Of a stretch of 64,000 nucleotides of DNA, positions 1 to 64,000 are shown piece after piece (the first letter of the stretch is position 1; each line of letters starts with the position of its first letter). Made by a program: the position numbers and the translations under genes. The notes beneath the pieces were generated by a model. That model searched no databases and was not told the origin of the DNA. It was given only the letters and a program-made list of their open reading frames with translations. Source of the DNA: Paludibaculum fermentans (GTDB lineage Bacteria > Acidobacteriota > Terriglobia > Bryobacterales > Bryobacteraceae); the NCBI RefSeq assembly GCF_015277775.1, contig NZ_CP063849.1:5223501-5287500 (forward strand). Direction: 5' to 3'.

Positions 1-408
1 GTCTCTTACCAGTTCGCGACTCGGAGCCTGCGTGTCTACCTGGATGGTCTCCTCGTTGGGCAGTACCAAACGGCCCAGCCCGAACCGATGTCCCGTTTCG
101 AATTCGGCAGCGGTTGCCTGAATTGCTCCTTCAGCGATCTGGCCGTGTACAGATCGAACCTCGACTCGGATCAGCTCGCGCAAATCATGACGGGTCTGAT
201 CCCCCGGCGATCGCTTGAGTTCTGGGCGCCGCTTCGGGAACTCAACCTGCTGCCCCGCAATTTGGCCCGTACGAATCCCTCTTTGAGCGTGTCAGGCGCC
301 TGGCAATATCAATCGGGCGAGGCCCCGGCTCTCTGCGGGCGCGACAATACACAGCAGCAGTCGCCAGCTCGGGGTTCGGAACCGTCTGGCGCGGGATTCA
401 ACCGCTAA
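1..408 (+). CDS. C-terminal part of a LamG/concanavalin-like domain protein (5' end outside window)
   Basis: The frame is open from base 1 to the TAA at 406-408, so only the last 135 residues are present. The start reads VSYQFATRSLRVYLDGLLVG, followed about 20 residues later by FGSGC and FSDLAVYRSNLDSDQLAQI. This is the usual end of a LamG/laminin-G jelly roll: a YLDG strand, a short gap, then a 'D..VY...L...QL..I' strand-helix. Such domains bind glycans or other ligands on secreted or surface proteins. About 60 residues of uncharacterised tail follow. It lies upstream of two polysaccharide biosynthesis genes on the same strand, so a surface or glycan-related role is plausible. The full architecture and any signal peptide lie outside the window. 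Confidence 0.6.
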   Translation, partial: VSYQFATRSLRVYLDGLLVGQYQTAQPEPMSRFEFGSGCLNCSFSDLAVYRSNLDSDQLAQIMTGLIPRRSLEFWAPLRELNLLPRNLARTNPSLSVSGAWQYQSGEAPALCGRDNTQQQSPARGSEPSGAGFNR

Positions 409-470
409 CTTATTTTTGGCCATACCGTGGCGCTCTCCTTCGACAGAGCAAAAGTTTGAACGCAACAGCC

Positions 471-1262
471 ATGCGCAACGTCGCTCCAATCACCGTAGGC
501 CCGGCGAGCCGGCTCATCCTGGGCATGCGCGTCGACGCTACCTCCTATGCCAGCGCCGCCGGCCAGGTGGTCGCCTGGGCGAACGCAGCCGAGTCCAGGT
601 ACGTCGTCTTCTCCACCGTCAATAACGTGATGGAGGCATTCGACTGCCCCGATTATCGTGCCATCGTAAATGGCGCGGACCTCGTTACGCCCGACGGCAT
701 GCCGCTGGTCTGGGGCCTCAAATGGCTAGGCCTTCGCGCGGCGACCCGAGTCTATGGACCCGACTTCACGGCTCTGGCCCTCGGCCTGGCCGCTGGTGGG
801 AAAATCCCCGTTGGATTCTATGGAGCAAGCCAACAGGTCCTGGATGCTCTGCTTCGCTCCGTCCGGAGCCGGCACCCTGACCTCGACATCGCCTACTCCT
901 ACGCTCCGCCGTTCCGCCCGCTCACTCCGCAGGAAGACGAGGCCGTCGTTCAGGCAATTTCCACCTCCGGTTGCCGGATCCTATTCGTGGGACTCAGCTC
1001 GCCCAAGCAGGACGTCTGGATGGCCCAGCACCGCGGCCGTATCCCCGCTGTCATGCTCGGCGTCGGCGCCGCCTTCGACTTCCTCTCCGGCACGAAACCC
1101 CAGGCCCCCCGCTGGATGATGCGCCTCGGGCTCGAATGGCTCTTCCGCCTCGCCTCCGAACCGCGCCGCCTCTGGAAACGCTATCTGAAGTACAATCCGC
1201 GCTTCGTCGCCCTTTTCGCTTTACAATTGCTTGGTTGGCAGCGGGGCGAACAAAGCAGCTGA
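471..1262 (+). CDS. WecG/TagA/CpsF family glycosyltransferase
   Basis: A 263-residue protein of the usual length for this family (about 240-270), which transfers N-acetylmannosaminuronate or a related sugar to a lipid-linked acceptor in exopolysaccharide, enterobacterial common antigen or teichoic acid synthesis. Family landmarks are clear: VVFSTVNNVMEA near residue 50, NGADLVTPDGMPLVW near 70-85, RVYGPDF, then GLSSPKQDVWMAQH and the C-terminal block with GVGAAFDFLSG, PRWM, GLEWLFRL, EPRRLWKRYL. The ATG at 471 is preferred to the in-frame TTG at 456, but neither has a strong ribosome-binding site. The next gene, a sugar-phosphate transferase, begins within about 35 bases of the stop, so the two probably form one transcript that starts and extends a polyprenyl-linked glycan at the inner face of the membrane. 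Confidence 0.88.
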   Translation: MRNVAPITVGPASRLILGMRVDATSYASAAGQVVAWANAAESRYVVFSTVNNVMEAFDCPDYRAIVNGADLVTPDGMPLVWGLKWLGLRAATRVYGPDFTALALGLAAGGKIPVGFYGASQQVLDALLRSVRSRHPDLDIAYSYAPPFRPLTPQEDEAVVQAISTSGCRILFVGLSSPKQDVWMAQHRGRIPAVMLGVGAAFDFLSGTKPQAPRWMMRLGLEWLFRLASEPRRLWKRYLKYNPRFVALFALQLLGWQRGEQSS

Positions 1263-1294
1263 GATTCCTGGCTGCGCTCCGACACAAACTTGTT

Positions 1295-2821
1295 GTGCAT
1301 ACAGCCCGCCCCAGTCATGCCGGCCTCCCCGCCGGTCCGCCCGCGGACTCCGATCTGCCCCTCGGAGGCGCCCTGCCACGGCTCGACGCGGATTCCTCGT
1401 CCTCTCGCCCCCAGGTCCGCGCCTCCGGCCGCGTGCGCGCCACCTGGGCCATCCTCCTCGCCGACCTCGCGGCCCTCGAGCTCTCCCTCTTCCTCGGCTA
1501 CTCCCTCCGCATCTTCCTCCTCCCCTGGTTCCCCCAGGAGTTCCAGCCCCAGCACTACAAAGGCCTCGCCCTCGGCGTCCTCGTCATCCCCCTGGTCTAC
1601 TTCCTCCTCGATCTCTACCCCGGCTATGGCATGAATCCGGCCGAGCGCCTCCGCAAACGCGTCCAGGCCACCTTCGTCGTCTTCAGCCTCCTCCTCGCCT
1701 GGGACTACCTCGTCCAGGGCCACCAGTGGTCCCGCGGCATCGTCCTCTGCACCGGCCTCTTCGCCTTCATCCTGCCCGCCCTCTTCGACGAAATCGCCCG
1801 CCACTTCCTCTCCAACGCCGGCGTCATGGGCATCCCCGTCCTCGTCCTGGGAGGAGGCAAGACCGGCCGCCACATCATCCGCCACCTCCTCGAAAACCCC
1901 GGCCTCGGCCTCCGCCCCGCCGCCATCCTCGACGATGATCCGGCCCTGGAGGAAACCCGCATCTTTGGCGTGCCTGTCGCCGGAACACTCGACGAAGCGC
2001 CCCGCTTCAGCAGCACCATCGAGACAATCATCGTCGCGCTGCCCGGCATGGACGAAGGCCGTCAGTCGAAGCTCATCCAGAAACTGCCCTTCTCCCACGT
2101 CATCGTCGTCCCCAACCTCCAGGGCATTCAGAGCCTGTGGGTCACCCCGCGCGATCTGGGCGGCATCCTCGGGCTCGAGGTCAACAAGAACCTCCTCATG
2201 CGGTCCAACCACACCATGAAGCGGTGTATGGACCTCGTCATCGCCTGGCCGCTTCTCCTCTTCGCCATCCCGCTCATCGCTCTTTCCGCGCTGCTCCTCA
2301 AGCTGCTCAGCCCCGGCCCCGTCTTCTTCCGCCAGCCGCGCGCCGGCAAGAGCGGCCGCCTGTTCAGCATGCTCAAGCTCCGCACCATGCACCCCAACTC
2401 CGAGCAGCTCCTGCGGGAACATCTCGCCCGCAACCCCGATGAGCAAACCAGTTGGGCCAGGTACTTCAAACTCAAGTCGGACCCGCGCATCATCCCCTGG
2501 CTGGGCTCCCTGCTCCGCCGCTTCAGCCTCGATGAACTCCCGCAGCTCTGGCACGTCATCCGGGGCGAGATGAGTCTCGTCGGCCCGCGCCCCTTCCCCG
2601 CCTACCATCTAGACGCCTTCCCCCCGGAATTCCGGGGTCTCCGGGCCAGTGTGACACCCGGCCTCACCGGCCTCTGGCAAGTCTCGGCCAGAAGCGATGG
2701 CGACATCGACGTCCAGGAAATCCTGGACTCCTACTACATCCGCAACTGGTCCCCCTGGCTCGACCTCCACATCCTGATCCGCACCTTCCGGGTAGTAGTC
2801 CTAGGCCGAGGCGCCTACTAA
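1295..2821 (+). CDS. Exopolysaccharide biosynthesis polyprenyl glycosylphosphotransferase (WbaP/EpsE-like)
   Basis: Integral membrane initiating transferase that moves a sugar-1-phosphate from a nucleotide sugar to undecaprenyl phosphate, the first step of repeat-unit assembly. The N-terminal part has several membrane segments (ILLADLAALELSLFLGYSL, LGVLVIPLVYFLLDLY, TFVVFSLLLAWDYLV, IVLCTGLFAFILPAL). A nucleotide-binding fold with PVLVLGGGKTGRHIIRHL follows. The C-terminal sugar transferase domain begins at KRCMDLVIAWPLLL and has the expected FFRQPRAGKSG, MLKLRTM, LRRFSLDELPQLWHV, MSLVGPRP and TPGLTGLWQVSAR motifs. About 508 residues from the GTG at 1295. The start is uncertain: the frame stays open upstream inside the preceding gene, and GTG 1295 was chosen because it follows that gene's stop and leaves a normal length. 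The low-complexity Pro/Ala/Ser N-terminus may not all be translated. Confidence 0.88.
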   Translation: MHTARPSHAGLPAGPPADSDLPLGGALPRLDADSSSSRPQVRASGRVRATWAILLADLAALELSLFLGYSLRIFLLPWFPQEFQPQHYKGLALGVLVIPLVYFLLDLYPGYGMNPAERLRKRVQATFVVFSLLLAWDYLVQGHQWSRGIVLCTGLFAFILPALFDEIARHFLSNAGVMGIPVLVLGGGKTGRHIIRHLLENPGLGLRPAAILDDDPALEETRIFGVPVAGTLDEAPRFSSTIETIIVALPGMDEGRQSKLIQKLPFSHVIVVPNLQGIQSLWVTPRDLGGILGLEVNKNLLMRSNHTMKRCMDLVIAWPLLLFAIPLIALSALLLKLLSPGPVFFRQPRAGKSGRLFSMLKLRTMHPNSEQLLREHLARNPDEQTSWARYFKLKSDPRIIPWLGSLLRRFSLDELPQLWHVIRGEMSLVGPRPFPAYHLDAFPPEFRGLRASVTPGLTGLWQVSARSDGDIDVQEILDSYYIRNWSPWLDLHILIRTFRVVVLGRGAY

Positions 2822-3434
2822 CCCCACCTGCAAGCAACCAGACCCACCAGAGTCAACCCGAACCGCCCGCATCAACCCCAGCCGCGAAGGTCCATCCGAA
2901 CCGCAAGTGCGAACAGCGCTGCGAGTGTGAACAGCGCGGCGAGTGTGAACAGAGCCGCGAGTGTCAACGAGCGGGGGAGTCACCGTAAGGCCCCAACCAA
3001 CCCCAAAGAGGAATCCGGGAGCCCCACCCCGCAATCCCGCCGCAAACTGCCAACCAGCCCGCCGCCACTCAGAGCCGCCAGCGTCCGTCCGAGCCGCCAG
3101 TCCGAACAGAGCCGCGAGTGTCAACGAGCGGGGGAGTCACCGTAAGGCCCCAACCAACCAACTCCCAAAGGGGATCTCCGCCCCCCACCTCGTAATCTCA
3201 CCGCAAACGCCACTCAGAGCCGCCAGCGTCCGTCCGAGCCGCCAGTGCGAACAGAGCCGCGAGTGTCAACGAGCGGGGGAATCACCGTAAGGCCCCAACC
3301 CCAAATAGGAATCCGGAAGCCCCCCAGCACACCAGCCCGGAAATCATCCAAACTGGAATCAGCCCCATGCTCACCTCGCGCCGCAAAAGAGCAAGTGCCC
3401 ATCCCTCCGGGCACGTCCAGCTGAAACGCCCAGC
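2822..3434. repeat. Intergenic repeat field with three copies of the GAGCCGCG interspersed repeat
   Basis: No convincing gene. Three copies of a 33-bp element, starting GAGCCGCGAGTGTCAACGAG, lie at 2952-2984, 3109-3141 and 3254-3286, each continuing into the shared flank TAAGGCCCCAACC; the first two are identical by eye. Upstream of copy 1 its left end is expanded as three 18-bp units (2907-2924, 2925-2942, 2943-2960) differing at one or two bases. Copies 2 and 3 share a left flank that includes CAGAGCCGCCAGCGTCCGTC. Small open frames here are just the repeat read in different frames. The element recurs near 7.7, 7.9, 8.8 and 25.2 kb. Confidence 0.75.
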
Positions 3435-3800
3435 ATGACCTCGAAGCAACGACGTCTCCTCTGGGCCCTTTGGATCTTCCTCGGCCTGCTAGGCACCGCC
3501 TACTCCCTCCTCCCCGGCCCCCTAGCCTCGCAAATCCGTGAGGGGGGCTCCGCCGACCACGCCATCGCCTTCACAGCCTGGGGCCTCCTGGGAGGCATCG
3601 TCGCCCGCAGGCATCAAGTCCTACCGACGGCGATCGCGATGCTGGCAGTAGGCATCTTCATAGAGTTGGCCCAGAGGGCCATCCCCGGCCGCGCCAGCGA
3701 GTGGATCGACCTCTTCGAGGACTGTTCCGGCATCCTCCTGGGCATGGGGGCAGTGCTCCTCTACCACCGGTTCCGTCCGGCAAGGCCCACGCCCGAATAA
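3435..3800 (+). CDS. VanZ-like family membrane protein
   Basis: A 121-residue small membrane protein of VanZ type. It has an N-terminal membrane helix (LLWALWIFLGLLGTAYSLLP), a short loop with the conserved DH pair (SADHAIAFTAWGLLGG), a third helix, and the diagnostic FIELAQRAIPGRASEWIDLF...DCSGILLG block. VanZ proteins occur in glycopeptide resistance clusters (teicoplanin) but are mostly of unknown function and are common at the ends of exopolysaccharide loci in this group. The neighbourhood fits the second setting, so no resistance role is inferred. It lies just after the repeat field and before the IS element. ATG start; no strong ribosome-binding site. Confidence 0.8.
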   Translation: MTSKQRRLLWALWIFLGLLGTAYSLLPGPLASQIREGGSADHAIAFTAWGLLGGIVARRHQVLPTAIAMLAVGIFIELAQRAIPGRASEWIDLFEDCSGILLGMGAVLLYHRFRPARPTPE

Positions 3801-4034
3801 CCCGCCGCAGGCCCTGCCCAAACCCACCGGGGCCCATCCAGCCCCAAGCCCGAATCTGCCCGAGCCCCAACCAGCCCAACGCCACCCCCTGTACGGCCGC
3901 GGACATGGGTGACAATCTGGTCTACCGACATGGGTAACAGTCGTCGCGGGGGCTTGTCTGATCGCCTTTCGCGATTCTAGCCGGATTCGTACGCCTGTGG
4001 AAATGTGGGAATCGCGTAGCGATTTCCAAGCGCG

Positions 4035-4079
4035 GTGGGAAGCGAGGGAATCCTGTTTTTGGATTTCCTCGCTTTCCAC
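4035..4079 (-). terminator. Stem-loop just downstream of the IS481 transposase
   Basis: GTGGGAAGCGAGGGAATCC pairs with GGATTTCCTCGCTTTCCAC across a 7-base loop, 17 of 19 positions matching. It begins 21 bases past the transposase stop, inside the element, so it may end transcription or block read-through. There is no T-run on the transposase side, so intrinsic termination is not certain. A smaller hairpin (GAATCGC / GCGATTT) lies next to it near 4010-4025. Confidence 0.45.
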
Positions 4080-4100
4080 GGTGCGTCATTTCCATGGGCC

Positions 4101-5282
4101 TTACTCAGCGGCCGGCACCGCCGCGGATTCGTCGTCCTGTTGCTCCAGCGCCTTCGGCTTCTTCCTCATAAACCGATTACGCTCTATGTCCAGCCAGCCG
4201 AGCAACAGCATGCCGTAGAACACTTCGAAATAGCGATCGTCAACCTGCCGCAGTCCAAGCAACTGACGCGCAAAGATCTCGCTGATGAAAATCCTCTGAT
4301 CCTTGTAGTAGAGATCTCCGTGATTCTGGATCCGTCGTAGCACGAGCCCTGCCGGGTACTCCACCTCCGGGATCCGACGTGGCATCGGGCGCAACGACGG
4401 CTGATAGTGTTTTGCCGGCGTATCGTAGTCCAGGGCTTCATGGGGCCGCTGCTCGTTGTAGATCCTTTGAAAGTCGTGAAATCGCTTCTGCTGCTGGCGC
4501 GGGTTGGCCGCCGGCGGATTCAGCGTGTCCTGTTTCAACGTCCGATGCATGCGCTCGTGGCGGCCGTTTTCCTGCGGTGAGGCCGGTGCTGTGCGCTCCG
4601 GCAGAATGCCCAGCCGAACCCAGCGCATCGACAACCGACTGAGTCCGCCAGGCGCCCGCGTCGAAAACGGCGTGCCATTGTCCGTACGAATCACCTCCGG
4701 CAGACCGTACTCTCGAAACGCCGCCTCGAAGATCGCAGCCGCATGCTTTCCATCCGTCTTCGGCGTAATTTGGCAGCGCAGCAAGTACCTGCTGTGGGCG
4801 TCCGTGATGGTCAATGGATCGCAACGCACGCCATCACCTGTACGGAACCAACCCTTGAAGTCCGCGCACCACGTCCGATTGGGTCCATCCACGGACGCAA
4901 AGGGCTGCCCGAAGGGCGGCGTCCGCAAGCGTCGCTTTCGTGTGACACTCAGACCCGCTCTTTTCAGGATCATGGCGATGGTGCTGGGCGCCGGCCAGTG
5001 CTTCCTCTCCGGCTCCGCCTCGGCCAACTTCCTCAATAGCTTGCGCGGGCCCCAGTTCCACTTCCGCCGCTCAGCCAGGATGCGCTCTATGACTTCCTGA
5101 CTGACTTCCTGCGGGCTGGTATGAGGCGCCCGGCTGCGGTCCTGCAAACCGGCCACGCCTTCCTCCTCTCGACGCTTGATCCACTTGTGGACCGTCTTTC
5201 TCGATACGCCATAGGCTTCCGCCAGTGCGGTCACGGTCTCGCCTTCGTCGTACTCCTGCAATAGTTGAACCCGTTGGTCCAT
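4101..5282 (-). CDS. IS481-family transposase (DDE integrase fold)
   Basis: About 393 residues. An N-terminal helix-turn-helix (TVTALAEAYGVSRKTVHKW, residues roughly 15-40) is followed by a linker domain and an rve integrase core. Catalytic acidic residues are visible as WCADFKGWF, VIRTDNGTPF and SPQENGRHERMHRTLK, the expected D, D and E blocks of the IS481/IS3 group. The C-terminus has the usual IYNEQRPHEALDYDTPA segment. The ATG at 5280-5282 is chosen because AGGAG lies 9 bases before it; an in-frame ATG at 5304-5306 is an alternative. The frame is intact, so the enzyme may be active. A Glu/Asp/Ala-rich tail ends the protein. Confidence 0.9.
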   Translation of the reverse strand: MDQRVQLLQEYDEGETVTALAEAYGVSRKTVHKWIKRREEEGVAGLQDRSRAPHTSPQEVSQEVIERILAERRKWNWGPRKLLRKLAEAEPERKHWPAPSTIAMILKRAGLSVTRKRRLRTPPFGQPFASVDGPNRTWCADFKGWFRTGDGVRCDPLTITDAHSRYLLRCQITPKTDGKHAAAIFEAAFREYGLPEVIRTDNGTPFSTRAPGGLSRLSMRWVRLGILPERTAPASPQENGRHERMHRTLKQDTLNPPAANPRQQQKRFHDFQRIYNEQRPHEALDYDTPAKHYQPSLRPMPRRIPEVEYPAGLVLRRIQNHGDLYYKDQRIFISEIFARQLLGLRQVDDRYFEVFYGMLLLGWLDIERNRFMRKKPKALEQQDDESAAVPAAE

Positions 5283-5388
5283 TGCTCTGGTCTCCTTCCA
5301 CGGCATCGACACTCATCGTGCCGTACCGATAAGGCGGATCAGATCTCTTGCGCCGCTGATCTGTGTTACCGATGTCGCCGGTCCACCA

Positions 5389-6814
5389 CCAGTCCCGGAG
5401 CGCAGCGACGGGCTACCCGCGCGTCATTGATTGAGCAAGCCGCGCCCTCGCGCCTCCTCTCCCGGTCCGTCCCCTGGGTTGACCACCCAACATCACAAAC
5501 CCGCATCAACCCGAACCGCCACCCCCAGCATTACCCCCGTCGGAGCCGCAGGCGAAGGCGGGGGCCCGCCCCAACCCAGCAACCACCCGAAGACCAACCC
5601 AAACCATCCCAGCAACGTGCGGCCAGGCACCAAGTCCAATCTCGGAAGCGCAACACACGCGTCCACCCACCCCGCACCGCAGCGACGGGCTACCCGCGAG
5701 TCATCGATAGCGCGGGCCGCGCCCCCGCGCCTCCTCGCCTGGTCCGTCCCCTGGGTCGACCACCCAGCATCACAAACCCGCATCAACCCGAACCGCCACC
5801 CCCAGCATTACCCCCGTCGGAGCCGCAGGCGAAGGCGGGGGCCCGCCCCAACCCAGCAACCGCCCGAAGACCAACCCAAACCATCCCAGCAGCGTGCGGC
5901 CAGGCGCCAAGTCCAATCTCGGAAGCGCAACACACTCGTCCACCCGCCCCGTACCGCAGCGACGGCGGGGGCCCGCCCCAACCCAGCAACCACCCGAAGA
6001 CCAACCCAAACCATCCCAGCAACGTGCGGCCAGGCACCAAGTCCAATCTCGGAAGCGCAACACACGCGTCCACCCACCCCGCACCGCAGCGACGGGCTAC
6101 CCGCGAGTCATCGATAGCGCGGGCCGCGCCCCCGCGCCTCCTCGCCTGGTCCGTCCCCTGGGTCGACCACCCAGCATCACAAACCCGCATCAACCCGAAC
6201 CGCCACCCCCAGCATTACCCCCGTCGGAGCCGCAGGCGAAGGCGGGGGCCCGCCCCAACCCAGCAACCGCCCGAAGACCAACCCAAACCATCCCAGCAGC
6301 GTGCGGCCAGGCGCCAAGTCCAATCTCGGAAGCGCAACACACTCGTCCACCCGCCCCGTACCGCAGCGACGGGCTACACACGCGTCCTCAACCCAAACGA
6401 TCCCAACAGCCTCCCCCACCCAGCCCCATCAACCCGAAAAGCCTCCCCCCAGCCTTACCCCCGTCGGAGCCGCAGGCGAAGGCGGGGGCCCGCCCCAACC
6501 CAGCGACAATCCGAACCCCAACCCAAACCATCCCAACAGCCTCCGCCCACCCAGCCCCAACCACCACAACGGCTCCCCCAGCCTTACCCCCGTCAGAGCC
6601 GCAGGCGAAGGCGGGGGCCCGCCCCAACCCAGCGGCAATCCGAACCTCAACCCAAACCATCCCAACAACCTCCCCTCACCCAACCGCCACAACCACCACA
6701 GCCGCCCCCTCGAACCGAGCCTCCGCCCACCTCCATCCGCCCACCTCCACCTTGAAAAACCGCCCGGACCCTGGCATAGTAATCCAGCCCCACCCAATCA
6801 CTGGAAATCACCCA
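5389..6814. repeat. C-rich tandem repeat field, no convincing gene
   Basis: About 1.4 kb of strongly C-rich plus strand built from recurring blocks. A unit of about 277 bp (landmark AGCGACGGGC at 5402, 5681, 6088, 6364) contains a core with GGAGCCGCAGGCGAAGGCGG and GGGCCCGCCCCAACCCAGC. The core recurs near 5538, 5814, 6221, 6461 and 6590, with a half copy at 5964. From about 6451 the spacing shortens to 129 bp. Long open frames cross the field on both strands, but only because the repeats lack stops in several frames; they encode Pro/Arg/Ala-rich low-complexity sequence with no domain. It separates the IS element from the TIGR03067-like gene. Confidence 0.8.
5557..6370. repeat. Perfect-looking 407-bp tandem duplication
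   Basis: Bases 5557-5963 and 5964-6370 match throughout when read side by side, including internal variants such as AACGTGC versus AGCGTGC that distinguish the two subcopies inside each unit. Each unit holds one full and one partial copy of the approximately 277-bp block, starting GGCGGGGGCCCGCC and ending GTACCGCAGCGAC. Complete identity next to visibly diverged older copies (5401-5556 and 6371 onward) points to a very recent unequal exchange, or to an assembly artefact. Confidence 0.8.
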
Positions 6815-7609
6815 ATGCCGCAGGACCTCGACCACCTCCAGGGCACCTGGCTCGTCACCTCCCTCGAACTCGACGGCCAGAGCCTGCCCGAAAGCCTCCA
6901 CGCCGAGGCGCGCATCACCGTCACCGGCCCTCGCTTCCAAAGCACCGGCATGGGAGCCGTCTACGAAGGCACCCTCCGTCTCGACGAAACCCAGACGCCC
7001 GCCCATCTCGACATGCACTTCGAGGCCGGTCCGGAAACTGGCAACACGAACCTCGCCATCTACGAACTCGCTGGAGCCACCTGGCGTCTCTGCCTCGCCA
7101 CCCGAGGCAACACCCGACCCACGTCCTTCGCGACAACCCCAGGCAGCGGCATCGCCCTGGAAACCCTCACGAGAGACACACCAGGCGCATCCGCCAGACA
7201 ACCAGCCGAAGCCACCCCCGTCCCCGAACCGAGCCCCTCCGCCGGAGAGCCCGTCACGGAGCTCGGCGGCAAATGGACCATGGTCTCCGGCATCGTCGAC
7301 GGCAAGCAGTTGGACCCCTCCACGGCCGGCTTCGTCAAACGCGTCACGCAAGGCAGCAAAACGACGATCTCCGCCGGCCCCCAGACCATGCTGCAGTTTG
7401 AGTTCACAGCCGATCCCTCCGCCAGTCCGAAGGCCATCGACTACCGCCACACAGCCGGCCCCATCAAGGGCAAAACCCAGCTCGGAATCTACGAATTCGA
7501 GGGCGCTCTCCTCCGGATCCACATGGCCGCGGCAGGAGAAGCAAGACCCACGGAATTCACCCCGCCGCCAGGCAGCAAATCCTCATTTACAATCTGGAAA
7601 AAGGCCTGA
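6815..7609 (+). CDS. Two-domain TIGR03067-like protein (lipocalin-like beta protein)
   Basis: 264 residues from the ATG at 6815. Two related halves are visible. Residues 3-125 start DLDHLQGTWLVTSLELDGQS and contain TNLAIYELAGATWRLCLA and TRPTSFATTPGSG. Residues about 150-264 start GGKWTMVSGIVDGKQL and contain TQLGIYEFEGALLRIHMA and ARPTEFTPPPGS. These are the signature strands of TIGR03067, a family frequent in Planctomycetes and Acidobacteria whose function is unknown. A Pro/Ala/Glu-rich linker joins the halves. No signal peptide is seen with this start. The frame is open far upstream through the repeat field, so the start rests on where recognisable sequence begins; no clear ribosome-binding site precedes it. 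The doubled arrangement looks like an internal gene duplication. Confidence 0.7.
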   Translation: MPQDLDHLQGTWLVTSLELDGQSLPESLHAEARITVTGPRFQSTGMGAVYEGTLRLDETQTPAHLDMHFEAGPETGNTNLAIYELAGATWRLCLATRGNTRPTSFATTPGSGIALETLTRDTPGASARQPAEATPVPEPSPSAGEPVTELGGKWTMVSGIVDGKQLDPSTAGFVKRVTQGSKTTISAGPQTMLQFEFTADPSASPKAIDYRHTAGPIKGKTQLGIYEFEGALLRIHMAAAGEARPTEFTPPPGSKSSFTIWKKA

Positions 7610-8118
7610 CAGCCCGAGTCCGAGCCCCAGCCCCGACCCAGGCGCGAATTCCGGGCCACACAAGCGTTCCGAGCCGCGCCCAAGCACAGAGCCACCCACG
7701 AGCATTGAGCCGCCCACTCGCATTGAGCCGCGCACGTAAGTAAGCGGATAGCCAACCAAAAAAACCCCACCCATCTGAGAGGCGCCCCACAACCTGCCCG
7801 TCTTCAACCCAGCCCCCCCGTCCCAGGGCAGCACTGATCCGGCAAGGGGCTTCACCCCCACTGCCCCGCAAAACCGAACAACCCGTACAGAGCCGCGACG
7901 GCAAGGAGCGGGGGAGCAACGCCAAGCCCCCAGCAAACCAGCAACCCAGCAACCCAACAAACCAACCAACAAGGCGCCACCCAACCCCGACAACCACCCG
8001 CTATCCTGTGACAATAGGGGACCACGGCCACGACCACGAGCCCACCACCCCCAACCCCGACCCACAACCTCCGCCAAACACGCCAGTCGTCAACAGGGAA
8101 ACCCAGGGAGAAACGCCA
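7610..8118. repeat. Intergenic region with two copies of the GAGCCGCG interspersed repeat
   Basis: Contains a copy at 7725-7757 (GAGCCGCGCACGTAAG then TAAGCGGATAGCCAACC) and a diverged one at 7890-7920 (GAGCCGCGACGGCAAGGAGC then GGGGGAGCAAC). Just before the first, the left end is partly repeated at about 20-bp spacing (CATTGAGCCGCCCACTCG, CATTGAGCCGCGCACG). The rest is C-rich spacer full of CCCAGCAACC-type runs with no gene-like sequence. Confidence 0.65.
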
Positions 8119-8529
8119 ATGCACCCGGAATCTCAATCGGGGAACCAACCGAAAACCTCAATCGCTCCCATGCTCTCGGTCCGCCGCGGAGCCCAGGCCG
8201 TCGACTTCTACAAAGCCGCCTTCGGAGCCGTCGAGCTCTTCCGCATCGACGCCGAATCCGGAGCCGTAGTCGCTCAACTCGCGGTGGAAGGCGCCGAATT
8301 CTGGGTAGCTGACGAATCGCCGGAACACCTCAACTACAGTCCGGAGACCCTGGGCGGAGGCACGGTCCGCATGGTGCTGGTGGTGGAAAACCCGGATGCG
8401 GCCTTTGACCAGGCGGTAGCCGCCGGAGCCGCAATCATCGGGCCCGTAGCCAACCAGCACGGCTGGCGCCTGGGCCGCATAGTAGACCCCTACGGCCATC
8501 ACTGGGAAATCGGCAAACCCCTCCGGTAA
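8119..8529 (+). CDS. VOC/glyoxalase-like protein (PhnB/YdeO type)
   Basis: 136 residues from the ATG at 8119, which has GGAG eight bases upstream. The fold is of the VOC superfamily: IAPMLSVRRGAQAVDFYKAAFGAVELFRI (first beta-alpha module), LAVEGAEFWVADE, GGTVRMVLVVENPDAAFDQAVAAGA and the C-terminal GWRLGRIVDPYGHHWEIGKP. That last block is the typical end of the PhnB-like/glyoxalase subgroup and supplies a possible metal ligand (H-H-W-E). The family includes metal-dependent dioxygenases, isomerases and antibiotic-binding proteins, so the substrate cannot be assigned. It is a single gene between two repeat-rich spacers. Confidence 0.8.
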   Translation: MHPESQSGNQPKTSIAPMLSVRRGAQAVDFYKAAFGAVELFRIDAESGAVVAQLAVEGAEFWVADESPEHLNYSPETLGGGTVRMVLVVENPDAAFDQAVAAGAAIIGPVANQHGWRLGRIVDPYGHHWEIGKPLR

Positions 8530-8986
8530 GCCCAAGGAAAACCCGCAACAGCCCCAAACCGCCGCAGCACCAACCGAATCGGCAGGGAACGTCCATCCCC
8601 TGTCCGACAACGCCGACAGGTCAGAATCCCACCCCAGGGGACGTTCATCCCCTGTCCTGCAACGCAAACAGGCCATAATCCCAACGCAACCCGAAGGTGG
8701 ACAGGGCGGGAACGTCCCCCACCCCGCAAGGCCCCAGCCCCACACAACCCGGAGCCACCCCGTCGCCGCCCCGCAATTGAGCCGCGACCGTCAGTGAGTC
8801 CCCATGGCCCTGCGGTCCGCCAAAACGGAGGAAGTCGCACTTTGAGCCGCGAATGTAAATGAGCGGATAGCCACCGAGAAGCCCCACACCGGCAGTCTCG
8901 CGACCCTTTGCCAGGGCGTCTTCAAGGAGCAGGCCACGGACACCGCCCCCTCAACACCGCACGCACCAACCGCGACATCACCCCCG
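8530..8986. repeat. Intergenic repeat region: 52-bp tandem pair and two GAGCCGCG elements
   Basis: A pair of related 52-bp units starts at 8585 and 8637 (shared pattern GGGNACGTNCATCCCCTGTCC, then CAACGC, ACAGG, AATCCCA). A third, shorter GGGAACGTCCCCCACCCC occurs near 8708. Two GAGCCGCG elements follow: 8779-8805 (GAGCCGCGACCGTCAGTGAG) and 8844-8875 (GAGCCGCGAATGTAAATGAG then CGGATAGCCACC). No gene is supported. Confidence 0.65.
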
Positions 8987-9307
8987 TCACGGCGCCGGAG
9001 CCCTCGTCAGAAACTGGAAAAACACCAGCACCGCCGCCAGCACAAACAGGGCAACCACCACCAACCGCCCAACCCGCTCGCCCTGCTTCCGCCGCCAGCG
9101 CGCAAATCCGCCGTTCCGTCGCGGACTACTCTTTCCGCTCGAGGACGGTCCGCCTTGATAAAACCGGTGCCGGCACTCATGGCAACGGTACGGAGTCTGG
9201 AACATCACAACACCAAACCAGTCCCGCAGTTTTCGAATGTGCGCCAAACGCACCTGGGTCCCACCGCAGGATGGGCATTGGATCGGAGGGCCTGAGTCTT
9301 CAATCAA
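8987..9307 (-). CDS. Small zinc-ribbon protein with C-terminal membrane helix
   Basis: 106 residues. Two CxxC knuckles (CPSCGG near residue 11 and CHECRHRFY near 41) spaced about 30 residues apart form a probable zinc ribbon; between them lies VRLAHIRKLRDWFGVVMF. A basic Ser/Arg/Lys linker leads to one C-terminal membrane helix (VGRLVVVALFVLAAVLVFF). This layout, a cytoplasmic ribbon tethered to the membrane, is common among uncharacterised acidobacterial small proteins. The start is TTG at 9305-9307 with GGGA upstream; no ATG gives a sensible N-terminus. Function unknown. A longer plus-strand frame over the same bases was judged a shadow because it lacks any domain. Confidence 0.65.
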   Translation of the reverse strand: MIEDSGPPIQCPSCGGTQVRLAHIRKLRDWFGVVMFQTPYRCHECRHRFYQGGPSSSGKSSPRRNGGFARWRRKQGERVGRLVVVALFVLAAVLVFFQFLTRAPAP

Positions 9308-9399
9308 AGTCTGTCATCCCCAACCGGGTTGTATTTGAATCCATGCAGGGATCAAGCCGCGCTACGCCGCAAAGGCTCGAACTCCTGGGTACTGCCCTG

Positions 9400-10377
9400 T
9401 TACCGCTTCCAAATCAGGACGCCGGACGCCGTAGCCATGCCGAACGCGACCACCTTTTCGGTCGTGCCCACCCATCGCTTACGGCCTACGTCTTCCGGGA
9501 TATACAGCGTGTCTTCGGGCTCCAGCGCAAAATCCACGGCCTTGCGCTGCATGATCTTCGAGAGCTCTACCTGGATCTCGGCCTTGCCGCCCTCGTTGTC
9601 CGCCTTCCGGTACACATAGGCGAACTTCTGGGGAAACGGCGAAAGTCCTTCCGAAAGCGCCAGCGCCTTCAGCACCGTCATCTGGTTGTCCTCCTTGACA
9701 GGGAAGGCCCCCGGCTTCTTCACATTGCCGGTGACAAAGATCTTCCGTGCCTCCGGCACCCGGATCTCCTCGCCGCCATGCAGCACCAGGTTCATCTCCG
9801 GCTTCGCATTGTCGATCAGGTCTCGGACAAGAAATCTCTGCGTCAACTGCTTCTCTTCGCCCGGTTCGCCGGTCGACGACGATACCAGGATCTCGGGTCC
9901 GGCCAGTTCCGAAAGCCCCTCCGCCCGGGAAATCGCGTCGAGCAAAGTCACACGCCCCACGGACTGGAACGTAGTCGGCTTCTTGACCGCGCCCACCACC
10001 GAAACGGGACGGCTCGAATACTCGGCCACCGTCACCATCACCACCGGCTTCACCAACAATCCTTCCTTTACGAGGATTTCCGCAATCGCATTCTCCAAGG
10101 CCGAGGGCATCAGGCCCTGCGCCTGAATCCGGTCAGACACCATCGGGAGCCGGATGTAGCCTTCGGCCCCGACACGCACCGTGCGGGTCAGCTCCGGAGC
10201 GTCATACACGGAAATCGCCAGCAGGTCGTTAGGCCCGATCTTTTGTCCGGGTAGGTTGGCCAGGCCCGCATCGGTCATCGGACTCTGCGACGAACCGGGA
10301 CGCGGCTGCTGCGCGCTCACAACGGAGCCAGCCGAAAGAATCACAGCCAGACATGCAACGAGCGGGATCCGCTTCAT
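9400..10377 (-). CDS. Polysaccharide export protein with SLBB domains (Wza/OPX-like)
   Basis: About 325 residues from the ATG at 10375-10377, which directly precedes a signal peptide (MKRIPLVACLAVILSAGSVVSA). An earlier in-frame ATG at 10423-10425 would bury that peptide. A Poly_export domain follows (KIGPNDLLAISVYDAPELTR, EGYIRLPMV), then two SLBB-type segments (VSVVGAVKKPTTFQSVGRVT; IFVTGNVKKPGAFPVKEDNQ, each followed by LLDAISRAEGLSE or VLKALALSEGLSP). No lipobox cysteine is present, unlike E. coli Wza, so it is probably processed by signal peptidase I. It likely forms part of the periplasmic/outer-membrane export channel for the polymer started by the sugar transferase at the left end of the window. 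No strong ribosome-binding site. Confidence 0.88.
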   Translation of the reverse strand: MKRIPLVACLAVILSAGSVVSAQQPRPGSSQSPMTDAGLANLPGQKIGPNDLLAISVYDAPELTRTVRVGAEGYIRLPMVSDRIQAQGLMPSALENAIAEILVKEGLLVKPVVMVTVAEYSSRPVSVVGAVKKPTTFQSVGRVTLLDAISRAEGLSELAGPEILVSSSTGEPGEEKQLTQRFLVRDLIDNAKPEMNLVLHGGEEIRVPEARKIFVTGNVKKPGAFPVKEDNQMTVLKALALSEGLSPFPQKFAYVYRKADNEGGKAEIQVELSKIMQRKAVDFALEPEDTLYIPEDVGRKRWVGTTEKVVAFGMATASGVLIWKR

Positions 10378-10804
10378 ACCTATAGAGTGCGCGCGCGGCG
10401 CATTTATCGTCAAGAAAGTACGCATGACCTCAAAAAAAGAGAAGGCGAATCAATTCCGGAACGATCTCCGGCGGGTCTCCCCGCCTTTCGCGATTTATTT
10501 ACTCCGTAGAATCAAGTATTTAGGAGAATCAGAACCGATAGGCGGCAAATCGTGGTGTATCGTGTCGGCGAAGACTGGCCATCATCCGGCATCAACTCGG
10601 GTGCCGCGCCGGCGGCCGCGAATGGGATCGTGTGCCGTTTTTTGAGGGAACAAACCCATTGCGGCGGTGGAGCGAGTCAATCCTCTCTCTACGAGGGATC
10701 AAAGCCATTGGGGGAGGGGATGAGGGCAATTCTCTCTGTAGGAGGGATCAAAGCCATTGAGGGGAACAAGGGCAATTCTCTCTCTGTGAGGGATCAAAGC
10801 CACC
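10378..10804. repeat. Intergenic region between export gene and ligase gene, with a 46-49-bp tandem repeat
   Basis: Roughly 10640-10803 holds four direct repeats at 46-49-bp spacing. The landmark GGGATCAAAGCCATTG occurs at 10695 and 10744, a truncated form at 10790, and the variant GGGAACAAACCCATTG near 10646. Each is followed by a G-rich stretch and then CAATTCTCTCT. The repeat starts directly past the stop of the ligase gene, so it would be in that gene's 3' untranslated RNA and upstream of the export gene on the minus strand. The remainder, 10430-10640, would hold the export gene's promoter. No gene is supported. Confidence 0.65.
10470..10485. other. Short GC hairpin upstream of the SLBB export gene
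   Basis: GGCGGG and CCCGCC pair across a 4-base loop, with an AT-rich stretch (CGATTTATTT) to the right. It lies about 95 bases upstream of the export gene start. It could be a leader hairpin on the minus strand or a weak terminator; nothing decides between them. Confidence 0.25.
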
Positions 10805-11998
10805 TCAGGGCAGCGGGTCCTTTCCATCCCGGACGCCGGCCGCCGCCAGCACGGCGCAACACCACAAAAAAGTATGAAATGCGGGTAACTGATGGAAGGG
10901 ATAGTCCAGGGCCGCATGCACGCCCACCACCAGGAACCCGATCCCCCACACCGAGACCACGAGCCGCCGGGCGAGCACAACGAAAGCGGCCGCCACCGCC
11001 AGCAGGAACGGGAGCCCCCCTTCCGCCGCCCACTGCAGCCAGTCACAGTGCGCCTGGTTCACCACCACCCCGATATCGAAGGTGGCGAACTGCGGGTACA
11101 CCATCGGCCAGGTGCCCAGGCCGAAGCCGGTCCAGGGCCGCTGCTGGATCATCTCCAGGGTCGAACGCATGATCTGCCACCGGAAGTCCTGCACCGGGTC
11201 CAGCCCGGTCAGCCGCTGCCAGAAGAAGTCCCAGCCGGCCAGGAACCCCCAAACCACCACCAGGACACCCGCCTGCCCGGCTACCAGCAGCGCACCTCGC
11301 CCCGAGATCGCCTTCCGCAGCCACCCCGCCAGCAGCACCAGTGCAATCTCCGCCAGTAAGAAGGACGCGCCGGACCGCGACGCCCCCGCCACCACCCCCG
11401 CCGCCATCACCGCCCCCAAGGTCAGGTACAACGGCGCCCGCCGCCGGTCCACCAAGGCCCGCCACAGCGCCAGCGGGAACACCACCTCGACAAACTGTGC
11501 GTACTTGTTTCGATAGACAAACGGCCCCAGGACATCGGAGTCATACCCCGTGTCGAACACCCAGAAAGCCTTGCCCTGGCTGGTGAAGACCTGCATCACG
11601 GCCACCACGGCAATCAGGGTCGCGAAGCCCAGCAGTGCGGTCCTCAACCGCGATTGGAACTCGGGATCCGGCAGGGCCTGCACCAGGAGGAACACCGCAA
11701 AGAAGACCACCGTCCACTCGACCGTGGACTCCACCGTGAACCACGGCAGCACGGTCAGCCCGGCCGACAGTTGCACAGCCCCGAAGACCGGAGGCAACGC
11801 CAGCGGGATCAGCACCTTGTCCCACCGCAGCGGGCTCTTCAGCCAGGCGTTCATCCAGAACCAGGCCAGCGACAGCAGCAGCACCCCGCCCTGGAACAGC
11901 GCCACCGCCCAGCGCTCGCGCACCCAAAGCGTCAGGATTCCAAACGCCAACAGCGCGGCCAACAGCCAGCCGGTCATCCGGGTCGTCTTCGTGATCAC
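10805..11998 (-). CDS. O-antigen ligase / Wzy-like polymerase family membrane protein
   Basis: 397 residues, mostly hydrophobic with about ten membrane helices (first MTGWLLAALLAFGILTLWV). The large loop carries the signature of the Wzy_C/O-antigen ligase family: TLEMIQQRPWTGFGLGTWP, then a run with NQAHCDWLQWAAEGGLPFLL and HAALDYPFHQLPA. Such proteins polymerise or ligate lipid-linked oligosaccharides in the periplasm. The start is GTG at 11996-11998, whose GTGA overlaps the TGA of the upstream TPR gene; this translational coupling decides the start against the long upstream extension of the frame. It probably acts with the sugar transferase, WecG-like transferase and SLBB exporter in the window. 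Confidence 0.85.
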   Translation of the reverse strand: MITKTTRMTGWLLAALLAFGILTLWVRERWAVALFQGGVLLLSLAWFWMNAWLKSPLRWDKVLIPLALPPVFGAVQLSAGLTVLPWFTVESTVEWTVVFFAVFLLVQALPDPEFQSRLRTALLGFATLIAVVAVMQVFTSQGKAFWVFDTGYDSDVLGPFVYRNKYAQFVEVVFPLALWRALVDRRRAPLYLTLGAVMAAGVVAGASRSGASFLLAEIALVLLAGWLRKAISGRGALLVAGQAGVLVVVWGFLAGWDFFWQRLTGLDPVQDFRWQIMRSTLEMIQQRPWTGFGLGTWPMVYPQFATFDIGVVVNQAHCDWLQWAAEGGLPFLLAVAAAFVVLARRLVVSVWGIGFLVVGVHAALDYPFHQLPAFHTFLWCCAVLAAAGVRDGKDPLP

Positions 11999-13227
11999 CA
12001 GGCGCCCCCGGCTCGCAGCCGCAAACCGCGCAGCCGCAACTCGCCTTCCACCCGCGGTTGCCCGTTCACCCGCACAATCTCCAGCGACAGCCGGCACAGC
12101 CCCGGCGGCACAGCGAAGACGGCTGTCGCCGCCCGCCACTCCTCGCTCAGCGGCAGCTCCTGCACGGCATCGGCCAGCCGCCACTGGACCCCGGCCTTCG
12201 GCTGCGAGAAGCCGCGTGTCTCATACTCAAACGTCAGGGTCCACTCATCAGCGCCCCGCAGGTAGAGATCCTGCGCCAGCAGCTCCGCCGTCTCCGGCTG
12301 GGTCCCCGAGAAGGTGAACTTGATCCCGTGCTCCGGCACACCACGCAGCGTCTCCACGCCCGTCACCGCCGGAATCTGCCAGTCGAACCCCGCCGGACGC
12401 ACTGGCAACTGCAGTTCCGGGTTGACCAGCGGTTCCGCCGCGTTCGGCAGCAATTGCGCGGCCTCCAGCGACTTCCACAAGCGCCAGGCCGGTTCCGGCC
12501 GGCCGGAACCAATCAGCGCCGTCACCGCCGCCGCCACCGTCTCCACCTGCTCTATCGGCCGCGTCCCGGAGGCCTGCGCCGACCGCAGGTAAGCCGCCGC
12601 CGCCAGTTCCAGGGAATCCGGCTCCATCTGGCGCACCAGAAAGTACACAAACGCGCCCAAGGCTTTAGGGGTACCGGGAATGATCGACTTCAGCAGCTCC
12701 TCATCTGTAGCGCCGGCATGACGGCAAAGCAGGAACAGCGCGCCCGGATCCGCATACGACCGCAGCATCGCTGCCTGCGCCCACCGGAATGTCTCGCCCT
12801 GCCGGTTGTGCCGCGCATAGAAGTTGGCGAGCGACCACCGCGGCAGCCAAAGGTGATTAAATTGTTCGGCTTGCAGCAGCAGCCGCTCCGCCTCCTGGAC
12901 CGATCCGCTCAGCTCCGCCGAAATCGCCGCCTGCGTGAGCGAAAGGTCCCGCCGCGGGTTGACGGCGATAGCCTGGCGCCAGGCGTCGAGCGACGGCTGC
13001 CCGTCTTCTTCCAGCTTCTGTGCCAACCGGATCCGGTACAGGTCGTTGCCCGGATCAGCCGCCGCGGCGGCGTGCATTTCTGCCGGAGTTCGCGCCTTAT
13101 TCATGAGATATTCGGCCCACCCTCGCCACCAAATTGGCAGCAGGCAGAGGCTGATGCAAACTGTCGCTAAGACAGCAGCCAGTATGTGCCGAAGAGCAGA
13201 AACGGGACTTGAAGTTGAGTCGACCAT
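11995..13227 (-). CDS. Membrane-anchored TPR-like protein with C-terminal beta domain, coupled to the ligase gene
   Basis: 410 residues. One N-terminal membrane helix (ILAAVLATVCISLCLLPIWW, about 14-33) leads to a helical repeat region (about 45-260) with TPR-like spacing: ARTPAEMHAAAAADPGN, LDAWRQAIAVNPRRDL, VQEAERLLLQAEQF. The last 130 residues look like a beta sandwich (HGIKFTFSG, EWTLTFEYETRGF, QWRLADAVQELPLSEEWR, LRLRGLRLRAG), similar in style to carbohydrate-binding jelly rolls but not assignable. ATG start. It overlaps the downstream ligase by 4 bases, so the two products probably work together in polymer assembly outside the inner membrane. The precise function is unknown. Confidence 0.7.
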   Translation of the reverse strand: MVDSTSSPVSALRHILAAVLATVCISLCLLPIWWRGWAEYLMNKARTPAEMHAAAAADPGNDLYRIRLAQKLEEDGQPSLDAWRQAIAVNPRRDLSLTQAAISAELSGSVQEAERLLLQAEQFNHLWLPRWSLANFYARHNRQGETFRWAQAAMLRSYADPGALFLLCRHAGATDEELLKSIIPGTPKALGAFVYFLVRQMEPDSLELAAAAYLRSAQASGTRPIEQVETVAAAVTALIGSGRPEPAWRLWKSLEAAQLLPNAAEPLVNPELQLPVRPAGFDWQIPAVTGVETLRGVPEHGIKFTFSGTQPETAELLAQDLYLRGADEWTLTFEYETRGFSQPKAGVQWRLADAVQELPLSEEWRAATAVFAVPPGLCRLSLEIVRVNGQPRVEGELRLRGLRLRAGGAW

Positions 13228-13410
13228 GGCAACCGGCGGAAGACGCAGTGCGCTGAGCTCATCGCGATTCTATCACTTCAAGTGCACCTAACTAGTTGAG
13301 ACGGAAGATATTTATGCGGCAGTTTCTCCTTGCAAGCCCCGCGTGTTTTCAGTAGTCTGGTGTGGGGGATTCGGTCGCGGTTGAATCTAGCAACGAAGGG
13401 CTGGAGTGAA

Positions 13411-14313
13411 GTGACGAGATACAACAAGAAGTTCATCCTATTCGCCGTGCTTTCAATGACTTTCCTGCTTACGGCGCAGGCTGGCAGCAATGTCATCGGC
13501 ATGGCTGTGTCGAATGGACAGATGCAGGTCGACCGCTCCGCGGTGACCGGCAATGCCAATTTGGTGGAGGGATCGAGCCTGAAAACGAATGCGGACCCCA
13601 GCCGCATTCAGTTGAGCAATGGCAGCCGCGCCACGTTAGCCGCGAACAGCGAAGCTCAGGTCTTCGCCGACCATCTGGTACTGCAGAGGGGCTCAAGCCT
13701 CGTTGCTTCCCCGTCATACCGCCTGCAAACCAATGGCTTGATCGTCACCGGAGCCCAGGCGCAAGTGGCATTGAAGGGCGGAGTGGTGAATGTGACCGCC
13801 GTGAACGGAACCGTGAGTGTTCGTTCGATGGAGGGCGTGATGCTCGCCAGCGTCAAACCCGGCACCGCGCTGGAACTCACCCCCGGCAGCGGCAGCAACT
13901 CTACGTCAACCATGACCGGCACGTTGCGCCAGGAGAGCGGAAAGTTCCTCCTGAAGGATCAGGTCACCAACCTCGACGTCGAACTGCGAGGCAGTAATCT
14001 AAAGAACGAAATCGGCCACGCGATCGAAGTCACAGGAAAAGCAACGTCCACGCCGAATCGCGACAGCCAGATCCTGGAAGTCGCCAGCCTGAACCGGCTG
14101 GAAGAACCCGGCCAGAGCGGGGGCGCCCGGCCCACCTCCGGCAGCGACGGCAAACCCGAGAAGAAGCCCGCCGGCGGCACAGGCGGCAGCGGGAGCGGGA
14201 GCGGAAGCGGCTCCGGAACCGGCATGAGCCATGGAGCCAAGGTCGCCCTGATCGTGGCGGTCGTGGGCGGCGGAGCCGGCGCAGGCATCGCCTTCGCGAC
14301 CATGTCGCGCTAA
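13411..14313 (+). CDS. FecR-like secreted/anchored protein with Gly-Ser linker and C-terminal membrane helix
   Basis: 300 residues from the GTG at 13411 (GGAG just upstream), which places a signal-type helix at the N-terminus (FILFAVLSMTFLLTAQAGS). The body resembles the FecR/beta-helix fold seen in acidobacterial surface proteins: VDRSAVTGNANLVEGSSLKT, IQLSNGSRATLAANSEAQVF, LQRGSSLV, VNVTAVNGTVSVRSMEG, MLASVKPGTALELTPG. A charged Pro/Lys/Gly-rich linker, then a Gly-Ser run near residue 265, leads to a C-terminal hydrophobic helix (VALIVAVVGGGAGAGIAFA) and a short basic end. This suggests a protein held in a membrane by its tail. It is divergent from the TPR/ligase genes and followed by a strong terminator. 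Confidence 0.65.
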   Translation: MTRYNKKFILFAVLSMTFLLTAQAGSNVIGMAVSNGQMQVDRSAVTGNANLVEGSSLKTNADPSRIQLSNGSRATLAANSEAQVFADHLVLQRGSSLVASPSYRLQTNGLIVTGAQAQVALKGGVVNVTAVNGTVSVRSMEGVMLASVKPGTALELTPGSGSNSTSTMTGTLRQESGKFLLKDQVTNLDVELRGSNLKNEIGHAIEVTGKATSTPNRDSQILEVASLNRLEEPGQSGGARPTSGSDGKPEKKPAGGTGGSGSGSGSGSGTGMSHGAKVALIVAVVGGGAGAGIAFATMSR

Positions 14314-14334
14314 TAACCCCAATACCTTCAACAG

Positions 14335-14367
14335 AAAAGCCCCTGGCCTCGCGGCTCAGGGGCTTTT
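14335..14367. terminator. Bidirectional intrinsic terminator between the FecR-like gene and gltD
   Basis: A perfect 11-bp stem (AAAAGCCCCTG at 14335-14345 with CAGGGGCTTTT at 14357-14367) and an 11-base GC-rich loop. A-rich on one side and T-rich on the other, it can end transcription from both converging genes. Confidence 0.85.
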
Positions 14368-14371
14368 CCTT

Positions 14372-14421
14372 TAGTGGCGATCTTCCTCTACTCTTGTAGT
14401 GGCGATCTTGCTCTACTCTTG
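14372..14421. repeat. 25-bp direct duplication at the end of gltD
   Basis: TAGTGGCGATCTT, one variable base, then CTCTACTCTTG occurs twice back to back (14372-14396 and 14397-14421) with one mismatch. The right copy contains the last codons and stop of gltD, so the left copy is a duplicated gene end lying outside the reading frame. Confidence 0.7.
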
Positions 14422-15819
14422 CAGGTACTGACTGATGCCTTCGGCCGCTTTGCGGCCCTCGGCCATGGCCCAAACCACCAGCGACTGGCCGCGGCGCATA
14501 TCGCCGGCGGTGAAGACGCCCGGCACGGAGGTCATGTAGTTTTCGTCGGCCTTCACGTTGCCCCGGTTGTCCAGTTCGACGCCCAGTTGCTCGATCAGGC
14601 CATTCTTGACCGGTCCGACAAACCCCATGGCCAGCAGGACGAGTTCGGCCGCGAACTCCTCTTCGGAGCCGGGGATCGGTTCGAACTTCGGGGCCGGCCC
14701 GACCTTCACGGCTTTGAGCGCCCGCACGTTGCCGTTCTCGTCGCCCAGGAACTCGGTGGTCAGGATGGCCCAGTGGCGCTGTCCACCCTCTTCGTGGGAC
14801 GACTCTTCGCGCAGCATGAGCGGCCACAACGGCCAGGGTGTCGAACCGGAGCGTTCGGCGGGCGGCATGGGCATGATCTCGAACTGGCGGATGGACTTGG
14901 CCTTGTGACGGTGGGAGGTGCCCAGGCAGTCGGCGCCGGTGTCGCCGCCGCCGATGATGATGACATTCTTGCCTTCGGCCGAGATCCACTGCTCGTCCGG
15001 CACGCTGTCACCGGCGTTCCGCTTGTTGTTGAGGGGCAGGTACTCCATGGCGAAGTGGACGCCCTTCAACTGGCGGCCGGGCACTTTCAGGTCGCGTGGG
15101 GCTTCCGCGCCGCCGGCGAGCAGGACGGCATGGAACTCCTTGCGGAGATCCTTGACGCTGATGTCCACTCCAATGTGGGCGTTGGTCTTGAACGTCACAC
15201 CCTCCGCCTTCATCTGCTCCATCCGGCGGTCGATGTGGTGCTTCTCCATCTTGAAATCGGGGATTCCATAACGGAGCAGGCCGCCGATGCGGTCGGCCTT
15301 TTCAAAGACGGTGACCAGGTGGCCGGCACGCGCCAGTTGCTGCGCGGCGGCTAGTCCGGCGGGACCGGAACCGACGACGGCGACGCGTTTGCCTGTGCGC
15401 TCGGTCGGGGTTTCGGGCTTGATCCAACCTTCGTTCCAAGCGTGATCGATGATCGCCCGCTCGATGGTCTTGATGGCCACCGGCGGCTCATTGATGCCAA
15501 GCACGCAGGCGGATTCACAAGGCGCAGGGCAGATGCGGGAGGTGAATTCGGGGAAGTTGTTCGTGGAATGCAGCGCACGAATGGCTTCCTTCCAGCGGCC
15601 CCGGTAGGCGAGATCGTTCCAATCGGGGATCAGGTTGGTGAGCGGGCAGCCGGTGTGGCAAAACGGCACGCCGCAGTCCATGCAGCGGGCGCCCTGGAGC
15701 TTCGTCTTATCTTCCGGCAGAGGCTGATAGACCTCGAACCAGTCGTTCAGGCGCTCAGCGACGGGCCGGCGGCCGATCGTCTCGCGCTGGAATTCCAAAA
15801 ATCCGGTCACTTTACCCAT
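14413..15819 (-). CDS. gltD: Glutamate synthase [NADPH] small subunit
   Basis: 468 residues, the normal length. It supplies electrons from NADPH through FAD and 4Fe-4S centres to the large subunit for glutamate formation from glutamine and 2-oxoglutarate. The N-terminal cluster ligands are present: [23 protein letters not shown] and [14 protein letters not shown]. The FAD site is [19 protein letters not shown], the NADPH site [20 protein letters not shown], and the C-terminal FAD segment [17 protein letters not shown]. The start is ATG at 15817-15819 with GGAGG 7 bases upstream; the frame is open much further into gltB and that extension is not real. It lies 41 bases after gltB on the same strand, forming a gltB-gltD operon. 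Confidence 0.96.
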
Positions 15820-15860
15820 GGGACGCCTCCAGGCAGTAGTTTCGATCGGGGAACACTGTC

Positions 15861-20456
<4,596 letters not shown>

Positions 20457-20515
20457 GGTGGCGTGATCCTGCTTCTTCGGGGAAGTTTTCTCAGTATAAG
20501 CCTTACCGCTGTATC

Positions 20516-20536
20516 AGTCAAAATTAAAATATGACT
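20516..20536. promoter_or_regulatory. Candidate LysR operator between gltB and the regulator gene
   Basis: AGTCA and TGACT are perfect inverted arms separated by 11 AT-rich bases (AAATTAAAATA). It lies in the 109-bp divergent gap, about 60 bases upstream of gltB and 30 upstream of the LysR start, a normal position for an autoregulated LysR site. The assignment is inference from symmetry and position. Confidence 0.5.
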
Positions 20537-20565
20537 ATTGCGTTATCAGGACTACTTATGGTAGG

Positions 20566-21456
20566 ATGACGCGAGTGGATCTGACGCAACTCCAACTTTT
20601 CAAAGACATAGTGCAGACGCGGAGCATCAGCCGCGGAGCGCTGCAGAATGGCGTGACGCAGTCGGCTGCGAGCCAAACGGTGCAGGAATTGGAGCGGTGT
20701 CTGGGCACGATGCTGCTGGACCGGTCGAGGCGTCCTCTAGAGGTTTTGCCGCCGGGCCGATTGCTGTACGACTTCGCGAGGGACGTATTGCGGCGCAACC
20801 AGGACTTCCTGGTGACACTGGAAGAGTTGAAGGGCGGAGCAGGCGGCACGGTGCGGGTGGCGGCGATCTACTCGGTGGGGATCAGCGACATGTCGCGGCT
20901 GGAAGAGGAGTTCTACCGGCGTCTGCCGGCGGCGCAGCTGGAGGTCAGCTACCTGCGGCCGGAGAAGGTGTATCAAGCCGTGCTGGACGAGCGGGTGGAC
21001 CTGGGGCTGTTGAGTTACCCCGAGGCGACGCGCGACGTGATTGCGCTGCCGTGGCGGGAAGAGCCGATGGTGGTGACGTGCGCTCCGGATCATCCGCTGG
21101 CGCAGGCGAGCAAAGTCCATCCGAGCGACCTGGAGAACACCGAGTTCATTGGCTTCGACGAGGACCTGCCGATCAGCAAGGACATTGACCGGTTCCTGCG
21201 GGAGCGCGGGGTGCGAGTGCATGTGGTCATGCGGTTCGACAACATCCAGAGCATGAAAGAAGCGTTGCGCCTGGGCCATGCGGTGTCGATCCTGCCGTCG
21301 CCGATGTTGCGGGAAGAAGTGGCGGAGGGGCGGCTGAGCACGGTGCCGCTGGACTGTACGCTGAACCGGCCGTTGGGGATCATTCACCGGCGGCGGAAGA
21401 CGTTTCCGCGGGCGGCGCAGGTGTTTCTGGATTTGCTGCGGGACCCGGCGGCCTGA
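20566..21456 (+). CDS. LysR-family transcriptional regulator, divergent from gltB
   Basis: 296 residues. The N-terminal winged helix-turn-helix is complete (LQLFKDIVQTRSISRGALQN, VTQSAASQTVQELERCLG, MLLDRSRRPLEVLPPGRLLY). The effector domain begins near residue 90 (GTVRVAAIYSVGISDMSRL) and keeps the two-lobed pattern, with VDLGLLSYPEATRDVIALPW and GHAVSILPSPMLREEVAEG. Being divergent from gltBD, it is a good candidate for a GltC-type regulator controlling glutamate synthase. That is inference from position, since the effector cannot be read from sequence. The ATG at 20566 is used; a GTG three codons later is possible. Confidence 0.85.
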   Translation: MTRVDLTQLQLFKDIVQTRSISRGALQNGVTQSAASQTVQELERCLGTMLLDRSRRPLEVLPPGRLLYDFARDVLRRNQDFLVTLEELKGGAGGTVRVAAIYSVGISDMSRLEEEFYRRLPAAQLEVSYLRPEKVYQAVLDERVDLGLLSYPEATRDVIALPWREEPMVVTCAPDHPLAQASKVHPSDLENTEFIGFDEDLPISKDIDRFLRERGVRVHVVMRFDNIQSMKEALRLGHAVSILPSPMLREEVAEGRLSTVPLDCTLNRPLGIIHRRRKTFPRAAQVFLDLLRDPAA

Positions 21457-21532
21457 CCCCACTCTAAGTTCAATCCCAAAGCCCGCTGCCCGGACTGTCG
21501 CCGCGCCAACTGGCGGATCGTAGAATTTGAGA

Positions 21533-22426
21533 GTGCGCAAGCTCGCCCTCTCCCTGCTGATTGTGTGGTTGGCGACCCCAGGAATGCCGGGCCTGCCGCA
21601 GCCAGCCGACGGCGAGCCGTCCAAGCCCCTGATCACCGGGCTCGATCACATCCCTTTGGCGGTCCAGGACCTCGCCAGGGCTGCCGAGCGGTTCCGTTCG
21701 CTGGGCTTCGTGTGGAAAGAGGGGCGAGCCCATTCCAACGGGATCCTGAACCAACACGCGAAATTCCCGGATGGAACGGAGATCGAGCTGATCACGGCGC
21801 CGGATGCTCGCGACGCGCTGACGTCGGAATACCGGGCATTTCTCGCGCATGGGGATGGGCCGGCCTACATTGGATTTTTCGCGACTGACCAGGACCAGGT
21901 TGTGGCGGCTCTCGAGAAGGGGAAGAGGAGCTTCGAACGGGATGGCGGGCTGCTCGGGTTCCCGGTTGGCGACGGGCTGCACCATGTGTTCTTTGCGCGC
22001 CGCAACGCCTCTCCGACGGACCGCCCCGAGCATTTCCTGCACCCGAACACGGCGGAATCGTTGATTGGGGTGTGGTTGGCCGCGGACGATCTTTCGCCGG
22101 AACGCGGGCTGCTCCGCAGGCTTGGGATCCCCATCGAGAAGCGAGTGGCTTGTACTCCGGAGTGCGCGATGGCGGAGGTGGCGCGACTGGGGGAGGGGGA
22201 AGTCGTGCTGCTGCCGGGGAAGCGGCAAGTGGTGCCGGGCCGGCGGATTGCCGGGGCCACGGTGCGGGTGCGGAGCCTGGCGGCGGCGCAGGCTGTGCTG
22301 GAACGCGGCGGATGGAAGACACGAGTGCTGCGTTGGGAGAAAGGCCAGAGCGTCTTTCTCGGACCTGAGGTGGGTTGCGGACTTTGGCTGGAATTACGGC
22401 AAGACGGCGATCAGCGACGGAATTGA
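21533..22426 (+). CDS. Secreted glyoxalase-like (VOC) protein
   Basis: About 297 residues. The GTG at 21533 places a signal peptide at the N-terminus (RKLALSLLIVWLATPGMPG); a TTG two codons earlier is an alternative. The body matches the Glyoxalase_3-like family: ITGLDHIPLAVQDLARAAER, FRSLGFVWKEGRAHSNGILN, AKFPDGTEIELITAPD, and DGPAYIGFFATDQDQVVAAL, followed by a second half that starts near LIGVWLAADDLSPERGLLR. The conserved HIPLAV histidine and EIELI glutamate are the usual metal-site positions of the fold. The reaction is unknown. Its 3' end overlaps the convergent ART-like gene by 16 bases. Confidence 0.7.
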   Translation: MRKLALSLLIVWLATPGMPGLPQPADGEPSKPLITGLDHIPLAVQDLARAAERFRSLGFVWKEGRAHSNGILNQHAKFPDGTEIELITAPDARDALTSEYRAFLAHGDGPAYIGFFATDQDQVVAALEKGKRSFERDGGLLGFPVGDGLHHVFFARRNASPTDRPEHFLHPNTAESLIGVWLAADDLSPERGLLRRLGIPIEKRVACTPECAMAEVARLGEGEVVLLPGKRQVVPGRRIAGATVRVRSLAAAQAVLERGGWKTRVLRWEKGQSVFLGPEVGCGLWLELRQDGDQRRN

Positions 22427-22992
22427 TCGTCTGGCACCCGGAAGACGCCCTTGATGCAGTCAGGATTGCAGACAGCGATCTGGATGTGGGTCTTCTCCAG
22501 GAAACCGGCGCCGGGGTAGGCTGGGGCTCCCTCGGTGAAGACGCCTTTGATCGTGTCCGGTGCCGAGAGTCGGCGGTCTGCAAGAATCGAGTGCAGCATT
22601 CTGACGACAGCGCAGTCGAGGTTGCGGCGCAGTTGGTCGGAACTGTTTGTGGACAGCGGCACTCCAGCGGCCAAGCTAACCTCCGCGAGACTTTCGTATG
22701 CGATGCGCATCCAACCCACCCCACTCGAGGTGGTGAGGTCCAGACATAGGCCTAACTCGATAACGGCACCCACCACGAAAGGCTCCCTTATGGAAGATGG
22801 CGTTCGCTTCGAGGCTTCTCGAGCAAACTCAAGACCGCGCCGTGGGTTGGCCTCCCAGAAATAGACGCCGGGGCCGAGCCAGTCGTACTCGTTGTTGCTT
22901 GGCTTGAACGGAGCACCCTTCAGGAGACGCTCTCCAACCTGGCGGTCACAGCCGTGGTAACCCAGGACGAAAGAGGAGGCGAGGCGGTGCAC
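22411..22992 (-). CDS. Putative ADP-ribosyltransferase-like protein (possible toxin of a two-gene module)
   Basis: 193 residues starting at GTG 22990-22992, only 7 bases after the stop of the small upstream gene. The N-terminal third reads VLGYHGCDRQVGERLLKG, then NEYDWLGPGVYFWEANPRRG and LEFAREASKR. This is close in pattern to DUF3990/PARP-like ADP-ribosyltransferases, where YHG opens the NAD-binding strand, a G-x-Y-F/L strand follows about 25-30 residues later and an alpha helix rich in A-x-x-(F/W)-A comes next. The rest (VVGAVIELGLCLDLTTSSGV and AVVRMLHSILADRRL) is conserved-looking but unassigned. The pairing with a short upstream partner suggests a toxin-antitoxin or related defence module. 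Function is inferred from motif similarity only. Confidence 0.55.
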   Translation of the reverse strand: MHRLASSFVLGYHGCDRQVGERLLKGAPFKPSNNEYDWLGPGVYFWEANPRRGLEFAREASKRTPSSIREPFVVGAVIELGLCLDLTTSSGVGWMRIAYESLAEVSLAAGVPLSTNSSDQLRRNLDCAVVRMLHSILADRRLSAPDTIKGVFTEGAPAYPGAGFLEKTHIQIAVCNPDCIKGVFRVPDDQFRR

Positions 22993-22999
22993 TCGAGGA

Positions 23000-23203
23000 C
23001 TACCGGTAGCGCTTGGTCAGTTTCCCCGACTTGGTGGCGATGCCTTCCTTGACGAGAACCGCAAGAGCAGCCTCCCGGGAGACAGTGGCTGATTGTGTGA
23101 AGGCTCGTGCCGCTTTGCGGAAGTGCTCGACGGCCTCCGGCGTGTTCAGATCCGCCGGCATTCCGTTCTTTGCAGCGCGTGATGTTGCACTGATCGTCTT
23201 CAC
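23000..23203 (-). CDS. Small partner protein upstream of the ART-like gene (possible antitoxin)
   Basis: 67 residues from GTG 23201-23203 (AAGGG just upstream). It is mostly helical and charged: TPEAVEHFRKAARAFTQSA, then SREAALAVLVKEGIATKSG and the basic end KLTKRYR. The '..LVxEGIxTKSGKLTKxYR' ending recurs in small proteins of many bacteria, often placed before a larger gene of toxin-like size; that recollection was not checked. Seven bases separate it from the next gene, and no promoter is visible between them, so both are likely co-translated. Assignment as an antitoxin is inference. Confidence 0.5.
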   Translation of the reverse strand: MKTISATSRAAKNGMPADLNTPEAVEHFRKAARAFTQSATVSREAALAVLVKEGIATKSGKLTKRYR

Positions 23204-23322
23204 CCTTTGAATATAGCACCGGGCACTCAGAGGGCCTGCAAAAGGCGCAGCGCCGAACTGGACCTGAGGCCCCGCGCGCGTTGTTTCCGCCTCGTCGAAG
23301 CGATAGGTTTGTAGGCATCGCC

Positions 23323-25194
23323 ATGACGCATATGCCTTTGACTCGACGCGCTTTCGCTGCTACGGCCGGCTCTTTGCTGACTGGCCGGGCCGCGGATACG
23401 CCCCGGCCTAACATCCTTTGGGTGACCTGCGAAGACATGGGTCCGCACCTGCATGCGTGCGGGGACTCATATTCGGTCACGCCGAATCTCGACAAGCTGG
23501 CGGCTCGCGGATCGATTTACATGAATGCGTGGTCGAATGCTCCGGTGTGCGCTCCGGCGCGGACGACCATTATTTCGGGTGTGTATCCGCCGTCGACGGG
23601 GTCGGAGCATATGCGGTCGATGACGAAGATGCCCGCGGGCTGGAAGATGCTTCCGGGGTATCTGCGGGACGCAGGTTACTACTGTTCGAACAATGTGAAG
23701 GAAGACTACAACCTCGAGAAGCCTCCGGGCACGTGGGACGATTCGAGCAAGCAGGGCCACTGGCGGAACCGGGCTTCGGGGCAGCCGTTCTTTTCGGTCT
23801 TCAATCTCGAGATTACGCACGAGAGCCAGATCCGGAAACGGCCGCATACGCTGGTACACGATCCGGCGAAGGCGAGGGTTCCGGCGTATCATCCCGACAC
23901 GCCGGAGGTGCGGCACGATTGGGCGCAGTATTACGACAACATCACGACGATGGATGGGCAGGCGGGCCAGATCCTGGCGGATCTGCAGAGCGACGGGCTG
24001 GCCGATGACACGATCGTGTTCTTCTTCGGGGATCACGGTTCGGGCATGCCGCGCAGCAAGCGGTGGCCCTACAACTCGGGGCTGAACGTATCGATTGTGG
24101 CTGCGATTCCGGAGAAGTGGAGGGCCCTGGCTCCGAAGGATTACGTGGCCGGCGGCAAGAACAGCAGGCTGGTGAGCTTTGTGGACCTGGCTCCAACGAT
24201 GCTGAGCCTGGCGGGCCTGCCGGCGCAGCCGTTCCACCAGGGGCAGGCGTTCCTGGGACGGCATGAGAAGGCTCCGCGGGCGTATAGCTTCGGGTTTCGG
24301 GGCCGGATGGACGAGCGGTATGACTGCGTGCGGTCGGTGCGGAACGACCGGTATGTGTATGTGCGGAACTACATGCCGCACAAAATCTACGGGCAACACC
24401 TGGCTTACATGTGGGAGACGCCGACGACTCCGGTGTGGGCGCGGTTGTACCAGGAAGGGCGGCTGAACGCGGCGCAGAAGAAGTTCTGGGAGAGGAAGCC
24501 GGCTGAGGAGTTGTTCGATCTGAAGTCGGATCCGGATGAGGTGAAGAATCTGGCGGACTCGGCAGAGCACAGGCCCGTGCTGGAGAAGTTGCGGGCGGAG
24601 CATCTGGCGCACGAGCGATCGCTGCGGGATGTTGGGTTGCTGCCGGAGGACGAGATTCACGGGCGGGCTCGGGGCGGGGCTCCGTTTGAGATGGGGCATG
24701 ACGAGAAGCGGTATCCGGCGGAGAAGGTGCTGGCGGCGGCTCAACTGGCTTCGTCGCTGAAGACGGGGGTGACGGGGCAGTTGCTCGCCTTGATGAAAGA
24801 TGGGGATTCGGCGGTGCGGTACTGGGGGGCCTTGGGCGTGCTGATGCGCGGGGCGGCGGAGGTGAAGGCGGCTCGGGCTGAATTGCTGGAGTTGCGGGCT
24901 GGGGCGGCTCCGGCGGCTGCGATTGTGGCGGCAGAGGCGCTGGGCGAGTACGGGACGGATGAAGATTTGAAGGCTTCGCTGGCGCTGTTGATCCTGTTGT
25001 CGGATTACGAGAAGAAAGGGGTCTATGTGGCCATGCAGGCTTTGAATGCCATCACGGCCCTGGGGCGGAAGGCGAGTCCGTTGAAGGAGCAGATTCGCGC
25101 GCTGCCGGCGGCGGCTGTGAATCCGGCGGATCGCGGGCGGGCGGATAACTTCCAGAAGTTGAAGGGGTATTTGCTGGAGGAAGTGCTGGGGTAG
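23323..25194 (+). CDS. Sulfatase (arylsulfatase-type) with C-terminal HEAT-like helices
   Basis: About 623 residues from ATG 23323. The N-terminus (LTRRAFAATAGSLLTGRA) resembles a Tat-type signal. The sulfatase core starts with RPNILWVTCEDMGPHLHACG and has the modification motif CAPAR: Cys76 would be converted to formylglycine, and CxPxR is the aerobic FGE-type consensus. The metal and substrate motif FFFGDHGSGMPRSKRW is also present. The C-terminal 180 residues (VLAAAQLASSLKTGV, VRYWGALGVLMRGAAEVK) look like HEAT-type helical repeats, a combination seen in Planctomycete and Acidobacterial sulfatases. It probably removes sulfate from a polysaccharide in the periplasm. The convergent GH42 gene next to it fits glycan breakdown. 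Confidence 0.87.
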   Translation: MTHMPLTRRAFAATAGSLLTGRAADTPRPNILWVTCEDMGPHLHACGDSYSVTPNLDKLAARGSIYMNAWSNAPVCAPARTTIISGVYPPSTGSEHMRSMTKMPAGWKMLPGYLRDAGYYCSNNVKEDYNLEKPPGTWDDSSKQGHWRNRASGQPFFSVFNLEITHESQIRKRPHTLVHDPAKARVPAYHPDTPEVRHDWAQYYDNITTMDGQAGQILADLQSDGLADDTIVFFFGDHGSGMPRSKRWPYNSGLNVSIVAAIPEKWRALAPKDYVAGGKNSRLVSFVDLAPTMLSLAGLPAQPFHQGQAFLGRHEKAPRAYSFGFRGRMDERYDCVRSVRNDRYVYVRNYMPHKIYGQHLAYMWETPTTPVWARLYQEGRLNAAQKKFWERKPAEELFDLKSDPDEVKNLADSAEHRPVLEKLRAEHLAHERSLRDVGLLPEDEIHGRARGGAPFEMGHDEKRYPAEKVLAAAQLASSLKTGVTGQLLALMKDGDSAVRYWGALGVLMRGAAEVKAARAELLELRAGAAPAAAIVAAEALGEYGTDEDLKASLALLILLSDYEKKGVYVAMQALNAITALGRKASPLKEQIRALPAAAVNPADRGRADNFQKLKGYLLEEVLG

Positions 25195-25232
25195 ACGGGG
25201 GGGACGGGGTTGTGGGTTGATTGCGGATTGAC

Positions 25233-25266
25233 GGTGGCTCCTCCGCTCCCTCACGGTCGCGGCTCA
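25233..25266 (-). repeat. Inverted copy of the GAGCCGCG interspersed repeat
   Basis: Read on the minus strand it is TGAGCCGCGACCGTGAGGGA followed by GCGGAGGAGCCACC, matching the elements in the 2.9-8.9 kb region. It lies between the ends of two converging genes (sulfatase and GH42). Confidence 0.65.
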
Positions 25267-25294
25267 ATTTGGCGGCGGTCGTTACGGATTCGGG

Positions 25295-27553
25295 TTAGGG
25301 CCGGGGCGAGAGCTTGAGGACTCGGACGGCGTTGGGGTCGAGGCGGACCGGGAATTCGACCGACTGCTCGGCGGATTGCAGGGCCACCGGGGTTGAGTTC
25401 AGCAGGTCCACGGCTTGGAAAGATCCTGACGGCATGGTTAGGCGGACTGTCGACTCCACGGGCTTGGCGTTGTGGTTGAAGACGAAGACAAGACGGTCCA
25501 TGCCGGATTCGAGAGTGTGGGCTTCCAGGTTGGGCGCCTGGATGGGACGGGCGACTCCACTCCAGGTGAGCAGGCTTTCGAAGAAGCTCGCAGCGGCGGC
25601 CGTTGGGGTGCCCTGGTAGGCCGCGCTGAGGTAAGTGCCAAGCATCAGCGTCTTGCCACGGCCGAAGGTGGAGGCGATGGCGGCGGGGTCGCCGTTGGGG
25701 AAGCGGGCCACGATGCGGGCGGACGGGTTCAGCGGCTCCAAGGACTCTTCATACCAGGTACCGGGGAGTTCGTCTCCGGGCTTGAGTCCGGGGAAGGTGG
25801 TGTCGGCCCAACGGATTGTGGTGCGGCCTTTGGCTCCGGTTTGAACGGCCACTTCGCGGCAGCCCATCAGCTCCCAGAGCCCCATGCCGGGAATGCGATC
25901 GGAGGCTTTGCCCGATTCGCTCATCCAACCCAGGCGGGCTTCGGCGACCAGGGTCCCTCCGGCGGAGACGTAGTCGCGGAGGAGTTTCGCGGGCGCCTCG
26001 GGCATCATGAGCGGATAAGGGAAGAAGACCAGCTTGTACTGGCGGAGCTTTTCGGGCGTCAGGTGGGCAATGTGGATGTAGTCGATGGGGACGTTGGTGG
26101 GGAACAGGGCGCGGTGGATGCCGAGGAGGGAGTCGCGCTCGATGCCGGCGACTTCGCCCTGGGGTCCGCCATAGACGGCGGCGCGCTGGCGGCCTCCGAC
26201 GAAGTGCGAAAGCGGGTTGTAGATGATGGCCACCTGGGACTGGGGCGGACGGGCGTCGAGGAAGAGCTTCTGGTTGCGGTCGATCACTCGGGCGATGGCC
26301 CCGGCTTCGCGGGTTCGATCGGTAATGGTGCCGTCGAGTTGATTCAGGCCGAAGCCGCCGGACTCATAACCGGAGCTCATGGGATACCAGGCGTAGTAGT
26401 TGATGGCTTTGGCTCCGCGGGCGAGAGCGGACCAGGTCCAGATGCGGAGGTCGGCGGGAGTGACGGTGGAGCTGACGTTGAGGGCGATGGTGCCGAAGCC
26501 GCCCTGGAGTTCGCCGATCCAGAAGCCTTTGCGGCCGGCGTCGAAACCGAAGGAGCGGGTGAAGTCGAGGAGGGCGGCGCGCCAGGGGACGTCGCGGTCG
26601 ATGAAGGCGGAGTGTTTGGGGTAGAAGGACGTGCCGTAGTAGTCGACCTGGGACGCCATGGTCCAGTCATCGGATTGGCCTTCCCAATGGTGGGGCGAGG
26701 CGAAGAGGCCGACGCCGGCGGCGTGGCTGGTGGCGAGGCGATCGGGGGCGGCCTGTTTCACGGCATCGGCGCGGTCGTGGAGATCCTCGCCGAGTTTGTC
26801 GACGATGAAGGCCTTCCAGTCGATGTAGTCGGTGAACGAGAGGATGGTGCTCATGCGGCCGGGTTCGACCTGGTCCCAGGAGCGATAGCCGCGATACCAG
26901 GCGGCATTGAGAGCGTCGAGCGAGCCGTACTTGTGCTGGAGCCAGGCGCGGAAGCGGGCGAGGGTATTGGGGCAGTAGCAGAACTCGGGTTTGTCGATGA
27001 AGACGGGGGTGGCCCAATTGATGACGTGGGGCTCGCTCCAGAGATCGAACCCAAGGAAGGCGGGGCTGCGTTTGAGGTGGTTGGCGAGGGCGGAGTAGAA
27101 GGCGCGGTCGGCTGCGCGGACGCCGGCGTGGTCGCGGCAGTAGCCGGGGGCGGTTTCGGGCTGAATGACCTGGCCGCCGGCGGAGACGAAACGGGATCCG
27201 GGATACTTGTCGCCGAGCCACTGCGGGGCGGAGTCCATATAGACCTGGACGAGCAGGTGGAGGCCTTCCTCCTGGGCGAGTTCGACGAGGACGTCGAGGG
27301 TCTCGAAGTTATATTGTTTTTCCTGGGGCTCGCCGGTGGCCCAATCGATCCAGGCGCGGAGGGTGTTGAAGCCCTGGGCCCTGATCTGGCGGACGTCCTG
27401 GCGCCAGAGCTCCTTTTTGGCTCGGGCTCCCGATTCGAGCATGGGTGCGCGCGCTTTGCCGCCGCCGTACCAGACGGAGACCGGGAAGACGGGCTGGGCG
27501 TGGGCGGCCAGCGTGGCGAGAAGAAAGGCGAGCGTTGGGATGATCCGGCTCAT
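25295..27553 (-). CDS. Secreted GH42-type beta-galactosidase-like glycoside hydrolase
   Basis: 752 residues with a clear signal peptide (MSRIIPTLAFLLATLAAHAQ). The GH42-like TIM barrel begins with WRQDVRQIRAQGFNTLRAWI. The acid/base Glu174 lies in FLGFDLWSEPHV and the probable nucleophile Glu348 in GFWIGELQGG. A Cys pair (FCYCPN, about 191-194) is typical of the metal-binding segment of this family. Trimerisation/GATase-like and C-terminal beta domains follow (YKLVFFPYPLMMPEAPAKLL; a tail with VFVFNHNAKPVESTVRL). Substrate is probably a beta-galactoside or related plant or microbial glycan. The gene is alone on the minus strand, convergent with the sulfatase. Confidence 0.85.
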   Translation of the reverse strand: MSRIIPTLAFLLATLAAHAQPVFPVSVWYGGGKARAPMLESGARAKKELWRQDVRQIRAQGFNTLRAWIDWATGEPQEKQYNFETLDVLVELAQEEGLHLLVQVYMDSAPQWLGDKYPGSRFVSAGGQVIQPETAPGYCRDHAGVRAADRAFYSALANHLKRSPAFLGFDLWSEPHVINWATPVFIDKPEFCYCPNTLARFRAWLQHKYGSLDALNAAWYRGYRSWDQVEPGRMSTILSFTDYIDWKAFIVDKLGEDLHDRADAVKQAAPDRLATSHAAGVGLFASPHHWEGQSDDWTMASQVDYYGTSFYPKHSAFIDRDVPWRAALLDFTRSFGFDAGRKGFWIGELQGGFGTIALNVSSTVTPADLRIWTWSALARGAKAINYYAWYPMSSGYESGGFGLNQLDGTITDRTREAGAIARVIDRNQKLFLDARPPQSQVAIIYNPLSHFVGGRQRAAVYGGPQGEVAGIERDSLLGIHRALFPTNVPIDYIHIAHLTPEKLRQYKLVFFPYPLMMPEAPAKLLRDYVSAGGTLVAEARLGWMSESGKASDRIPGMGLWELMGCREVAVQTGAKGRTTIRWADTTFPGLKPGDELPGTWYEESLEPLNPSARIVARFPNGDPAAIASTFGRGKTLMLGTYLSAAYQGTPTAAAASFFESLLTWSGVARPIQAPNLEAHTLESGMDRLVFVFNHNAKPVESTVRLTMPSGSFQAVDLLNSTPVALQSAEQSVEFPVRLDPNAVRVLKLSPRP

Positions 27554-27621
27554 GGGGACCTCTGGGCGCCACGGAGGGCGAGGCGGCCCAGATCCAAGTT
27601 AGCGTGAGCCGGCGGCGGTTG

Positions 27622-28461
27622 TCAGATGGCGGCGCCGCAGAAGCCGGCCAGGGTGATGGTGCTGGGCAGGGTGGCGGATCCCGACTTGGCGGTTGGCGTC
27701 TTGAGCTGAACGGAGATAGCAGCGGCCCGCAGGACAGTGCGCAGGGGCCGGGCCTTGGCTTCGGACTCGATGGCGGACTGGAGCTGAAGCAGGACGGCCT
27801 CGGCCGCAGCGGTGTCGGGGTGGACGTCGCCAAGGAGCGTATGGCGCATCTCCCAGGACTGGCGGGCGGGCGTGAGTCCTTCCTGAAAATGGCCGCGCGA
27901 CCATTGCAGGGCGGCGAGGTGGTAGCACATGGTGGCCGTCAGGGCGTTGACTTCGCCGAAGGCGCGGGAGGCAAAGAGGATGGCGAGGCTGTAGAAGCAG
28001 GCGGCCTGTTCGAGGTTGGCGGCGAGCTTGTAGTTCAGGGCCAGGTTGTTACAGGCGGTGACGAGCTGGTCAGGGACGTCGCGGTTGGCTTCGGCGAGGG
28101 TAAAGGCACGCCGAAAGAAGGTCTCCGCCTGACGGTAACGGCCGAGTTGGCGGAGGGCCACGCCGAGCAGGGTAAGGACTTCGAACAGCAGGCTGTCGCG
28201 CTCGGGGCGCGGGACGGAATCACCGAGCTCGTCCAGGATTTCTTCCGCGCGTTCGGCGCATTGCAGGGCCTCGGCCCACTCCTGACGGCGGTCGAGGATC
28301 CAGCCCAGACGGCAGAGGGCGGTGACGACGTCGGTGTGGATGGGGCAGAGTTCTTCGAGGATGAGGAGCGATTCGCGGCAGAGCTCCTCGGCCTCCTCCA
28401 ACTGGCCTTCGATCAGGTGTTCGCGAACGGACCGGCGGACGGCGTTGTGAATGCCGGACAT
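27622..28461 (-). CDS. Tetratricopeptide repeat protein, paired with a globin-like gene
   Basis: 279 residues from ATG 28459-28461 (GAAGGTG 6 bases upstream). Consecutive TPR-type helix pairs run through most of it: LIEGQLEEAEELCRESLLIL, RQEWAEALQCAERAEEILDE, LGRYRQAETFFRRAFTLAEA, ANLEQAACFYSLAILFASRA, and GHFQEGLTPARQSWEMRHTL. No signal peptide or membrane helix, so it is cytoplasmic. The C-terminal 60 residues look disordered. Two bases separate it from the stop of the upstream globin-like gene, so they form one operon. It may act as a scaffold in the signalling island at 27.6-32.8 kb; its function is not known. Confidence 0.75.
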   Translation of the reverse strand: MSGIHNAVRRSVREHLIEGQLEEAEELCRESLLILEELCPIHTDVVTALCRLGWILDRRQEWAEALQCAERAEEILDELGDSVPRPERDSLLFEVLTLLGVALRQLGRYRQAETFFRRAFTLAEANRDVPDQLVTACNNLALNYKLAANLEQAACFYSLAILFASRAFGEVNALTATMCYHLAALQWSRGHFQEGLTPARQSWEMRHTLLGDVHPDTAAAEAVLLQLQSAIESEAKARPLRTVLRAAAISVQLKTPTAKSGSATLPSTITLAGFCGAAI

Positions 28462-28463
28462 AC

Positions 28464-28868
28464 TCAGCACCTTCCGGCGACCAGGGACGCCATGGCACCG
28501 CGCTGCAGGGTGGACGAAACGAGGCCGCACAATGAGAGCCAGGCTTCGCGAACTTCGGAGGTGAACTTCTCGCCAAGAGCTTGCTGCAAGGTCCACAAAA
28601 GACAGGCGCCGACAGCATCGGGGATCTGCTCGCCGGCGCCTGGGGTGGAGGTGTTCGCCGAGTTGTCCATGAAGTCGAGGCTGCGAACAGCGACGGCAAT
28701 CACACGCATCAGCTTCTGCGCCTGCTCCTCCACAGGAGCGCAGAAGACGTAGCGGAGGGACGGCTCCACGGCGAACAACCGGTGGAAAAAGATGACCCCG
28801 GCTTCGATTGAGATCGGCTTCAGGGCCGCGTAACTTGCCTGCACCAGAGATTTCTGACGAGACGTCAT
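28464..28868 (-). CDS. Globin-fold protein lacking the proximal histidine
   Basis: 134 residues, start ATG 28866-28868 with GGAG 8 bases upstream. The A-E helices are recognisable: LVQASYAALKPIS, FFHRLFAVEPSLRYVF, VEEQAQKLMRVIAVAVRSLD. The G-H end is AVGACLLWTLQQALGEKFTSEVREAW. Between them the F-helix block LRELGRRHVDYGVRPEHY, present in the globin at 32.4 kb and carrying the haem-ligating His, is replaced by about 17 unrelated residues (NSANTSTPGAGEQIP). The flanking reading frame is intact and neither other frame restores a His, so this is a real change and not a simple frameshift. It may no longer bind haem in the usual way and could act as a protein-interaction or signalling domain. It is followed by a TPR gene. 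Confidence 0.72.
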   Translation of the reverse strand: MTSRQKSLVQASYAALKPISIEAGVIFFHRLFAVEPSLRYVFCAPVEEQAQKLMRVIAVAVRSLDFMDNSANTSTPGAGEQIPDAVGACLLWTLQQALGEKFTSEVREAWLSLCGLVSSTLQRGAMASLVAGRC

Positions 28869-29087
28869 GGTCATAGCTCCGAGTAGTCTAGGTCCCGGCG
28901 GAATGGGTGCCAGCCGAATCCTGCGTTAGCTGCCTCCGTGCGCCGAGTGGTACGAATCCCACCGATGGAGAGCAATGGACGCAACTTCAAGTCCGGGGCA
29001 GCATATTTTCGCTCTCATATTGATCTGCGCAAACGAGCGGCGAAACGTACCAATGGATGAAAATATTTTTCACGTTTAGAATGGGCT

Positions 29088-29675
29088 ATGGTCAATTTGC
29101 CCGGTGGATCGGCCCGGGAACAGGTGACGAAGCTTCTTGTGGACTGGGGCCAAGGGAACAAGGAAGCGCTGGACCTGCTTACCCCCATTGTTTATAGGGA
29201 ATTACATAATCTGGCGGAGCGGTATCTGCGCCTGGAGCGGAATGCGGCTACGCTGCAGCCGACGGCGCTGGTGCATGAGGCGTACCTGAAACTGGTGGCG
29301 CAGGATGCGCCGGACTGGCAGAGCCGGTCGCATTTCTTCGGCGTGGCGGCCCATCTGATGCGGCAAATCCTGGTGGACAACGCCCGGAAGCACAGGAGCG
29401 AGAAGCGTGGCGGCGGAATGGCCAATGTTCCGCTGGATGAGGCGTTGTCGATGTCACCGGAGCGTAGCGCCGGGGTGATTGCGCTGGATGACGCGTTGAA
29501 TCAGCTGGCCATTGTGGACGAGCGCAAGGCCAAGGTGATTGAGCTCCGGTTCTTCGGCGGTATGACAGTGGACGAGACCGCGAACGCGCTGGGGATTTCG
29601 GTGGCGACGGTGGGCCGGGAGCAAAGGCTGGCCGAGGCGTGGCTGCATCGCGAAATGAGCCGGACGACCGCGTAG
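29088..29675 (+). CDS. ECF-type RNA polymerase sigma factor (acidobacterial TIGR02999-like)
   Basis: 195 residues. Region 2 is seen in IVYRELHNLAERYLRLERN and LVHEAYLKLVAQDAPDWQSRSHFFGVAAHLMRQILVDN; the segment HRSEKRGGGM is typical of this subgroup. Region 4 is ELRFFGGMTVDETANALGIS followed by VATVGREQRLAEAWL, the HTH that reads the -35 box. These sigma factors usually sit directly before a Ser/Thr protein kinase gene and are probably controlled by it instead of a classical anti-sigma; here the kinase follows 14 bases later. The divergent region upstream (28869-29087) would hold promoters for this and the globin/TPR operon. ATG at 29088; the upstream ribosome-binding site is weak (GGG). Confidence 0.9.
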   Translation: MVNLPGGSAREQVTKLLVDWGQGNKEALDLLTPIVYRELHNLAERYLRLERNAATLQPTALVHEAYLKLVAQDAPDWQSRSHFFGVAAHLMRQILVDNARKHRSEKRGGGMANVPLDEALSMSPERSAGVIALDDALNQLAIVDERKAKVIELRFFGGMTVDETANALGISVATVGREQRLAEAWLHREMSRTTA

Positions 29676-29689
29676 GTCACAGCTGAATA

Positions 29690-32413
29690 ATGTCACCGGA
29701 GAACTGGAAACGAGTCGAGGAACTGTTCAACGAAGCCGTCGAGCTGCCGAAGGCGGAGCGCGGGCAGTGGCTGGACGCGCAGTGTGCGGGTGACGCGGAG
29801 CTGCGTCTGGAAGTGCTGGCTCTGCTGGCCAGCGACGAATCGGGCCGGGGCTTTGTGGAGCAGGAAGTAGCGGGGGCAGTCCTGGAACTGCACTCGCGCC
29901 AGACGGCGTCGGAACCGCGGCGGATTGGGCCCTATCGGCTGGTGCGGGAACTGGGCCGGGGCGGGATGGGCACGGTCTACCTGGCGGAGCGCGCGGACGA
30001 CCAGTATCAGGGCGAGGTAGCGATCAAGCTGGTGCGGCAGGGGATGGACACGGAGTTCTTCCTGGCGCGATTCCGGCGCGAACGGCAGACTCTGGCGCGG
30101 CTCCAACATCCCAATATTGCGCGGCTGCTGGACAGCGGCACGACGGACGAGGGGCTGCCGTTCATCGTGATGGAGCGGGTGGACGGGGTCCCGATCAACA
30201 CCTACTGCGAGGAACACAAGCTGGGCGTGGATCCGCTGCTGCGGCTGTTCCTGCAGGTGTGCGCCGCGGTGGCGCATGCGCACCAGAACCTGGTGGTGCA
30301 CCGGGACCTGAAGCCGGGCAACATCCTGGTGGACTCGACAGGCACGCCCAAGCTGCTGGATTTCGGGATCTGCAAGCTGCTGTTGCACGAGCCGGCGGAA
30401 GGGGAGACAGTGACGGGCGCGGCGATGATGACGCCGGATTATGCGAGTCCGGAGCAGGTGCGCGGCGAACCGATCACGGTGGCCAGCGACATCTACTCGC
30501 TGGGCGCGGTGCTGTTTGAGCTACTGACCGGAGCACGTCCGCACCTGATCGAAAAGTACTCGCCCCAGATGCTGGAGCGAGCGATCTGCGAGCAGGAGAT
30601 CCGGCGGCCGAGTACGCTGGTCAGCGACCGGACACGGGCGCGGCAACTGGCCGGAGACCTGGACACGATTATCGGCCAGGCGATGCAGAAGGAGCCGGCC
30701 CGGCGCTACCAGTCGGTGGAGCAGTTCGCGAACGACATCCGGCGCCACCTGGACAACCGGCCGATCACGGCGCGGCCCGATACGATGACCTACCGAGCCC
30801 GAAAGTTCGTGTTGCGGAATCGGGGCATGCTGGCGGCGGGACTGGCGGTAGCGGCGGCCCTGACGGTGGGGATCGTGGTCTCGGCGCACGAGGCGAGGGT
30901 GGCGCAGCAGAGGTTCGGGCAGACGCGGAAGCTGGCCAATGCGCTGATTTTCGACGTGTACGACCGGGTAAAGCCGCTGCCTGGTTCCCTGCCCGCCCGC
31001 GAAGCCATTATCCGCACCGGCCTGGAGTATCTGGACAACCTGTCGGCGTCGGCGCGCGGGGATGGCGATCTGCGGGTGGAACTGGCGGGCGCGTATGAGC
31101 GCATGGGCGAGGTGCAGGGCAACATCCTGGGTTCGCACAAAGGGGACACGGCCGGCGCGCAGACGAGCTTCAAGAAGGCGCTGGCGACGCTGGAGGGACT
31201 GCCGAACAGCGGCCAGGCGGGTCAGGCACGGCTGCGGATCTACCAGAGACTGGGCAATCTGGAAAGCTATACGGGGCACAAGGCCGAGGCACTGCGGGTC
31301 TACCAGGAGGCAGTAAAGATCGGCGATGAACTGGCGAAGACCGGACTAAACAACGAGGCGCGGCGGAGCCTGGCGGGCGTTCACGACTCGATCAGCCGGG
31401 TGTATCGCGAAAACGGCAGGTCGCAGGAATCCCTCGAAAGTGAGAAGCAGGCACTGGGCTTACTGGAGGATGCGCTGAAGGCGAATCCGGAGGACCGGGC
31501 GCTGCAGGCCTCTGTGGCGGCCTCGAATGCCGGCTATGGCATGGCGTTGGCGGGGGTGAACCAGTTGGAGGCGGCGCTGAAGAAGTTCCAGGTGTCGGCG
31601 GACGCGTGGGAGAAGATCTGCCAGGCGGAGCCAACCAATATCGACTTCCAGCGGCAGCGCATGCTGGCGTACAGCCACTTGGGGGATGTGAAGGGCAATC
31701 CAAACTACCCGAACCTGGGCGACAAGGCGGGCGCCCTGGCGGCTTTCCGCAAGATGATGGAGATCGCCGGAAGCCTGCACGACGGCAATCCTTCGGACCA
31801 GGGCAGTTTGTTCGATTACGGGATGGCGACGATGCGGACGGCGGCGCTGCCGGCGCAGAGCGCGGAGGAGCAGGTCGTGTTGTTCCGGCAGGCTTCGGAA
31901 CTGCTGGAGCAGGCGTCGAAGAACAGTCCGGCCAACATCAACATCGTGGTGAATATGGCAGCCCTCCACGAGCAACTGGGCGATGTGTTGTTGGGTGCGG
32001 GCCGGGCACGAGAAGCCGACCACGAATTTCTGGTGAGCCACCAACTGGCGGGCAAGCACCTGGCGGAGATGCTGCCGTTTTACCGGATTTACATCACGAC
32101 GGGCCGGAAACTGGCGGAGTCCGCGGCGGGACGCGGTGAGAGCGAAACGGCACTGCAGTACGCCAACCAGGCGGTGGCCATGGCGGAAAAGCTGAGCACG
32201 GCCAAGGGGGCCGGCGTGCCACAACGGGCGCTGGCGCCGCGGGCATACTCGGGGTTGGCTTCGACATACGAACGGCTGCACCGCGCGGCGGATGCGCGGC
32301 GCTGGCGGGAGAAGGCGCTGGCATTGTTTCAAGAGTTGCAGGACAAGCCCGGATTCACCCGCTACCACAAGGAAGAGATGCAGAGGGTGGAGAAAGCGTT
32401 GAAAGGGAAGTGA
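29690..32413 (+). CDS. Transmembrane Ser/Thr protein kinase with TPR-like sensor domain
   Basis: 907 residues. After a short helical N-terminal segment comes a full kinase domain: P-loop ELGRGGMGTVYLAE, Lys113 in EVAIKLV, catalytic Asp206 in VVHRDLKPGNILV, DFG at 224-226, and TPDYASPEQVRGEP in the activation segment. One membrane helix (GMLAAGLAVAAALTVGIVVSA, about 380-400) places the remaining 500 residues outside. That part is made of TPR-like repeats (ALATLEGLPNSGQAGQ, YTGHKAEALRVYQEAVKIG, LGDKAGALAAFRKMMEIA). It lies 14 bases after the ECF sigma gene and overlaps a globin gene by one base, forming an operon. The signal sensed is unknown; an oxygen, nitric oxide or redox link through the globin is only a hypothesis. 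Confidence 0.9.
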   Translation: MSPENWKRVEELFNEAVELPKAERGQWLDAQCAGDAELRLEVLALLASDESGRGFVEQEVAGAVLELHSRQTASEPRRIGPYRLVRELGRGGMGTVYLAERADDQYQGEVAIKLVRQGMDTEFFLARFRRERQTLARLQHPNIARLLDSGTTDEGLPFIVMERVDGVPINTYCEEHKLGVDPLLRLFLQVCAAVAHAHQNLVVHRDLKPGNILVDSTGTPKLLDFGICKLLLHEPAEGETVTGAAMMTPDYASPEQVRGEPITVASDIYSLGAVLFELLTGARPHLIEKYSPQMLERAICEQEIRRPSTLVSDRTRARQLAGDLDTIIGQAMQKEPARRYQSVEQFANDIRRHLDNRPITARPDTMTYRARKFVLRNRGMLAAGLAVAAALTVGIVVSAHEARVAQQRFGQTRKLANALIFDVYDRVKPLPGSLPAREAIIRTGLEYLDNLSASARGDGDLRVELAGAYERMGEVQGNILGSHKGDTAGAQTSFKKALATLEGLPNSGQAGQARLRIYQRLGNLESYTGHKAEALRVYQEAVKIGDELAKTGLNNEARRSLAGVHDSISRVYRENGRSQESLESEKQALGLLEDALKANPEDRALQASVAASNAGYGMALAGVNQLEAALKKFQVSADAWEKICQAEPTNIDFQRQRMLAYSHLGDVKGNPNYPNLGDKAGALAAFRKMMEIAGSLHDGNPSDQGSLFDYGMATMRTAALPAQSAEEQVVLFRQASELLEQASKNSPANINIVVNMAALHEQLGDVLLGAGRAREADHEFLVSHQLAGKHLAEMLPFYRIYITTGRKLAESAAGRGESETALQYANQAVAMAEKLSTAKGAGVPQRALAPRAYSGLASTYERLHRAADARRWREKALALFQELQDKPGFTRYHKEEMQRVEKALKGK

Positions 32414-32820
32414 TGCGGCAGGACGCACAACTGGTCCGCGATAGCTTTGAGGCGATCCGGGAGATGTCGACCCCGACAGCGATGCTGTTTTATGGGCGTC
32501 TCTTCGACCTGGATCCGTCGCTGCGCGGATTATTCCACGTCGATTTCAAGGTGCAATCCGGCAAGCTGATGGACACCCTGTCACTGGTTGTCGAGAGCGC
32601 CGAGCGGTTGGAGAAACTACGGCCCACGCTGAGGGAGCTGGGACGGAGACACGTCGACTATGGCGTGCGGCCGGAGCACTACCAGACGGTGAGTACCGCC
32701 CTGATCTGGGCGCTGGCCCAGGCGATGCAGCCCGACTTTCACGATGACGTGCGGGCGGCCTGGACACGAATCCTGGACGAGGTCTGCCAGGAGATGATGA
32801 GGGGCGCGGAGCAGGGCTGA
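32413..32820 (+). CDS. Single-domain globin with intact proximal histidine
   Basis: 135 residues, start ATG 32413 overlapping the kinase stop (TGATG); a GTG one codon earlier is possible. Globin helices: LVRDSFEAIREMSTPTAM, LFYGRLFDLDPSLRGLF, GKLMDTLSLVVESAERLEKL. The F-helix block RELGRRHVDYGVRPEHYQTV carries His80, the probable haem ligand. The G-H region is ALIWALAQAMQPDFHDDVRAAW. The length and RRHV-YGV motif fit single-domain globins of the flavohaemoglobin or Vitreoscilla type, which bind oxygen or detoxify NO. Being co-translated with a kinase suggests a regulatory or sensory role. It is paralogous to the globin-like gene of the divergent operon. Confidence 0.88.
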   Translation: MRQDAQLVRDSFEAIREMSTPTAMLFYGRLFDLDPSLRGLFHVDFKVQSGKLMDTLSLVVESAERLEKLRPTLRELGRRHVDYGVRPEHYQTVSTALIWALAQAMQPDFHDDVRAAWTRILDEVCQEMMRGAEQG

Positions 32821-32900
32821 GACCGCGCCGGCGGAGCGTGATAGCATTCTCGGTCAGCGAAGGCCGGGTGCGGCCTGACTTGTAGGCGGCAGGAGGCTCC

Positions 32901-34826
32901 ATGCGAGTGCTGGCGGTGTTGTGTGCCTGGGGCGCGGTCTTATGCGCGCAGGACTCCCTGGATCTGGCCCGGATCCACGATGGGCGGGCGCTGCGGTCTT
33001 CCAGCAACAATACAGACCTCACGAGCAACGACGACAGCAAGCGGCCGATCCCCGGTGAGACTGTGGTGCTGGCGGACCTGGAAGGTCCGGGAGTAGTGCA
33101 GCATATCTGGCTGACCATCGCGGCGAACGAGTACGCCTGGCCGAGGCTGTTGCGGCTGCGGGTCTACTACGACCACAGCCCAACCCCGAGCGTGGATGTG
33201 CCGGTGGGCGACTTCTTTGGAGTCGGGCTGGGGCACGAGCGGCAACTGCGATCGCTGATGGTGGTGAACGGGTCAGAGGGCCGGTCGCGCAACTCCTACT
33301 GGGCCATGCCCTTCCGCAAGGCCTGCAGAATCACGATCACGAATGAGGGGCGGCGGCGGGTTTCCAACCTCTACTACCACGTGGATTGGGAGAAGCGGAC
33401 GCTGCCCGCGGATATCGGCTATTTCCACGCCTGGTACCGGCAGGAGCTGCCGGCGAAGGCCGGGCAACCGTACGAGGTGTTGTCCGTGACGGGGCGTGGG
33501 CAGTATGTAGGGACGCTGTTGAATGTCATCCAGGTGGCACCCGGGTGGTTCGGCGAGGGCGACGAACACCTGTTTATCGACGGCGAGAAGACCGCCTCGA
33601 TTCAGGGCACCGGCACGGAAGATTACTTCAATGATGCGTGGAGCCTGCGGGTGGGCGATAGCCCGTATTGGGGTGTGACTACGGCCGAGGGGACGGGCCG
33701 CGGGTCGCGCATGTCGGCGTACCGGTGGCACGTGCGGGATCCGATTCCGTTCCAGAAGAGCCTGCGGTTTGTGTTCGAGCATGGCGGCTGGACGTATAAC
33801 GAGAACGGCACCGTGCGGTCGGCGTTTGAAGAGCGGGCGGATCTGTTCTCCTCCGTAGCTTTCTGGTATCAGCAGGGCGTGGCACAGGGGCTGCCCGAGC
33901 CGCCGTATGGTTCGGCGCGCCTGCCGCACGGGAATGCAAAGCAGATTGAGGCGGAATCGCTGGCCTCAGAGGTGCGGGCGGAGAAGGGCCGGACGGAGGT
34001 CCAGAAGGAGGTCTTCTGGTCGCGGGATTTGTTGTACTTCCAGGCGGAGGGGCCGGGCTCGCGCATGGAGATCCCCCTGGATGTCGCCGAGGACGGCTAT
34101 TACGAGATTGTGGCGCAGGTGGCGCACGCGCCGGACTACGGCGACTACAGCACGCTGCTGGATGGGAAGCCTGTCATGGACGAGGGCGACCTGGAGCACG
34201 AGCCTGGGGCGAACATGGGCTCCCGGGTGGCCTTCAGCGGGTGGGGGCCAGAGTTGTACGTAGCGGAGGACCGGATGCTGGGTTGGCGCAAGCTCACGAA
34301 GGGGCGGCACTGGCTGGCGTTTGTCTGCGCAGGCAAGGACATGCGAGCGACGGGGTACCATCTGGGGCTGGATGGCCTGATTCTGGCGAAGGTGGGCCAG
34401 GTGCAGACGGTGCAGGCTCCGGTTGCGCCACGGGGTGTCCGGAACCTGATCAGCGCATTGAAGGACCCGGATGCGGTCCAGCGAGGGGTCGCGGCGCTGG
34501 CGTTGCGCGACTTGGGGGCCGGCGCGAAAGAGGCGCTGCCGGCGCTGGCCGAGGCTTTGAAAGACCGGGATACGGGGGTCCGGATGACTGCCGCCGACGC
34601 GATTGCGAGGCAAGGACATGGTGCTATCGCGGTGATGGACGCGTTGATTGCAGCGGGTGAAGTAAAAGGCGAAGACGCGCACGTACAGCGCAGTGTGGCG
34701 ATTGCGCTGGGCGGGATTGGGGCGGATGCGGCGAGGGCTTTGCCTGTGCTGGCGGAGTTGGAGAAGATCCCGCGTGTGCAAGCCACGGCGGCGACGGCGA
34801 GGCGGCAGATTCAAGGAAGACGTTGA
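32901..34826 (+). CDS. Secreted GH172 (DUF2961) glycoside hydrolase with C-terminal HEAT-like domain
   Basis: 641 residues with a signal peptide (MRVLAVLCAWGAVLCAQ) and a strong ribosome-binding site (AGGAGG, 4-5 bases upstream). The DUF2961 domain, now called GH172 and known to act on furanosides such as difructose dianhydrides and arabinofuranosides, spans about 30-350. Diagnostic segments are GPGVVQHIWLTIA, GDFFGVGLGH, RSRNSYWAMPF, and SIQGTGTEDYFNDAW with the catalytic Glu/Asp cluster. A jelly-roll domain (AEDGYYEIVAQVAHAPDYGD, HWLAFVCAGKDMRATGYHLG) and HEAT-like helices (VQRGVAALALRDLGAGAKE, VRMTAADAIARQGHGAIAV) follow. Likely a periplasmic or extracellular polysaccharide-degrading enzyme. 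Confidence 0.85.
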   Translation: MRVLAVLCAWGAVLCAQDSLDLARIHDGRALRSSSNNTDLTSNDDSKRPIPGETVVLADLEGPGVVQHIWLTIAANEYAWPRLLRLRVYYDHSPTPSVDVPVGDFFGVGLGHERQLRSLMVVNGSEGRSRNSYWAMPFRKACRITITNEGRRRVSNLYYHVDWEKRTLPADIGYFHAWYRQELPAKAGQPYEVLSVTGRGQYVGTLLNVIQVAPGWFGEGDEHLFIDGEKTASIQGTGTEDYFNDAWSLRVGDSPYWGVTTAEGTGRGSRMSAYRWHVRDPIPFQKSLRFVFEHGGWTYNENGTVRSAFEERADLFSSVAFWYQQGVAQGLPEPPYGSARLPHGNAKQIEAESLASEVRAEKGRTEVQKEVFWSRDLLYFQAEGPGSRMEIPLDVAEDGYYEIVAQVAHAPDYGDYSTLLDGKPVMDEGDLEHEPGANMGSRVAFSGWGPELYVAEDRMLGWRKLTKGRHWLAFVCAGKDMRATGYHLGLDGLILAKVGQVQTVQAPVAPRGVRNLISALKDPDAVQRGVAALALRDLGAGAKEALPALAEALKDRDTGVRMTAADAIARQGHGAIAVMDALIAAGEVKGEDAHVQRSVAIALGGIGADAARALPVLAELEKIPRVQATAATARRQIQGRR

Positions 34827-34959
34827 ACGGCGGGCCGCGCTATCAAAAGCACGGCTCCGTCGTCCAAAGAGGTGTGAGACCGGAGCGGACACGCCGGGTT
34901 CGTTGCCGCCCTGCCAGGGGAGACAAAGGACTTCCGCTCCGGCCGCCATGCAGGAAGCG

Positions 34960-36444
34960 CTAGGGCTTCCAACGGACAATCGGCTTGCGCGCCGCGGTGA
35001 CTTCATCCACACGTGAAGTGCGGGTCATGTAGGGCGCGTGCTTCACCATTTCGGGATCGGTGTCGATCTCGTTGGAGATGGCGATGAGCGATTCGCAGAA
35101 GGCGTCGAGTTCCTGCTTCGATTCCGTTTCCGTGGGTTCGATCATGAGCGCGCCGTGCACGATCATGGGGAAGCTGACGGTATAGGGATGGAAGCCGTAG
35201 TCGATGAGGCGCTTGGCGATATCGCCGGTGCGCACGCCTTTGGCTTCCTGACGGGTGTCTTCAAACACGCACTCGTGCATGGAGGGCGCGTCGTAGGCGA
35301 TCTGGAAGTAGGGGGCGAGCTTGGCGCGCAGATAGTTGGCGTTCAATAGCGCATCGAGCGTGGCCTTGCGGAGGCCGGGACCGCCGTGGGCCATGATGTA
35401 GGCGAGGGCGCGAACCAAGACCCCGAAGTTGCCGTAGTAGGCGCGAACGCGGCCGATGGATTGGGGGCAGTTGTAATCCCAGGTCCACTGGCCATTGGCC
35501 TGCCGGAGGCGCGGGGTGGGCAGGAACGGCTCCAGGTGCGACTTGACGCCGACGGCACCGGCTCCAGGACCACCGCCGCCGTGTGGGGTGGAGAAGGTCT
35601 TGTGCAGGTTGGAGTGCAGGACGTCGATGCCGAAATCGCCGGGCCGGGCGACGCCGACCAGCGCATTCAGGTTGGCGCCATCCATGTAGACTTGCGCGCC
35701 CTTGGCGTGAAGGATGGCGGCAATCTTGACAATGTTCTCTTCGAAGACACCGACCGTGTTGGGGTTGGTGATCATCATGGCCGCCACGGAGTCGTCGACG
35801 GCGGCTTCTAGCACCGCGGGATCGATCATGCCCTGCTCGTTGGACTTGAGGGTGGCGACTTCGTAGCCGGCGATGATGGCCGTGGCGGGGTTGGTGCCGT
35901 GGGCGGAATCGGGGACCAGAACCTTCCTGCGCGGATTGCCCTGGGACTCGAGATAGGCCCGGATGAGCATGATGCCGGTGTACTCGCCATGCGCGCCGGC
36001 GGCCGGCTGGAGGGTGACGGCGTCCATGCCGAAGATTTCGCCGAGGTACTGCTCGAGGACAGCGGCGATTTCCATGGCGCCCTGGGAGAGGGATTCCGGC
36101 TGGTAGGGGTGCGCCCAGGCGAGGCCTTCGATGCGGGCCACGGCCTCGTTGATGCGCGGGTTGTACTTCATCGTGCACGAACCCAGCGGGAAGAGGCCGA
36201 GGTCGATGCCGTAGTTCCAGGTGGAGAGGCGCGTGAAGTGGCGAATGACTTCGACTTCGCTGACTTCCGGGAAGTTTTCGATCTCGGTACGGACGTTTTC
36301 GCCGCCCAGGGCTTCAGCGGCGTCGACGGCGGGCACATCCAACTCGGGGAGCTGATAGCCGGTTTTGCCGGGATGAGAGAGCTCGAAGAGCAGGGATTCG
36401 TTCTGCGTGAGATGGGGGCGGATTTTGCCGAGAGTCTTGGGCAT
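34960..36444 (-). CDS. gcvPB: Glycine dehydrogenase (decarboxylating) subunit 2
   Basis: 494 residues. The C-terminal half of the split P-protein, which decarboxylates glycine and passes the aminomethyl group to lipoyl-GcvH. The PLP lysine is Lys282 in DVLHSNLHKTFSTPHGGGGP. Other landmarks: SAHGTNPATAIIAGYEV, TNPNTVGVFEENI and VYMDGANLNALVGVARPGDF. The start ATG at 36442-36444 overlaps the TAA of gcvPA by one base, so the two subunits are translationally coupled. It ends the leftward gcv transcript. No terminator was seen in the 133-bp gap to the convergent GH172 gene. Confidence 0.95.
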   Translation of the reverse strand: MPKTLGKIRPHLTQNESLLFELSHPGKTGYQLPELDVPAVDAAEALGGENVRTEIENFPEVSEVEVIRHFTRLSTWNYGIDLGLFPLGSCTMKYNPRINEAVARIEGLAWAHPYQPESLSQGAMEIAAVLEQYLGEIFGMDAVTLQPAAGAHGEYTGIMLIRAYLESQGNPRRKVLVPDSAHGTNPATAIIAGYEVATLKSNEQGMIDPAVLEAAVDDSVAAMMITNPNTVGVFEENIVKIAAILHAKGAQVYMDGANLNALVGVARPGDFGIDVLHSNLHKTFSTPHGGGGPGAGAVGVKSHLEPFLPTPRLRQANGQWTWDYNCPQSIGRVRAYYGNFGVLVRALAYIMAHGGPGLRKATLDALLNANYLRAKLAPYFQIAYDAPSMHECVFEDTRQEAKGVRTGDIAKRLIDYGFHPYTVSFPMIVHGALMIEPTETESKQELDAFCESLIAISNEIDTDPEMVKHAPYMTRTSRVDEVTAARKPIVRWKP

Positions 36445-37757
36445 TAGAGCAGAACCTCCTTGACGGCGTCGATGTCGGCGCGCTTCGACATTTCAGTGGC
36501 GCAGAGCAGCATGGAATCCTTCAACTCGGGGAAGAAGCGTCCCAGCGGCAGGCCGCCAATGATCTTCTTCTCGAGGAGGGCCGCATTGGCCTCTTCGGGA
36601 GTCCTGCCCTTGGGTTGGACGACGAACTCATTGAAGAACGGGCCGCTGAAGGGGAGCTCGAGCCCCTTGGCGAGGTAGTGGGCCTTGGCCAGGTTTTGCT
36701 CGGCCAGTTCGCGGAGACCCTGCTTGCCGTAGACGCTCATGAAGACCGTGGCCATCAGGGCGATAAGGGCCTGGTTGGTGCAGATGTTGGAAGTGGCCTT
36801 CTCGCGGCGGATGTGTTGTTCGCGGGTGGAGAGAGTGAGGCAGAAGGCGCGGTTGCCGTCGGCGTCCTTGGTCTCACCGACCAGGCGGCCGGGGATCTGG
36901 CGCATGTACTTTTCCTTCGTGGCGATGATGCCGGCGAAGGGTCCGCCGTAGCTGGGCGAGATGGCGAAGCTCTGGAGTTCGCCGACGACGATGTCGGCAT
37001 CGCGCGGCGGCTCGACGAGGCCGAGGGAAACGGCTTCAGAGAAGACGACCACCAGGAGGGCGCCGTGCTTGTGGGCGAGTTCAGAGGCCTGTTTGATGTT
37101 CTCGACAATGCCGAAGAAGTTCGGCGACTGGAGAATGACGCAGGCGATGTCCTTGTCGAGCTTCGACTCCAGGCCGGCCACGTCGATGGAGCCGGTTTTG
37201 GGGTCGTAGCCGAAAGGCTCCACGTGAAGCTGGGCGTTGCGGGCGGCGGTGTCGAGCACTTCGCGGTACTCGGGGTGGAGATTGGCGGCGACCAGGAACT
37301 TATGGCGGCCCGTGACGCGGGCGGCCATCATGGCAGCCTCAGGCACGGCGGTTGAGCCGTCATACATGGAGGCGTTGGCGACTTCCATGCCAGTGAGCTG
37401 GCAGACCATGGTCTGGAATTCAAAGATCGTCGTCAGAGTGCCCTGGGCGATCTCGGCCTGATAGGGCGTGTAGGAGGTGAGGAACTCTCCGCGACTCACA
37501 ACCACGTCGCAGAGGACGGGCCGGTAGTGGGCATAGACGCCCGCGCCGAGGAAGCTGGCGTACCCGTTGGCGTTCTTTGCAGCCTGCTGCTTGAAGTAGT
37601 CGGAGATTTCATACTCCGACTTGCCGGCGGGAATGTCGAGGTTCCGAGGGAAGAGGGCTTCCGCGGGGAGGTGAGCGTAGAGATCATCGAGGGACTTGAG
37701 TCCGCAAGCGTCGAGCATGGCACGCCGCTCGGCGTCAGAGTGGGGCAGGTATCGCAA
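36444..37757 (-). CDS. gcvPA: Glycine dehydrogenase (decarboxylating) subunit 1
   Basis: 437 residues from TTG 37755-37757, chosen because GGGAG lies 9 bases upstream and the N-terminus then matches the family start ([19 protein letters not shown]); the open frame extends further with unrelated sequence. Characteristic segments are [73 protein letters not shown] and [17 protein letters not shown]. The N-terminal half of the two-subunit P-protein found in many bacteria and archaea. It overlaps gcvPB by one base and is preceded by a hairpin that separates it from gcvH. Confidence 0.94.
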
Positions 37758-37819
37758 TTGTGATGGCTCCCGGAAATGGAGCAGCCGGGGAGGCCACCCC
37801 AATACCCTATTGTAGCGTT

Positions 37820-37849
37820 GCGGCCCGGCTTTCGAGATTACCGGGCCGC
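37820..37849. terminator. Hairpin between gcvTH and gcvPAPB
   Basis: A perfect 9-bp stem (GCGGCCCGG / CCGGGCCGC) with a 12-base loop in the 139-bp gap between gcvH and gcvPA. On the plus strand it is followed by TTTAGATC, on the minus strand by AACGCTACAA, so it lacks a good T-run leftward. It may reduce read-through or act as an attenuator between the two gcv parts. Confidence 0.5.
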
Positions 37850-37896
37850 TTTAGATCACTTAGGGAGAGAGGTTGGGGAGCGGGGAGGAGTTGGGG

Positions 37897-38277
37897 TTAG
37901 CCGCCAATGAATGCCTGATACTCCTCGGCGGAGAGGAGGCCGGAGACTGCGCCGGGGTTGGACAGGCGGATCTTCACGAGCCAGGCGTCGCCATGGGGGT
38001 CTTCATTGAGCTTCTCGGGCGCCTCGGCGAGGTGGGTATTGATCTCGAGAACTTCGCCGGAAACGGGCGCGTAGATGTCGCTGACGGCCTTCACCGACTC
38101 CACCGAACCCAGGCTCTTGCCTGTTTCGATCACGGCGCCGACTTTCGGCAGGTCCACATAGACGATATCGCCGAGTTCATTCTGGGCATGATCGGTGATG
38201 CCGATGGTGCCGGTGTCGCCGTCGACAGACACCCATTCATGTTCTTTCGTGTAGCGGAAGGTTTCTGGGTAGTTCAT
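37897..38277 (-). CDS. gcvH: Glycine cleavage system H protein
   Basis: 126 residues, the standard length. The lipoyl carrier shuttles the aminomethyl group between P, T and L proteins. The lipoylated lysine is Lys63 in SVESVKAVSDIYAPVSGEV, preceded by ETGKSLG. The N-terminus MNYPETFRYTKEHEWVSV and the end WLVKIRLSNPG are typical. The start ATG 38275-38277 overlaps the TGA of gcvT by 4 bases (ATGA), confirming coupling. No L-protein gene is present in the window. Confidence 0.95.
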   Translation of the reverse strand: MNYPETFRYTKEHEWVSVDGDTGTIGITDHAQNELGDIVYVDLPKVGAVIETGKSLGSVESVKAVSDIYAPVSGEVLEINTHLAEAPEKLNEDPHGDAWLVKIRLSNPGAVSGLLSAEEYQAFIGG

Positions 38278-39380
38278 TTCGCTCGCTTGTAGAAAGGGAT
38301 GGGGATGGTGACCGCTTCGACAGGGGCATTCCGTACCATGACTTCGATGGAGGTGCCGGGTACAGCCTTGTCGAGGGGCAGGTAACACATTCCGATGTTC
38401 TTGTTGAGCGTCGGGGAAGGACCGCCGGAGGTGACCCAGCCGGCGGGAGCGCCCGCGACGCGGACTTCGTAGCCGTCGCGGCCGATGCCGCGACCACACA
38501 TTTCAAAGCCAATCAGTTTACGGGTGAGACCGGCGGCCTTCTGCTCTTCCAGCCTGGCGCGGCCGAGGAAATCACCCTTGTCGAACTTGACGATCCACTG
38601 CAGGCCGGCTTCGAGGGGCGAAATGGAAGCATCGATCTCGTGGCCGTACAAGGCCATGCCGGATTCCATGCGGAGGGTGTTGCGGGCACCCAAACCGGCG
38701 GGTTTGATCCCAAACTCCTCGCCGGCGGCCATGAGTTCGTTCCAGCGTTTCTCGGCGAGGCTGGGGTCGACGTAGATTTCAAAGCCATCCTCGCCCGTGT
38801 AGCCGGTGCGGGCGATGCGGGCCCAGTCTCCGGAGACTTCGCCATCGGTGAACCAGTAGTACTTGATGGGCGAGAGTTCGGTCTTGGTGAGCTTCTGGAG
38901 AGTGGCTAGCGCCTTAGGTCCCTGGACCGCGATTTGGGCGTAACGCGGGCCGGCGTTCTCGACGGTGCAATCCCAGCGGTTCTGGGCGGCGATGTGCTCG
39001 AAGTCCTTGTCCTGGTTGGAGGCGTTGACGCACAGGAAGTAGGAATCGTCAGCGACCTTGTGCACCAGGATGTCGTCGACAAAGCCGCCGTGGTCGTAGA
39101 GCAGGCCGGCGTAGTGGACCTGGCCGATGGCCAGCTTGGCGGCGTTGTTCGTGGAGACGTAGTTGACGAGAGAGAGGGCTTCCGGCCCTTTGATCTCGAT
39201 CTCGCCCATGTGGCTGACATCAAAAAGGCCGGCGGCGGTGCGGACCGTGTTGTGCTCGTCGATGATGCCGGAATACTGTACGGGCATGTCCCAACCGCCG
39301 AAGTCCACCATGCGGGCCTTGAGGGCGCGGTGGGCTGCGTTGAGAGGCGTTTTCAGCAGGTCGACGGAAGGATCACTCAT
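38274..39380 (-). CDS. gcvT: Glycine cleavage system T protein (aminomethyltransferase)
   Basis: 368 residues. Releases ammonia and moves the methylene group from GcvH to tetrahydrofolate. Landmarks: RMVDFGGWDMPVQYSGIIDEH, LFDVSHMGEIEIKG, ARTGYTGEDGFEIYVDP and MESGMALYGHEIDASISPLE, all folate-site segments of the family, with a C-terminal barrel near WVTSGGPSPTLNKNIGMCYL. ATG start without a strong ribosome-binding site. First gene of the leftward gcvT-gcvH pair, 73 bases after the glycerate kinase gene on the same strand, so it may be in one transcript with the upstream genes. No glycine-riboswitch-like structure was recognised upstream. Confidence 0.95.
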   Translation of the reverse strand: MSDPSVDLLKTPLNAAHRALKARMVDFGGWDMPVQYSGIIDEHNTVRTAAGLFDVSHMGEIEIKGPEALSLVNYVSTNNAAKLAIGQVHYAGLLYDHGGFVDDILVHKVADDSYFLCVNASNQDKDFEHIAAQNRWDCTVENAGPRYAQIAVQGPKALATLQKLTKTELSPIKYYWFTDGEVSGDWARIARTGYTGEDGFEIYVDPSLAEKRWNELMAAGEEFGIKPAGLGARNTLRMESGMALYGHEIDASISPLEAGLQWIVKFDKGDFLGRARLEEQKAAGLTRKLIGFEMCGRGIGRDGYEVRVAGAPAGWVTSGGPSPTLNKNIGMCYLPLDKAVPGTSIEVMVRNAPVEAVTIPIPFYKRAK

Positions 39381-39453
39381 AGGATTTGGCTTACGGTCAA
39401 CTCAATCTAACATAGGGCACCCCCAGGTGGCGTAGCAGCGCGGAGCGGGCCTG

Positions 39454-40752
39454 TCATCTGAGGAGCATGAGCCGGACATCCATCACGTTGGTGCCGGTCG
39501 GCCCGGTCTTCACGAGGTCACCCAGGGCATCGAAGAAGTGGTAAGAATCGTTGCGGCCCAGGGACAAGGCGGCATTCAGCCCCAGTTTGGCGGCGCGTTG
39601 GACCGATTCGCCGTCCGCCATGGCGCCTGCCGCGTCGGTGGGTCCGTCGGTGCCGTCAGTACCGCCGCTAAAAGCCAGCACTCCGGGTTGGCCGTCAAGG
39701 ACGATGGCGGCGGCGAGCGCGAACTCCTGATTGCGGCCCCCGAGGCCGTCGCCGCGGATGGTGACCGTGGTTTCGCCGCCGGAAATGAAGCAGACCGGTG
39801 GTTTGGCCGGACGTCCGGTGGCGATGGCCTCGCGGGCGATGGCGGCGTGCATGAAGGCGACATCCTTGGTCTCGCCCTCGATGGTGGTGGAAAGGACGAC
39901 GGGCTTGTAGCCGAGGTCCTTAGCCTTGGCCGCGGCGGCTTTCACGGCGAGCAGATTGCTGCCGATGACGAGATTGCGGGTGCGGGCGAAACAGGCGTCC
40001 CCCTCTTTGGGTGTATCTTCCACGGTGCCGCGGAGGCCGGACTGGAGGCGGGTGCGGACGGACGCGGGCAACTGGGCGGCGAGGCCGTATTTTTCGATGA
40101 CGGTCCAGGCGGTTTGGAAGGTGGAGGGGTCGGGGGCGGTGGGGCCGGACCCGATGACGTCCAGCGGGTCGCCGACCACGTCGGAGAGCATCAGCGAAAC
40201 CACGGTGGCGGGTGCGGCCAAGCGAGCCAGTTGGCCTCCCTTTATGAGGGAGAGGTGTTTGCGGACCGCGTTGAGCTCGTGGATGGTGGCTCCGCAGCCG
40301 AGGAGGAGCCGGGTGGTGTCCTGCTTCTCCGCGAGAGTGATTGGAGCGGCCGGCAAGGGCAGGAGGGCCGAGCCTCCGCCGGAGATGAGGCAGATGACCA
40401 GATCGTCCGCTTTCGCATCACTGGCGAGCAGGGCGATCTGCCGGGCGCCGTCAACACCGCGTTGATCGGGCACGGGATGACTGCACTCGTTCAGCCGGAT
40501 GCGCTTGAGGTCCGCGAGATGACCGTCCTTGGTATTCACGAGCCCAGCGGTGACATGGCCGCCGAGGGCGGCTTCCACGGCATGGGCCATGGCTGCGGAG
40601 GCCTTGCCTGCGCCAAGGACAAAGATATGGCGAAAACGATGAGTGGGGATCCTCTTGAGAGCGGCCAGCACGGCGGTTTCCGGTTGGGCAGCATCGACCG
40701 CGGCCTGGAAGATGGCCTTGGCGTCGCGGCGGAGAATCCGGGCAATAGGCAT
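39454..40752 (-). CDS. Glycerate 2-kinase (DUF4147/MOFRL family)
   Basis: 432 residues. The N-terminal DUF4147 domain (IFVLGAGKASAAMAHAVEAAL, ECSHPVPDQRGVDGARQI, DLVICLISGGGSALLPLP) and the C-terminal MOFRL domain (FISGGETTVTIRGDGLGGRN, QEFALAAAI, FSGGTDGTDGPTDAAGAM) are complete. The family phosphorylates D-glycerate to 2-phosphoglycerate. Next to glycine cleavage genes it fits a glycine/serine to hydroxypyruvate/glycerate route feeding central metabolism. Six bases after shikimate kinase on the same strand. ATG start. Symbol not given because gckA, garK and ttuD names are used inconsistently for this family. Confidence 0.9.
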   Translation of the reverse strand: MPIARILRRDAKAIFQAAVDAAQPETAVLAALKRIPTHRFRHIFVLGAGKASAAMAHAVEAALGGHVTAGLVNTKDGHLADLKRIRLNECSHPVPDQRGVDGARQIALLASDAKADDLVICLISGGGSALLPLPAAPITLAEKQDTTRLLLGCGATIHELNAVRKHLSLIKGGQLARLAAPATVVSLMLSDVVGDPLDVIGSGPTAPDPSTFQTAWTVIEKYGLAAQLPASVRTRLQSGLRGTVEDTPKEGDACFARTRNLVIGSNLLAVKAAAAKAKDLGYKPVVLSTTIEGETKDVAFMHAAIAREAIATGRPAKPPVCFISGGETTVTIRGDGLGGRNQEFALAAAIVLDGQPGVLAFSGGTDGTDGPTDAAGAMADGESVQRAAKLGLNAALSLGRNDSYHFFDALGDLVKTGPTGTNVMDVRLMLLR

Positions 40753-40758
40753 TGGTAA

Positions 40759-41286
40759 TTAGAAGATGGGCAGTTTCAGAATGGTATCGACCGCGCCCTG
40801 GGAACCTTCCGAGCCGACCGGGATTCGATAATCCGACTTGTCGTAGAACTCGCGCCGCGCCCAATAGAGGGCTTCGAACTTCTCGGGGTCCCGGGCGAGG
40901 GGCCGGTGGGTGGAGTGGGCGATGCGGGAGCGAATGAGTTCCAGAGGCGCATCCAGCCAGATGGAGAGCCCGTGGTTCTGGATGAGCTCGAAGTTTCGGG
41001 GTTGGGCAAAACACCCGCCACCGACGGAGATGACCCAAGGGACGCCGCGGGCGACATCAGAGACGCGGCGCTTGAGGGCCTCGCTCTCGATGCGGCGGAA
41101 TTCATCCTCGCCATGCGTATCGAAGATCTGGCCGATGGGCTGTTGCTCGCGCGCCTCGATATCCTCGTCCAGGTCGGCAAACCGCCACCCGAGGTATTTG
41201 GCGAGTGCGCGGCCCACCGTCGTTTTTCCGCTACCCATGAAGCCCACCAGGTAGATGCCCGGTGTGCGCTTCAGCTTAAGAATCAT
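40759..41286 (-). CDS. aroK: Shikimate kinase
   Basis: 175 residues. Phosphorylates shikimate at the 3-hydroxyl in aromatic amino acid synthesis. Walker A GFMGSGKTTVGRALA (about 16-30), the shikimate-binding ADLDEDIEAREQQPIGQIF (the DxD pattern), FRRIESEAL, and the GGGCF loop with PWVISVGGGCFAQPRN are in the expected order. The lid arginine lies in HRPLARDP. The start ATG 41284-41286 overlaps the SDR gene stop by 4 bases. The aroK assignment is by family; no other aro genes are in the window. Confidence 0.92.
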   Translation of the reverse strand: MILKLKRTPGIYLVGFMGSGKTTVGRALAKYLGWRFADLDEDIEAREQQPIGQIFDTHGEDEFRRIESEALKRRVSDVARGVPWVISVGGGCFAQPRNFELIQNHGLSIWLDAPLELIRSRIAHSTHRPLARDPEKFEALYWARREFYDKSDYRIPVGSEGSQGAVDTILKLPIF

Positions 41287-42068
41287 GCTTGCTGCTCCAA
41301 TTGGCGGTGGAACCGCGCCAAGAACCTTTCAGTCTGCCACGGAAAGAGCCGCGCCGCGAGAAGCAGCAACCTGGCGCTGCCGGGGGTCACGACGGTAGCG
41401 GCTCCTTTTTCGATACCTCGAACGATAGCATTGGCGCATTCCGCGGCGGTGATGGCGAAGTGCGAAGGGTTGCGGAGGGAGGGGGGCATGGCGGCTCCGC
41501 GAACGTTCTCAGGGAAGGCCGTTTTCACGTAGCCGGGGCAAACGGTCATGACCTGGATCCCTGCACCGGAGAGTTCGGAACGCAGGCCTTCCGACAGCGC
41601 GCACAAGGCGAACTTGGAAGCGGAGTATATGGAAAGCCACGGCAAGGTCAATCTCCCAGCGACGGAACTGATATTGACGATGATGCCGCTTCCTCGCTCT
41701 TTCATCAAGGGCGCAGCGAGTTGGATGAGATGGAGGGGCGCAAAAAGGTTGAGCTCGAACATGTCGCGCACGTCGTCGAGAGGCGAGCGGGTGGGCGGCG
41801 CATACATCCCGTAGCCAGCATTATTGACGAGGATGTCAATGTGGCCGAATCGATCGAGGGAGCGTTGGATGAGGGTGTCGCGGAAGGCGGAGTCGCAAAG
41901 GTCGCCGGGGAGGACAAGGTCCTCGGGTTGGGCGATGCGTGCGAGCCGTTCCGTAGAGCGGCCCGTGAGCACGAGACGCGCACCGCGGCGGCGGAGTTCC
42001 GCGGCGAGGGCAGCACCGATGCCGGAGCTGGCTCCCGTGATGAGTGTGACACTGCCGGAGATCTTCAT
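41283..42068 (-). CDS. Short-chain dehydrogenase/reductase
   Basis: About 261 residues from ATG 42066-42068. Classical SDR fold: TLITGASSGIGAALAAEL (TGxxxGxG cofactor loop), VLTGRSTERL, ILVNNAGYGMYAP (NNAG), and the catalytic Ser-Tyr-Lys in VNISSVAGRLTLPW, then SIYSASKFALCALSEGL (YxxxK). The C-terminal part (GIQVMTVCPGYVKTAFPEN) is the usual substrate lid region, followed by a hydrophobic helix. Substrate unknown; family members include fatty-acyl and steroid-type reductases. It overlaps aroK by ATGA and is divergent from the Lon-domain gene with a 41-bp gap that must hold both promoters. Confidence 0.88.
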   Translation of the reverse strand: MKISGSVTLITGASSGIGAALAAELRRRGARLVLTGRSTERLARIAQPEDLVLPGDLCDSAFRDTLIQRSLDRFGHIDILVNNAGYGMYAPPTRSPLDDVRDMFELNLFAPLHLIQLAAPLMKERGSGIIVNISSVAGRLTLPWLSIYSASKFALCALSEGLRSELSGAGIQVMTVCPGYVKTAFPENVRGAAMPPSLRNPSHFAITAAECANAIVRGIEKGAATVVTPGSARLLLLAARLFPWQTERFLARFHRQLEQQA

Positions 42069-42109
42069 GAGTAAGGGCGGTTCCCGGCGCGGGCTGGGCT
42101 TATCTCCGC

Positions 42110-42766
42110 ATGAGCCATAATACAAAGATGCCGGAGGGCCTGCTGCCGCTGTTTCCACTGGAAGTGGTGCTGTTTCCGAACACGAGTTTGCCGTTGCACA
42201 TCTTCGAGGACCGGTACAAGGAGATGATCAACGAATGCATTACCGAGGATCGCGCTTTCGGCATCGTGCTCTCGCGCGGGAACGGGGTGCTGCGGACCGG
42301 CACTACTGCCGCCGTGGAACAGGTGCTGCAGCGGTTTGAAGACGGCCGTTTGGACATCCTTACGCTGGGGCGCCGGCGGTTTGAGATCCTTTCGATCCAA
42401 ACTGACAGGAACTTTTTCCAGGCGGAAGTCCAGTATTTCGACGATGACGATCAGGCGCCGGCCAGTCTGCAGACGATTCTGCGGGCGCTTGAGCAGTTCG
42501 AAGAACTCGTCAAGCTCACCGGAGACGAGACCGAGACGCCGGAAGCGGACCACCCCGAGTTGAGCTTTCAACTGGCCCAGATCTCGACAGATCTAAGTTT
42601 CCGCCAAACGTTGCTGCAGATGCGCTCGGAGGCGGACCGGATGGAGCAGGTACGCGAGCATCTGGCGGTGCTGCTGGAGCGGCACAAACTCGGCAAAGAG
42701 ATCAGGAAAGTGGCACGGCTGAACGGGCATGGCAAGCATACGCCGGACCTTTCCAGCCTCGAATAG
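42110..42766 (+). CDS. LON N-terminal (substrate-binding) domain protein, no protease part
   Basis: 218 residues. The LON_substr_bdg domain is complete: LLPLFPLEVVLFPNTSLPLH, IFEDRYKEMINECITEDRAF, GIVLSRGNG and the GTTAAVEQVLQRFEDGRLDI beta segments. After that comes a helical part with LSFQLAQISTDLSFRQTLL and HLAVLLERHKLGKEIRKVA. The ATPase and protease domains of Lon are absent, so it is one of the stand-alone LON-domain proteins of unknown role. The next gene, a HAD hydrolase, starts 10 bases later. ATG 42110 chosen; ATG 42128 is possible. Confidence 0.85.
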   Translation: MSHNTKMPEGLLPLFPLEVVLFPNTSLPLHIFEDRYKEMINECITEDRAFGIVLSRGNGVLRTGTTAAVEQVLQRFEDGRLDILTLGRRRFEILSIQTDRNFFQAEVQYFDDDDQAPASLQTILRALEQFEELVKLTGDETETPEADHPELSFQLAQISTDLSFRQTLLQMRSEADRMEQVREHLAVLLERHKLGKEIRKVARLNGHGKHTPDLSSLE

Positions 42767-42776
42767 ACCGTTACTC

Positions 42777-43463
42777 ATGCGCCTCAACCTGCTGATCGAC
42801 GCCGACGATACGCTGTGGGAGAACAACGTCTACTTCGAGGCGGCTTTCGAGCAGTTTGTCTCGTTCCTGGAGCATTCGACGCTGACGGCGGATGAGGTTC
42901 GGGCCATCCTGGATGAGATCGAACTGGCCAACAGCAAGGTGCACGGGTACGGTTCGTTGAACTTCGGCCGGAACCTGCAGGAGTGCTACCGGCGGCTGGC
43001 CGGACGGGCGATCCGGAACGAGGATCTGGAAACGGTGAAGGGGTTTGCGCTTCGGATTCTGGAACAACCGGTGGAGTTGATGGAGGGAGTGGCGGAGACG
43101 CTGGAGTACCTCGCATCGCGGCATGCCCTGACCATTTGCACGAAGGGCCACGAGGAAGAGCAGAAGCTCAAGATCGACCGTTCCGGGGTGGGGGTGTGGT
43201 TCGAGCACACGGCCATTGTGAAGGAGAAAGACCGGGGCGCTTACCAGCGGCTGGTGGCCGAACGGGGGTTGGATCCGGCTGTTACCTGGATGATCGGGAA
43301 CTCTCCGAAATCCGATATCAACCCGTCGCTGGAGGCCGGATTGAATGCGGTGTTCGTGCCGCATGAACGGACCTGGACGCTGGAGCGGCAGGCGTTGCGC
43401 GAGCCTGGACCGGGGCGGCTGGAGATCGTGGAGAGATTCTCAGACCTTCAGCGGCTGTTTTAA
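42777..43463 (+). CDS. HAD-superfamily hydrolase
   Basis: 228 residues. The nucleophile motif is LLIDADDTLWENN, a variant DxDxT (D-A-D-D-T). The cap helices follow (YGSLNFGRNLQECYRRLAGR), then ALTICTKGHEEEQKLKI with motif II Thr and the motif III/IV region VKEKDRGAYQRLVAERGLDP and MIGNSPKSDINPSLEAGLNAVF (acidic D in KSDINPS). Likely a phosphatase for a small metabolite; substrate unknown. Start ATG 42777, just after the Lon-domain gene. An earlier frame extension would overlap that gene and is not needed. Confidence 0.85.
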   Translation: MRLNLLIDADDTLWENNVYFEAAFEQFVSFLEHSTLTADEVRAILDEIELANSKVHGYGSLNFGRNLQECYRRLAGRAIRNEDLETVKGFALRILEQPVELMEGVAETLEYLASRHALTICTKGHEEEQKLKIDRSGVGVWFEHTAIVKEKDRGAYQRLVAERGLDPAVTWMIGNSPKSDINPSLEAGLNAVFVPHERTWTLERQALREPGPGRLEIVERFSDLQRLF

Positions 43464-43574
43464 GGGCGAACAGGACGTCCCATGAGCGGACAGCGCCTGG
43501 CGCCGCACCTGGCGGCAAGGCACTGATGCGGCAAGAGTTGACTTTGGCTCTGTGGGTGCCGCTACACTCCCGCG

Positions 43575-45968
43575 ATGCTTCCGGATTTCATATTCGCCTT
43601 TCGTTCCCTTCACAAGAGTCTCGGCTTCACGCTGGTGTCGGTGCTGACACTGGGCTTAGGGATCGGGGCCTCCACGGCGATGTTCAGCGTGGTGCACTCG
43701 GCACTACTGCGCCCGCTGCCTTACCCGGAGGCCGATCGAATCGTCCATGTGTGGGAAGAGACCGCGGCGATGGGGTTCCCGGAGAATACTCCGGCGCCGG
43801 CCAATTACTATGACTGGAAAGCGCAGTCGAAGACGCTGGAGGACATGACGGCCTTCCGGCGCTGGGCCTTCACGTTGACGGGAGAAGGGGAAGCTGTCCG
43901 CATCGAAGGCGTGAAGACGACCCCCGAGTTGTTCCCGCTGCTAGGCGTGAAGCCGCGGTTGGGGCGGGTGTTCACCGCGGCGGAAGACGAGGCTGGAGCG
44001 CCCGGCGTAGCGATCGTGAGCTACGCATTGTGGAGGGACCGGTTCGGCAGCGACTCCTCGCTGATTGGAAAGACGCTATCGCTGGACGGTGCTGCGATGA
44101 CGGTGATCGGGGTCATGCCGGCCGAGTTTCGCGTGGCCGGGTATGAGGCGGACATCTGGACTCCGATGGCGTTCAGTCCGGAAGACCGGACCCGGCGAGG
44201 CTCCCACTTTCTGCAGGTGATGGCGAAGCTGAAGCCCGGGGTGACGCTGGAGCAGGCTCGAGCGGAGATGAAGGGGATCGCGAAGCGGCTGGAACTCCAG
44301 TATCCGGATTCGAATTCGGAAGTGGGCGCCGTGGTGACCAGCCTGCGGCAAACGCTAAGCGGGCGGCAGAAGCCGATGCTGCTGGCGCTGCTGGGGATTG
44401 TCGGGTTCCTGCTGCTGATCGCCTGTGCCAATGTGGCCGGGCTGCTGGTGGCACGGGCCTCGGCGCGGCAACGGGAATTCGCGGTGCGGGCGGCTTTGGG
44501 CGCCGGGCGGATGAAGCTGCTGCGGCTGCAACTGGTGGAGAGTTCGGTACTGGCGGCCCTTGCCTGCCTGCTGGGTTTGGCGTTGGCCGCCTGGACCAAG
44601 GAGGGCGTGTCGCGGCTGCTGCCGGAGGCGCTGTACGGGGCCAAGGAGATCGAGCTGAATCCGGTGGTGCTGGGTTTCTCGATGGTTGCCGCGGCTCTGA
44701 CCGCGCTTCTTTCCGGGATGGCGCCCGCCCTTTTGGCCTGGCGCACGGCCGAAGCGGACTCGCTGCGGCAGGGCAGCCGGAACCAAGTGGGTGGGCGGGC
44801 AGGCCTGCGCCAGTTGCTGGTCGGCGCGGAGGTTACGCTCTCCGTGCTGATGCTGACAGGCGCCGGATTGTTTCTGCATAGCTTCCTCAAGCTGCAACGG
44901 CAGGAGTTGGGTTTCGACCCCGAGGGCCTCGTTACGATGCGGCTGGTGCTGCCGGACCGATCGTACGCGAAGGATGAACAGCGCGTCGCCTTCTACCAGG
45001 CGTCGCTGGAGAAGATCAAGGCGATTCCTGGAGTGGCCGACGCCGGTTGGACCTACCGCGTACCGACCAGCATGGCCGGCGGAGCAAGCATGGTGACGTT
45101 CGATGGGCGTCCGGCGCCGCCGCGCGGGCAGGAGATCGTCGTGCCGCACCGCTATGTGACTCCGTCGTATTTCCCTACGATGCGGATGCGGCTGGTGGAG
45201 GGGCGGCTGATGGAGGCGCGCGATACGAAAGGCCCGGTTTACGGCGTGATGGTGAACGAGACCTTTGCCAGGCGCTTCTTCCAGGGACGGTCCGCGCTGG
45301 ACAGTACGTTCGTCGACAGCAACCAGGAGGCGAAGTGCCGGATCATCGGCGTGGTGGCGGATGTGCGCGAATACAACATCGACGAGCCGGCCCGGCCGGT
45401 GATGTACAACCCGCTGCAGGCCGCCCCAATGGTCCGGGACCTGGTGGTGCGGACAGCGATGGAGCCAGGGGCGGTCGCGACGCTGGTGCGTGCCGAGATC
45501 CGGTCGATTGATGCCAGCCTGGCTGTGTCCCATGTGCAGCCGATGGAGGAGGTGCTTTCGAAGGCGGTGGCGGGCCCAAGGCTCCAGATGGTGCTGGCCG
45601 GCATATTTGCGGTGTTGGCGCTGCTGCTGACGGGCGTGGGTTTGGCGGGCGTGGTGGCACAGAGCGTGGTTGAGCGGACGCCCGAGATTGGGCTTCGCAT
45701 GGCGCTGGGCGCACAGCGCGGTCATGTGCTGGCGCTGGTGTTCCGGGAGGGCATTCTGCCGACCGGGGCCGGGCTGGCGGCGGGCCTCGCACTGAGCCTG
45801 GCGATGGCTCGTACGGTGCAGAGCCTGCTGTATGGGGTGCAGGCGCATGACACCCAGACGTTTGTCACGGTGCCACTGGTGCTGGCGGGGGTCTCGTTGC
45901 TGGCCATGCTGCTGCCGGCGCTGCGCGCCCTGCGGATTGAACCGATGAGCGCGCTGCGCGGCGATTGA
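43575..45968 (+). CDS. ADOP/MacB-like ABC transporter permease
   Basis: 797 residues. An N-terminal membrane anchor (LHKSLGFTLVSVLTLGLGIGA) and the MacB periplasmic core (AMFSVVHSALLRPLPYPEAD, VHVWEETAAM) lead to the first FtsX-like domain with membrane helices (LLALLGIVGFLLLIACANVAG, LLVARASARQREFAVRAALG). A second duplicated half follows (LLVGAEVTLSVLMLTGAGLF, then ALLLTGVGLAGVVAQSVVERTPEIGLRMALG near the end). This duplicated permease without its own ATPase is the acidobacterial-type ADOP. The gene stands alone and no ATPase gene is next to it. It ends 6 bases before the convergent DUF885 gene. Confidence 0.9.
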   Translation: MLPDFIFAFRSLHKSLGFTLVSVLTLGLGIGASTAMFSVVHSALLRPLPYPEADRIVHVWEETAAMGFPENTPAPANYYDWKAQSKTLEDMTAFRRWAFTLTGEGEAVRIEGVKTTPELFPLLGVKPRLGRVFTAAEDEAGAPGVAIVSYALWRDRFGSDSSLIGKTLSLDGAAMTVIGVMPAEFRVAGYEADIWTPMAFSPEDRTRRGSHFLQVMAKLKPGVTLEQARAEMKGIAKRLELQYPDSNSEVGAVVTSLRQTLSGRQKPMLLALLGIVGFLLLIACANVAGLLVARASARQREFAVRAALGAGRMKLLRLQLVESSVLAALACLLGLALAAWTKEGVSRLLPEALYGAKEIELNPVVLGFSMVAAALTALLSGMAPALLAWRTAEADSLRQGSRNQVGGRAGLRQLLVGAEVTLSVLMLTGAGLFLHSFLKLQRQELGFDPEGLVTMRLVLPDRSYAKDEQRVAFYQASLEKIKAIPGVADAGWTYRVPTSMAGGASMVTFDGRPAPPRGQEIVVPHRYVTPSYFPTMRMRLVEGRLMEARDTKGPVYGVMVNETFARRFFQGRSALDSTFVDSNQEAKCRIIGVVADVREYNIDEPARPVMYNPLQAAPMVRDLVVRTAMEPGAVATLVRAEIRSIDASLAVSHVQPMEEVLSKAVAGPRLQMVLAGIFAVLALLLTGVGLAGVVAQSVVERTPEIGLRMALGAQRGHVLALVFREGILPTGAGLAAGLALSLAMARTVQSLLYGVQAHDTQTFVTVPLVLAGVSLLAMLLPALRALRIEPMSALRGD

Positions 45969-45974
45969 AGAACG

Positions 45975-47705
45975 CTAGAGAAGCGGCGCGGTGTTGCCCG
46001 GCAGCAGGATCTGCCGCATGAGTTTGAGCGGCAGCGGACCCTGCTTCACGAACTCGTCGTGGAAGCCCTGCAGACTGTAGGCGGACCCCTTGGCCTGCTG
46101 GTAGTCGGCTCGCAGTTTGTAGATCATCAGCTTGCCGAGCGTGTAGTAAAGGTAGGTCGGATTGTAGGCGCCGCGGCGCGATTCCTCAAACGCGTTGGCC
46201 GGTTGCTGAAAGCCCTTTTCCACGAAGAGCTTCTGCCCTTGCTCGACGGTCCAGCCCTGGGTGTGCAGCTTGATGCCCGTGATGTAGCGGCAGTCGCGCA
46301 GCAGCGCCTCGGAAAGCTGCGCGAGGTGGATCTTGGGGTCGCCTTCGCCGTAGCCCTGTTCCAGCATCATCTGTTCGGTGTAGTGCGCCCAGCCTTCGGC
46401 GTTGGAGGCCGCTCCACCCAGCTTGCGGGTCTTGGTGGGGAACTGCTTGCCGTAGAGGAACTGGAGGTAATGGCCGGGGAATGCCTCGTGGATGGTGATC
46501 ATCTGCATCACGTACTTGTTGTAGAGCCGCAGATGCTCTTCCTTGTGCTTCGTGTCCCACTCTTTCTCGGGCGGCGTGACGTAGTAGAAAGCCTCAGTGG
46601 CCTTTTCCTCATAGGGGCCGGGCGTGTCCATGGAAGCGAAGCTGCCCACGCGGGCGTAGACCGGGGTCTCCTCGATGCGCGGGCGGACTTCCGAGGGCAC
46701 GGTGACAATCTTGTGGTCGATGAGGAACGAACGGGTTCCTTCGATGGTGCGGCGGGCGGCGGGCAGGAGATCGGCTTCGGTGGGATGCTCGGTCTCCAGC
46801 GACTTCATGACGTCAGCGGGCGAGAGCTTGGGGTTGATCTTCCTGGCGGTCTCGACGAAGTCGTTGTAGTCCTTGTCGAGATTCGCCTGTCCAACAGCGA
46901 GAACGCGGTCGAGCGGCAGATCCACCATCTCCTCGTAGAGGAGCTTCTTCGAGAAGTTCCCGGCGCCGATGGAGTAGGAGCCTTTCGATCTCGGCAGCAG
47001 GTCTGACTTGAGCCACGCGGCGGCGTCCTTCATGGCGGCCACGACTGCCTCATCGGCCTTCTGGAAATCGCTCAAGGCCTGGGCGTCACCGCCGGCCGCG
47101 TCCTTCGCCCAGACGGCGACTTCCTTCTCGAGGAAGCCGATGGAGCCTCCGGCCACGCGAATGGCAAGGTCAGTGAATTCCTTGGGAGGATTGTCCACAT
47201 TCGCCTTCATCGCGGCGATCAGCGCGGGCGCGGCGGCCAACCTGGCCGTGACGCCGGCCAGGCGCTCTTTCGCCGGTGCGAAGTTGCGCTTCATGAGCAG
47301 ATCGACGGCGCCGCCCGGTGAGGCAACGTAATCGATGGGATTGTGCCGCCAGGTCTGAATGGTCTCGAGGTCGAGCAGTTCGGCCTGCAGAGCATTGTGG
47401 ATCATCGTGAGGTCGATCTGATCCTGCTCCGCCGGCTTGGCGGCCTGCAGCGCCTCGGCCTGCTTCAACTGTTCCTTCACCGTAGCGATGCGCCGCTCGT
47501 AAGCGGCGGCAGAGCGATCTTCCAACTGCTTGTCATATTGATGGAAGCCGACGCTGGTTCCAAAAGAGGGGCTCCAGGTGAAGAGCGCGTCGTAGTAGGT
47601 GTCGACGAAGGCGCTGACCTTGGGCGGTTCCGGCTTGGAGGCGCACGCGCTGAGGAGGAGGGTGAGGGTGAGGCCGGAGACCGCACCCGCGGAGGCGAAT
47701 CGCAT
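45975..47705 (-). CDS. DUF885-family lipoprotein, possible metallopeptidase
   Basis: 576 residues with a lipoprotein signal (LTLTLLLSACASKPE; Cys is the lipidation site). The DUF885 body includes YDALFTWSPSFGTSVGFHQYD and a zinc-type HExxxxH-like motif TIHEAFPGHYLQF with His406, as in many DUF885 proteins that are predicted peptidases. A second conserved block, GWAHYTEQMMLEQGYG, follows about 30 residues later and supplies a further acidic ligand. It is likely anchored to the outer membrane or inner membrane face toward the periplasm. Alone on the minus strand, convergent with the ADOP permease. Confidence 0.85.
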   Translation of the reverse strand: MRFASAGAVSGLTLTLLLSACASKPEPPKVSAFVDTYYDALFTWSPSFGTSVGFHQYDKQLEDRSAAAYERRIATVKEQLKQAEALQAAKPAEQDQIDLTMIHNALQAELLDLETIQTWRHNPIDYVASPGGAVDLLMKRNFAPAKERLAGVTARLAAAPALIAAMKANVDNPPKEFTDLAIRVAGGSIGFLEKEVAVWAKDAAGGDAQALSDFQKADEAVVAAMKDAAAWLKSDLLPRSKGSYSIGAGNFSKKLLYEEMVDLPLDRVLAVGQANLDKDYNDFVETARKINPKLSPADVMKSLETEHPTEADLLPAARRTIEGTRSFLIDHKIVTVPSEVRPRIEETPVYARVGSFASMDTPGPYEEKATEAFYYVTPPEKEWDTKHKEEHLRLYNKYVMQMITIHEAFPGHYLQFLYGKQFPTKTRKLGGAASNAEGWAHYTEQMMLEQGYGEGDPKIHLAQLSEALLRDCRYITGIKLHTQGWTVEQGQKLFVEKGFQQPANAFEESRRGAYNPTYLYYTLGKLMIYKLRADYQQAKGSAYSLQGFHDEFVKQGPLPLKLMRQILLPGNTAPLL

Positions 47706-47796
47706 AATTTCAGGGTAGCAACAGGCGTGAGGAGGAGATCGCCGCCACGCCTGCCGCCAAGGGAAGGCGCCGGCGCGCCACCCCGCCCGCAGCCGG

Positions 47797-49581
47797 CTAG
47801 TTCGCCGGTGACGGATCTTCGATCACAACCGGCGGTTCCTGAACCACGAGGGTGACCGGGATCTCGAGCACCGGGTGGAACGCGTCGTTAACGGTGACCT
47901 TGATGATCGTTTTGTACTCGCCCGGGGCCAGCCCATCCGGGTTGACGCTGAGCTTGAGCTTCATCGGAACCGTGCCGCCGTCCTTCTCGAGGATCAGCCA
48001 GGGCTCGGTGCTCTCGGGACCTTCGGCGGGGAAGGCCTGTGGACAACCGGCGTAGACCACGGAATTGATGGGTGCGGGCACTTCGCCGCCCAGGACATAG
48101 GTGAATCGCGCTTCGGAGAGATCGCCAAACCAGATGCCCAGCCAGGGGTCACAGATCTGGCAGACGAAAGCGTCGTTTCCGCTGCCGAGCTTGGTCTGCA
48201 GGGCGTTGGCCGACAGAGGCAGGTCAGACGAGTAAGTGATGCCCGCGATGGTGGCGGACTCGCCGGGTCCCAGCGTCAGTGCCAGCGATTCGTCATTCTC
48301 GACACCGCCCCAGAAGGTGGAGGAGATCAGTTGCTTCTGGTCCACATCGAGCCGCAGCAGGAACGCATCGAACTTGCCGCCGTGGTTCGACTGCAGGGCG
48401 CGGAAGCCGGGGAAATCCGGCGAGTTCGTGTAGCCGGTGATATAGACATAGCCGCGGGCATCGATCTTCACGGCGGTGGCGGTTTCGTCCGGATCCGTCG
48501 GCCCGGAGGAACTGCCGCCTAGGTAGGTGAGGTATTCGGCGGCGGTCCCGTCGACGCTTAGGCGTAGGAGAAATGCGTCGCGGAAACCACCGCCGAAGGC
48601 TGTTTGCAGTGCATTTTCGGAGGTAGGCAATTGCTTGGAGGAGGTATGGCCGACTACGTAGGCGCGTCCATCGCGGTCCACGGTCAGGCCCCGAATCGAG
48701 GTGTAGCCGCCCTTCCAGCCGACGTAGGTGAAGTAAATCAAGCCGTCGCCTTCGGGCTTTACGCGAGCCACAAAGCTGGAGTAGCTCTGGGGCAAGGTGA
48801 TGTAGGCACCCTCGGTGGCCATGCCGGTGGACATGGTCTCGCCGGCCACGTAGAGCGAGTCGTCTGGACCGACTGCGATGGCGTAGATGTTGTCGGTGCC
48901 GCTGTTCCCACCCAGGTAGGTGGCGTAGGCGAGTTGGAAGTCGGGCGTGATCTTGGCGATGAAGGCATCCTGGCCGCCGCCGGAGATCTGCGGCTGCATC
49001 GCGTTCTTCACGGGCAACTGCGCGGAGGAGGCGCGGCCGGCGAGGTAGATGTTGCCGACGGAATCGAGCGCAAGGGCGAGACCTTCCTCATTGCGCTCGC
49101 CGCCGAAGTAGGTGGAGAAGAGGAGCGTCCCCTCCGGATCGAACTTCATGACGAAGCAGATGTTGAGGCCGCCCTGCTTGTCCTGGATGGGGTGGAGCAG
49201 CGGAAGATCGCGGGCTCCGGTGGTGCCGGCCACATAGATGTTGCCGTCTTTGTCGAGCGCGACGGCGTGGGCCACGGTATTGGAGGAACCGCCGATCTGC
49301 GCGCGCCAGAGCACTTCCTTGCCTTCTGAGCTGTACTTGGTGAGGTAGGCCTTGAAAACGGCCGAATTCAGGGGCTTGCCGCCGACGGGCTTCACTGGGA
49401 TGTCGCGCGATTCGCTTTCGCCGGCGACATAGATAAAGCCGCCGGGATCGACTGCGACCGCTGTCGCGTCGTCGTACCGGTCGCCGCCATTAAAGGTGGA
49501 AAAGACGAGACGCTTGTCTTCCGAAGGGGATTGCGCAGCCAGCACAGCCGCGAAGGCAAAGAGTGAGATGATCTTCCGCAT
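47797..49581 (-). CDS. SBBP-repeat secreted beta-propeller protein
   Basis: 594 residues from ATG 49579-49581, which begins a signal peptide (RKIISLFAFAAVLAAQS). Many repeats of the SBBP type follow, with recurring G-G/S-x-D-x-A-xx-A-x-A-V/L-D-x-x-G-x-I/V-Y-V-A-G-x-T pattern: YDDATAVAVDPGGFIYVAGE, TVAHAVALDKDGNIYVAGT, EEGLALALDSVGNIYLAGRA, TDNIYAIAVGPDDSLYVAGE, TSIRGLTVDRDGRAYVVGH, and TATAVKIDARGYVYITGYT. A C-terminal Ig/BACON-like beta segment (VPMKLKLSVNPDGLAPGEYK) ends the protein. Probably a surface or extracellular binding protein; ligand unknown. No ribosome-binding site is clear. Confidence 0.85.
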   Translation of the reverse strand: MRKIISLFAFAAVLAAQSPSEDKRLVFSTFNGGDRYDDATAVAVDPGGFIYVAGESESRDIPVKPVGGKPLNSAVFKAYLTKYSSEGKEVLWRAQIGGSSNTVAHAVALDKDGNIYVAGTTGARDLPLLHPIQDKQGGLNICFVMKFDPEGTLLFSTYFGGERNEEGLALALDSVGNIYLAGRASSAQLPVKNAMQPQISGGGQDAFIAKITPDFQLAYATYLGGNSGTDNIYAIAVGPDDSLYVAGETMSTGMATEGAYITLPQSYSSFVARVKPEGDGLIYFTYVGWKGGYTSIRGLTVDRDGRAYVVGHTSSKQLPTSENALQTAFGGGFRDAFLLRLSVDGTAAEYLTYLGGSSSGPTDPDETATAVKIDARGYVYITGYTNSPDFPGFRALQSNHGGKFDAFLLRLDVDQKQLISSTFWGGVENDESLALTLGPGESATIAGITYSSDLPLSANALQTKLGSGNDAFVCQICDPWLGIWFGDLSEARFTYVLGGEVPAPINSVVYAGCPQAFPAEGPESTEPWLILEKDGGTVPMKLKLSVNPDGLAPGEYKTIIKVTVNDAFHPVLEIPVTLVVQEPPVVIEDPSPAN

Positions 49582-49679
49582 ACACACAGAACGCGCGGTG
49601 ACCGCGGAGAAGGGATCACGGTGTGAAGTGGATTCGCGAAACAATTTTTCGGAGTCCTGGAGTGCCAGGCCTCCCGGAA

Positions 49680-52556
49680 TCAGGCGAGGGTAATGAGCGC
49701 GCCGGGCAGGCGTCCAAATAAGGCCCGCAATGGAATGGATCCGGCGCACGTCCAGCGCTCATTTGTCAGGACATTCACAATGTTCCTGCCTGCCAACTCT
49801 TCGGGCACCGGCAGCACGGTTTCGTGCCAGCCCGCGGCTGCCGAAGCATAGGGTGCACCGGCCAGGAGCCCCGCCATCCAGCGCAAGCCCGCGGCCAGCA
49901 GCACACGCCCGCTCTGCACGCGCGCGAAGGCCACAAGGTGGTCGGCGATGGGGCCGGTGGCATACAGCGGAATGTACTCGCCCTCTATCACCAGGTCCGG
50001 GTTGTCCCGGCGCAGGTTGAGACCGATGGCCGTGATCGCCGCCTTCAACTCGCCGGTATCGACCTGGGGGGCGATCTGGGCGAAGTCGAACACGCGATTC
50101 CCAGCGCGTGAGCGCTCGTACTCCGGTTGCCAGCGGCCGAGCCAGTTCTGCCTGGAATCAAAGTCGATCGATTGGCGGTTGTCGGGGTCAACAAGGGTCA
50201 AGTCCCAAAACTCGGTGCCTTGATAGAAATCCGTGACGCCCGGCGAACCCAGCTTGAGCGTGAGCTGCGACAGTGAGTTCAAAGAACCAAAGAATGCGAT
50301 GCGATCCGCAAAGGCGGCAAAGGACTCCCGGAACGCCGATGTGTGCTGCTCAGTGAAGAGACTGCGGATGAAGTGCGCCAATGCCGCGTCATACTCATTC
50401 GACGGATTGATCCAACTGGAGTGGGTCTTGGCCTCTTTCACGGCCTTGGCCATGTAAGCAAGGATGCGGTCGTGCAACCGGTCATCCTCCCAGCCCGTCG
50501 AGGTGGGCCAGATGGCCAGCAGGCTCTGGTAGAAAAGGTACTCATCGTTGCGGTCCGGCGCCACCTGCCCACCGGTGCGTGTGCGCGCGGGCGAAACGTA
50601 TCGGGACCAGCTTCGCAGTTGTTTGCGCCACTCATCGGGTAGTTCAGAAAGCACGCTGATCCGCACGCGGGCATCCTCCCCACGCTTGGTGTCGTGAGTG
50701 GAGGTAGTGATCATGGAGCGAGGGCTGCGCGTCTGGCGATAGGCATTGGCGGCATGGAAGTCATCGAGCGGTGCGCCTAGTGACGCCGGCTCGCCGCCCA
50801 CTTCGTTGAGGGAGGCCAGAGGGCAGTACCGGTAAAAGGCCGTGTCTTCGATCCCCTTGGCCTGCACAGGGCTCGTGTACTGCTGAAACTTCTGCGCAAA
50901 GCGCAACCGGCGGGCGCGGGTACTGTCATCCGGCTCAGCAGGGTCGGGACACACGCACTCGCGGATGAAAGCGAAGATCGAAGACTCCATGGCCGGATTG
51001 CGGCGGATCGCTTCCCGGATCGCCTGATCGATCGCTACTTTGTCGGAGTAGGCCACGCCGCGCGGACTGATATACGTCCGGTAGACGGGGAAGCAGGCGA
51101 CCACCTCGCGGAGCGCCTCCTGCAGGCTGTCCAGGGTGAAGTCGCGATAGCGGCGGTCCTGCTCGGACATGCGGTTGAGCTCATGGGCCAGCACGTTCAG
51201 TTCGCTGACCATCGAGGTCGAGATGATCTGCTGCTTGGAGGTATACCGGATCTCTTCAAAGTCGGTACTGCGCCGGGAAAAGCTGTGATAGATGCGGCGA
51301 ATGGACTCGAGGTTCTCCGGCCGGATGAACAACCGGTTGAGCTGGTTCAGATACTCGTAGCCGGTGGTGCCATCGACGGGCCACTCCGAAGTGAGGCGCT
51401 CGGTCGAGGCCAGAATCTTCTCGACCACGATATAAGAGGTGACCTGGTCCGTGTCGACGGTTTTACGCAGTTCGTGCAGATAGCCCGAGGGGTCGTAGAG
51501 TCCGTCTATGTGATCGAGACGCAGACCGTGAGCGCGGCCCGTGCTGAAGAGGTCCAAGACCTTCTTGTGTGCGGACTCAAATACCTGCGGCGCCTCCATG
51601 CGAAGACCAGCCAGTTCGTTGATGTCGAAGAAGCGGCGATAGTTGATCTCGTGCAGGGCTGTGCGCCAATAGCAGAGCCGGTATGGCTGCAGTTCGAGCA
51701 GTTCGTGGAGAAGATTGAAGCTGGCCGGATCGCCAGGGCGGCCATTGAACTCCTCAACATTCCGGTCGACGTGGCTCCGCAGAGCATCCGACTGGGACAG
51801 CAATCGGGACAGACGCTGGCTGGCGATGGTCAGCTCGCGAGCCCTGTCATTGCGTGCTGCCAGCGAAGTATCGGTGTAAGGGGGCAAATGGTCCAACTGA
51901 AACAGAATGCTGAGGTATTCCTGCTGGGCTTCCGGCTGATCCTGCAGCAACTCGGGTAGCGCCTCGGCGCGATGCCGCAGAATGAGGCGGCACTGGCGCG
52001 GATTGAGAGGCAGGTTGTTATCCCAGTAACGCAGGTGGAAGTCCCCGCACTGATGGACGACCTGCAACTCTCCTGCCTCCAGCACTGAACCGTATTGGTG
52101 TCCCAGGATGGGCAGGAGCACTTTGTTCTCGAGTTCCGCTTTGACGGGCTGCCAGTCGATGTCGAAATACTCAGCGAAGGAAGAGGATGGACCGTTGCGG
52201 AGGACATCGCGCCAGGCCTCGTTGTACAGGGGATCGGTGCACATGTGGTTGGCCACGTAGTCGAGGATCAGCCCCATGGAACTGCGTGCCGCGGCCTCGC
52301 ACAGCCTGTTGTAGCCGTGTTCTCCGCCCAGTTCCGGATTGATTTCGGCCAGGTCGCAGATGTCGTAGCCGTGCTGGCTGTGCGGCCGGGCCTTCCAGAT
52401 GGGTGAGAGGTACAGGTGGGTCACTCCGAGCCCGGCGAAGTACGGCACCAGCCGCGTTACGTCATCGAACACAAGCCCGTCGTTTAGCTGCAGCCGGTAA
52501 GTGCTCACGGGATAGGACGGAATGCCGGGTGTCACTTCAGTCTTCTCCTTTGCCAT
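49680..52556 (-). CDS. treY: (1->4)-alpha-D-glucan 1-alpha-D-glucosylmutase / maltooligosyl trehalose synthase
   Basis: 958 residues from ATG 52554-52556. The N-terminal GH13 segment is diagnostic for Tre[41 protein letters not shown] and [19 protein letters not shown]. Further along are [37 protein letters not shown] (catalytic Asp region), [13 protein letters not shown] (Glu) and [20 protein letters not shown] (HD). It turns the reducing end of alpha-glucans into a trehalosyl end; TreZ then releases trehalose. The gene overlaps the 3' end of treZ by about 20 bases, so it belongs to a treZ-treY operon. Confidence 0.94.
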
Positions 52557-54372
52557 CGAAGAACAATGCGCAGCCCGCGCGCCCAAACTGGAGCGGTCGA
52601 CCCACCTCTTCACCAGGTCGCGGCATTGGATCAGGCACAAACTCGGGATCCTCGCTGGTCAGGAGAAGGACACCGGACGGGCACGCGCCGGGCAATTCTC
52701 CTCCACCCTGCAATGCCACGACCAGCGTGAACGCCTGATGATCGTCACGCCATTCCAGCGTGATGAGCCCGGCCTGTTCACCTACTGTGCAGTGCAGGGA
52801 CCGGCAGCGGATCCGGCGCCGCAGTTGAATGAGCCGCGTGTACCAGCGGAGCATGGCTTGATGCTCTGGCTGCTCCCGTTCGCGCCATCGCAACTTACTG
52901 CGAAGAAAGGTATCGTCCGCCTGGGGATCAGGAATCGAGGTCCGGCTCGCTTCGTCGGAGAACTCAGGGAAATGGGCGAACTCTCGCCGCCGGCCGTCGC
53001 TCACCAGGGGGCCCAGTTGTTCGTTGTGGTCAGTAAAAAACTGAAACGGGGTAGTCGCCGCCCATTCCTGTCCCATGAAGAGCAGCGGGGTCTCGGGCGC
53101 CAGGAGCAGCAGAGCGCTCGCGGCCCGATGGGCGTGATTGGGGATCTGGTGATGGAGCCGCTCGCCTCGGGCGCGATTCCCAATCTGGTCGTGGTTCTGG
53201 ATGCAGATGATGAACCGGCTGCGGTCCAGATCTCCTGTGGGCGTGCCGCGCGGCGCGTCGTGGTGAACGGAGTGCTGTCCCTCATAGAACCAGCCGTTCC
53301 GCAGAGTGCGGGCGATGCTGGCAGGCTCGCCGTCATAGTCCGCGTAGTAGCCTGCGGTATCACCGGCCAGGGCTCGCCGAACATGGTGATGGAAATCGTC
53401 GGCCCATACGGCGTCAATTCCGTAGCCGCCCTGCTGCGGCGGCTGCAGGATTGTATTGAGATTGCGGGCATCTTCCGCGATCACCTGGACGCTCCGCCCC
53501 AGCTCGGCCGCACGGTGGTGCAGCGCCTCAGCAAACTCCGCCAGGAAATGCAAGGCGCTACGGTCCTGGATGGCGTGAGTGGCATCCAGGCGGAAACCGT
53601 CAATGTGGTATTCCTCCAGCCAGTGCAGTGCATTGCAGACGAAGAAGGCGCGTGTATTGGCGGAGTGTTCTTCATCGAAGTTGAGACTGTCGCCCCACGG
53701 CGTCTTCACACGTGTGGAGTAGAAGCCGGTGTGAAAGAGCCGGTGATAGGCGCCGTCCGGGCCGAAGTGGTTGTAGACGACATCAAGATAAACGGCGAGG
53801 CCCAGCGAGTGGGCGTGATTCACGAATGCGCGCAGGTCCTCAGGCCGGCCGTAGTTTCGATTGGGTGCATAAAGAGAGACTCCATCGTAGCCCCAGTTCC
53901 GGCGGCCCGGGCTATCGGCGAGGGGCATGAACTCGGCGGCCGTTATGCCGAGATCACTCAATTGTCCAAGCCGATCCTTCGCGGCGGCGAAGGTCCCTTG
54001 CGGCGTAAACGCTCCGCAGTGCAGTTCGTAGAGCACGGCTTCGTTCCACGCGCGAGGCGAGAAGCCCGCGTCGGTCCAGGGGAATGCCGGGTCGACTACT
54101 TCCGACAGTCCGTGTACGCCATCCGGCTGAAATCGGGCAGCGGGATCAGGGAATGGACCTTGCCCGTCGATGCGGTAGCCATACCTCGCGCCGGCAGCCA
54201 GCCCCGGAACGAACACCGTCTTCAGGCCATCGGAGCGCAACTGGAGTTGGTGGGTAGACGGCGCCGGCCCATCCACTACGAGTTCAATCTGGCTCGCCGC
54301 ACTCCATACCTGGAACAGGACCCCGTCGGCTTTCAGGATGGCCCCAAAGCGGCGTCCATCCAAGCCGCTCAA
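52537..54372 (-). CDS. treZ: Malto-oligosyltrehalose trehalohydrolase
   Basis: 611 residues, start TTG 54370-54372 whose TTGA overlaps the stop of the upstream GH15 gene. An N-terminal CBM48-like beta domain (VLFQVWSAASQIELVV, KTVFVPGLAAGARYGYRID) precedes the GH13 barrel: VLYELHCGAFTPQGTFAAA, DGVSLYAPNRNYGRPEDLRA, VYLDVVYNHFGPDG, IDGFRLDATHAIQDRS (Asp nucleophile), VQVIAEDARNLN (Glu), and FIICIQNHDQIGNRARGERL (HD). The product releases trehalose from maltooligosyl-trehalose. Located between a GH15 gene and treY; a debranching enzyme gene (treX) is not in the window. Confidence 0.95.
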   Translation of the reverse strand: MSGLDGRRFGAILKADGVLFQVWSAASQIELVVDGPAPSTHQLQLRSDGLKTVFVPGLAAGARYGYRIDGQGPFPDPAARFQPDGVHGLSEVVDPAFPWTDAGFSPRAWNEAVLYELHCGAFTPQGTFAAAKDRLGQLSDLGITAAEFMPLADSPGRRNWGYDGVSLYAPNRNYGRPEDLRAFVNHAHSLGLAVYLDVVYNHFGPDGAYHRLFHTGFYSTRVKTPWGDSLNFDEEHSANTRAFFVCNALHWLEEYHIDGFRLDATHAIQDRSALHFLAEFAEALHHRAAELGRSVQVIAEDARNLNTILQPPQQGGYGIDAVWADDFHHHVRRALAGDTAGYYADYDGEPASIARTLRNGWFYEGQHSVHHDAPRGTPTGDLDRSRFIICIQNHDQIGNRARGERLHHQIPNHAHRAASALLLLAPETPLLFMGQEWAATTPFQFFTDHNEQLGPLVSDGRRREFAHFPEFSDEASRTSIPDPQADDTFLRSKLRWREREQPEHQAMLRWYTRLIQLRRRIRCRSLHCTVGEQAGLITLEWRDDHQAFTLVVALQGGGELPGACPSGVLLLTSEDPEFVPDPMPRPGEEVGRPLQFGRAGCALFFDGKGED

Positions 54373-56255
54373 CTGGCGTACTCCCGCCCATCGAGCCGGG
54401 CGTTGAGATTCAAAGCCGCGCTCACGAGGCCCAGGTGAGTGAACGCCTGCGGGATGTTGCCCAGTGATTCCCCAGTGGGCCCGATCTCTTCCGAATACAA
54501 GCCAAGGTGATTGCAGTAAGTGAGCATCTTTTCAAAGATCAGACGGGCTTCCTCCAGGCGCCCGGCGCGCGTAAGCGCCTCGACAAGCCAGAAAGTACAC
54601 ATGCTGAAAGTGCCTTCTCCTCCGGAGATCCCGTCATCGGTGAACACCTCGCCGTGCAACTGATAGCGATAGACCAGACTGTCGGAGACGAGCGCTTCAA
54701 TGGTGCGGTCGATGGTGCTCAACATGCGTGGGTCTGTCGGGGCTATGAAATGGACGAGCGGCATGAGCAGATTGGCGGCGTCGAGGGCCTTGGTGCCCGC
54801 GGCCTGCACGAAAGACTGCTGGTCAGCGTCCCAACCATGCGTCATGATCCACTCGAAGACCTTGTCCCGCTCCTGTTCCAGATGGGCCCGGTTGAGCGGC
54901 AGGCTACGGCGCGCGGCCAGGCGCAGTCCGCGATCCAGCGCGACCCAGCATTGCAGCTTGGAATAGATGAAGTGCTGGCGCTGGCTGCGCACCTCCCACA
55001 GCCCTTCATCGGGCTGCTGCCAGTTCGCCGCGACCCATTCCAGCATGACCCGCACCTGCTTCCAGAAGCTGTACGAGATGGGCGTGACGTGCTTGTCGTA
55101 GAGATCGATTGAATCGACCACCTCGCCGTAGATATCGAGCTGCAGTTGGTTGTATGCGCCGTTGCCTACGCGCACCGGACGCGAACCGCGGTAGCCCTCA
55201 AAATGATCGAGGGTGAACTCCGTCAGGTCGTGGCGGCCATCGATAGCGTACATGACGTTCAACGGCCCATTGACGCGCTCCTGCTCGTGGATGCGGCTCT
55301 CGAGCCAGCCCATGAAGGCGGTAGCCTCCTCAGTGAATCCCAATCGAAGGAAGGCGTAGACGGTGAAGGCGGCGTCGCGAATCCACGTGTAGCGGTAGTC
55401 CCAGTTGCGGGTCCCGCCCACCTCTTCAGGCAGGCTACACGTGGGCGCTGCCACGATCGCGCCCGTGGGGCGAAAGGTGAGCAACTTCAGGACGAGCGCC
55501 GAACGGATGATGCGCTCACGCCACCGTCCCGTGTAGGTGCAGCGGCTGAGCCACCCGCGCCAGTATTTCACGGCCTGATCCATGAGGATCTCGCCATCGA
55601 CCGTGTCGTGCCCGCCCGGCGTGGGCTCTCCGTGCTCCAGAAAGCGGAGGGAGAAGGTGAAGCTCTCCTTGGGATGGATCGTGAACTCGGCGATGGCGTG
55701 GCCGTTTTCCTCCGCAATCGGCACAGGGCTGCTCAGTGCAAGGCTGCCTTGCTCGCTCCGGAAGAGGCAGCCCCAGGGGCGAACTTCCGTGTCGTGCGGA
55801 GCCAGGGCGTAGCCGAAGGCCGGTGAGCAATCGAGCCGGATCCGCGTGACACCGCGCACCCCGCGGACAATGCGGATGATCTCACTGGGCGCCTGGGCGC
55901 CAGCCCATACGACATCGTCCCGCACGGGCATGAAGTCGAGGACTTCCGCCACGCCATCGGGCCGCAGGAACCGTGTCATGAGGACGTTTGTCTCGGGCAG
56001 ATACATCTGCCGGTTGACGCCCTCCGTTACGGGTGCGATTCGAAAGTAACCGCCCTTACCCTGATCTAAAATCGCTCCGAAAATGCTTGGCGAATCAAAG
56101 CTCGGCAAGCAGCACCAATCGATCTCGCCCTCCGTAGAGACCAATGCAACCGACTGCAAATTGCCGATGATCCCGCAGGATTCAATCGGCCGGTACATCC
56201 TTGGCTTCGAGTCTGAGCCCATTCCCAAGTCGAAGGTACCTCCAGATGCTTGCAT
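54369..56255 (-). CDS. GH15 family glucoamylase/trehalase-like protein
   Basis: 628 residues. The N-terminal GH15-associated beta domain is recognisable (ESCGIIGNLQSVALVSTEGE, IDWCCLPSFDSPSIFGAIL) and the (alpha/alpha)6 barrel follows: RSALVLKLLTFRPTGAIVAA, PTCSLPEEVGGTRNWDYRYT, WIRDAAFTVYAFLRLGF (the RDA motif), and MEPLESRIH-type helix segments; the later GEGTFSMCTFWLVEALTRAG holds the second catalytic Glu region. Such proteins hydrolyse trehalose or terminal alpha-glucosyl residues. First gene of a GH15-treZ-treY operon. The start is uncertain: ATG 56253-56255 is used, but ATG 56221-56223 or 56196-56198 would also suit; none has a good ribosome-binding site. Confidence 0.87.
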   Translation of the reverse strand: MQASGGTFDLGMGSDSKPRMYRPIESCGIIGNLQSVALVSTEGEIDWCCLPSFDSPSIFGAILDQGKGGYFRIAPVTEGVNRQMYLPETNVLMTRFLRPDGVAEVLDFMPVRDDVVWAGAQAPSEIIRIVRGVRGVTRIRLDCSPAFGYALAPHDTEVRPWGCLFRSEQGSLALSSPVPIAEENGHAIAEFTIHPKESFTFSLRFLEHGEPTPGGHDTVDGEILMDQAVKYWRGWLSRCTYTGRWRERIIRSALVLKLLTFRPTGAIVAAPTCSLPEEVGGTRNWDYRYTWIRDAAFTVYAFLRLGFTEEATAFMGWLESRIHEQERVNGPLNVMYAIDGRHDLTEFTLDHFEGYRGSRPVRVGNGAYNQLQLDIYGEVVDSIDLYDKHVTPISYSFWKQVRVMLEWVAANWQQPDEGLWEVRSQRQHFIYSKLQCWVALDRGLRLAARRSLPLNRAHLEQERDKVFEWIMTHGWDADQQSFVQAAGTKALDAANLLMPLVHFIAPTDPRMLSTIDRTIEALVSDSLVYRYQLHGEVFTDDGISGGEGTFSMCTFWLVEALTRAGRLEEARLIFEKMLTYCNHLGLYSEEIGPTGESLGNIPQAFTHLGLVSAALNLNARLDGREYAS

Positions 56256-56324
56256 CTTCGCATAGGAGGCGCGTCCGGTTCTTTTTCGTAGTTAAGGACC
56301 TGTAAGACGGTTGACGCGATCGAG

Positions 56325-56358
56325 CCGAAAAAGGCAATGGCCGGCGTGGACCGGCCAT
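56325..56358 (-). terminator. Intrinsic terminator after the nuo operon
   Basis: On the minus strand, ATGGCCGG pairs with CCGGCCAT across a 6-base loop and is followed by TGCCTTTTTC. The 8-bp perfect stem plus T-run lies 37 bases past the nuoN stop, before the GH15 gene. Confidence 0.82.
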
Positions 56359-56394
56359 CCTGATTGCGAACTGGATTTGAGACAAATCGCGCGG

Positions 56395-57864
56395 CTATCG
56401 AATCAACGAAGCCGACCGCCCGGCGAAGTCGAGGACGAACGACGGGAAGATCCCCAGGAACAGCGTCACGATGGCCGTGCAAAGAATGGCCACGCGAATG
56501 CCGGCGCTGGGTGCGAGCAATTCCTCGGCACTCTCGGCAGGCGGCTGCATGTACATCACGACGATGATCCGCAGGTAGTAGTACGCAGCCACAGCGCTGT
56601 TCAACATGCCCAACACCGCCAGCCAGATCAGATTGGCATCCAGCGCGGCCTTGAAGATGTAGAACTTGCCGAAGAAGCCGGCGGTCAGCGGGATACCGGT
56701 CAAGGAGAGCAGGAAGATGGTGAGCATGGCGGCCACCAGCGGCTGCGTTTGGCTGAGTCCTGACAGATCCTGCGTCGCCACGTGCTTCTCACCGCGCCGC
56801 GCGACGTAAGTGACCACGGCAAATGCGCCGATGTTCATGAAGGCGTATGACGCCAGGTAGAACATGGCAGCCGCGGTGCCGATCTCACTGTGCGTGGTGA
56901 GGGCCACCATCACATAACCGGCGTGCGCGATGGAACTGTAAGCCAGCAGGCGCTTGATGTTCGTCTGGCGCAGCGCGGCAAAGTTGCCGATGATCATCGT
57001 CGCCAGCGCGGAGACCCACAGGATGGGTTCCCAGCGATCCTTCAAGGGTTCGAAAGCGGTCATCAGGATCCGCAGGAACATCGCAAAGGCGGCCGCTTTC
57101 GGGCCTACGGACATGAACGCTGTGACTGGGGCAGGCGCGCCCTGGTACACGTCGGGCGCCCACATCTGGAACGGTGCGGCGGAAACCTTGAAGGCGAGGC
57201 CGACAAAGAGCAGTGCCGTCGCGGCGCCGAGCATCACCAGGTTGGGATGATTCGTGGGATCCAGCAGCGTGGTGCGGATCGCGCTGAGGTTCGTGGTCCC
57301 CGTGAGGCCGTAGATCCAGGCCACTCCGTAGAGCAGGAAGGCAGTAGCGAACGAGCCCAGCAGGAAGTACTTCAACGCCGACTCGTTGTTCCGCTTGTCG
57401 TCGCGGAGGTAACCGGCCAGGACGTAACTGGCGATAGACGAGCATTCCAGCCCGATGAACAGCATGATGAGTTCGTTGGCGGAAACCATCAGGCACTGGC
57501 CGATGATGGAGAACAGCATCACCGCGTAGTATTCGCCGGATTCGTGCTGCTCCAGCTTCAGGTAGTTCGTGGAGATCAGCACAATGAGCAGCCCCACGAC
57601 CATGACAAGGATCCGGAAGAATGCCGCGAAGCCGTCCAATACCAGCATTTTCGAGAAGGCGGTACCCGGATCGTTGGTGCCCATCACGGTCAGCACGATC
57701 CCGGCAATGAGCGCGAGGAAGGTCATCACGGCAAACTTGCGCTTGCCTTCCGGCGCACTCAGGGGCTCCATCACCATGATGAGCGTGGCGACCACGGTCA
57801 TCAGCATTTCGGGCGCGAACCGGAACAACTCCTGCGGGGAGGGTGGCACGAAACTAGCGGGCAT
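56395..57864 (-). CDS. nuoN: NADH-quinone oxidoreductase subunit N
   Basis: 489 residues, about 14 membrane helices. A proton-pumping antiporter-like subunit of complex I. Signature segments: FIGLECSSIASYVLAGYLRD, NNESALKYFLLGSFATAFLL, FQMWAPDVYQGAPAPVTAFM (conserved Lys/Pro helix break) and KRLLAYSSIAHAGYVMVAL. The start ATG 57862-57864 has AGGAG 8 bases upstream and overlaps nuoM by 11 bases; an in-frame TTG two codons earlier is less likely. Last gene of the operon. Confidence 0.94.
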   Translation of the reverse strand: MPASFVPPSPQELFRFAPEMLMTVVATLIMVMEPLSAPEGKRKFAVMTFLALIAGIVLTVMGTNDPGTAFSKMLVLDGFAAFFRILVMVVGLLIVLISTNYLKLEQHESGEYYAVMLFSIIGQCLMVSANELIMLFIGLECSSIASYVLAGYLRDDKRNNESALKYFLLGSFATAFLLYGVAWIYGLTGTTNLSAIRTTLLDPTNHPNLVMLGAATALLFVGLAFKVSAAPFQMWAPDVYQGAPAPVTAFMSVGPKAAAFAMFLRILMTAFEPLKDRWEPILWVSALATMIIGNFAALRQTNIKRLLAYSSIAHAGYVMVALTTHSEIGTAAAMFYLASYAFMNIGAFAVVTYVARRGEKHVATQDLSGLSQTQPLVAAMLTIFLLSLTGIPLTAGFFGKFYIFKAALDANLIWLAVLGMLNSAVAAYYYLRIIVVMYMQPPAESAEELLAPSAGIRVAILCTAIVTLFLGIFPSFVLDFAGRSASLIR

Positions 57865-59368
57865 TGGCAAGCTCCTTCCCTGCTACAGGGGCTTTCGATT
57901 GGACCACGGAGAGAATCTTCGAATCGCTGGCGCTGATGGCTGGCAGGAAGCTGCTCGAGCCGATGCCCATCCAGACCATCATGGCGATGAGCGGCAGAAT
58001 CACGCCCCACTCGCGCAGCGAGAGGTCGCTGAAGTGGTTCTTCACCGCGTCCGGTGTTTCGCCGTAGAAGGTGCGCTGCACCATCCAGAGCATGTAGACC
58101 GCGGAGAGGATGACGCCGACGGCCGCAAACACGGCGTAGAGGAAATTACGCTCCGCCGCACCCTGCAGCACCAGGAATTCGCCGACGAAGTTGTTCAGCA
58201 GCGGCAGTCCCACACTGGCCAGAGTGGTGATCACGAACATTGTGGACAGCCAGGGCGCCACTGTACCGACTCCGCCGTAGTCGGCGATCTCCAGCGAGTG
58301 GCGGCGCTCATAGAGCATGCCCACGAGGATGAAGAGTGCGCCGGTGGAGATGCCATGGTTCAGCATCTGGTAGACCGCGCCGTCGAGCCCCACCTGCGTA
58401 AAGGTGAAAACGCCGAGGATCACGAAGCCCAGGTGGCTGACTGACGAGTAAGCGACCAACCGCTTCATGTTCGGCTGGACCATCGCGACCAGTGCGCCGT
58501 AGATAATGCCGCCGATGGCCAGGCCGATGATCCACCGCGCGTTCTGATGTGACGCCTCAGGAAACAGCGGCAGGCAGATGCGGACGATACCGTACGTGCC
58601 GAGTTTCAACAATACGGAAGCCAGCATTACGGAACCAGCGGTGGGTGCCTCGCCGTGGGCATCCGGCAACCAGGTATGCAGCGGGAACAACGGAACCTTG
58701 ATGGCAAAGGCGACGAAGAAGGCCATGAACAGCCAGAAGCCTTCGGTCCCTGTCAGCACCAGCCGGCCCTTGGCCATCATGTCCATCAGCAGCGGGATGT
58801 CGAACGTGCCGCTCTTGTTGTACAGGTACACCATCGCGATCAGCATTAAAGCCGAACCGGCCATCGTGTAGAGGAAGAACTTAACCGCAGCGTAGATCCG
58901 CTTGTCGTGGCCCCAGATTCCAACCAGAAAGTACATCGGCACCAGCGACACTTCCCAGAACACAAAGAACAGGAAGAGGTCGAGGGAAACAAAGACGCCT
59001 AGCACCCCGAACAGCAGGAAGAGTAGGAACGCGTAGTATTCCTTGACGCGCTTCTGAATGTACTTCCAACTCACCAGGATCACGATGGGCGTGAGGAACG
59101 TCGAGAGGATCACCAGCCACAGGCTGAGCCCGTCCAGGCCGACGTGGTAGCGGATGGAGGGATACTCGATCCACGGCGAGTTGCTTTCAAACGAGAGTTG
59201 CTGAGGATTGGCCAGCACCGGCCCGATGAGCCCCAGCGACAGCAGGAAGGCGATCAGCGAAACAAACAGTGTGAAATTCCGGACAAGGCCCGGATTGTCC
59301 TTCGGCAACAACAGCGTCAGCAGAAAGCCAGCCGCCGGCACAATCAGGAGTATGTTCAAAAGGTTCAC
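57854..59368 (-). CDS. nuoM: NADH-quinone oxidoreductase subunit M
   Basis: 504 residues. Start GTG 59366-59368 with GGGAGG 7 bases upstream; its GTGA overlaps the nuoL stop. Complex I antiporter-like subunit: YHVGLDGLSLWLVILSTFLT, FFVFWEVSLVPMYFLVGIWG (the conserved Glu on TM5), KFFLYTMAGSALMLIAMVYL, PLFPLHTWLPDAHGEAPTAG (HTWLPDAH, conserved Lys-containing broken helix) and KRLVAYSSVSHLGFVILGVF. Many membrane helices throughout. It overlaps nuoN by 11 bases, so L, M and N are translationally coupled. Confidence 0.96.
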   Translation of the reverse strand: MNLLNILLIVPAAGFLLTLLLPKDNPGLVRNFTLFVSLIAFLLSLGLIGPVLANPQQLSFESNSPWIEYPSIRYHVGLDGLSLWLVILSTFLTPIVILVSWKYIQKRVKEYYAFLLFLLFGVLGVFVSLDLFLFFVFWEVSLVPMYFLVGIWGHDKRIYAAVKFFLYTMAGSALMLIAMVYLYNKSGTFDIPLLMDMMAKGRLVLTGTEGFWLFMAFFVAFAIKVPLFPLHTWLPDAHGEAPTAGSVMLASVLLKLGTYGIVRICLPLFPEASHQNARWIIGLAIGGIIYGALVAMVQPNMKRLVAYSSVSHLGFVILGVFTFTQVGLDGAVYQMLNHGISTGALFILVGMLYERRHSLEIADYGGVGTVAPWLSTMFVITTLASVGLPLLNNFVGEFLVLQGAAERNFLYAVFAAVGVILSAVYMLWMVQRTFYGETPDAVKNHFSDLSLREWGVILPLIAMMVWMGIGSSSFLPAISASDSKILSVVQSKAPVAGKELANAR

Positions 59369-61218
59369 CGAACGCCTCCCCAAAAGCTGACGACAGCCAC
59401 GATGACGATGCTGCCGAGCACGACCCACGCGGCGTACCTTCGTATGTAGCCGGATTGCAAGTGCCGCAAGATGCCGCCGATCCCCTGCGACAGCGACCCC
59501 ACGCCATTGACCGCGGCGTCAATCACGCCAGCGTCGATACCCTTCCAGAGGATGCTGGTAGAGCCGTCCCGGATCGGGTGGACGATCATGGCGTCGTAGG
59601 CTTCATCCACGTAGTACTTGTTGTAGAGCACCTTGTACGGCCACGAGAACGTGCGGGCGATGCCGTCGGCCAGGCCGGGCTTCGCCACATAGAAGAGGTA
59701 AGCCAGCAGGATGCCAATGACACCCGCGGCCACAGAAATGAAGACCAGCGTTTCGTCGTGCGCGGCATGCTCTCCGCCGAAGATCGGTTCGAGGAAGTGC
59801 GGCACATCCAGGTATCCGCCGCCGAGGCTGAGCAGGGCGAGAACACCAAGCGGCAAGGTCATAATCAGCGGGGACTCATGCGGATGCGCATGCCCGCGAT
59901 AACTCCCAAAGAAAGCCATGAACCAGGCACGGAACACGTAGAACGCGGTCATGCCCGCGGTCACAACGCCCACCCAGTACATCCAGGGAGCCTTGGCGTG
60001 GGCTGCCAGGAGGATCGCGTCCTTGCTATGGAAGCCCGAAAACGGTGGCACACCGGCGATGGCCACCGAGGCGCAAAACAGCAGCGCACAGGTCACCGGG
60101 ATCTTCGACCTCAACCCGCCCATCATGCGCAGATCCTGTTCGCCGTGCACCGCGTGAATCACCGATCCGGCGCCCAGGAAGAGCAGCGCCTTGAAGAACG
60201 CATGCGTCATGACATGGAAGATGCCGGCCGAGTAAGCACCGCAGCCCAGTGCCAGGAACATGTAGCCCAACTGCGAAACCGTCGAATAAGCAAAGACCTT
60301 CTTGATGTCGTACTGCGTGAGGCCGATGGTCGCGGCCATCACAGCCGTGGCCAGCCCGATGTAGGCGACCACATCCAAGGCGGCCGGAGAGTGGTTAAAC
60401 AGAACGGCCGACCGCGCAATCATGTACACGCCGGCAGTCACCATCGTGGCCGCATGGATCAGGGCGCTGACCGGGGTTGGGCCTTCCATCGCGTCCGGCA
60501 GCCAAACATACAAAGGAAGCTGGGCGCTCTTGCCGGCCGCGCCCACCAACAGGAGCAGGCAGATCAGAGTGAACGTCGAGGTGGTGACGCCGCCCGCATC
60601 CATGGCGCCCGCCTTGGCAAAGACCGTCAGGAAGTCCAGAGACTTGAAGTGGACCAGGATCAGGAACATCGCCAGCGAGAAACCGAAGTCGCCGATGCGG
60701 TTGACGATGAACGCCTTCTTACCCGCATCGCCCGCACTCTTTTTCACGAAGTAGAAACCGATCAGCAGGTAGCTGCACAGGCCCACGCCTTCCCACCCGA
60801 CGAACAGCAACAGGTAGTTGGCGGCCAGCACCAGCACGAGCATGAAGAACATGAAGAGGTTCAGGTAGGCGAAGAAGCGGTAGTACCCGCCCTCGTGCTC
60901 CATGTAGCCTGCCGCGTAGATGTGGATGAGTGTGCCGATGCCGGTGACAATCAGCAGCATGACGGCGCTGAGGCGATCGACCGAGAAGTCGAAACCGATG
61001 TTCACGTAGCCGCTTTGGATCCAGGTGAAGTAGTGCTCGACGTGGGGCGTCTCCATGGCGCCCAGTGCCAGCACGGTCTTCACGACCCACAGGAAGGCGA
61101 GTAAAACGCTGCCGATTGCCGCTGCGTTGACGGCCGCTTTGGGCAGCTTGCGGCCGAACAGACCGTTTACCAGGAATCCGGCAAACGGCAATGCGGGAAT
61201 GAGCCAGAGTTGATGCAT
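59365..61218 (-). CDS. nuoL: NADH-quinone oxidoreductase subunit L
   Basis: 617 residues. The largest antiporter-like subunit, with the lateral helix. Signature segments: FDFSVDRLSAVMLLIVTGIG, GWEGVGLCSYLLIGFYFVKK, NRIGDFGFSLAMFLILVHFK, LPLYVWLPDAMEGPTPVSAL and KKVFAYSTVSQLGYMFLALG. The C-terminal 100 residues (VLYNKYYVDEAYDAMIVHPI) are the usual end. ATG 61216-61218; weak ribosome-binding site. Four bases separate it from nuoK. Confidence 0.96.
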   Translation of the reverse strand: MHQLWLIPALPFAGFLVNGLFGRKLPKAAVNAAAIGSVLLAFLWVVKTVLALGAMETPHVEHYFTWIQSGYVNIGFDFSVDRLSAVMLLIVTGIGTLIHIYAAGYMEHEGGYYRFFAYLNLFMFFMLVLVLAANYLLLFVGWEGVGLCSYLLIGFYFVKKSAGDAGKKAFIVNRIGDFGFSLAMFLILVHFKSLDFLTVFAKAGAMDAGGVTTSTFTLICLLLLVGAAGKSAQLPLYVWLPDAMEGPTPVSALIHAATMVTAGVYMIARSAVLFNHSPAALDVVAYIGLATAVMAATIGLTQYDIKKVFAYSTVSQLGYMFLALGCGAYSAGIFHVMTHAFFKALLFLGAGSVIHAVHGEQDLRMMGGLRSKIPVTCALLFCASVAIAGVPPFSGFHSKDAILLAAHAKAPWMYWVGVVTAGMTAFYVFRAWFMAFFGSYRGHAHPHESPLIMTLPLGVLALLSLGGGYLDVPHFLEPIFGGEHAAHDETLVFISVAAGVIGILLAYLFYVAKPGLADGIARTFSWPYKVLYNKYYVDEAYDAMIVHPIRDGSTSILWKGIDAGVIDAAVNGVGSLSQGIGGILRHLQSGYIRRYAAWVVLGSIVIVAVVSFWGGVR

Positions 61219-61222
61219 CGGA

Positions 61223-61555
61223 TCAGAGCTTCATCGAGGAGACTTCGTCGACTTCCAGCGTCGAACGATTCTTGAACACAGTGAGGATGATGGCGAGCCC
61301 CACGGCGGCTTCGGCCGCGGCTACAACCATCACGAAGAAACTGAAGATGTGGCCGTCCACCTGCTTCAACTGGTGGCTGAAGGCAATGAACGTGAGGTTC
61401 ACCGCGTTGAGCATCAGCTCGATGCACATAAAGACGGTGATGATGTTGCGCCGCAGCAGGAAGCCGGCGGCGCCGACCACGAACAGGATCACGCTGAGGA
61501 TCAGGTACCACGAGAGCGGTACATGGGCGGGTAGTGCGATGGGCAGCTCAGGCAT
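61223..61555 (-). CDS. nuoK: NADH-quinone oxidoreductase subunit K
   Basis: 110 residues with three membrane helices. The conserved Glu residues lie in [20 protein letters not shown] and [18 protein letters not shown], the pair known to matter for proton pumping. The first helix is [18 protein letters not shown]. The C-terminal [15 protein letters not shown] is normal. Nine bases after nuoJ. Confidence 0.95.
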
Positions 61556-61564
61556 GGGGTTTCG

Positions 61565-62059
61565 TTAGATCTCCTTCCGGGCCAGCACAATCGCCCCGAG
61601 GATGGCGATGAGGATCAGGATGGAAGTGGCCTCGAAGGGCAGCAGGTACGTGGTGAACAACGCGCTTCCGATCTCGCGGCCGCCCACGATGAAGCTGCCG
61701 AACTTCACCACGTCGGTGGAAGGCGTTTGCGAAGCAACCAGGAATGCGCCGATGGCCAGCAGCGTAAACAGCAGGGGCAGCGCGACGGCGGCCCGCAGGA
61801 TGTTTCGCGTTGGCTTCTGCTCTGCGCCCGCATTCAGCAGCATGATCACGAAGATGAACAGCACCATGATGGCGCCGGCGTAGACGATCAACTGCACCGC
61901 GGCGATGAATTCGCCACCCAGCAGCAGGTACAAAACAGCCAGCGAACCCATCACGCCGACCAGTGACAAAGCGCTCGAAATCGGGTGCGTCTGCAACACC
62001 AGATTGATGGCGCAGCCCACGGCGATCGCGGCGAACAGGAGAAACAACAAAGCGTCCAT
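61565..62059 (-). CDS. nuoJ: NADH-quinone oxidoreductase subunit J
   Basis: 164 residues with five membrane helices. Family segments: LFLLFAAIAVGCAINLVLQT, HPISSALSLVGVMGSLAVLY, and FIAAVQLIVYAGAIMVLFIFVIMLLN, which holds the conserved YAGA glycine bulge. The C-terminal helix ATSILILIAILGAIVLARKE ends it. It follows nuoH directly (16-base gap), where nuoI would be expected in the usual gene order. Confidence 0.95.
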   Translation of the reverse strand: MDALLFLLFAAIAVGCAINLVLQTHPISSALSLVGVMGSLAVLYLLLGGEFIAAVQLIVYAGAIMVLFIFVIMLLNAGAEQKPTRNILRAAVALPLLFTLLAIGAFLVASQTPSTDVVKFGSFIVGGREIGSALFTTYLLPFEATSILILIAILGAIVLARKEI

Positions 62060-62075
62060 TTCGCGTGCTACCTCA

Positions 62076-63272
62076 TTAGCTCTGCAAGGCCACCAGCAGA
62101 CCCGTGATCAACAGGTTGACGATGGCTACCGGGAATAGGAAGGTCCAGGCAAACCGCATGAGTTGGTCATAGCGGAAGCGCGGCAGCGTACCGCGGATCC
62201 AGATAAAGATGAACAGCAGGATGCCGACTTTGCCCACGAACCAGAACAGGGGGATCAGGATCGGCTTCAACACCGGCACCAGGAACAGCGCGCCCACCAC
62301 CAGGAATATGACACCGAAGGCCGGGAACGAGAAGCGGTCCCAAGTGCGGCTCTTCACCGTCTGTCCACCGTGATAGAACAGCATGCCGGCGGCCGCAAAG
62401 TGGATCAGCGGTGCCACAAAGTCAGAGCCCAGCGATGACGGCCACAACGGCTGCCAGCCGCCAAGATAAAGCAGCGTGGCGACCGAGCAAACCGTGATCA
62501 TGTTCGCGTACTCCGCCATGAAGAAGGCGGCGAAACCCAGCGAGCTGTACTCGGTGTGGAAACCCGACACCAGTTCACTCTCCGCTTCCGGCAGGTCGAA
62601 CGGCACGCGGTTGGTTTCCGCGAACGCCGCGATGAGGAAGATCAGGAAGCTGAAGAACTGCGGGAAGGGGCCGGCGAAGATGTTCCACTTGGGAATGACG
62701 CCCAGCCAGTAGCCCGACTGCGCGTTCACCATGTCGCGAAAGTTCAGCGTATTCACGATCAGCAGCGGCGCGGCGATCGCCAGCGACATCGGCAACTCAT
62801 AGCTGATCATCTGGGCCGAACTGCGCAGGCCGCCCATCAGCGAGTACTTCGAGTTCGAGGCCCAGCCGCCGATGGCGATGCCGTACACACCCAGCGAAGA
62901 CAGCGCCAGGATGAACAGGACACCAATGTTCACGCCCGTCAGCTCCATGTTCGTCTTCACGCCGAACACTTCGATCTCCGGCCCAAATGGAATGACGGAG
63001 ATCGACGTTAAGGCCAGTGTGACGGCTAAGAACGGTGCGAACAGGAAGAAGAAGACGTTGGCATTACCGGGAATGACGCCTTCCTTTGTAGCCAGCTTCA
63101 CGACGTCGGCCAGCGGTTGCAGCAAGCCGTGCGGTCCAACGCGATAGGGACCGGGGCGGAGTTGGATATGGGCGAGCACTTTGCGCTCGATCCATTGCAG
63201 GTAAGCCAGCGTGGTGAGCAGAACAAACGCCACCAGGCCGGTCTTGATCAGGCTAAGGAGGAAGAAGTTCAT
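62076..63272 (-). CDS. nuoH: NADH-quinone oxidoreductase subunit H
   Basis: 398 residues. The membrane subunit that forms the quinone site with the peripheral arm. Landmarks: LAYLQWIERKVLAHIQLRPG, PYRVGPHGLLQPLADVVKLA, GIAIGGWASNSKYSLMGGLR, SSAQMISYELPMSLAIAAPL, and ETNRVPFDLPEAESELVSGF, HTEYSSLGFAAFFMAEYANM. Four bases separate it from the stop of nuoG. Standard start ATG 63270-63272. Confidence 0.96.
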   Translation of the reverse strand: MNFFLLSLIKTGLVAFVLLTTLAYLQWIERKVLAHIQLRPGPYRVGPHGLLQPLADVVKLATKEGVIPGNANVFFFLFAPFLAVTLALTSISVIPFGPEIEVFGVKTNMELTGVNIGVLFILALSSLGVYGIAIGGWASNSKYSLMGGLRSSAQMISYELPMSLAIAAPLLIVNTLNFRDMVNAQSGYWLGVIPKWNIFAGPFPQFFSFLIFLIAAFAETNRVPFDLPEAESELVSGFHTEYSSLGFAAFFMAEYANMITVCSVATLLYLGGWQPLWPSSLGSDFVAPLIHFAAAGMLFYHGGQTVKSRTWDRFSFPAFGVIFLVVGALFLVPVLKPILIPLFWFVGKVGILLFIFIWIRGTLPRFRYDQLMRFAWTFLFPVAIVNLLITGLLVALQS

Positions 63273-63276
63273 TGCC

Positions 63277-64000
63277 TTACGGTTTGTACAACTGTCCCGG
63301 TGCTTCCATGACTCGATTGAGCATCTTGGAGTAGCGCCCCAAGGTGCCCGATGTGAAGAGCGTATCGCCAGCTGAGCGAATATACTCCGGCTTGCCCGTC
63401 TGAGGCACGCCGCCGTTCACCGCGGCGGTCTGCGCCGCGCCGCCGGTGGCGATCACCGGCAACGGCACATTGTAGCCCTGGACCGTCCGCCGGATCTCCT
63501 CGAAAACCTTGTCCGACGTCCAGATGCCCAGGTTCAGGCCAAGCTCCTTGGCGAGCAGCCCGAAGATCTCCAGGTCCGACTTCGTGCCCATCACCTTCGG
63601 CCCCTGCTTCAGGCGCTGCACTTCGCCGCAGACATTCGTGACCGTGCCGTTCTTCTCATAGGCGCTGGCCGCGGGCAGCACCACATCGGCGCGCTGCGCG
63701 GTCTCAGTGAGGAACAGGTCCTGAACAACCGTGAAGGTGCTGGTACCGGCCGGCGCCGTGGTCTTGAATGGATTCGACCCCACCACCCAGAGCACGTCGA
63801 GATCGGCCGCGGCCAGCATCTCGTCGCGCGACAGGCCAACCGCCGGAGCGGCATGATAGCCGGGTCCAAGATTGGGCAGCAGCCCCATGTCCATGGCTCC
63901 GCGCGAATTCGCGTAGTCCACCAGGCACACATACTTCACGGGAATTCCGAGCGACTCGCCGAACTCCACAAGCTGGCGGACCGCCTGCCCGCGGATCGCA
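63277..64000 (-). CDS. nuoG: NADH-quinone oxidoreductase subunit G, 3' part (start outside window)
   Basis: The last 240 residues of NuoG; the frame is open through base 64000. The molybdopterin-oxidoreductase-like domain reads AMDMGLLPNLGPGYHAAPAV, DLDVLWVVGSNPFKTTAPAG, LFLTETAQRADVVLPAASAY, EKNGTVTNVCGEVQRLKQGP. These are the conserved TETA..ADVVLP and E-(K/R)-x-GTxxNxEGR-like motifs; here the last is GTVTNVCGEVQ. The N-terminal iron-sulfur domains lie beyond the window. First gene visible of the leftward nuo operon. Confidence 0.9.
   Translation of the reverse strand, partial: AIRGQAVRQLVEFGESLGIPVKYVCLVDYANSRGAMDMGLLPNLGPGYHAAPAVGLSRDEMLAAADLDVLWVVGSNPFKTTAPAGTSTFTVVQDLFLTETAQRADVVLPAASAYEKNGTVTNVCGEVQRLKQGPKVMGTKSDLEIFGLLAKELGLNLGIWTSDKVFEEIRRTVQGYNVPLPVIATGGAAQTAAVNGGVPQTGKPEYIRSAGDTLFTSGTLGRYSKMLNRVMEAPGQLYKP

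Follow-up and report, generated by a model that had tools for sequence, protein, structure and literature searches.

A haem globin gene conserved as the third member of ECF sigma factor/kinase gene groups in Bryobacteraceae, and its haem-site-less neighbour in Paludibaculum

Organisation of the locus

The window, a 64,000-nucleotide stretch of the 9.53-Mb Paludibaculum fermentans genome (G000), carries a leftward and a rightward gene group diverging from a common intergenic region. The six features of the first-pass annotation are all present where it placed them, as are the 2-base gap before the TPR gene and the overlap of a globin gene with the kinase stop codon. The features are as follows.

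27622..28461, minus strand: TPR protein gene (Pfam TPR), 2 bases after the left globin
28464..28874, minus strand: left globin-like gene, without F helix and proximal His (Pfam Globin 22.4 bits, cut-off 22 bits)
28620..28661, minus strand: codons 72-85 of the left globin, a coil in the AlphaFold2 model where relatives carry the F helix (net 8-residue deletion)
28875..29087, no strand: divergent intergenic region, common to the left globin and ECF genes and upstream of both (DNA alignments)
29088..29675, plus strand: ECF sigma factor of TIGR02999 (Sig-70_X6) type, ECF43-like (Sigma70_ECF 182.9 bits; TIGR02999 215 bits)
29262-29264, plus strand: Thr59 codon of the sigma factor's QPTA motif, predicted phospho-acceptor
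29690..32413, plus strand: transmembrane Hanks-type Ser/Thr kinase with a C-terminal TPR half (Pfam Pkinase 155 bits, TPR matches)
about 29933-30715, plus strand: kinase domain
about 30824-30880, plus strand: single transmembrane segment, with the TPR part beyond it
32410..32820, plus strand: right globin, a single-domain 3/3 haem globin (Pfam Globin 63.0 bits), its start overlapping the kinase stop
32650-32652, plus strand: F8 His codon of the right globin

The rightward genes are tightly spaced. The sigma stop and the kinase start are 14 bases apart, and in the right globin a GTG start precedes the kinase end by 4 bases. An ATG whose first base is the last base of the kinase stop codon is also present. 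The proximal His reported in the first-pass annotation as His80 is indeed the F8 residue, numbered from the ATG; from the GTG it is His81. In two congeners the ECF-proximal part of the intergenic region is kept, according to DNA alignments, and the TPR gene stays in place in both congeners that have a common neighbourhood with the window (synteny, L033 and L035).

The sigma factor and its kinase

The window sigma gene adjoins a Hanks-type Ser/Thr kinase gene and belongs to one of 25 such triads (see below). Its type is assigned by the TIGR02999 match; "ECF43-like" refers to motif and kinase neighbour. In EcfP and EcfK, which belong to ECF43, the acidic DAED motif is replaced and the kinase phosphorylates a Thr located there, according to the accessible parts of the two reports (PMC8999054, PMC13147305); the ECF43 consensus at this place is given as QTTA in the accessible text of PMC13147305. 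The window factor has QPTA instead of DAED, with Thr59 at the third position, and Thr occupies that position in all 25 triad sigma factors. Thr59 is thus the predicted phospho-acceptor, a prediction from motif alignment. It need not be the sole phosphorylation site, since in X. citri EcfK the factor with the Thr-to-Ala change at the motif site alone is still functional and a linker Thr can substitute (PMC13147305, in the part accessible).

The kinase carries the motifs GRGGMG, VAIK, HRDLKP and DFG. One strong hydrophobic stretch begins at residue 379, a transmembrane segment by hydropathy alone, and the TPR matches follow it. The TPR part beyond the membrane is probably the kinase's own sensor. 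Sigma factor/kinase pairs are common in this genome: 24 sigma factors score over the TIGR02999 cut-off, 20 of them with a kinase inside a 3.5-kb stretch. Only the window's factor adjoins any of the genome's four globin matches.

The right globin and its haem pocket

The right globin is a separate 136-amino-acid protein with no signalling domain in the same chain, unlike globin-coupled sensors. Globin is its sole Pfam match and no FAD/NADH reductase domain was found in it; the NCBIfam flavohaemoprotein model matches weakly (50.6 bits against a cut-off of 432). Its AlphaFold2 model has the globin fold with a normal F helix (pLDDT 95.4 overall), and its residues are those of HGbI-like single-domain 3/3 haem globins. 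HGbRL and HGbI are its closest solved relatives by sequence. Tyr B10, Phe CD1, Gln E7, His F8 and Tyr G5, positions named in the usual globin nomenclature, are found in 27 of 27 kinase-linked globins. From these pocket residues we infer that the right globin binds haem. One globin of the same family, from Mangrovimicrobium sediminis (L131:8001-8543), has Tyr instead of His at F8 and keeps the other pocket residues tested.

Conservation of the triad in the family

A profile built from ten haem globins (A1) was run on 237 genomes of the Bryobacteraceae with a threshold of 1e-3. It finds 46 globin matches in 32 genomes. Complete sigma-kinase-globin triads account for 25 of these, counting the window and one locus in which the kinase is split over two frames (L150). 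Three more matches are cut off or fragmented with kinase pieces alongside (L040, L147, L166), and in another (L151) an eroded kinase end lies upstream of the globin. Two globins are divergent to the sigma gene, namely the window's left globin and a second globin of G236. The remaining 15 lie elsewhere and include a flavohaemoglobin-like protein (L167), a partial match (L168) and one at a contig end (L160).

In 26 of the 27 junctions that could be read, the globin start codon precedes the kinase end by 4 bases; in the exception, L037, the start lies 5 bases past that end. A second sigma-kinase pair follows the globin at L038, L138 and L142. The kinase-linked globins form one clade of 28 sequences, L151 included (support 99/95), in a tree that omits duplicate records, flavohaemoglobins, fragments and scores below 35 bits. 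In a larger tree, from which a further 17 long or near-identical sequences were omitted, the clade has 29 members, including one from a genome of another family (99/96).

Presence of the globin changes 5 times on a tree of 35 kinases (the split L150 kinase is omitted), against a mean of 9.7 after shuffling, and none of 500 shuffles is as low. The globin is therefore inherited along with the kinase, with a small number of losses or gains. Eleven of the 35 kinases, which are close relatives, are without a globin; one kinase was counted with just 74 bases of sequence downstream (L226, in G118, a genome outside the 32 with a globin match). The TPR half of the kinase has matches in 63 of the 237 genomes at 1e-30, against 32 for the globin. 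Together with the close globin-less relatives, this indicates that such kinases can work without the globin.

Among 59 globin loci, 40 have titles that name no Acidobacteria, some of them on short contigs. A kinase is present in two of these (L101 and L126) and a matching sigma gene in none of the 40. Within the family, the rightward ECF sigma factor, transmembrane kinase and haem globin are a real conserved unit.

Tandem-repeat proteins with repeats of about 21 residues (KAGG...NHNQ) are encoded near some triads (L036:4476-5003, L037:13525-14058, L144:4482-5294), and at L036 and L037 the globin is followed, one gene on, by a C39-peptidase ABC exporter. The repeat proteins gave no convincing family match. 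They resemble exported peptides with multiple cores, and the sigma factor might have them among its targets.

The left globin

The left globin is 29% identical to the right one (BLASTP, 2e-18). As the first-pass annotation had noted, its F block is replaced and contains no His. The change amounts to a net 8-residue deletion plus unrelated sequence, with Thr in the F8 column, and the sole His of the protein is His31, in helix B. The Tyr residues at B10 and G5 are also replaced, while Gln E7 and Phe CD1 are kept. Modelled alone with AlphaFold2, the left globin is without an F helix, and residues 72-85 form a coil; the mean pLDDT is 55 at residues 71-80 and 71 at residues 81-90, against 85.5 overall. 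The model still matches globin structures, best 3s1i, and keeps helices A-E, G and H. That this protein binds haem through another residue, as an otherwise normal globin, is consistent with the kept Gln E7 and Phe CD1. We consider it very improbable, given the absence of an F helix from the model, the position of the sole His in helix B and the replacement of both Tyr residues.

A compensated frameshift was considered as the origin of the altered block and rejected. In a frameshift-tolerant profile alignment the gain is 4.9 at a penalty of -4, which 42 of 60 synonymous recodings match, and there is none at -8.

Two congeners, G002 and G006, keep the rest of the neighbourhood without a full left globin gene. 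DNA identity is 81 to 89% for the neighbouring genes and 70 to 83% for the TPR gene. In G002 the left globin is cut to an in-frame remnant of 21 codons (L033:13468-13533), which ends 2 bases before an ATG of the TPR frame. The 17 codons from the gene's start (35 of 51 bases as in the window) run directly into the last 4 codons and the stop (16 of 18 bases as in the window). The remnant may now serve only as a translation leader for the TPR gene, and its existence implies that the left globin gene was present in the common ancestor with G002. A DNA alignment of the locus reveals no trace of the gene in G006. In G236, which belongs to another genus, a divergent globin with an intact proximal His lies upstream of the sigma gene, and no haem-free globin was found at this position in any other locus read. 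The other observations indicate that the left globin is decaying. We read it as a gene that no longer has its haem site and is disappearing from the genus Paludibaculum.

The proposal of a conserved six-gene order is rejected, and that of a haem-free decoy as a conserved part of it is not supported: the left gene is missing from both congeners that share the neighbourhood, in one of which it survives as a remnant, and the sole divergent counterpart found in the family has the His. A functional regulator or decoy working with the right globin, in the manner of haem-free RsbR in the stressosome, would nevertheless fit some observations. The left frame is open, with a coding signal of 22 against 27 for the right globin; most helices are kept and the model is still globin-like; and haem-free globins with regulatory roles do exist, RsbR being one (PMC4476040, in the part accessible). 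A further globin-like protein without the F8 His is encoded in the same genome. The reduction of the gene to a remnant in G002 and its disappearance from G006, both of which keep the rest of the locus, together with the lack of a haem-free globin at that place in the other loci read, make this explanation improbable, and decay remains the preferred reading.

The further globin-like protein just mentioned (L032:9280-9699; G000:C1:6898282-6898680) has Val at F8 and changes at E7, CD1 and B10. Its gene follows two others whose products start, by eye, like secreted proteins. A haem-type globin (L031) adjoins a similar-looking gene pair elsewhere in the genome.

Whether the two window globins are paralogous, as had been claimed, depends on the sense of the word. 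They belong to one globin family in the wide sense; we do not favour a recent duplication that produced one from the other, because in the trees the right globin groups within the kinase-linked clade and the left one does not. Identities are a weak guide: the left globin is 27 to 35% identical to seven further kinase-linked globins and 28 to 41% identical to 21 other aligned sequences, and its best identity to any sequence in the set of the larger tree is 42%. In that tree it is weakly placed, on a long branch (94/82, 11 sequences), with globins found beside sigma-kinase pairs in other families and two proteobacterial sequences; the divergent globin of G236 falls outside this weak group. AU tests reject neither a place inside the kinase-linked clade (p 0.67) nor one with the G236 globin (p 0.85); they were run on a quick tree, for which the free search did not reach the better trees. 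To judge from the trees, the left globin probably belongs to another branch of the globin family and is not a duplicate of the right one.

Globins and kinases elsewhere in the phylum

A sample of 396 genomes of the phylum yields a globin match at 1e-20 in 14 genomes other than that of the window. In nine of the 14 the globin adjoins a kinase or is fused to it; no kinase neighbour was found for the globin in the other five (G315, G319, G358, G629, G640). The arrangements differ. G385 has a triad with 4-base overlaps at both joints, and its globin falls inside the kinase-linked clade of the Bryobacteraceae. In four genomes of one genus (G401, G409, G441, G486) the globin belongs to a divergently oriented gene group next to a sigma-kinase pair. 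In G417, of the same genus, it is divergent from the kinase, and a TIGR02999-type sigma gene lies 2 kb off on the other side. The globin of G549 is on the kinase's strand, about 1.1 kb downstream of the kinase and separated from it by one gene, and 4.1 kb from the sigma gene. In G606, a genome of another family, two globins with the F8 His flank a kinase-sigma pair (L249:7890-10579), a layout much like that of the window.

G626 encodes two single chains with the order Pkinase - Fer2 - Globin, Fer2 being a 2Fe-2S ferredoxin-like domain: L247:5392-8118 (908 amino acids) and L248:4893-7259 (788 amino acids). The longer chain has a cyclase match just below the cut-off (21.3 against 21.9). These proteins combine a globin and a signalling domain in the same chain, as globin-coupled sensors do.

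In the larger globin tree the two G626 chains pair together (99/99) and the other phylum globins, G385 apart, lie elsewhere; the deep forks that could prove separate origins are without support. Several recruitments of globins to kinases are likely. A broader reading, which we advance tentatively and at somewhat less than even confidence, is that Acidobacteriota recruited one haem-globin family at least three times as a gas or redox input to Hanks-type kinase signalling. The globin would have become the third gene, with an overlap, in operons of an ECF43-like sigma factor and a kinase, a neighbour of such pairs or a gene divergent from them (f27, f90 and f76, perhaps also the left globin lineage), and the C-terminal domain of kinase/2Fe-2S/cyclase-like single chains. 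Some copies, such as the left globin and L032, would have shed haem and may persist as haem-independent regulators.

The first-pass annotation proposed a linked module of both globins with the kinase and sigma factor. Its right-hand half stands: the globin keeps its order and overlap and is inherited with the kinase, and its relatives lie beside kinases, or in one chain with them, in other families. The left globin probably drops out of it. Mere chance might be thought to place a globin beside a kinase and sigma gene, such pairs being common in these genomes: TIGR02999-type sigma genes, of which the window's genome has 24, are present at 1e-20 in 12 of the 14 genomes, with 4 to 60 in each of these, and number 4 to 48 in each of the eight kinase-adjacent genomes other than G626. 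We find this hardly credible. By simple arithmetic a random gene would lie within 2.5 kb of such a sigma gene with a chance of only about 0.6 to 3% (the G549 globin is beyond that distance), and the association occurs in several families and, in one clade, has become fixed together with the gene overlap. For the triad itself, the 25 instances, the junction overlaps and the inheritance along the kinase tree all speak against coincidence.

A model for the role of the right globin

We propose, with a confidence that stands about level, that the right globin is a haem regulatory subunit of the kinase. The membrane kinase would be made together with the cytosolic haem globin. O2, NO or a related signal would bring about ligand binding or a redox change at the globin haem that alters kinase activity, and the kinase would in turn phosphorylate Thr59 of the sigma factor, perhaps along with linker sites. 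The phosphate at Thr59 would supply the negative charge that is missing from the sigma2.2 region and is needed to bind RNA polymerase. In this scheme the rightward operon would be the functional unit. Haem binding, globin-kinase contact, the signal and the phosphorylation are steps that we infer, and it is plausible that the right globin makes the kinase/sigma pair respond to oxygen or NO.

The right globin gene follows the kinase, as the gene of an output enzyme could. The globin might then be an O2- or NO-handling protein that is produced while the sigma factor is active: a store, a scavenger or an NO dioxygenase served by an external reductase. The pocket residues Tyr B10, Gln E7 and Tyr G5 could suit oxygen chemistry, there is the weak flavohaemoprotein match, and close relatives of the kinase do without a globin. 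Three observations set against this are the lack of a reductase domain, the strict overlap of the globin with the kinase gene, and the single chains of G626, which suit a regulator better. We regard an output role as rather unlikely, and continue to prefer a regulatory subunit.

To our knowledge, the signals sensed by the kinases of kinase-linked ECF sigma factors remain largely open. These sigma factors are numerous, as the counts above illustrate, and the haem globin tied to one family of these kinases points to a specific signal that can be tested. Because they hold kinase and globin in one protein, the G626 single chains offer a direct handle. Among the matches listed, literature searches returned no paper that describes a globin as part of an ECF/kinase module. 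The new element is the conserved haem globin link to the kinase/sigma pathway and not the haem-free neighbour.

Comparison with known systems

EcfP-PknT of Vibrio parahaemolyticus and EcfK-PknS of Xanthomonas citri resemble the window in having a sigma gene beside a Hanks-type kinase gene, a replaced DAED motif and a Thr at the phosphorylated position. The window differs by its third gene, the haem globin, none being mentioned for those systems in the accessible parts of the two papers (PMC8999054, PMC13147305).

The stressosome provides a looser parallel. The globin-fold sensors of the RsbR type, which carry haem in Vibrio vulnificus but not in Bacillus subtilis, target a kinase by which gene expression is controlled, according to the accessible portions of PMC9237108 and PMC4476040. 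Unlike in the RsbR-RsbS-RsbT-SigB system, neither window globin has a C-terminal STAS domain, and the kinase is of the Hanks type and not RsbT; the likeness is one of analogy only.

Hmp, Cgb and VHb have the globin superfamily in common with the right globin, which lacks the FAD/NADH reductase domain of flavohaemoglobins and is less similar to these three proteins than to HGbI and HGbRL. The latter two, the Hell's Gate globins of Methylacidiphilum (HGbI, 3s1i and 3ubc; HGbRL, 3wfw), are its closest solved relatives. HGbRL is described as a putative globin-coupled sensor in which such a globin is coupled to a Roadblock/LC7 domain (PMC4476040, in the part accessible). The right globin has no Roadblock fusion; it is a separate chain, linked to its kinase through the operon.
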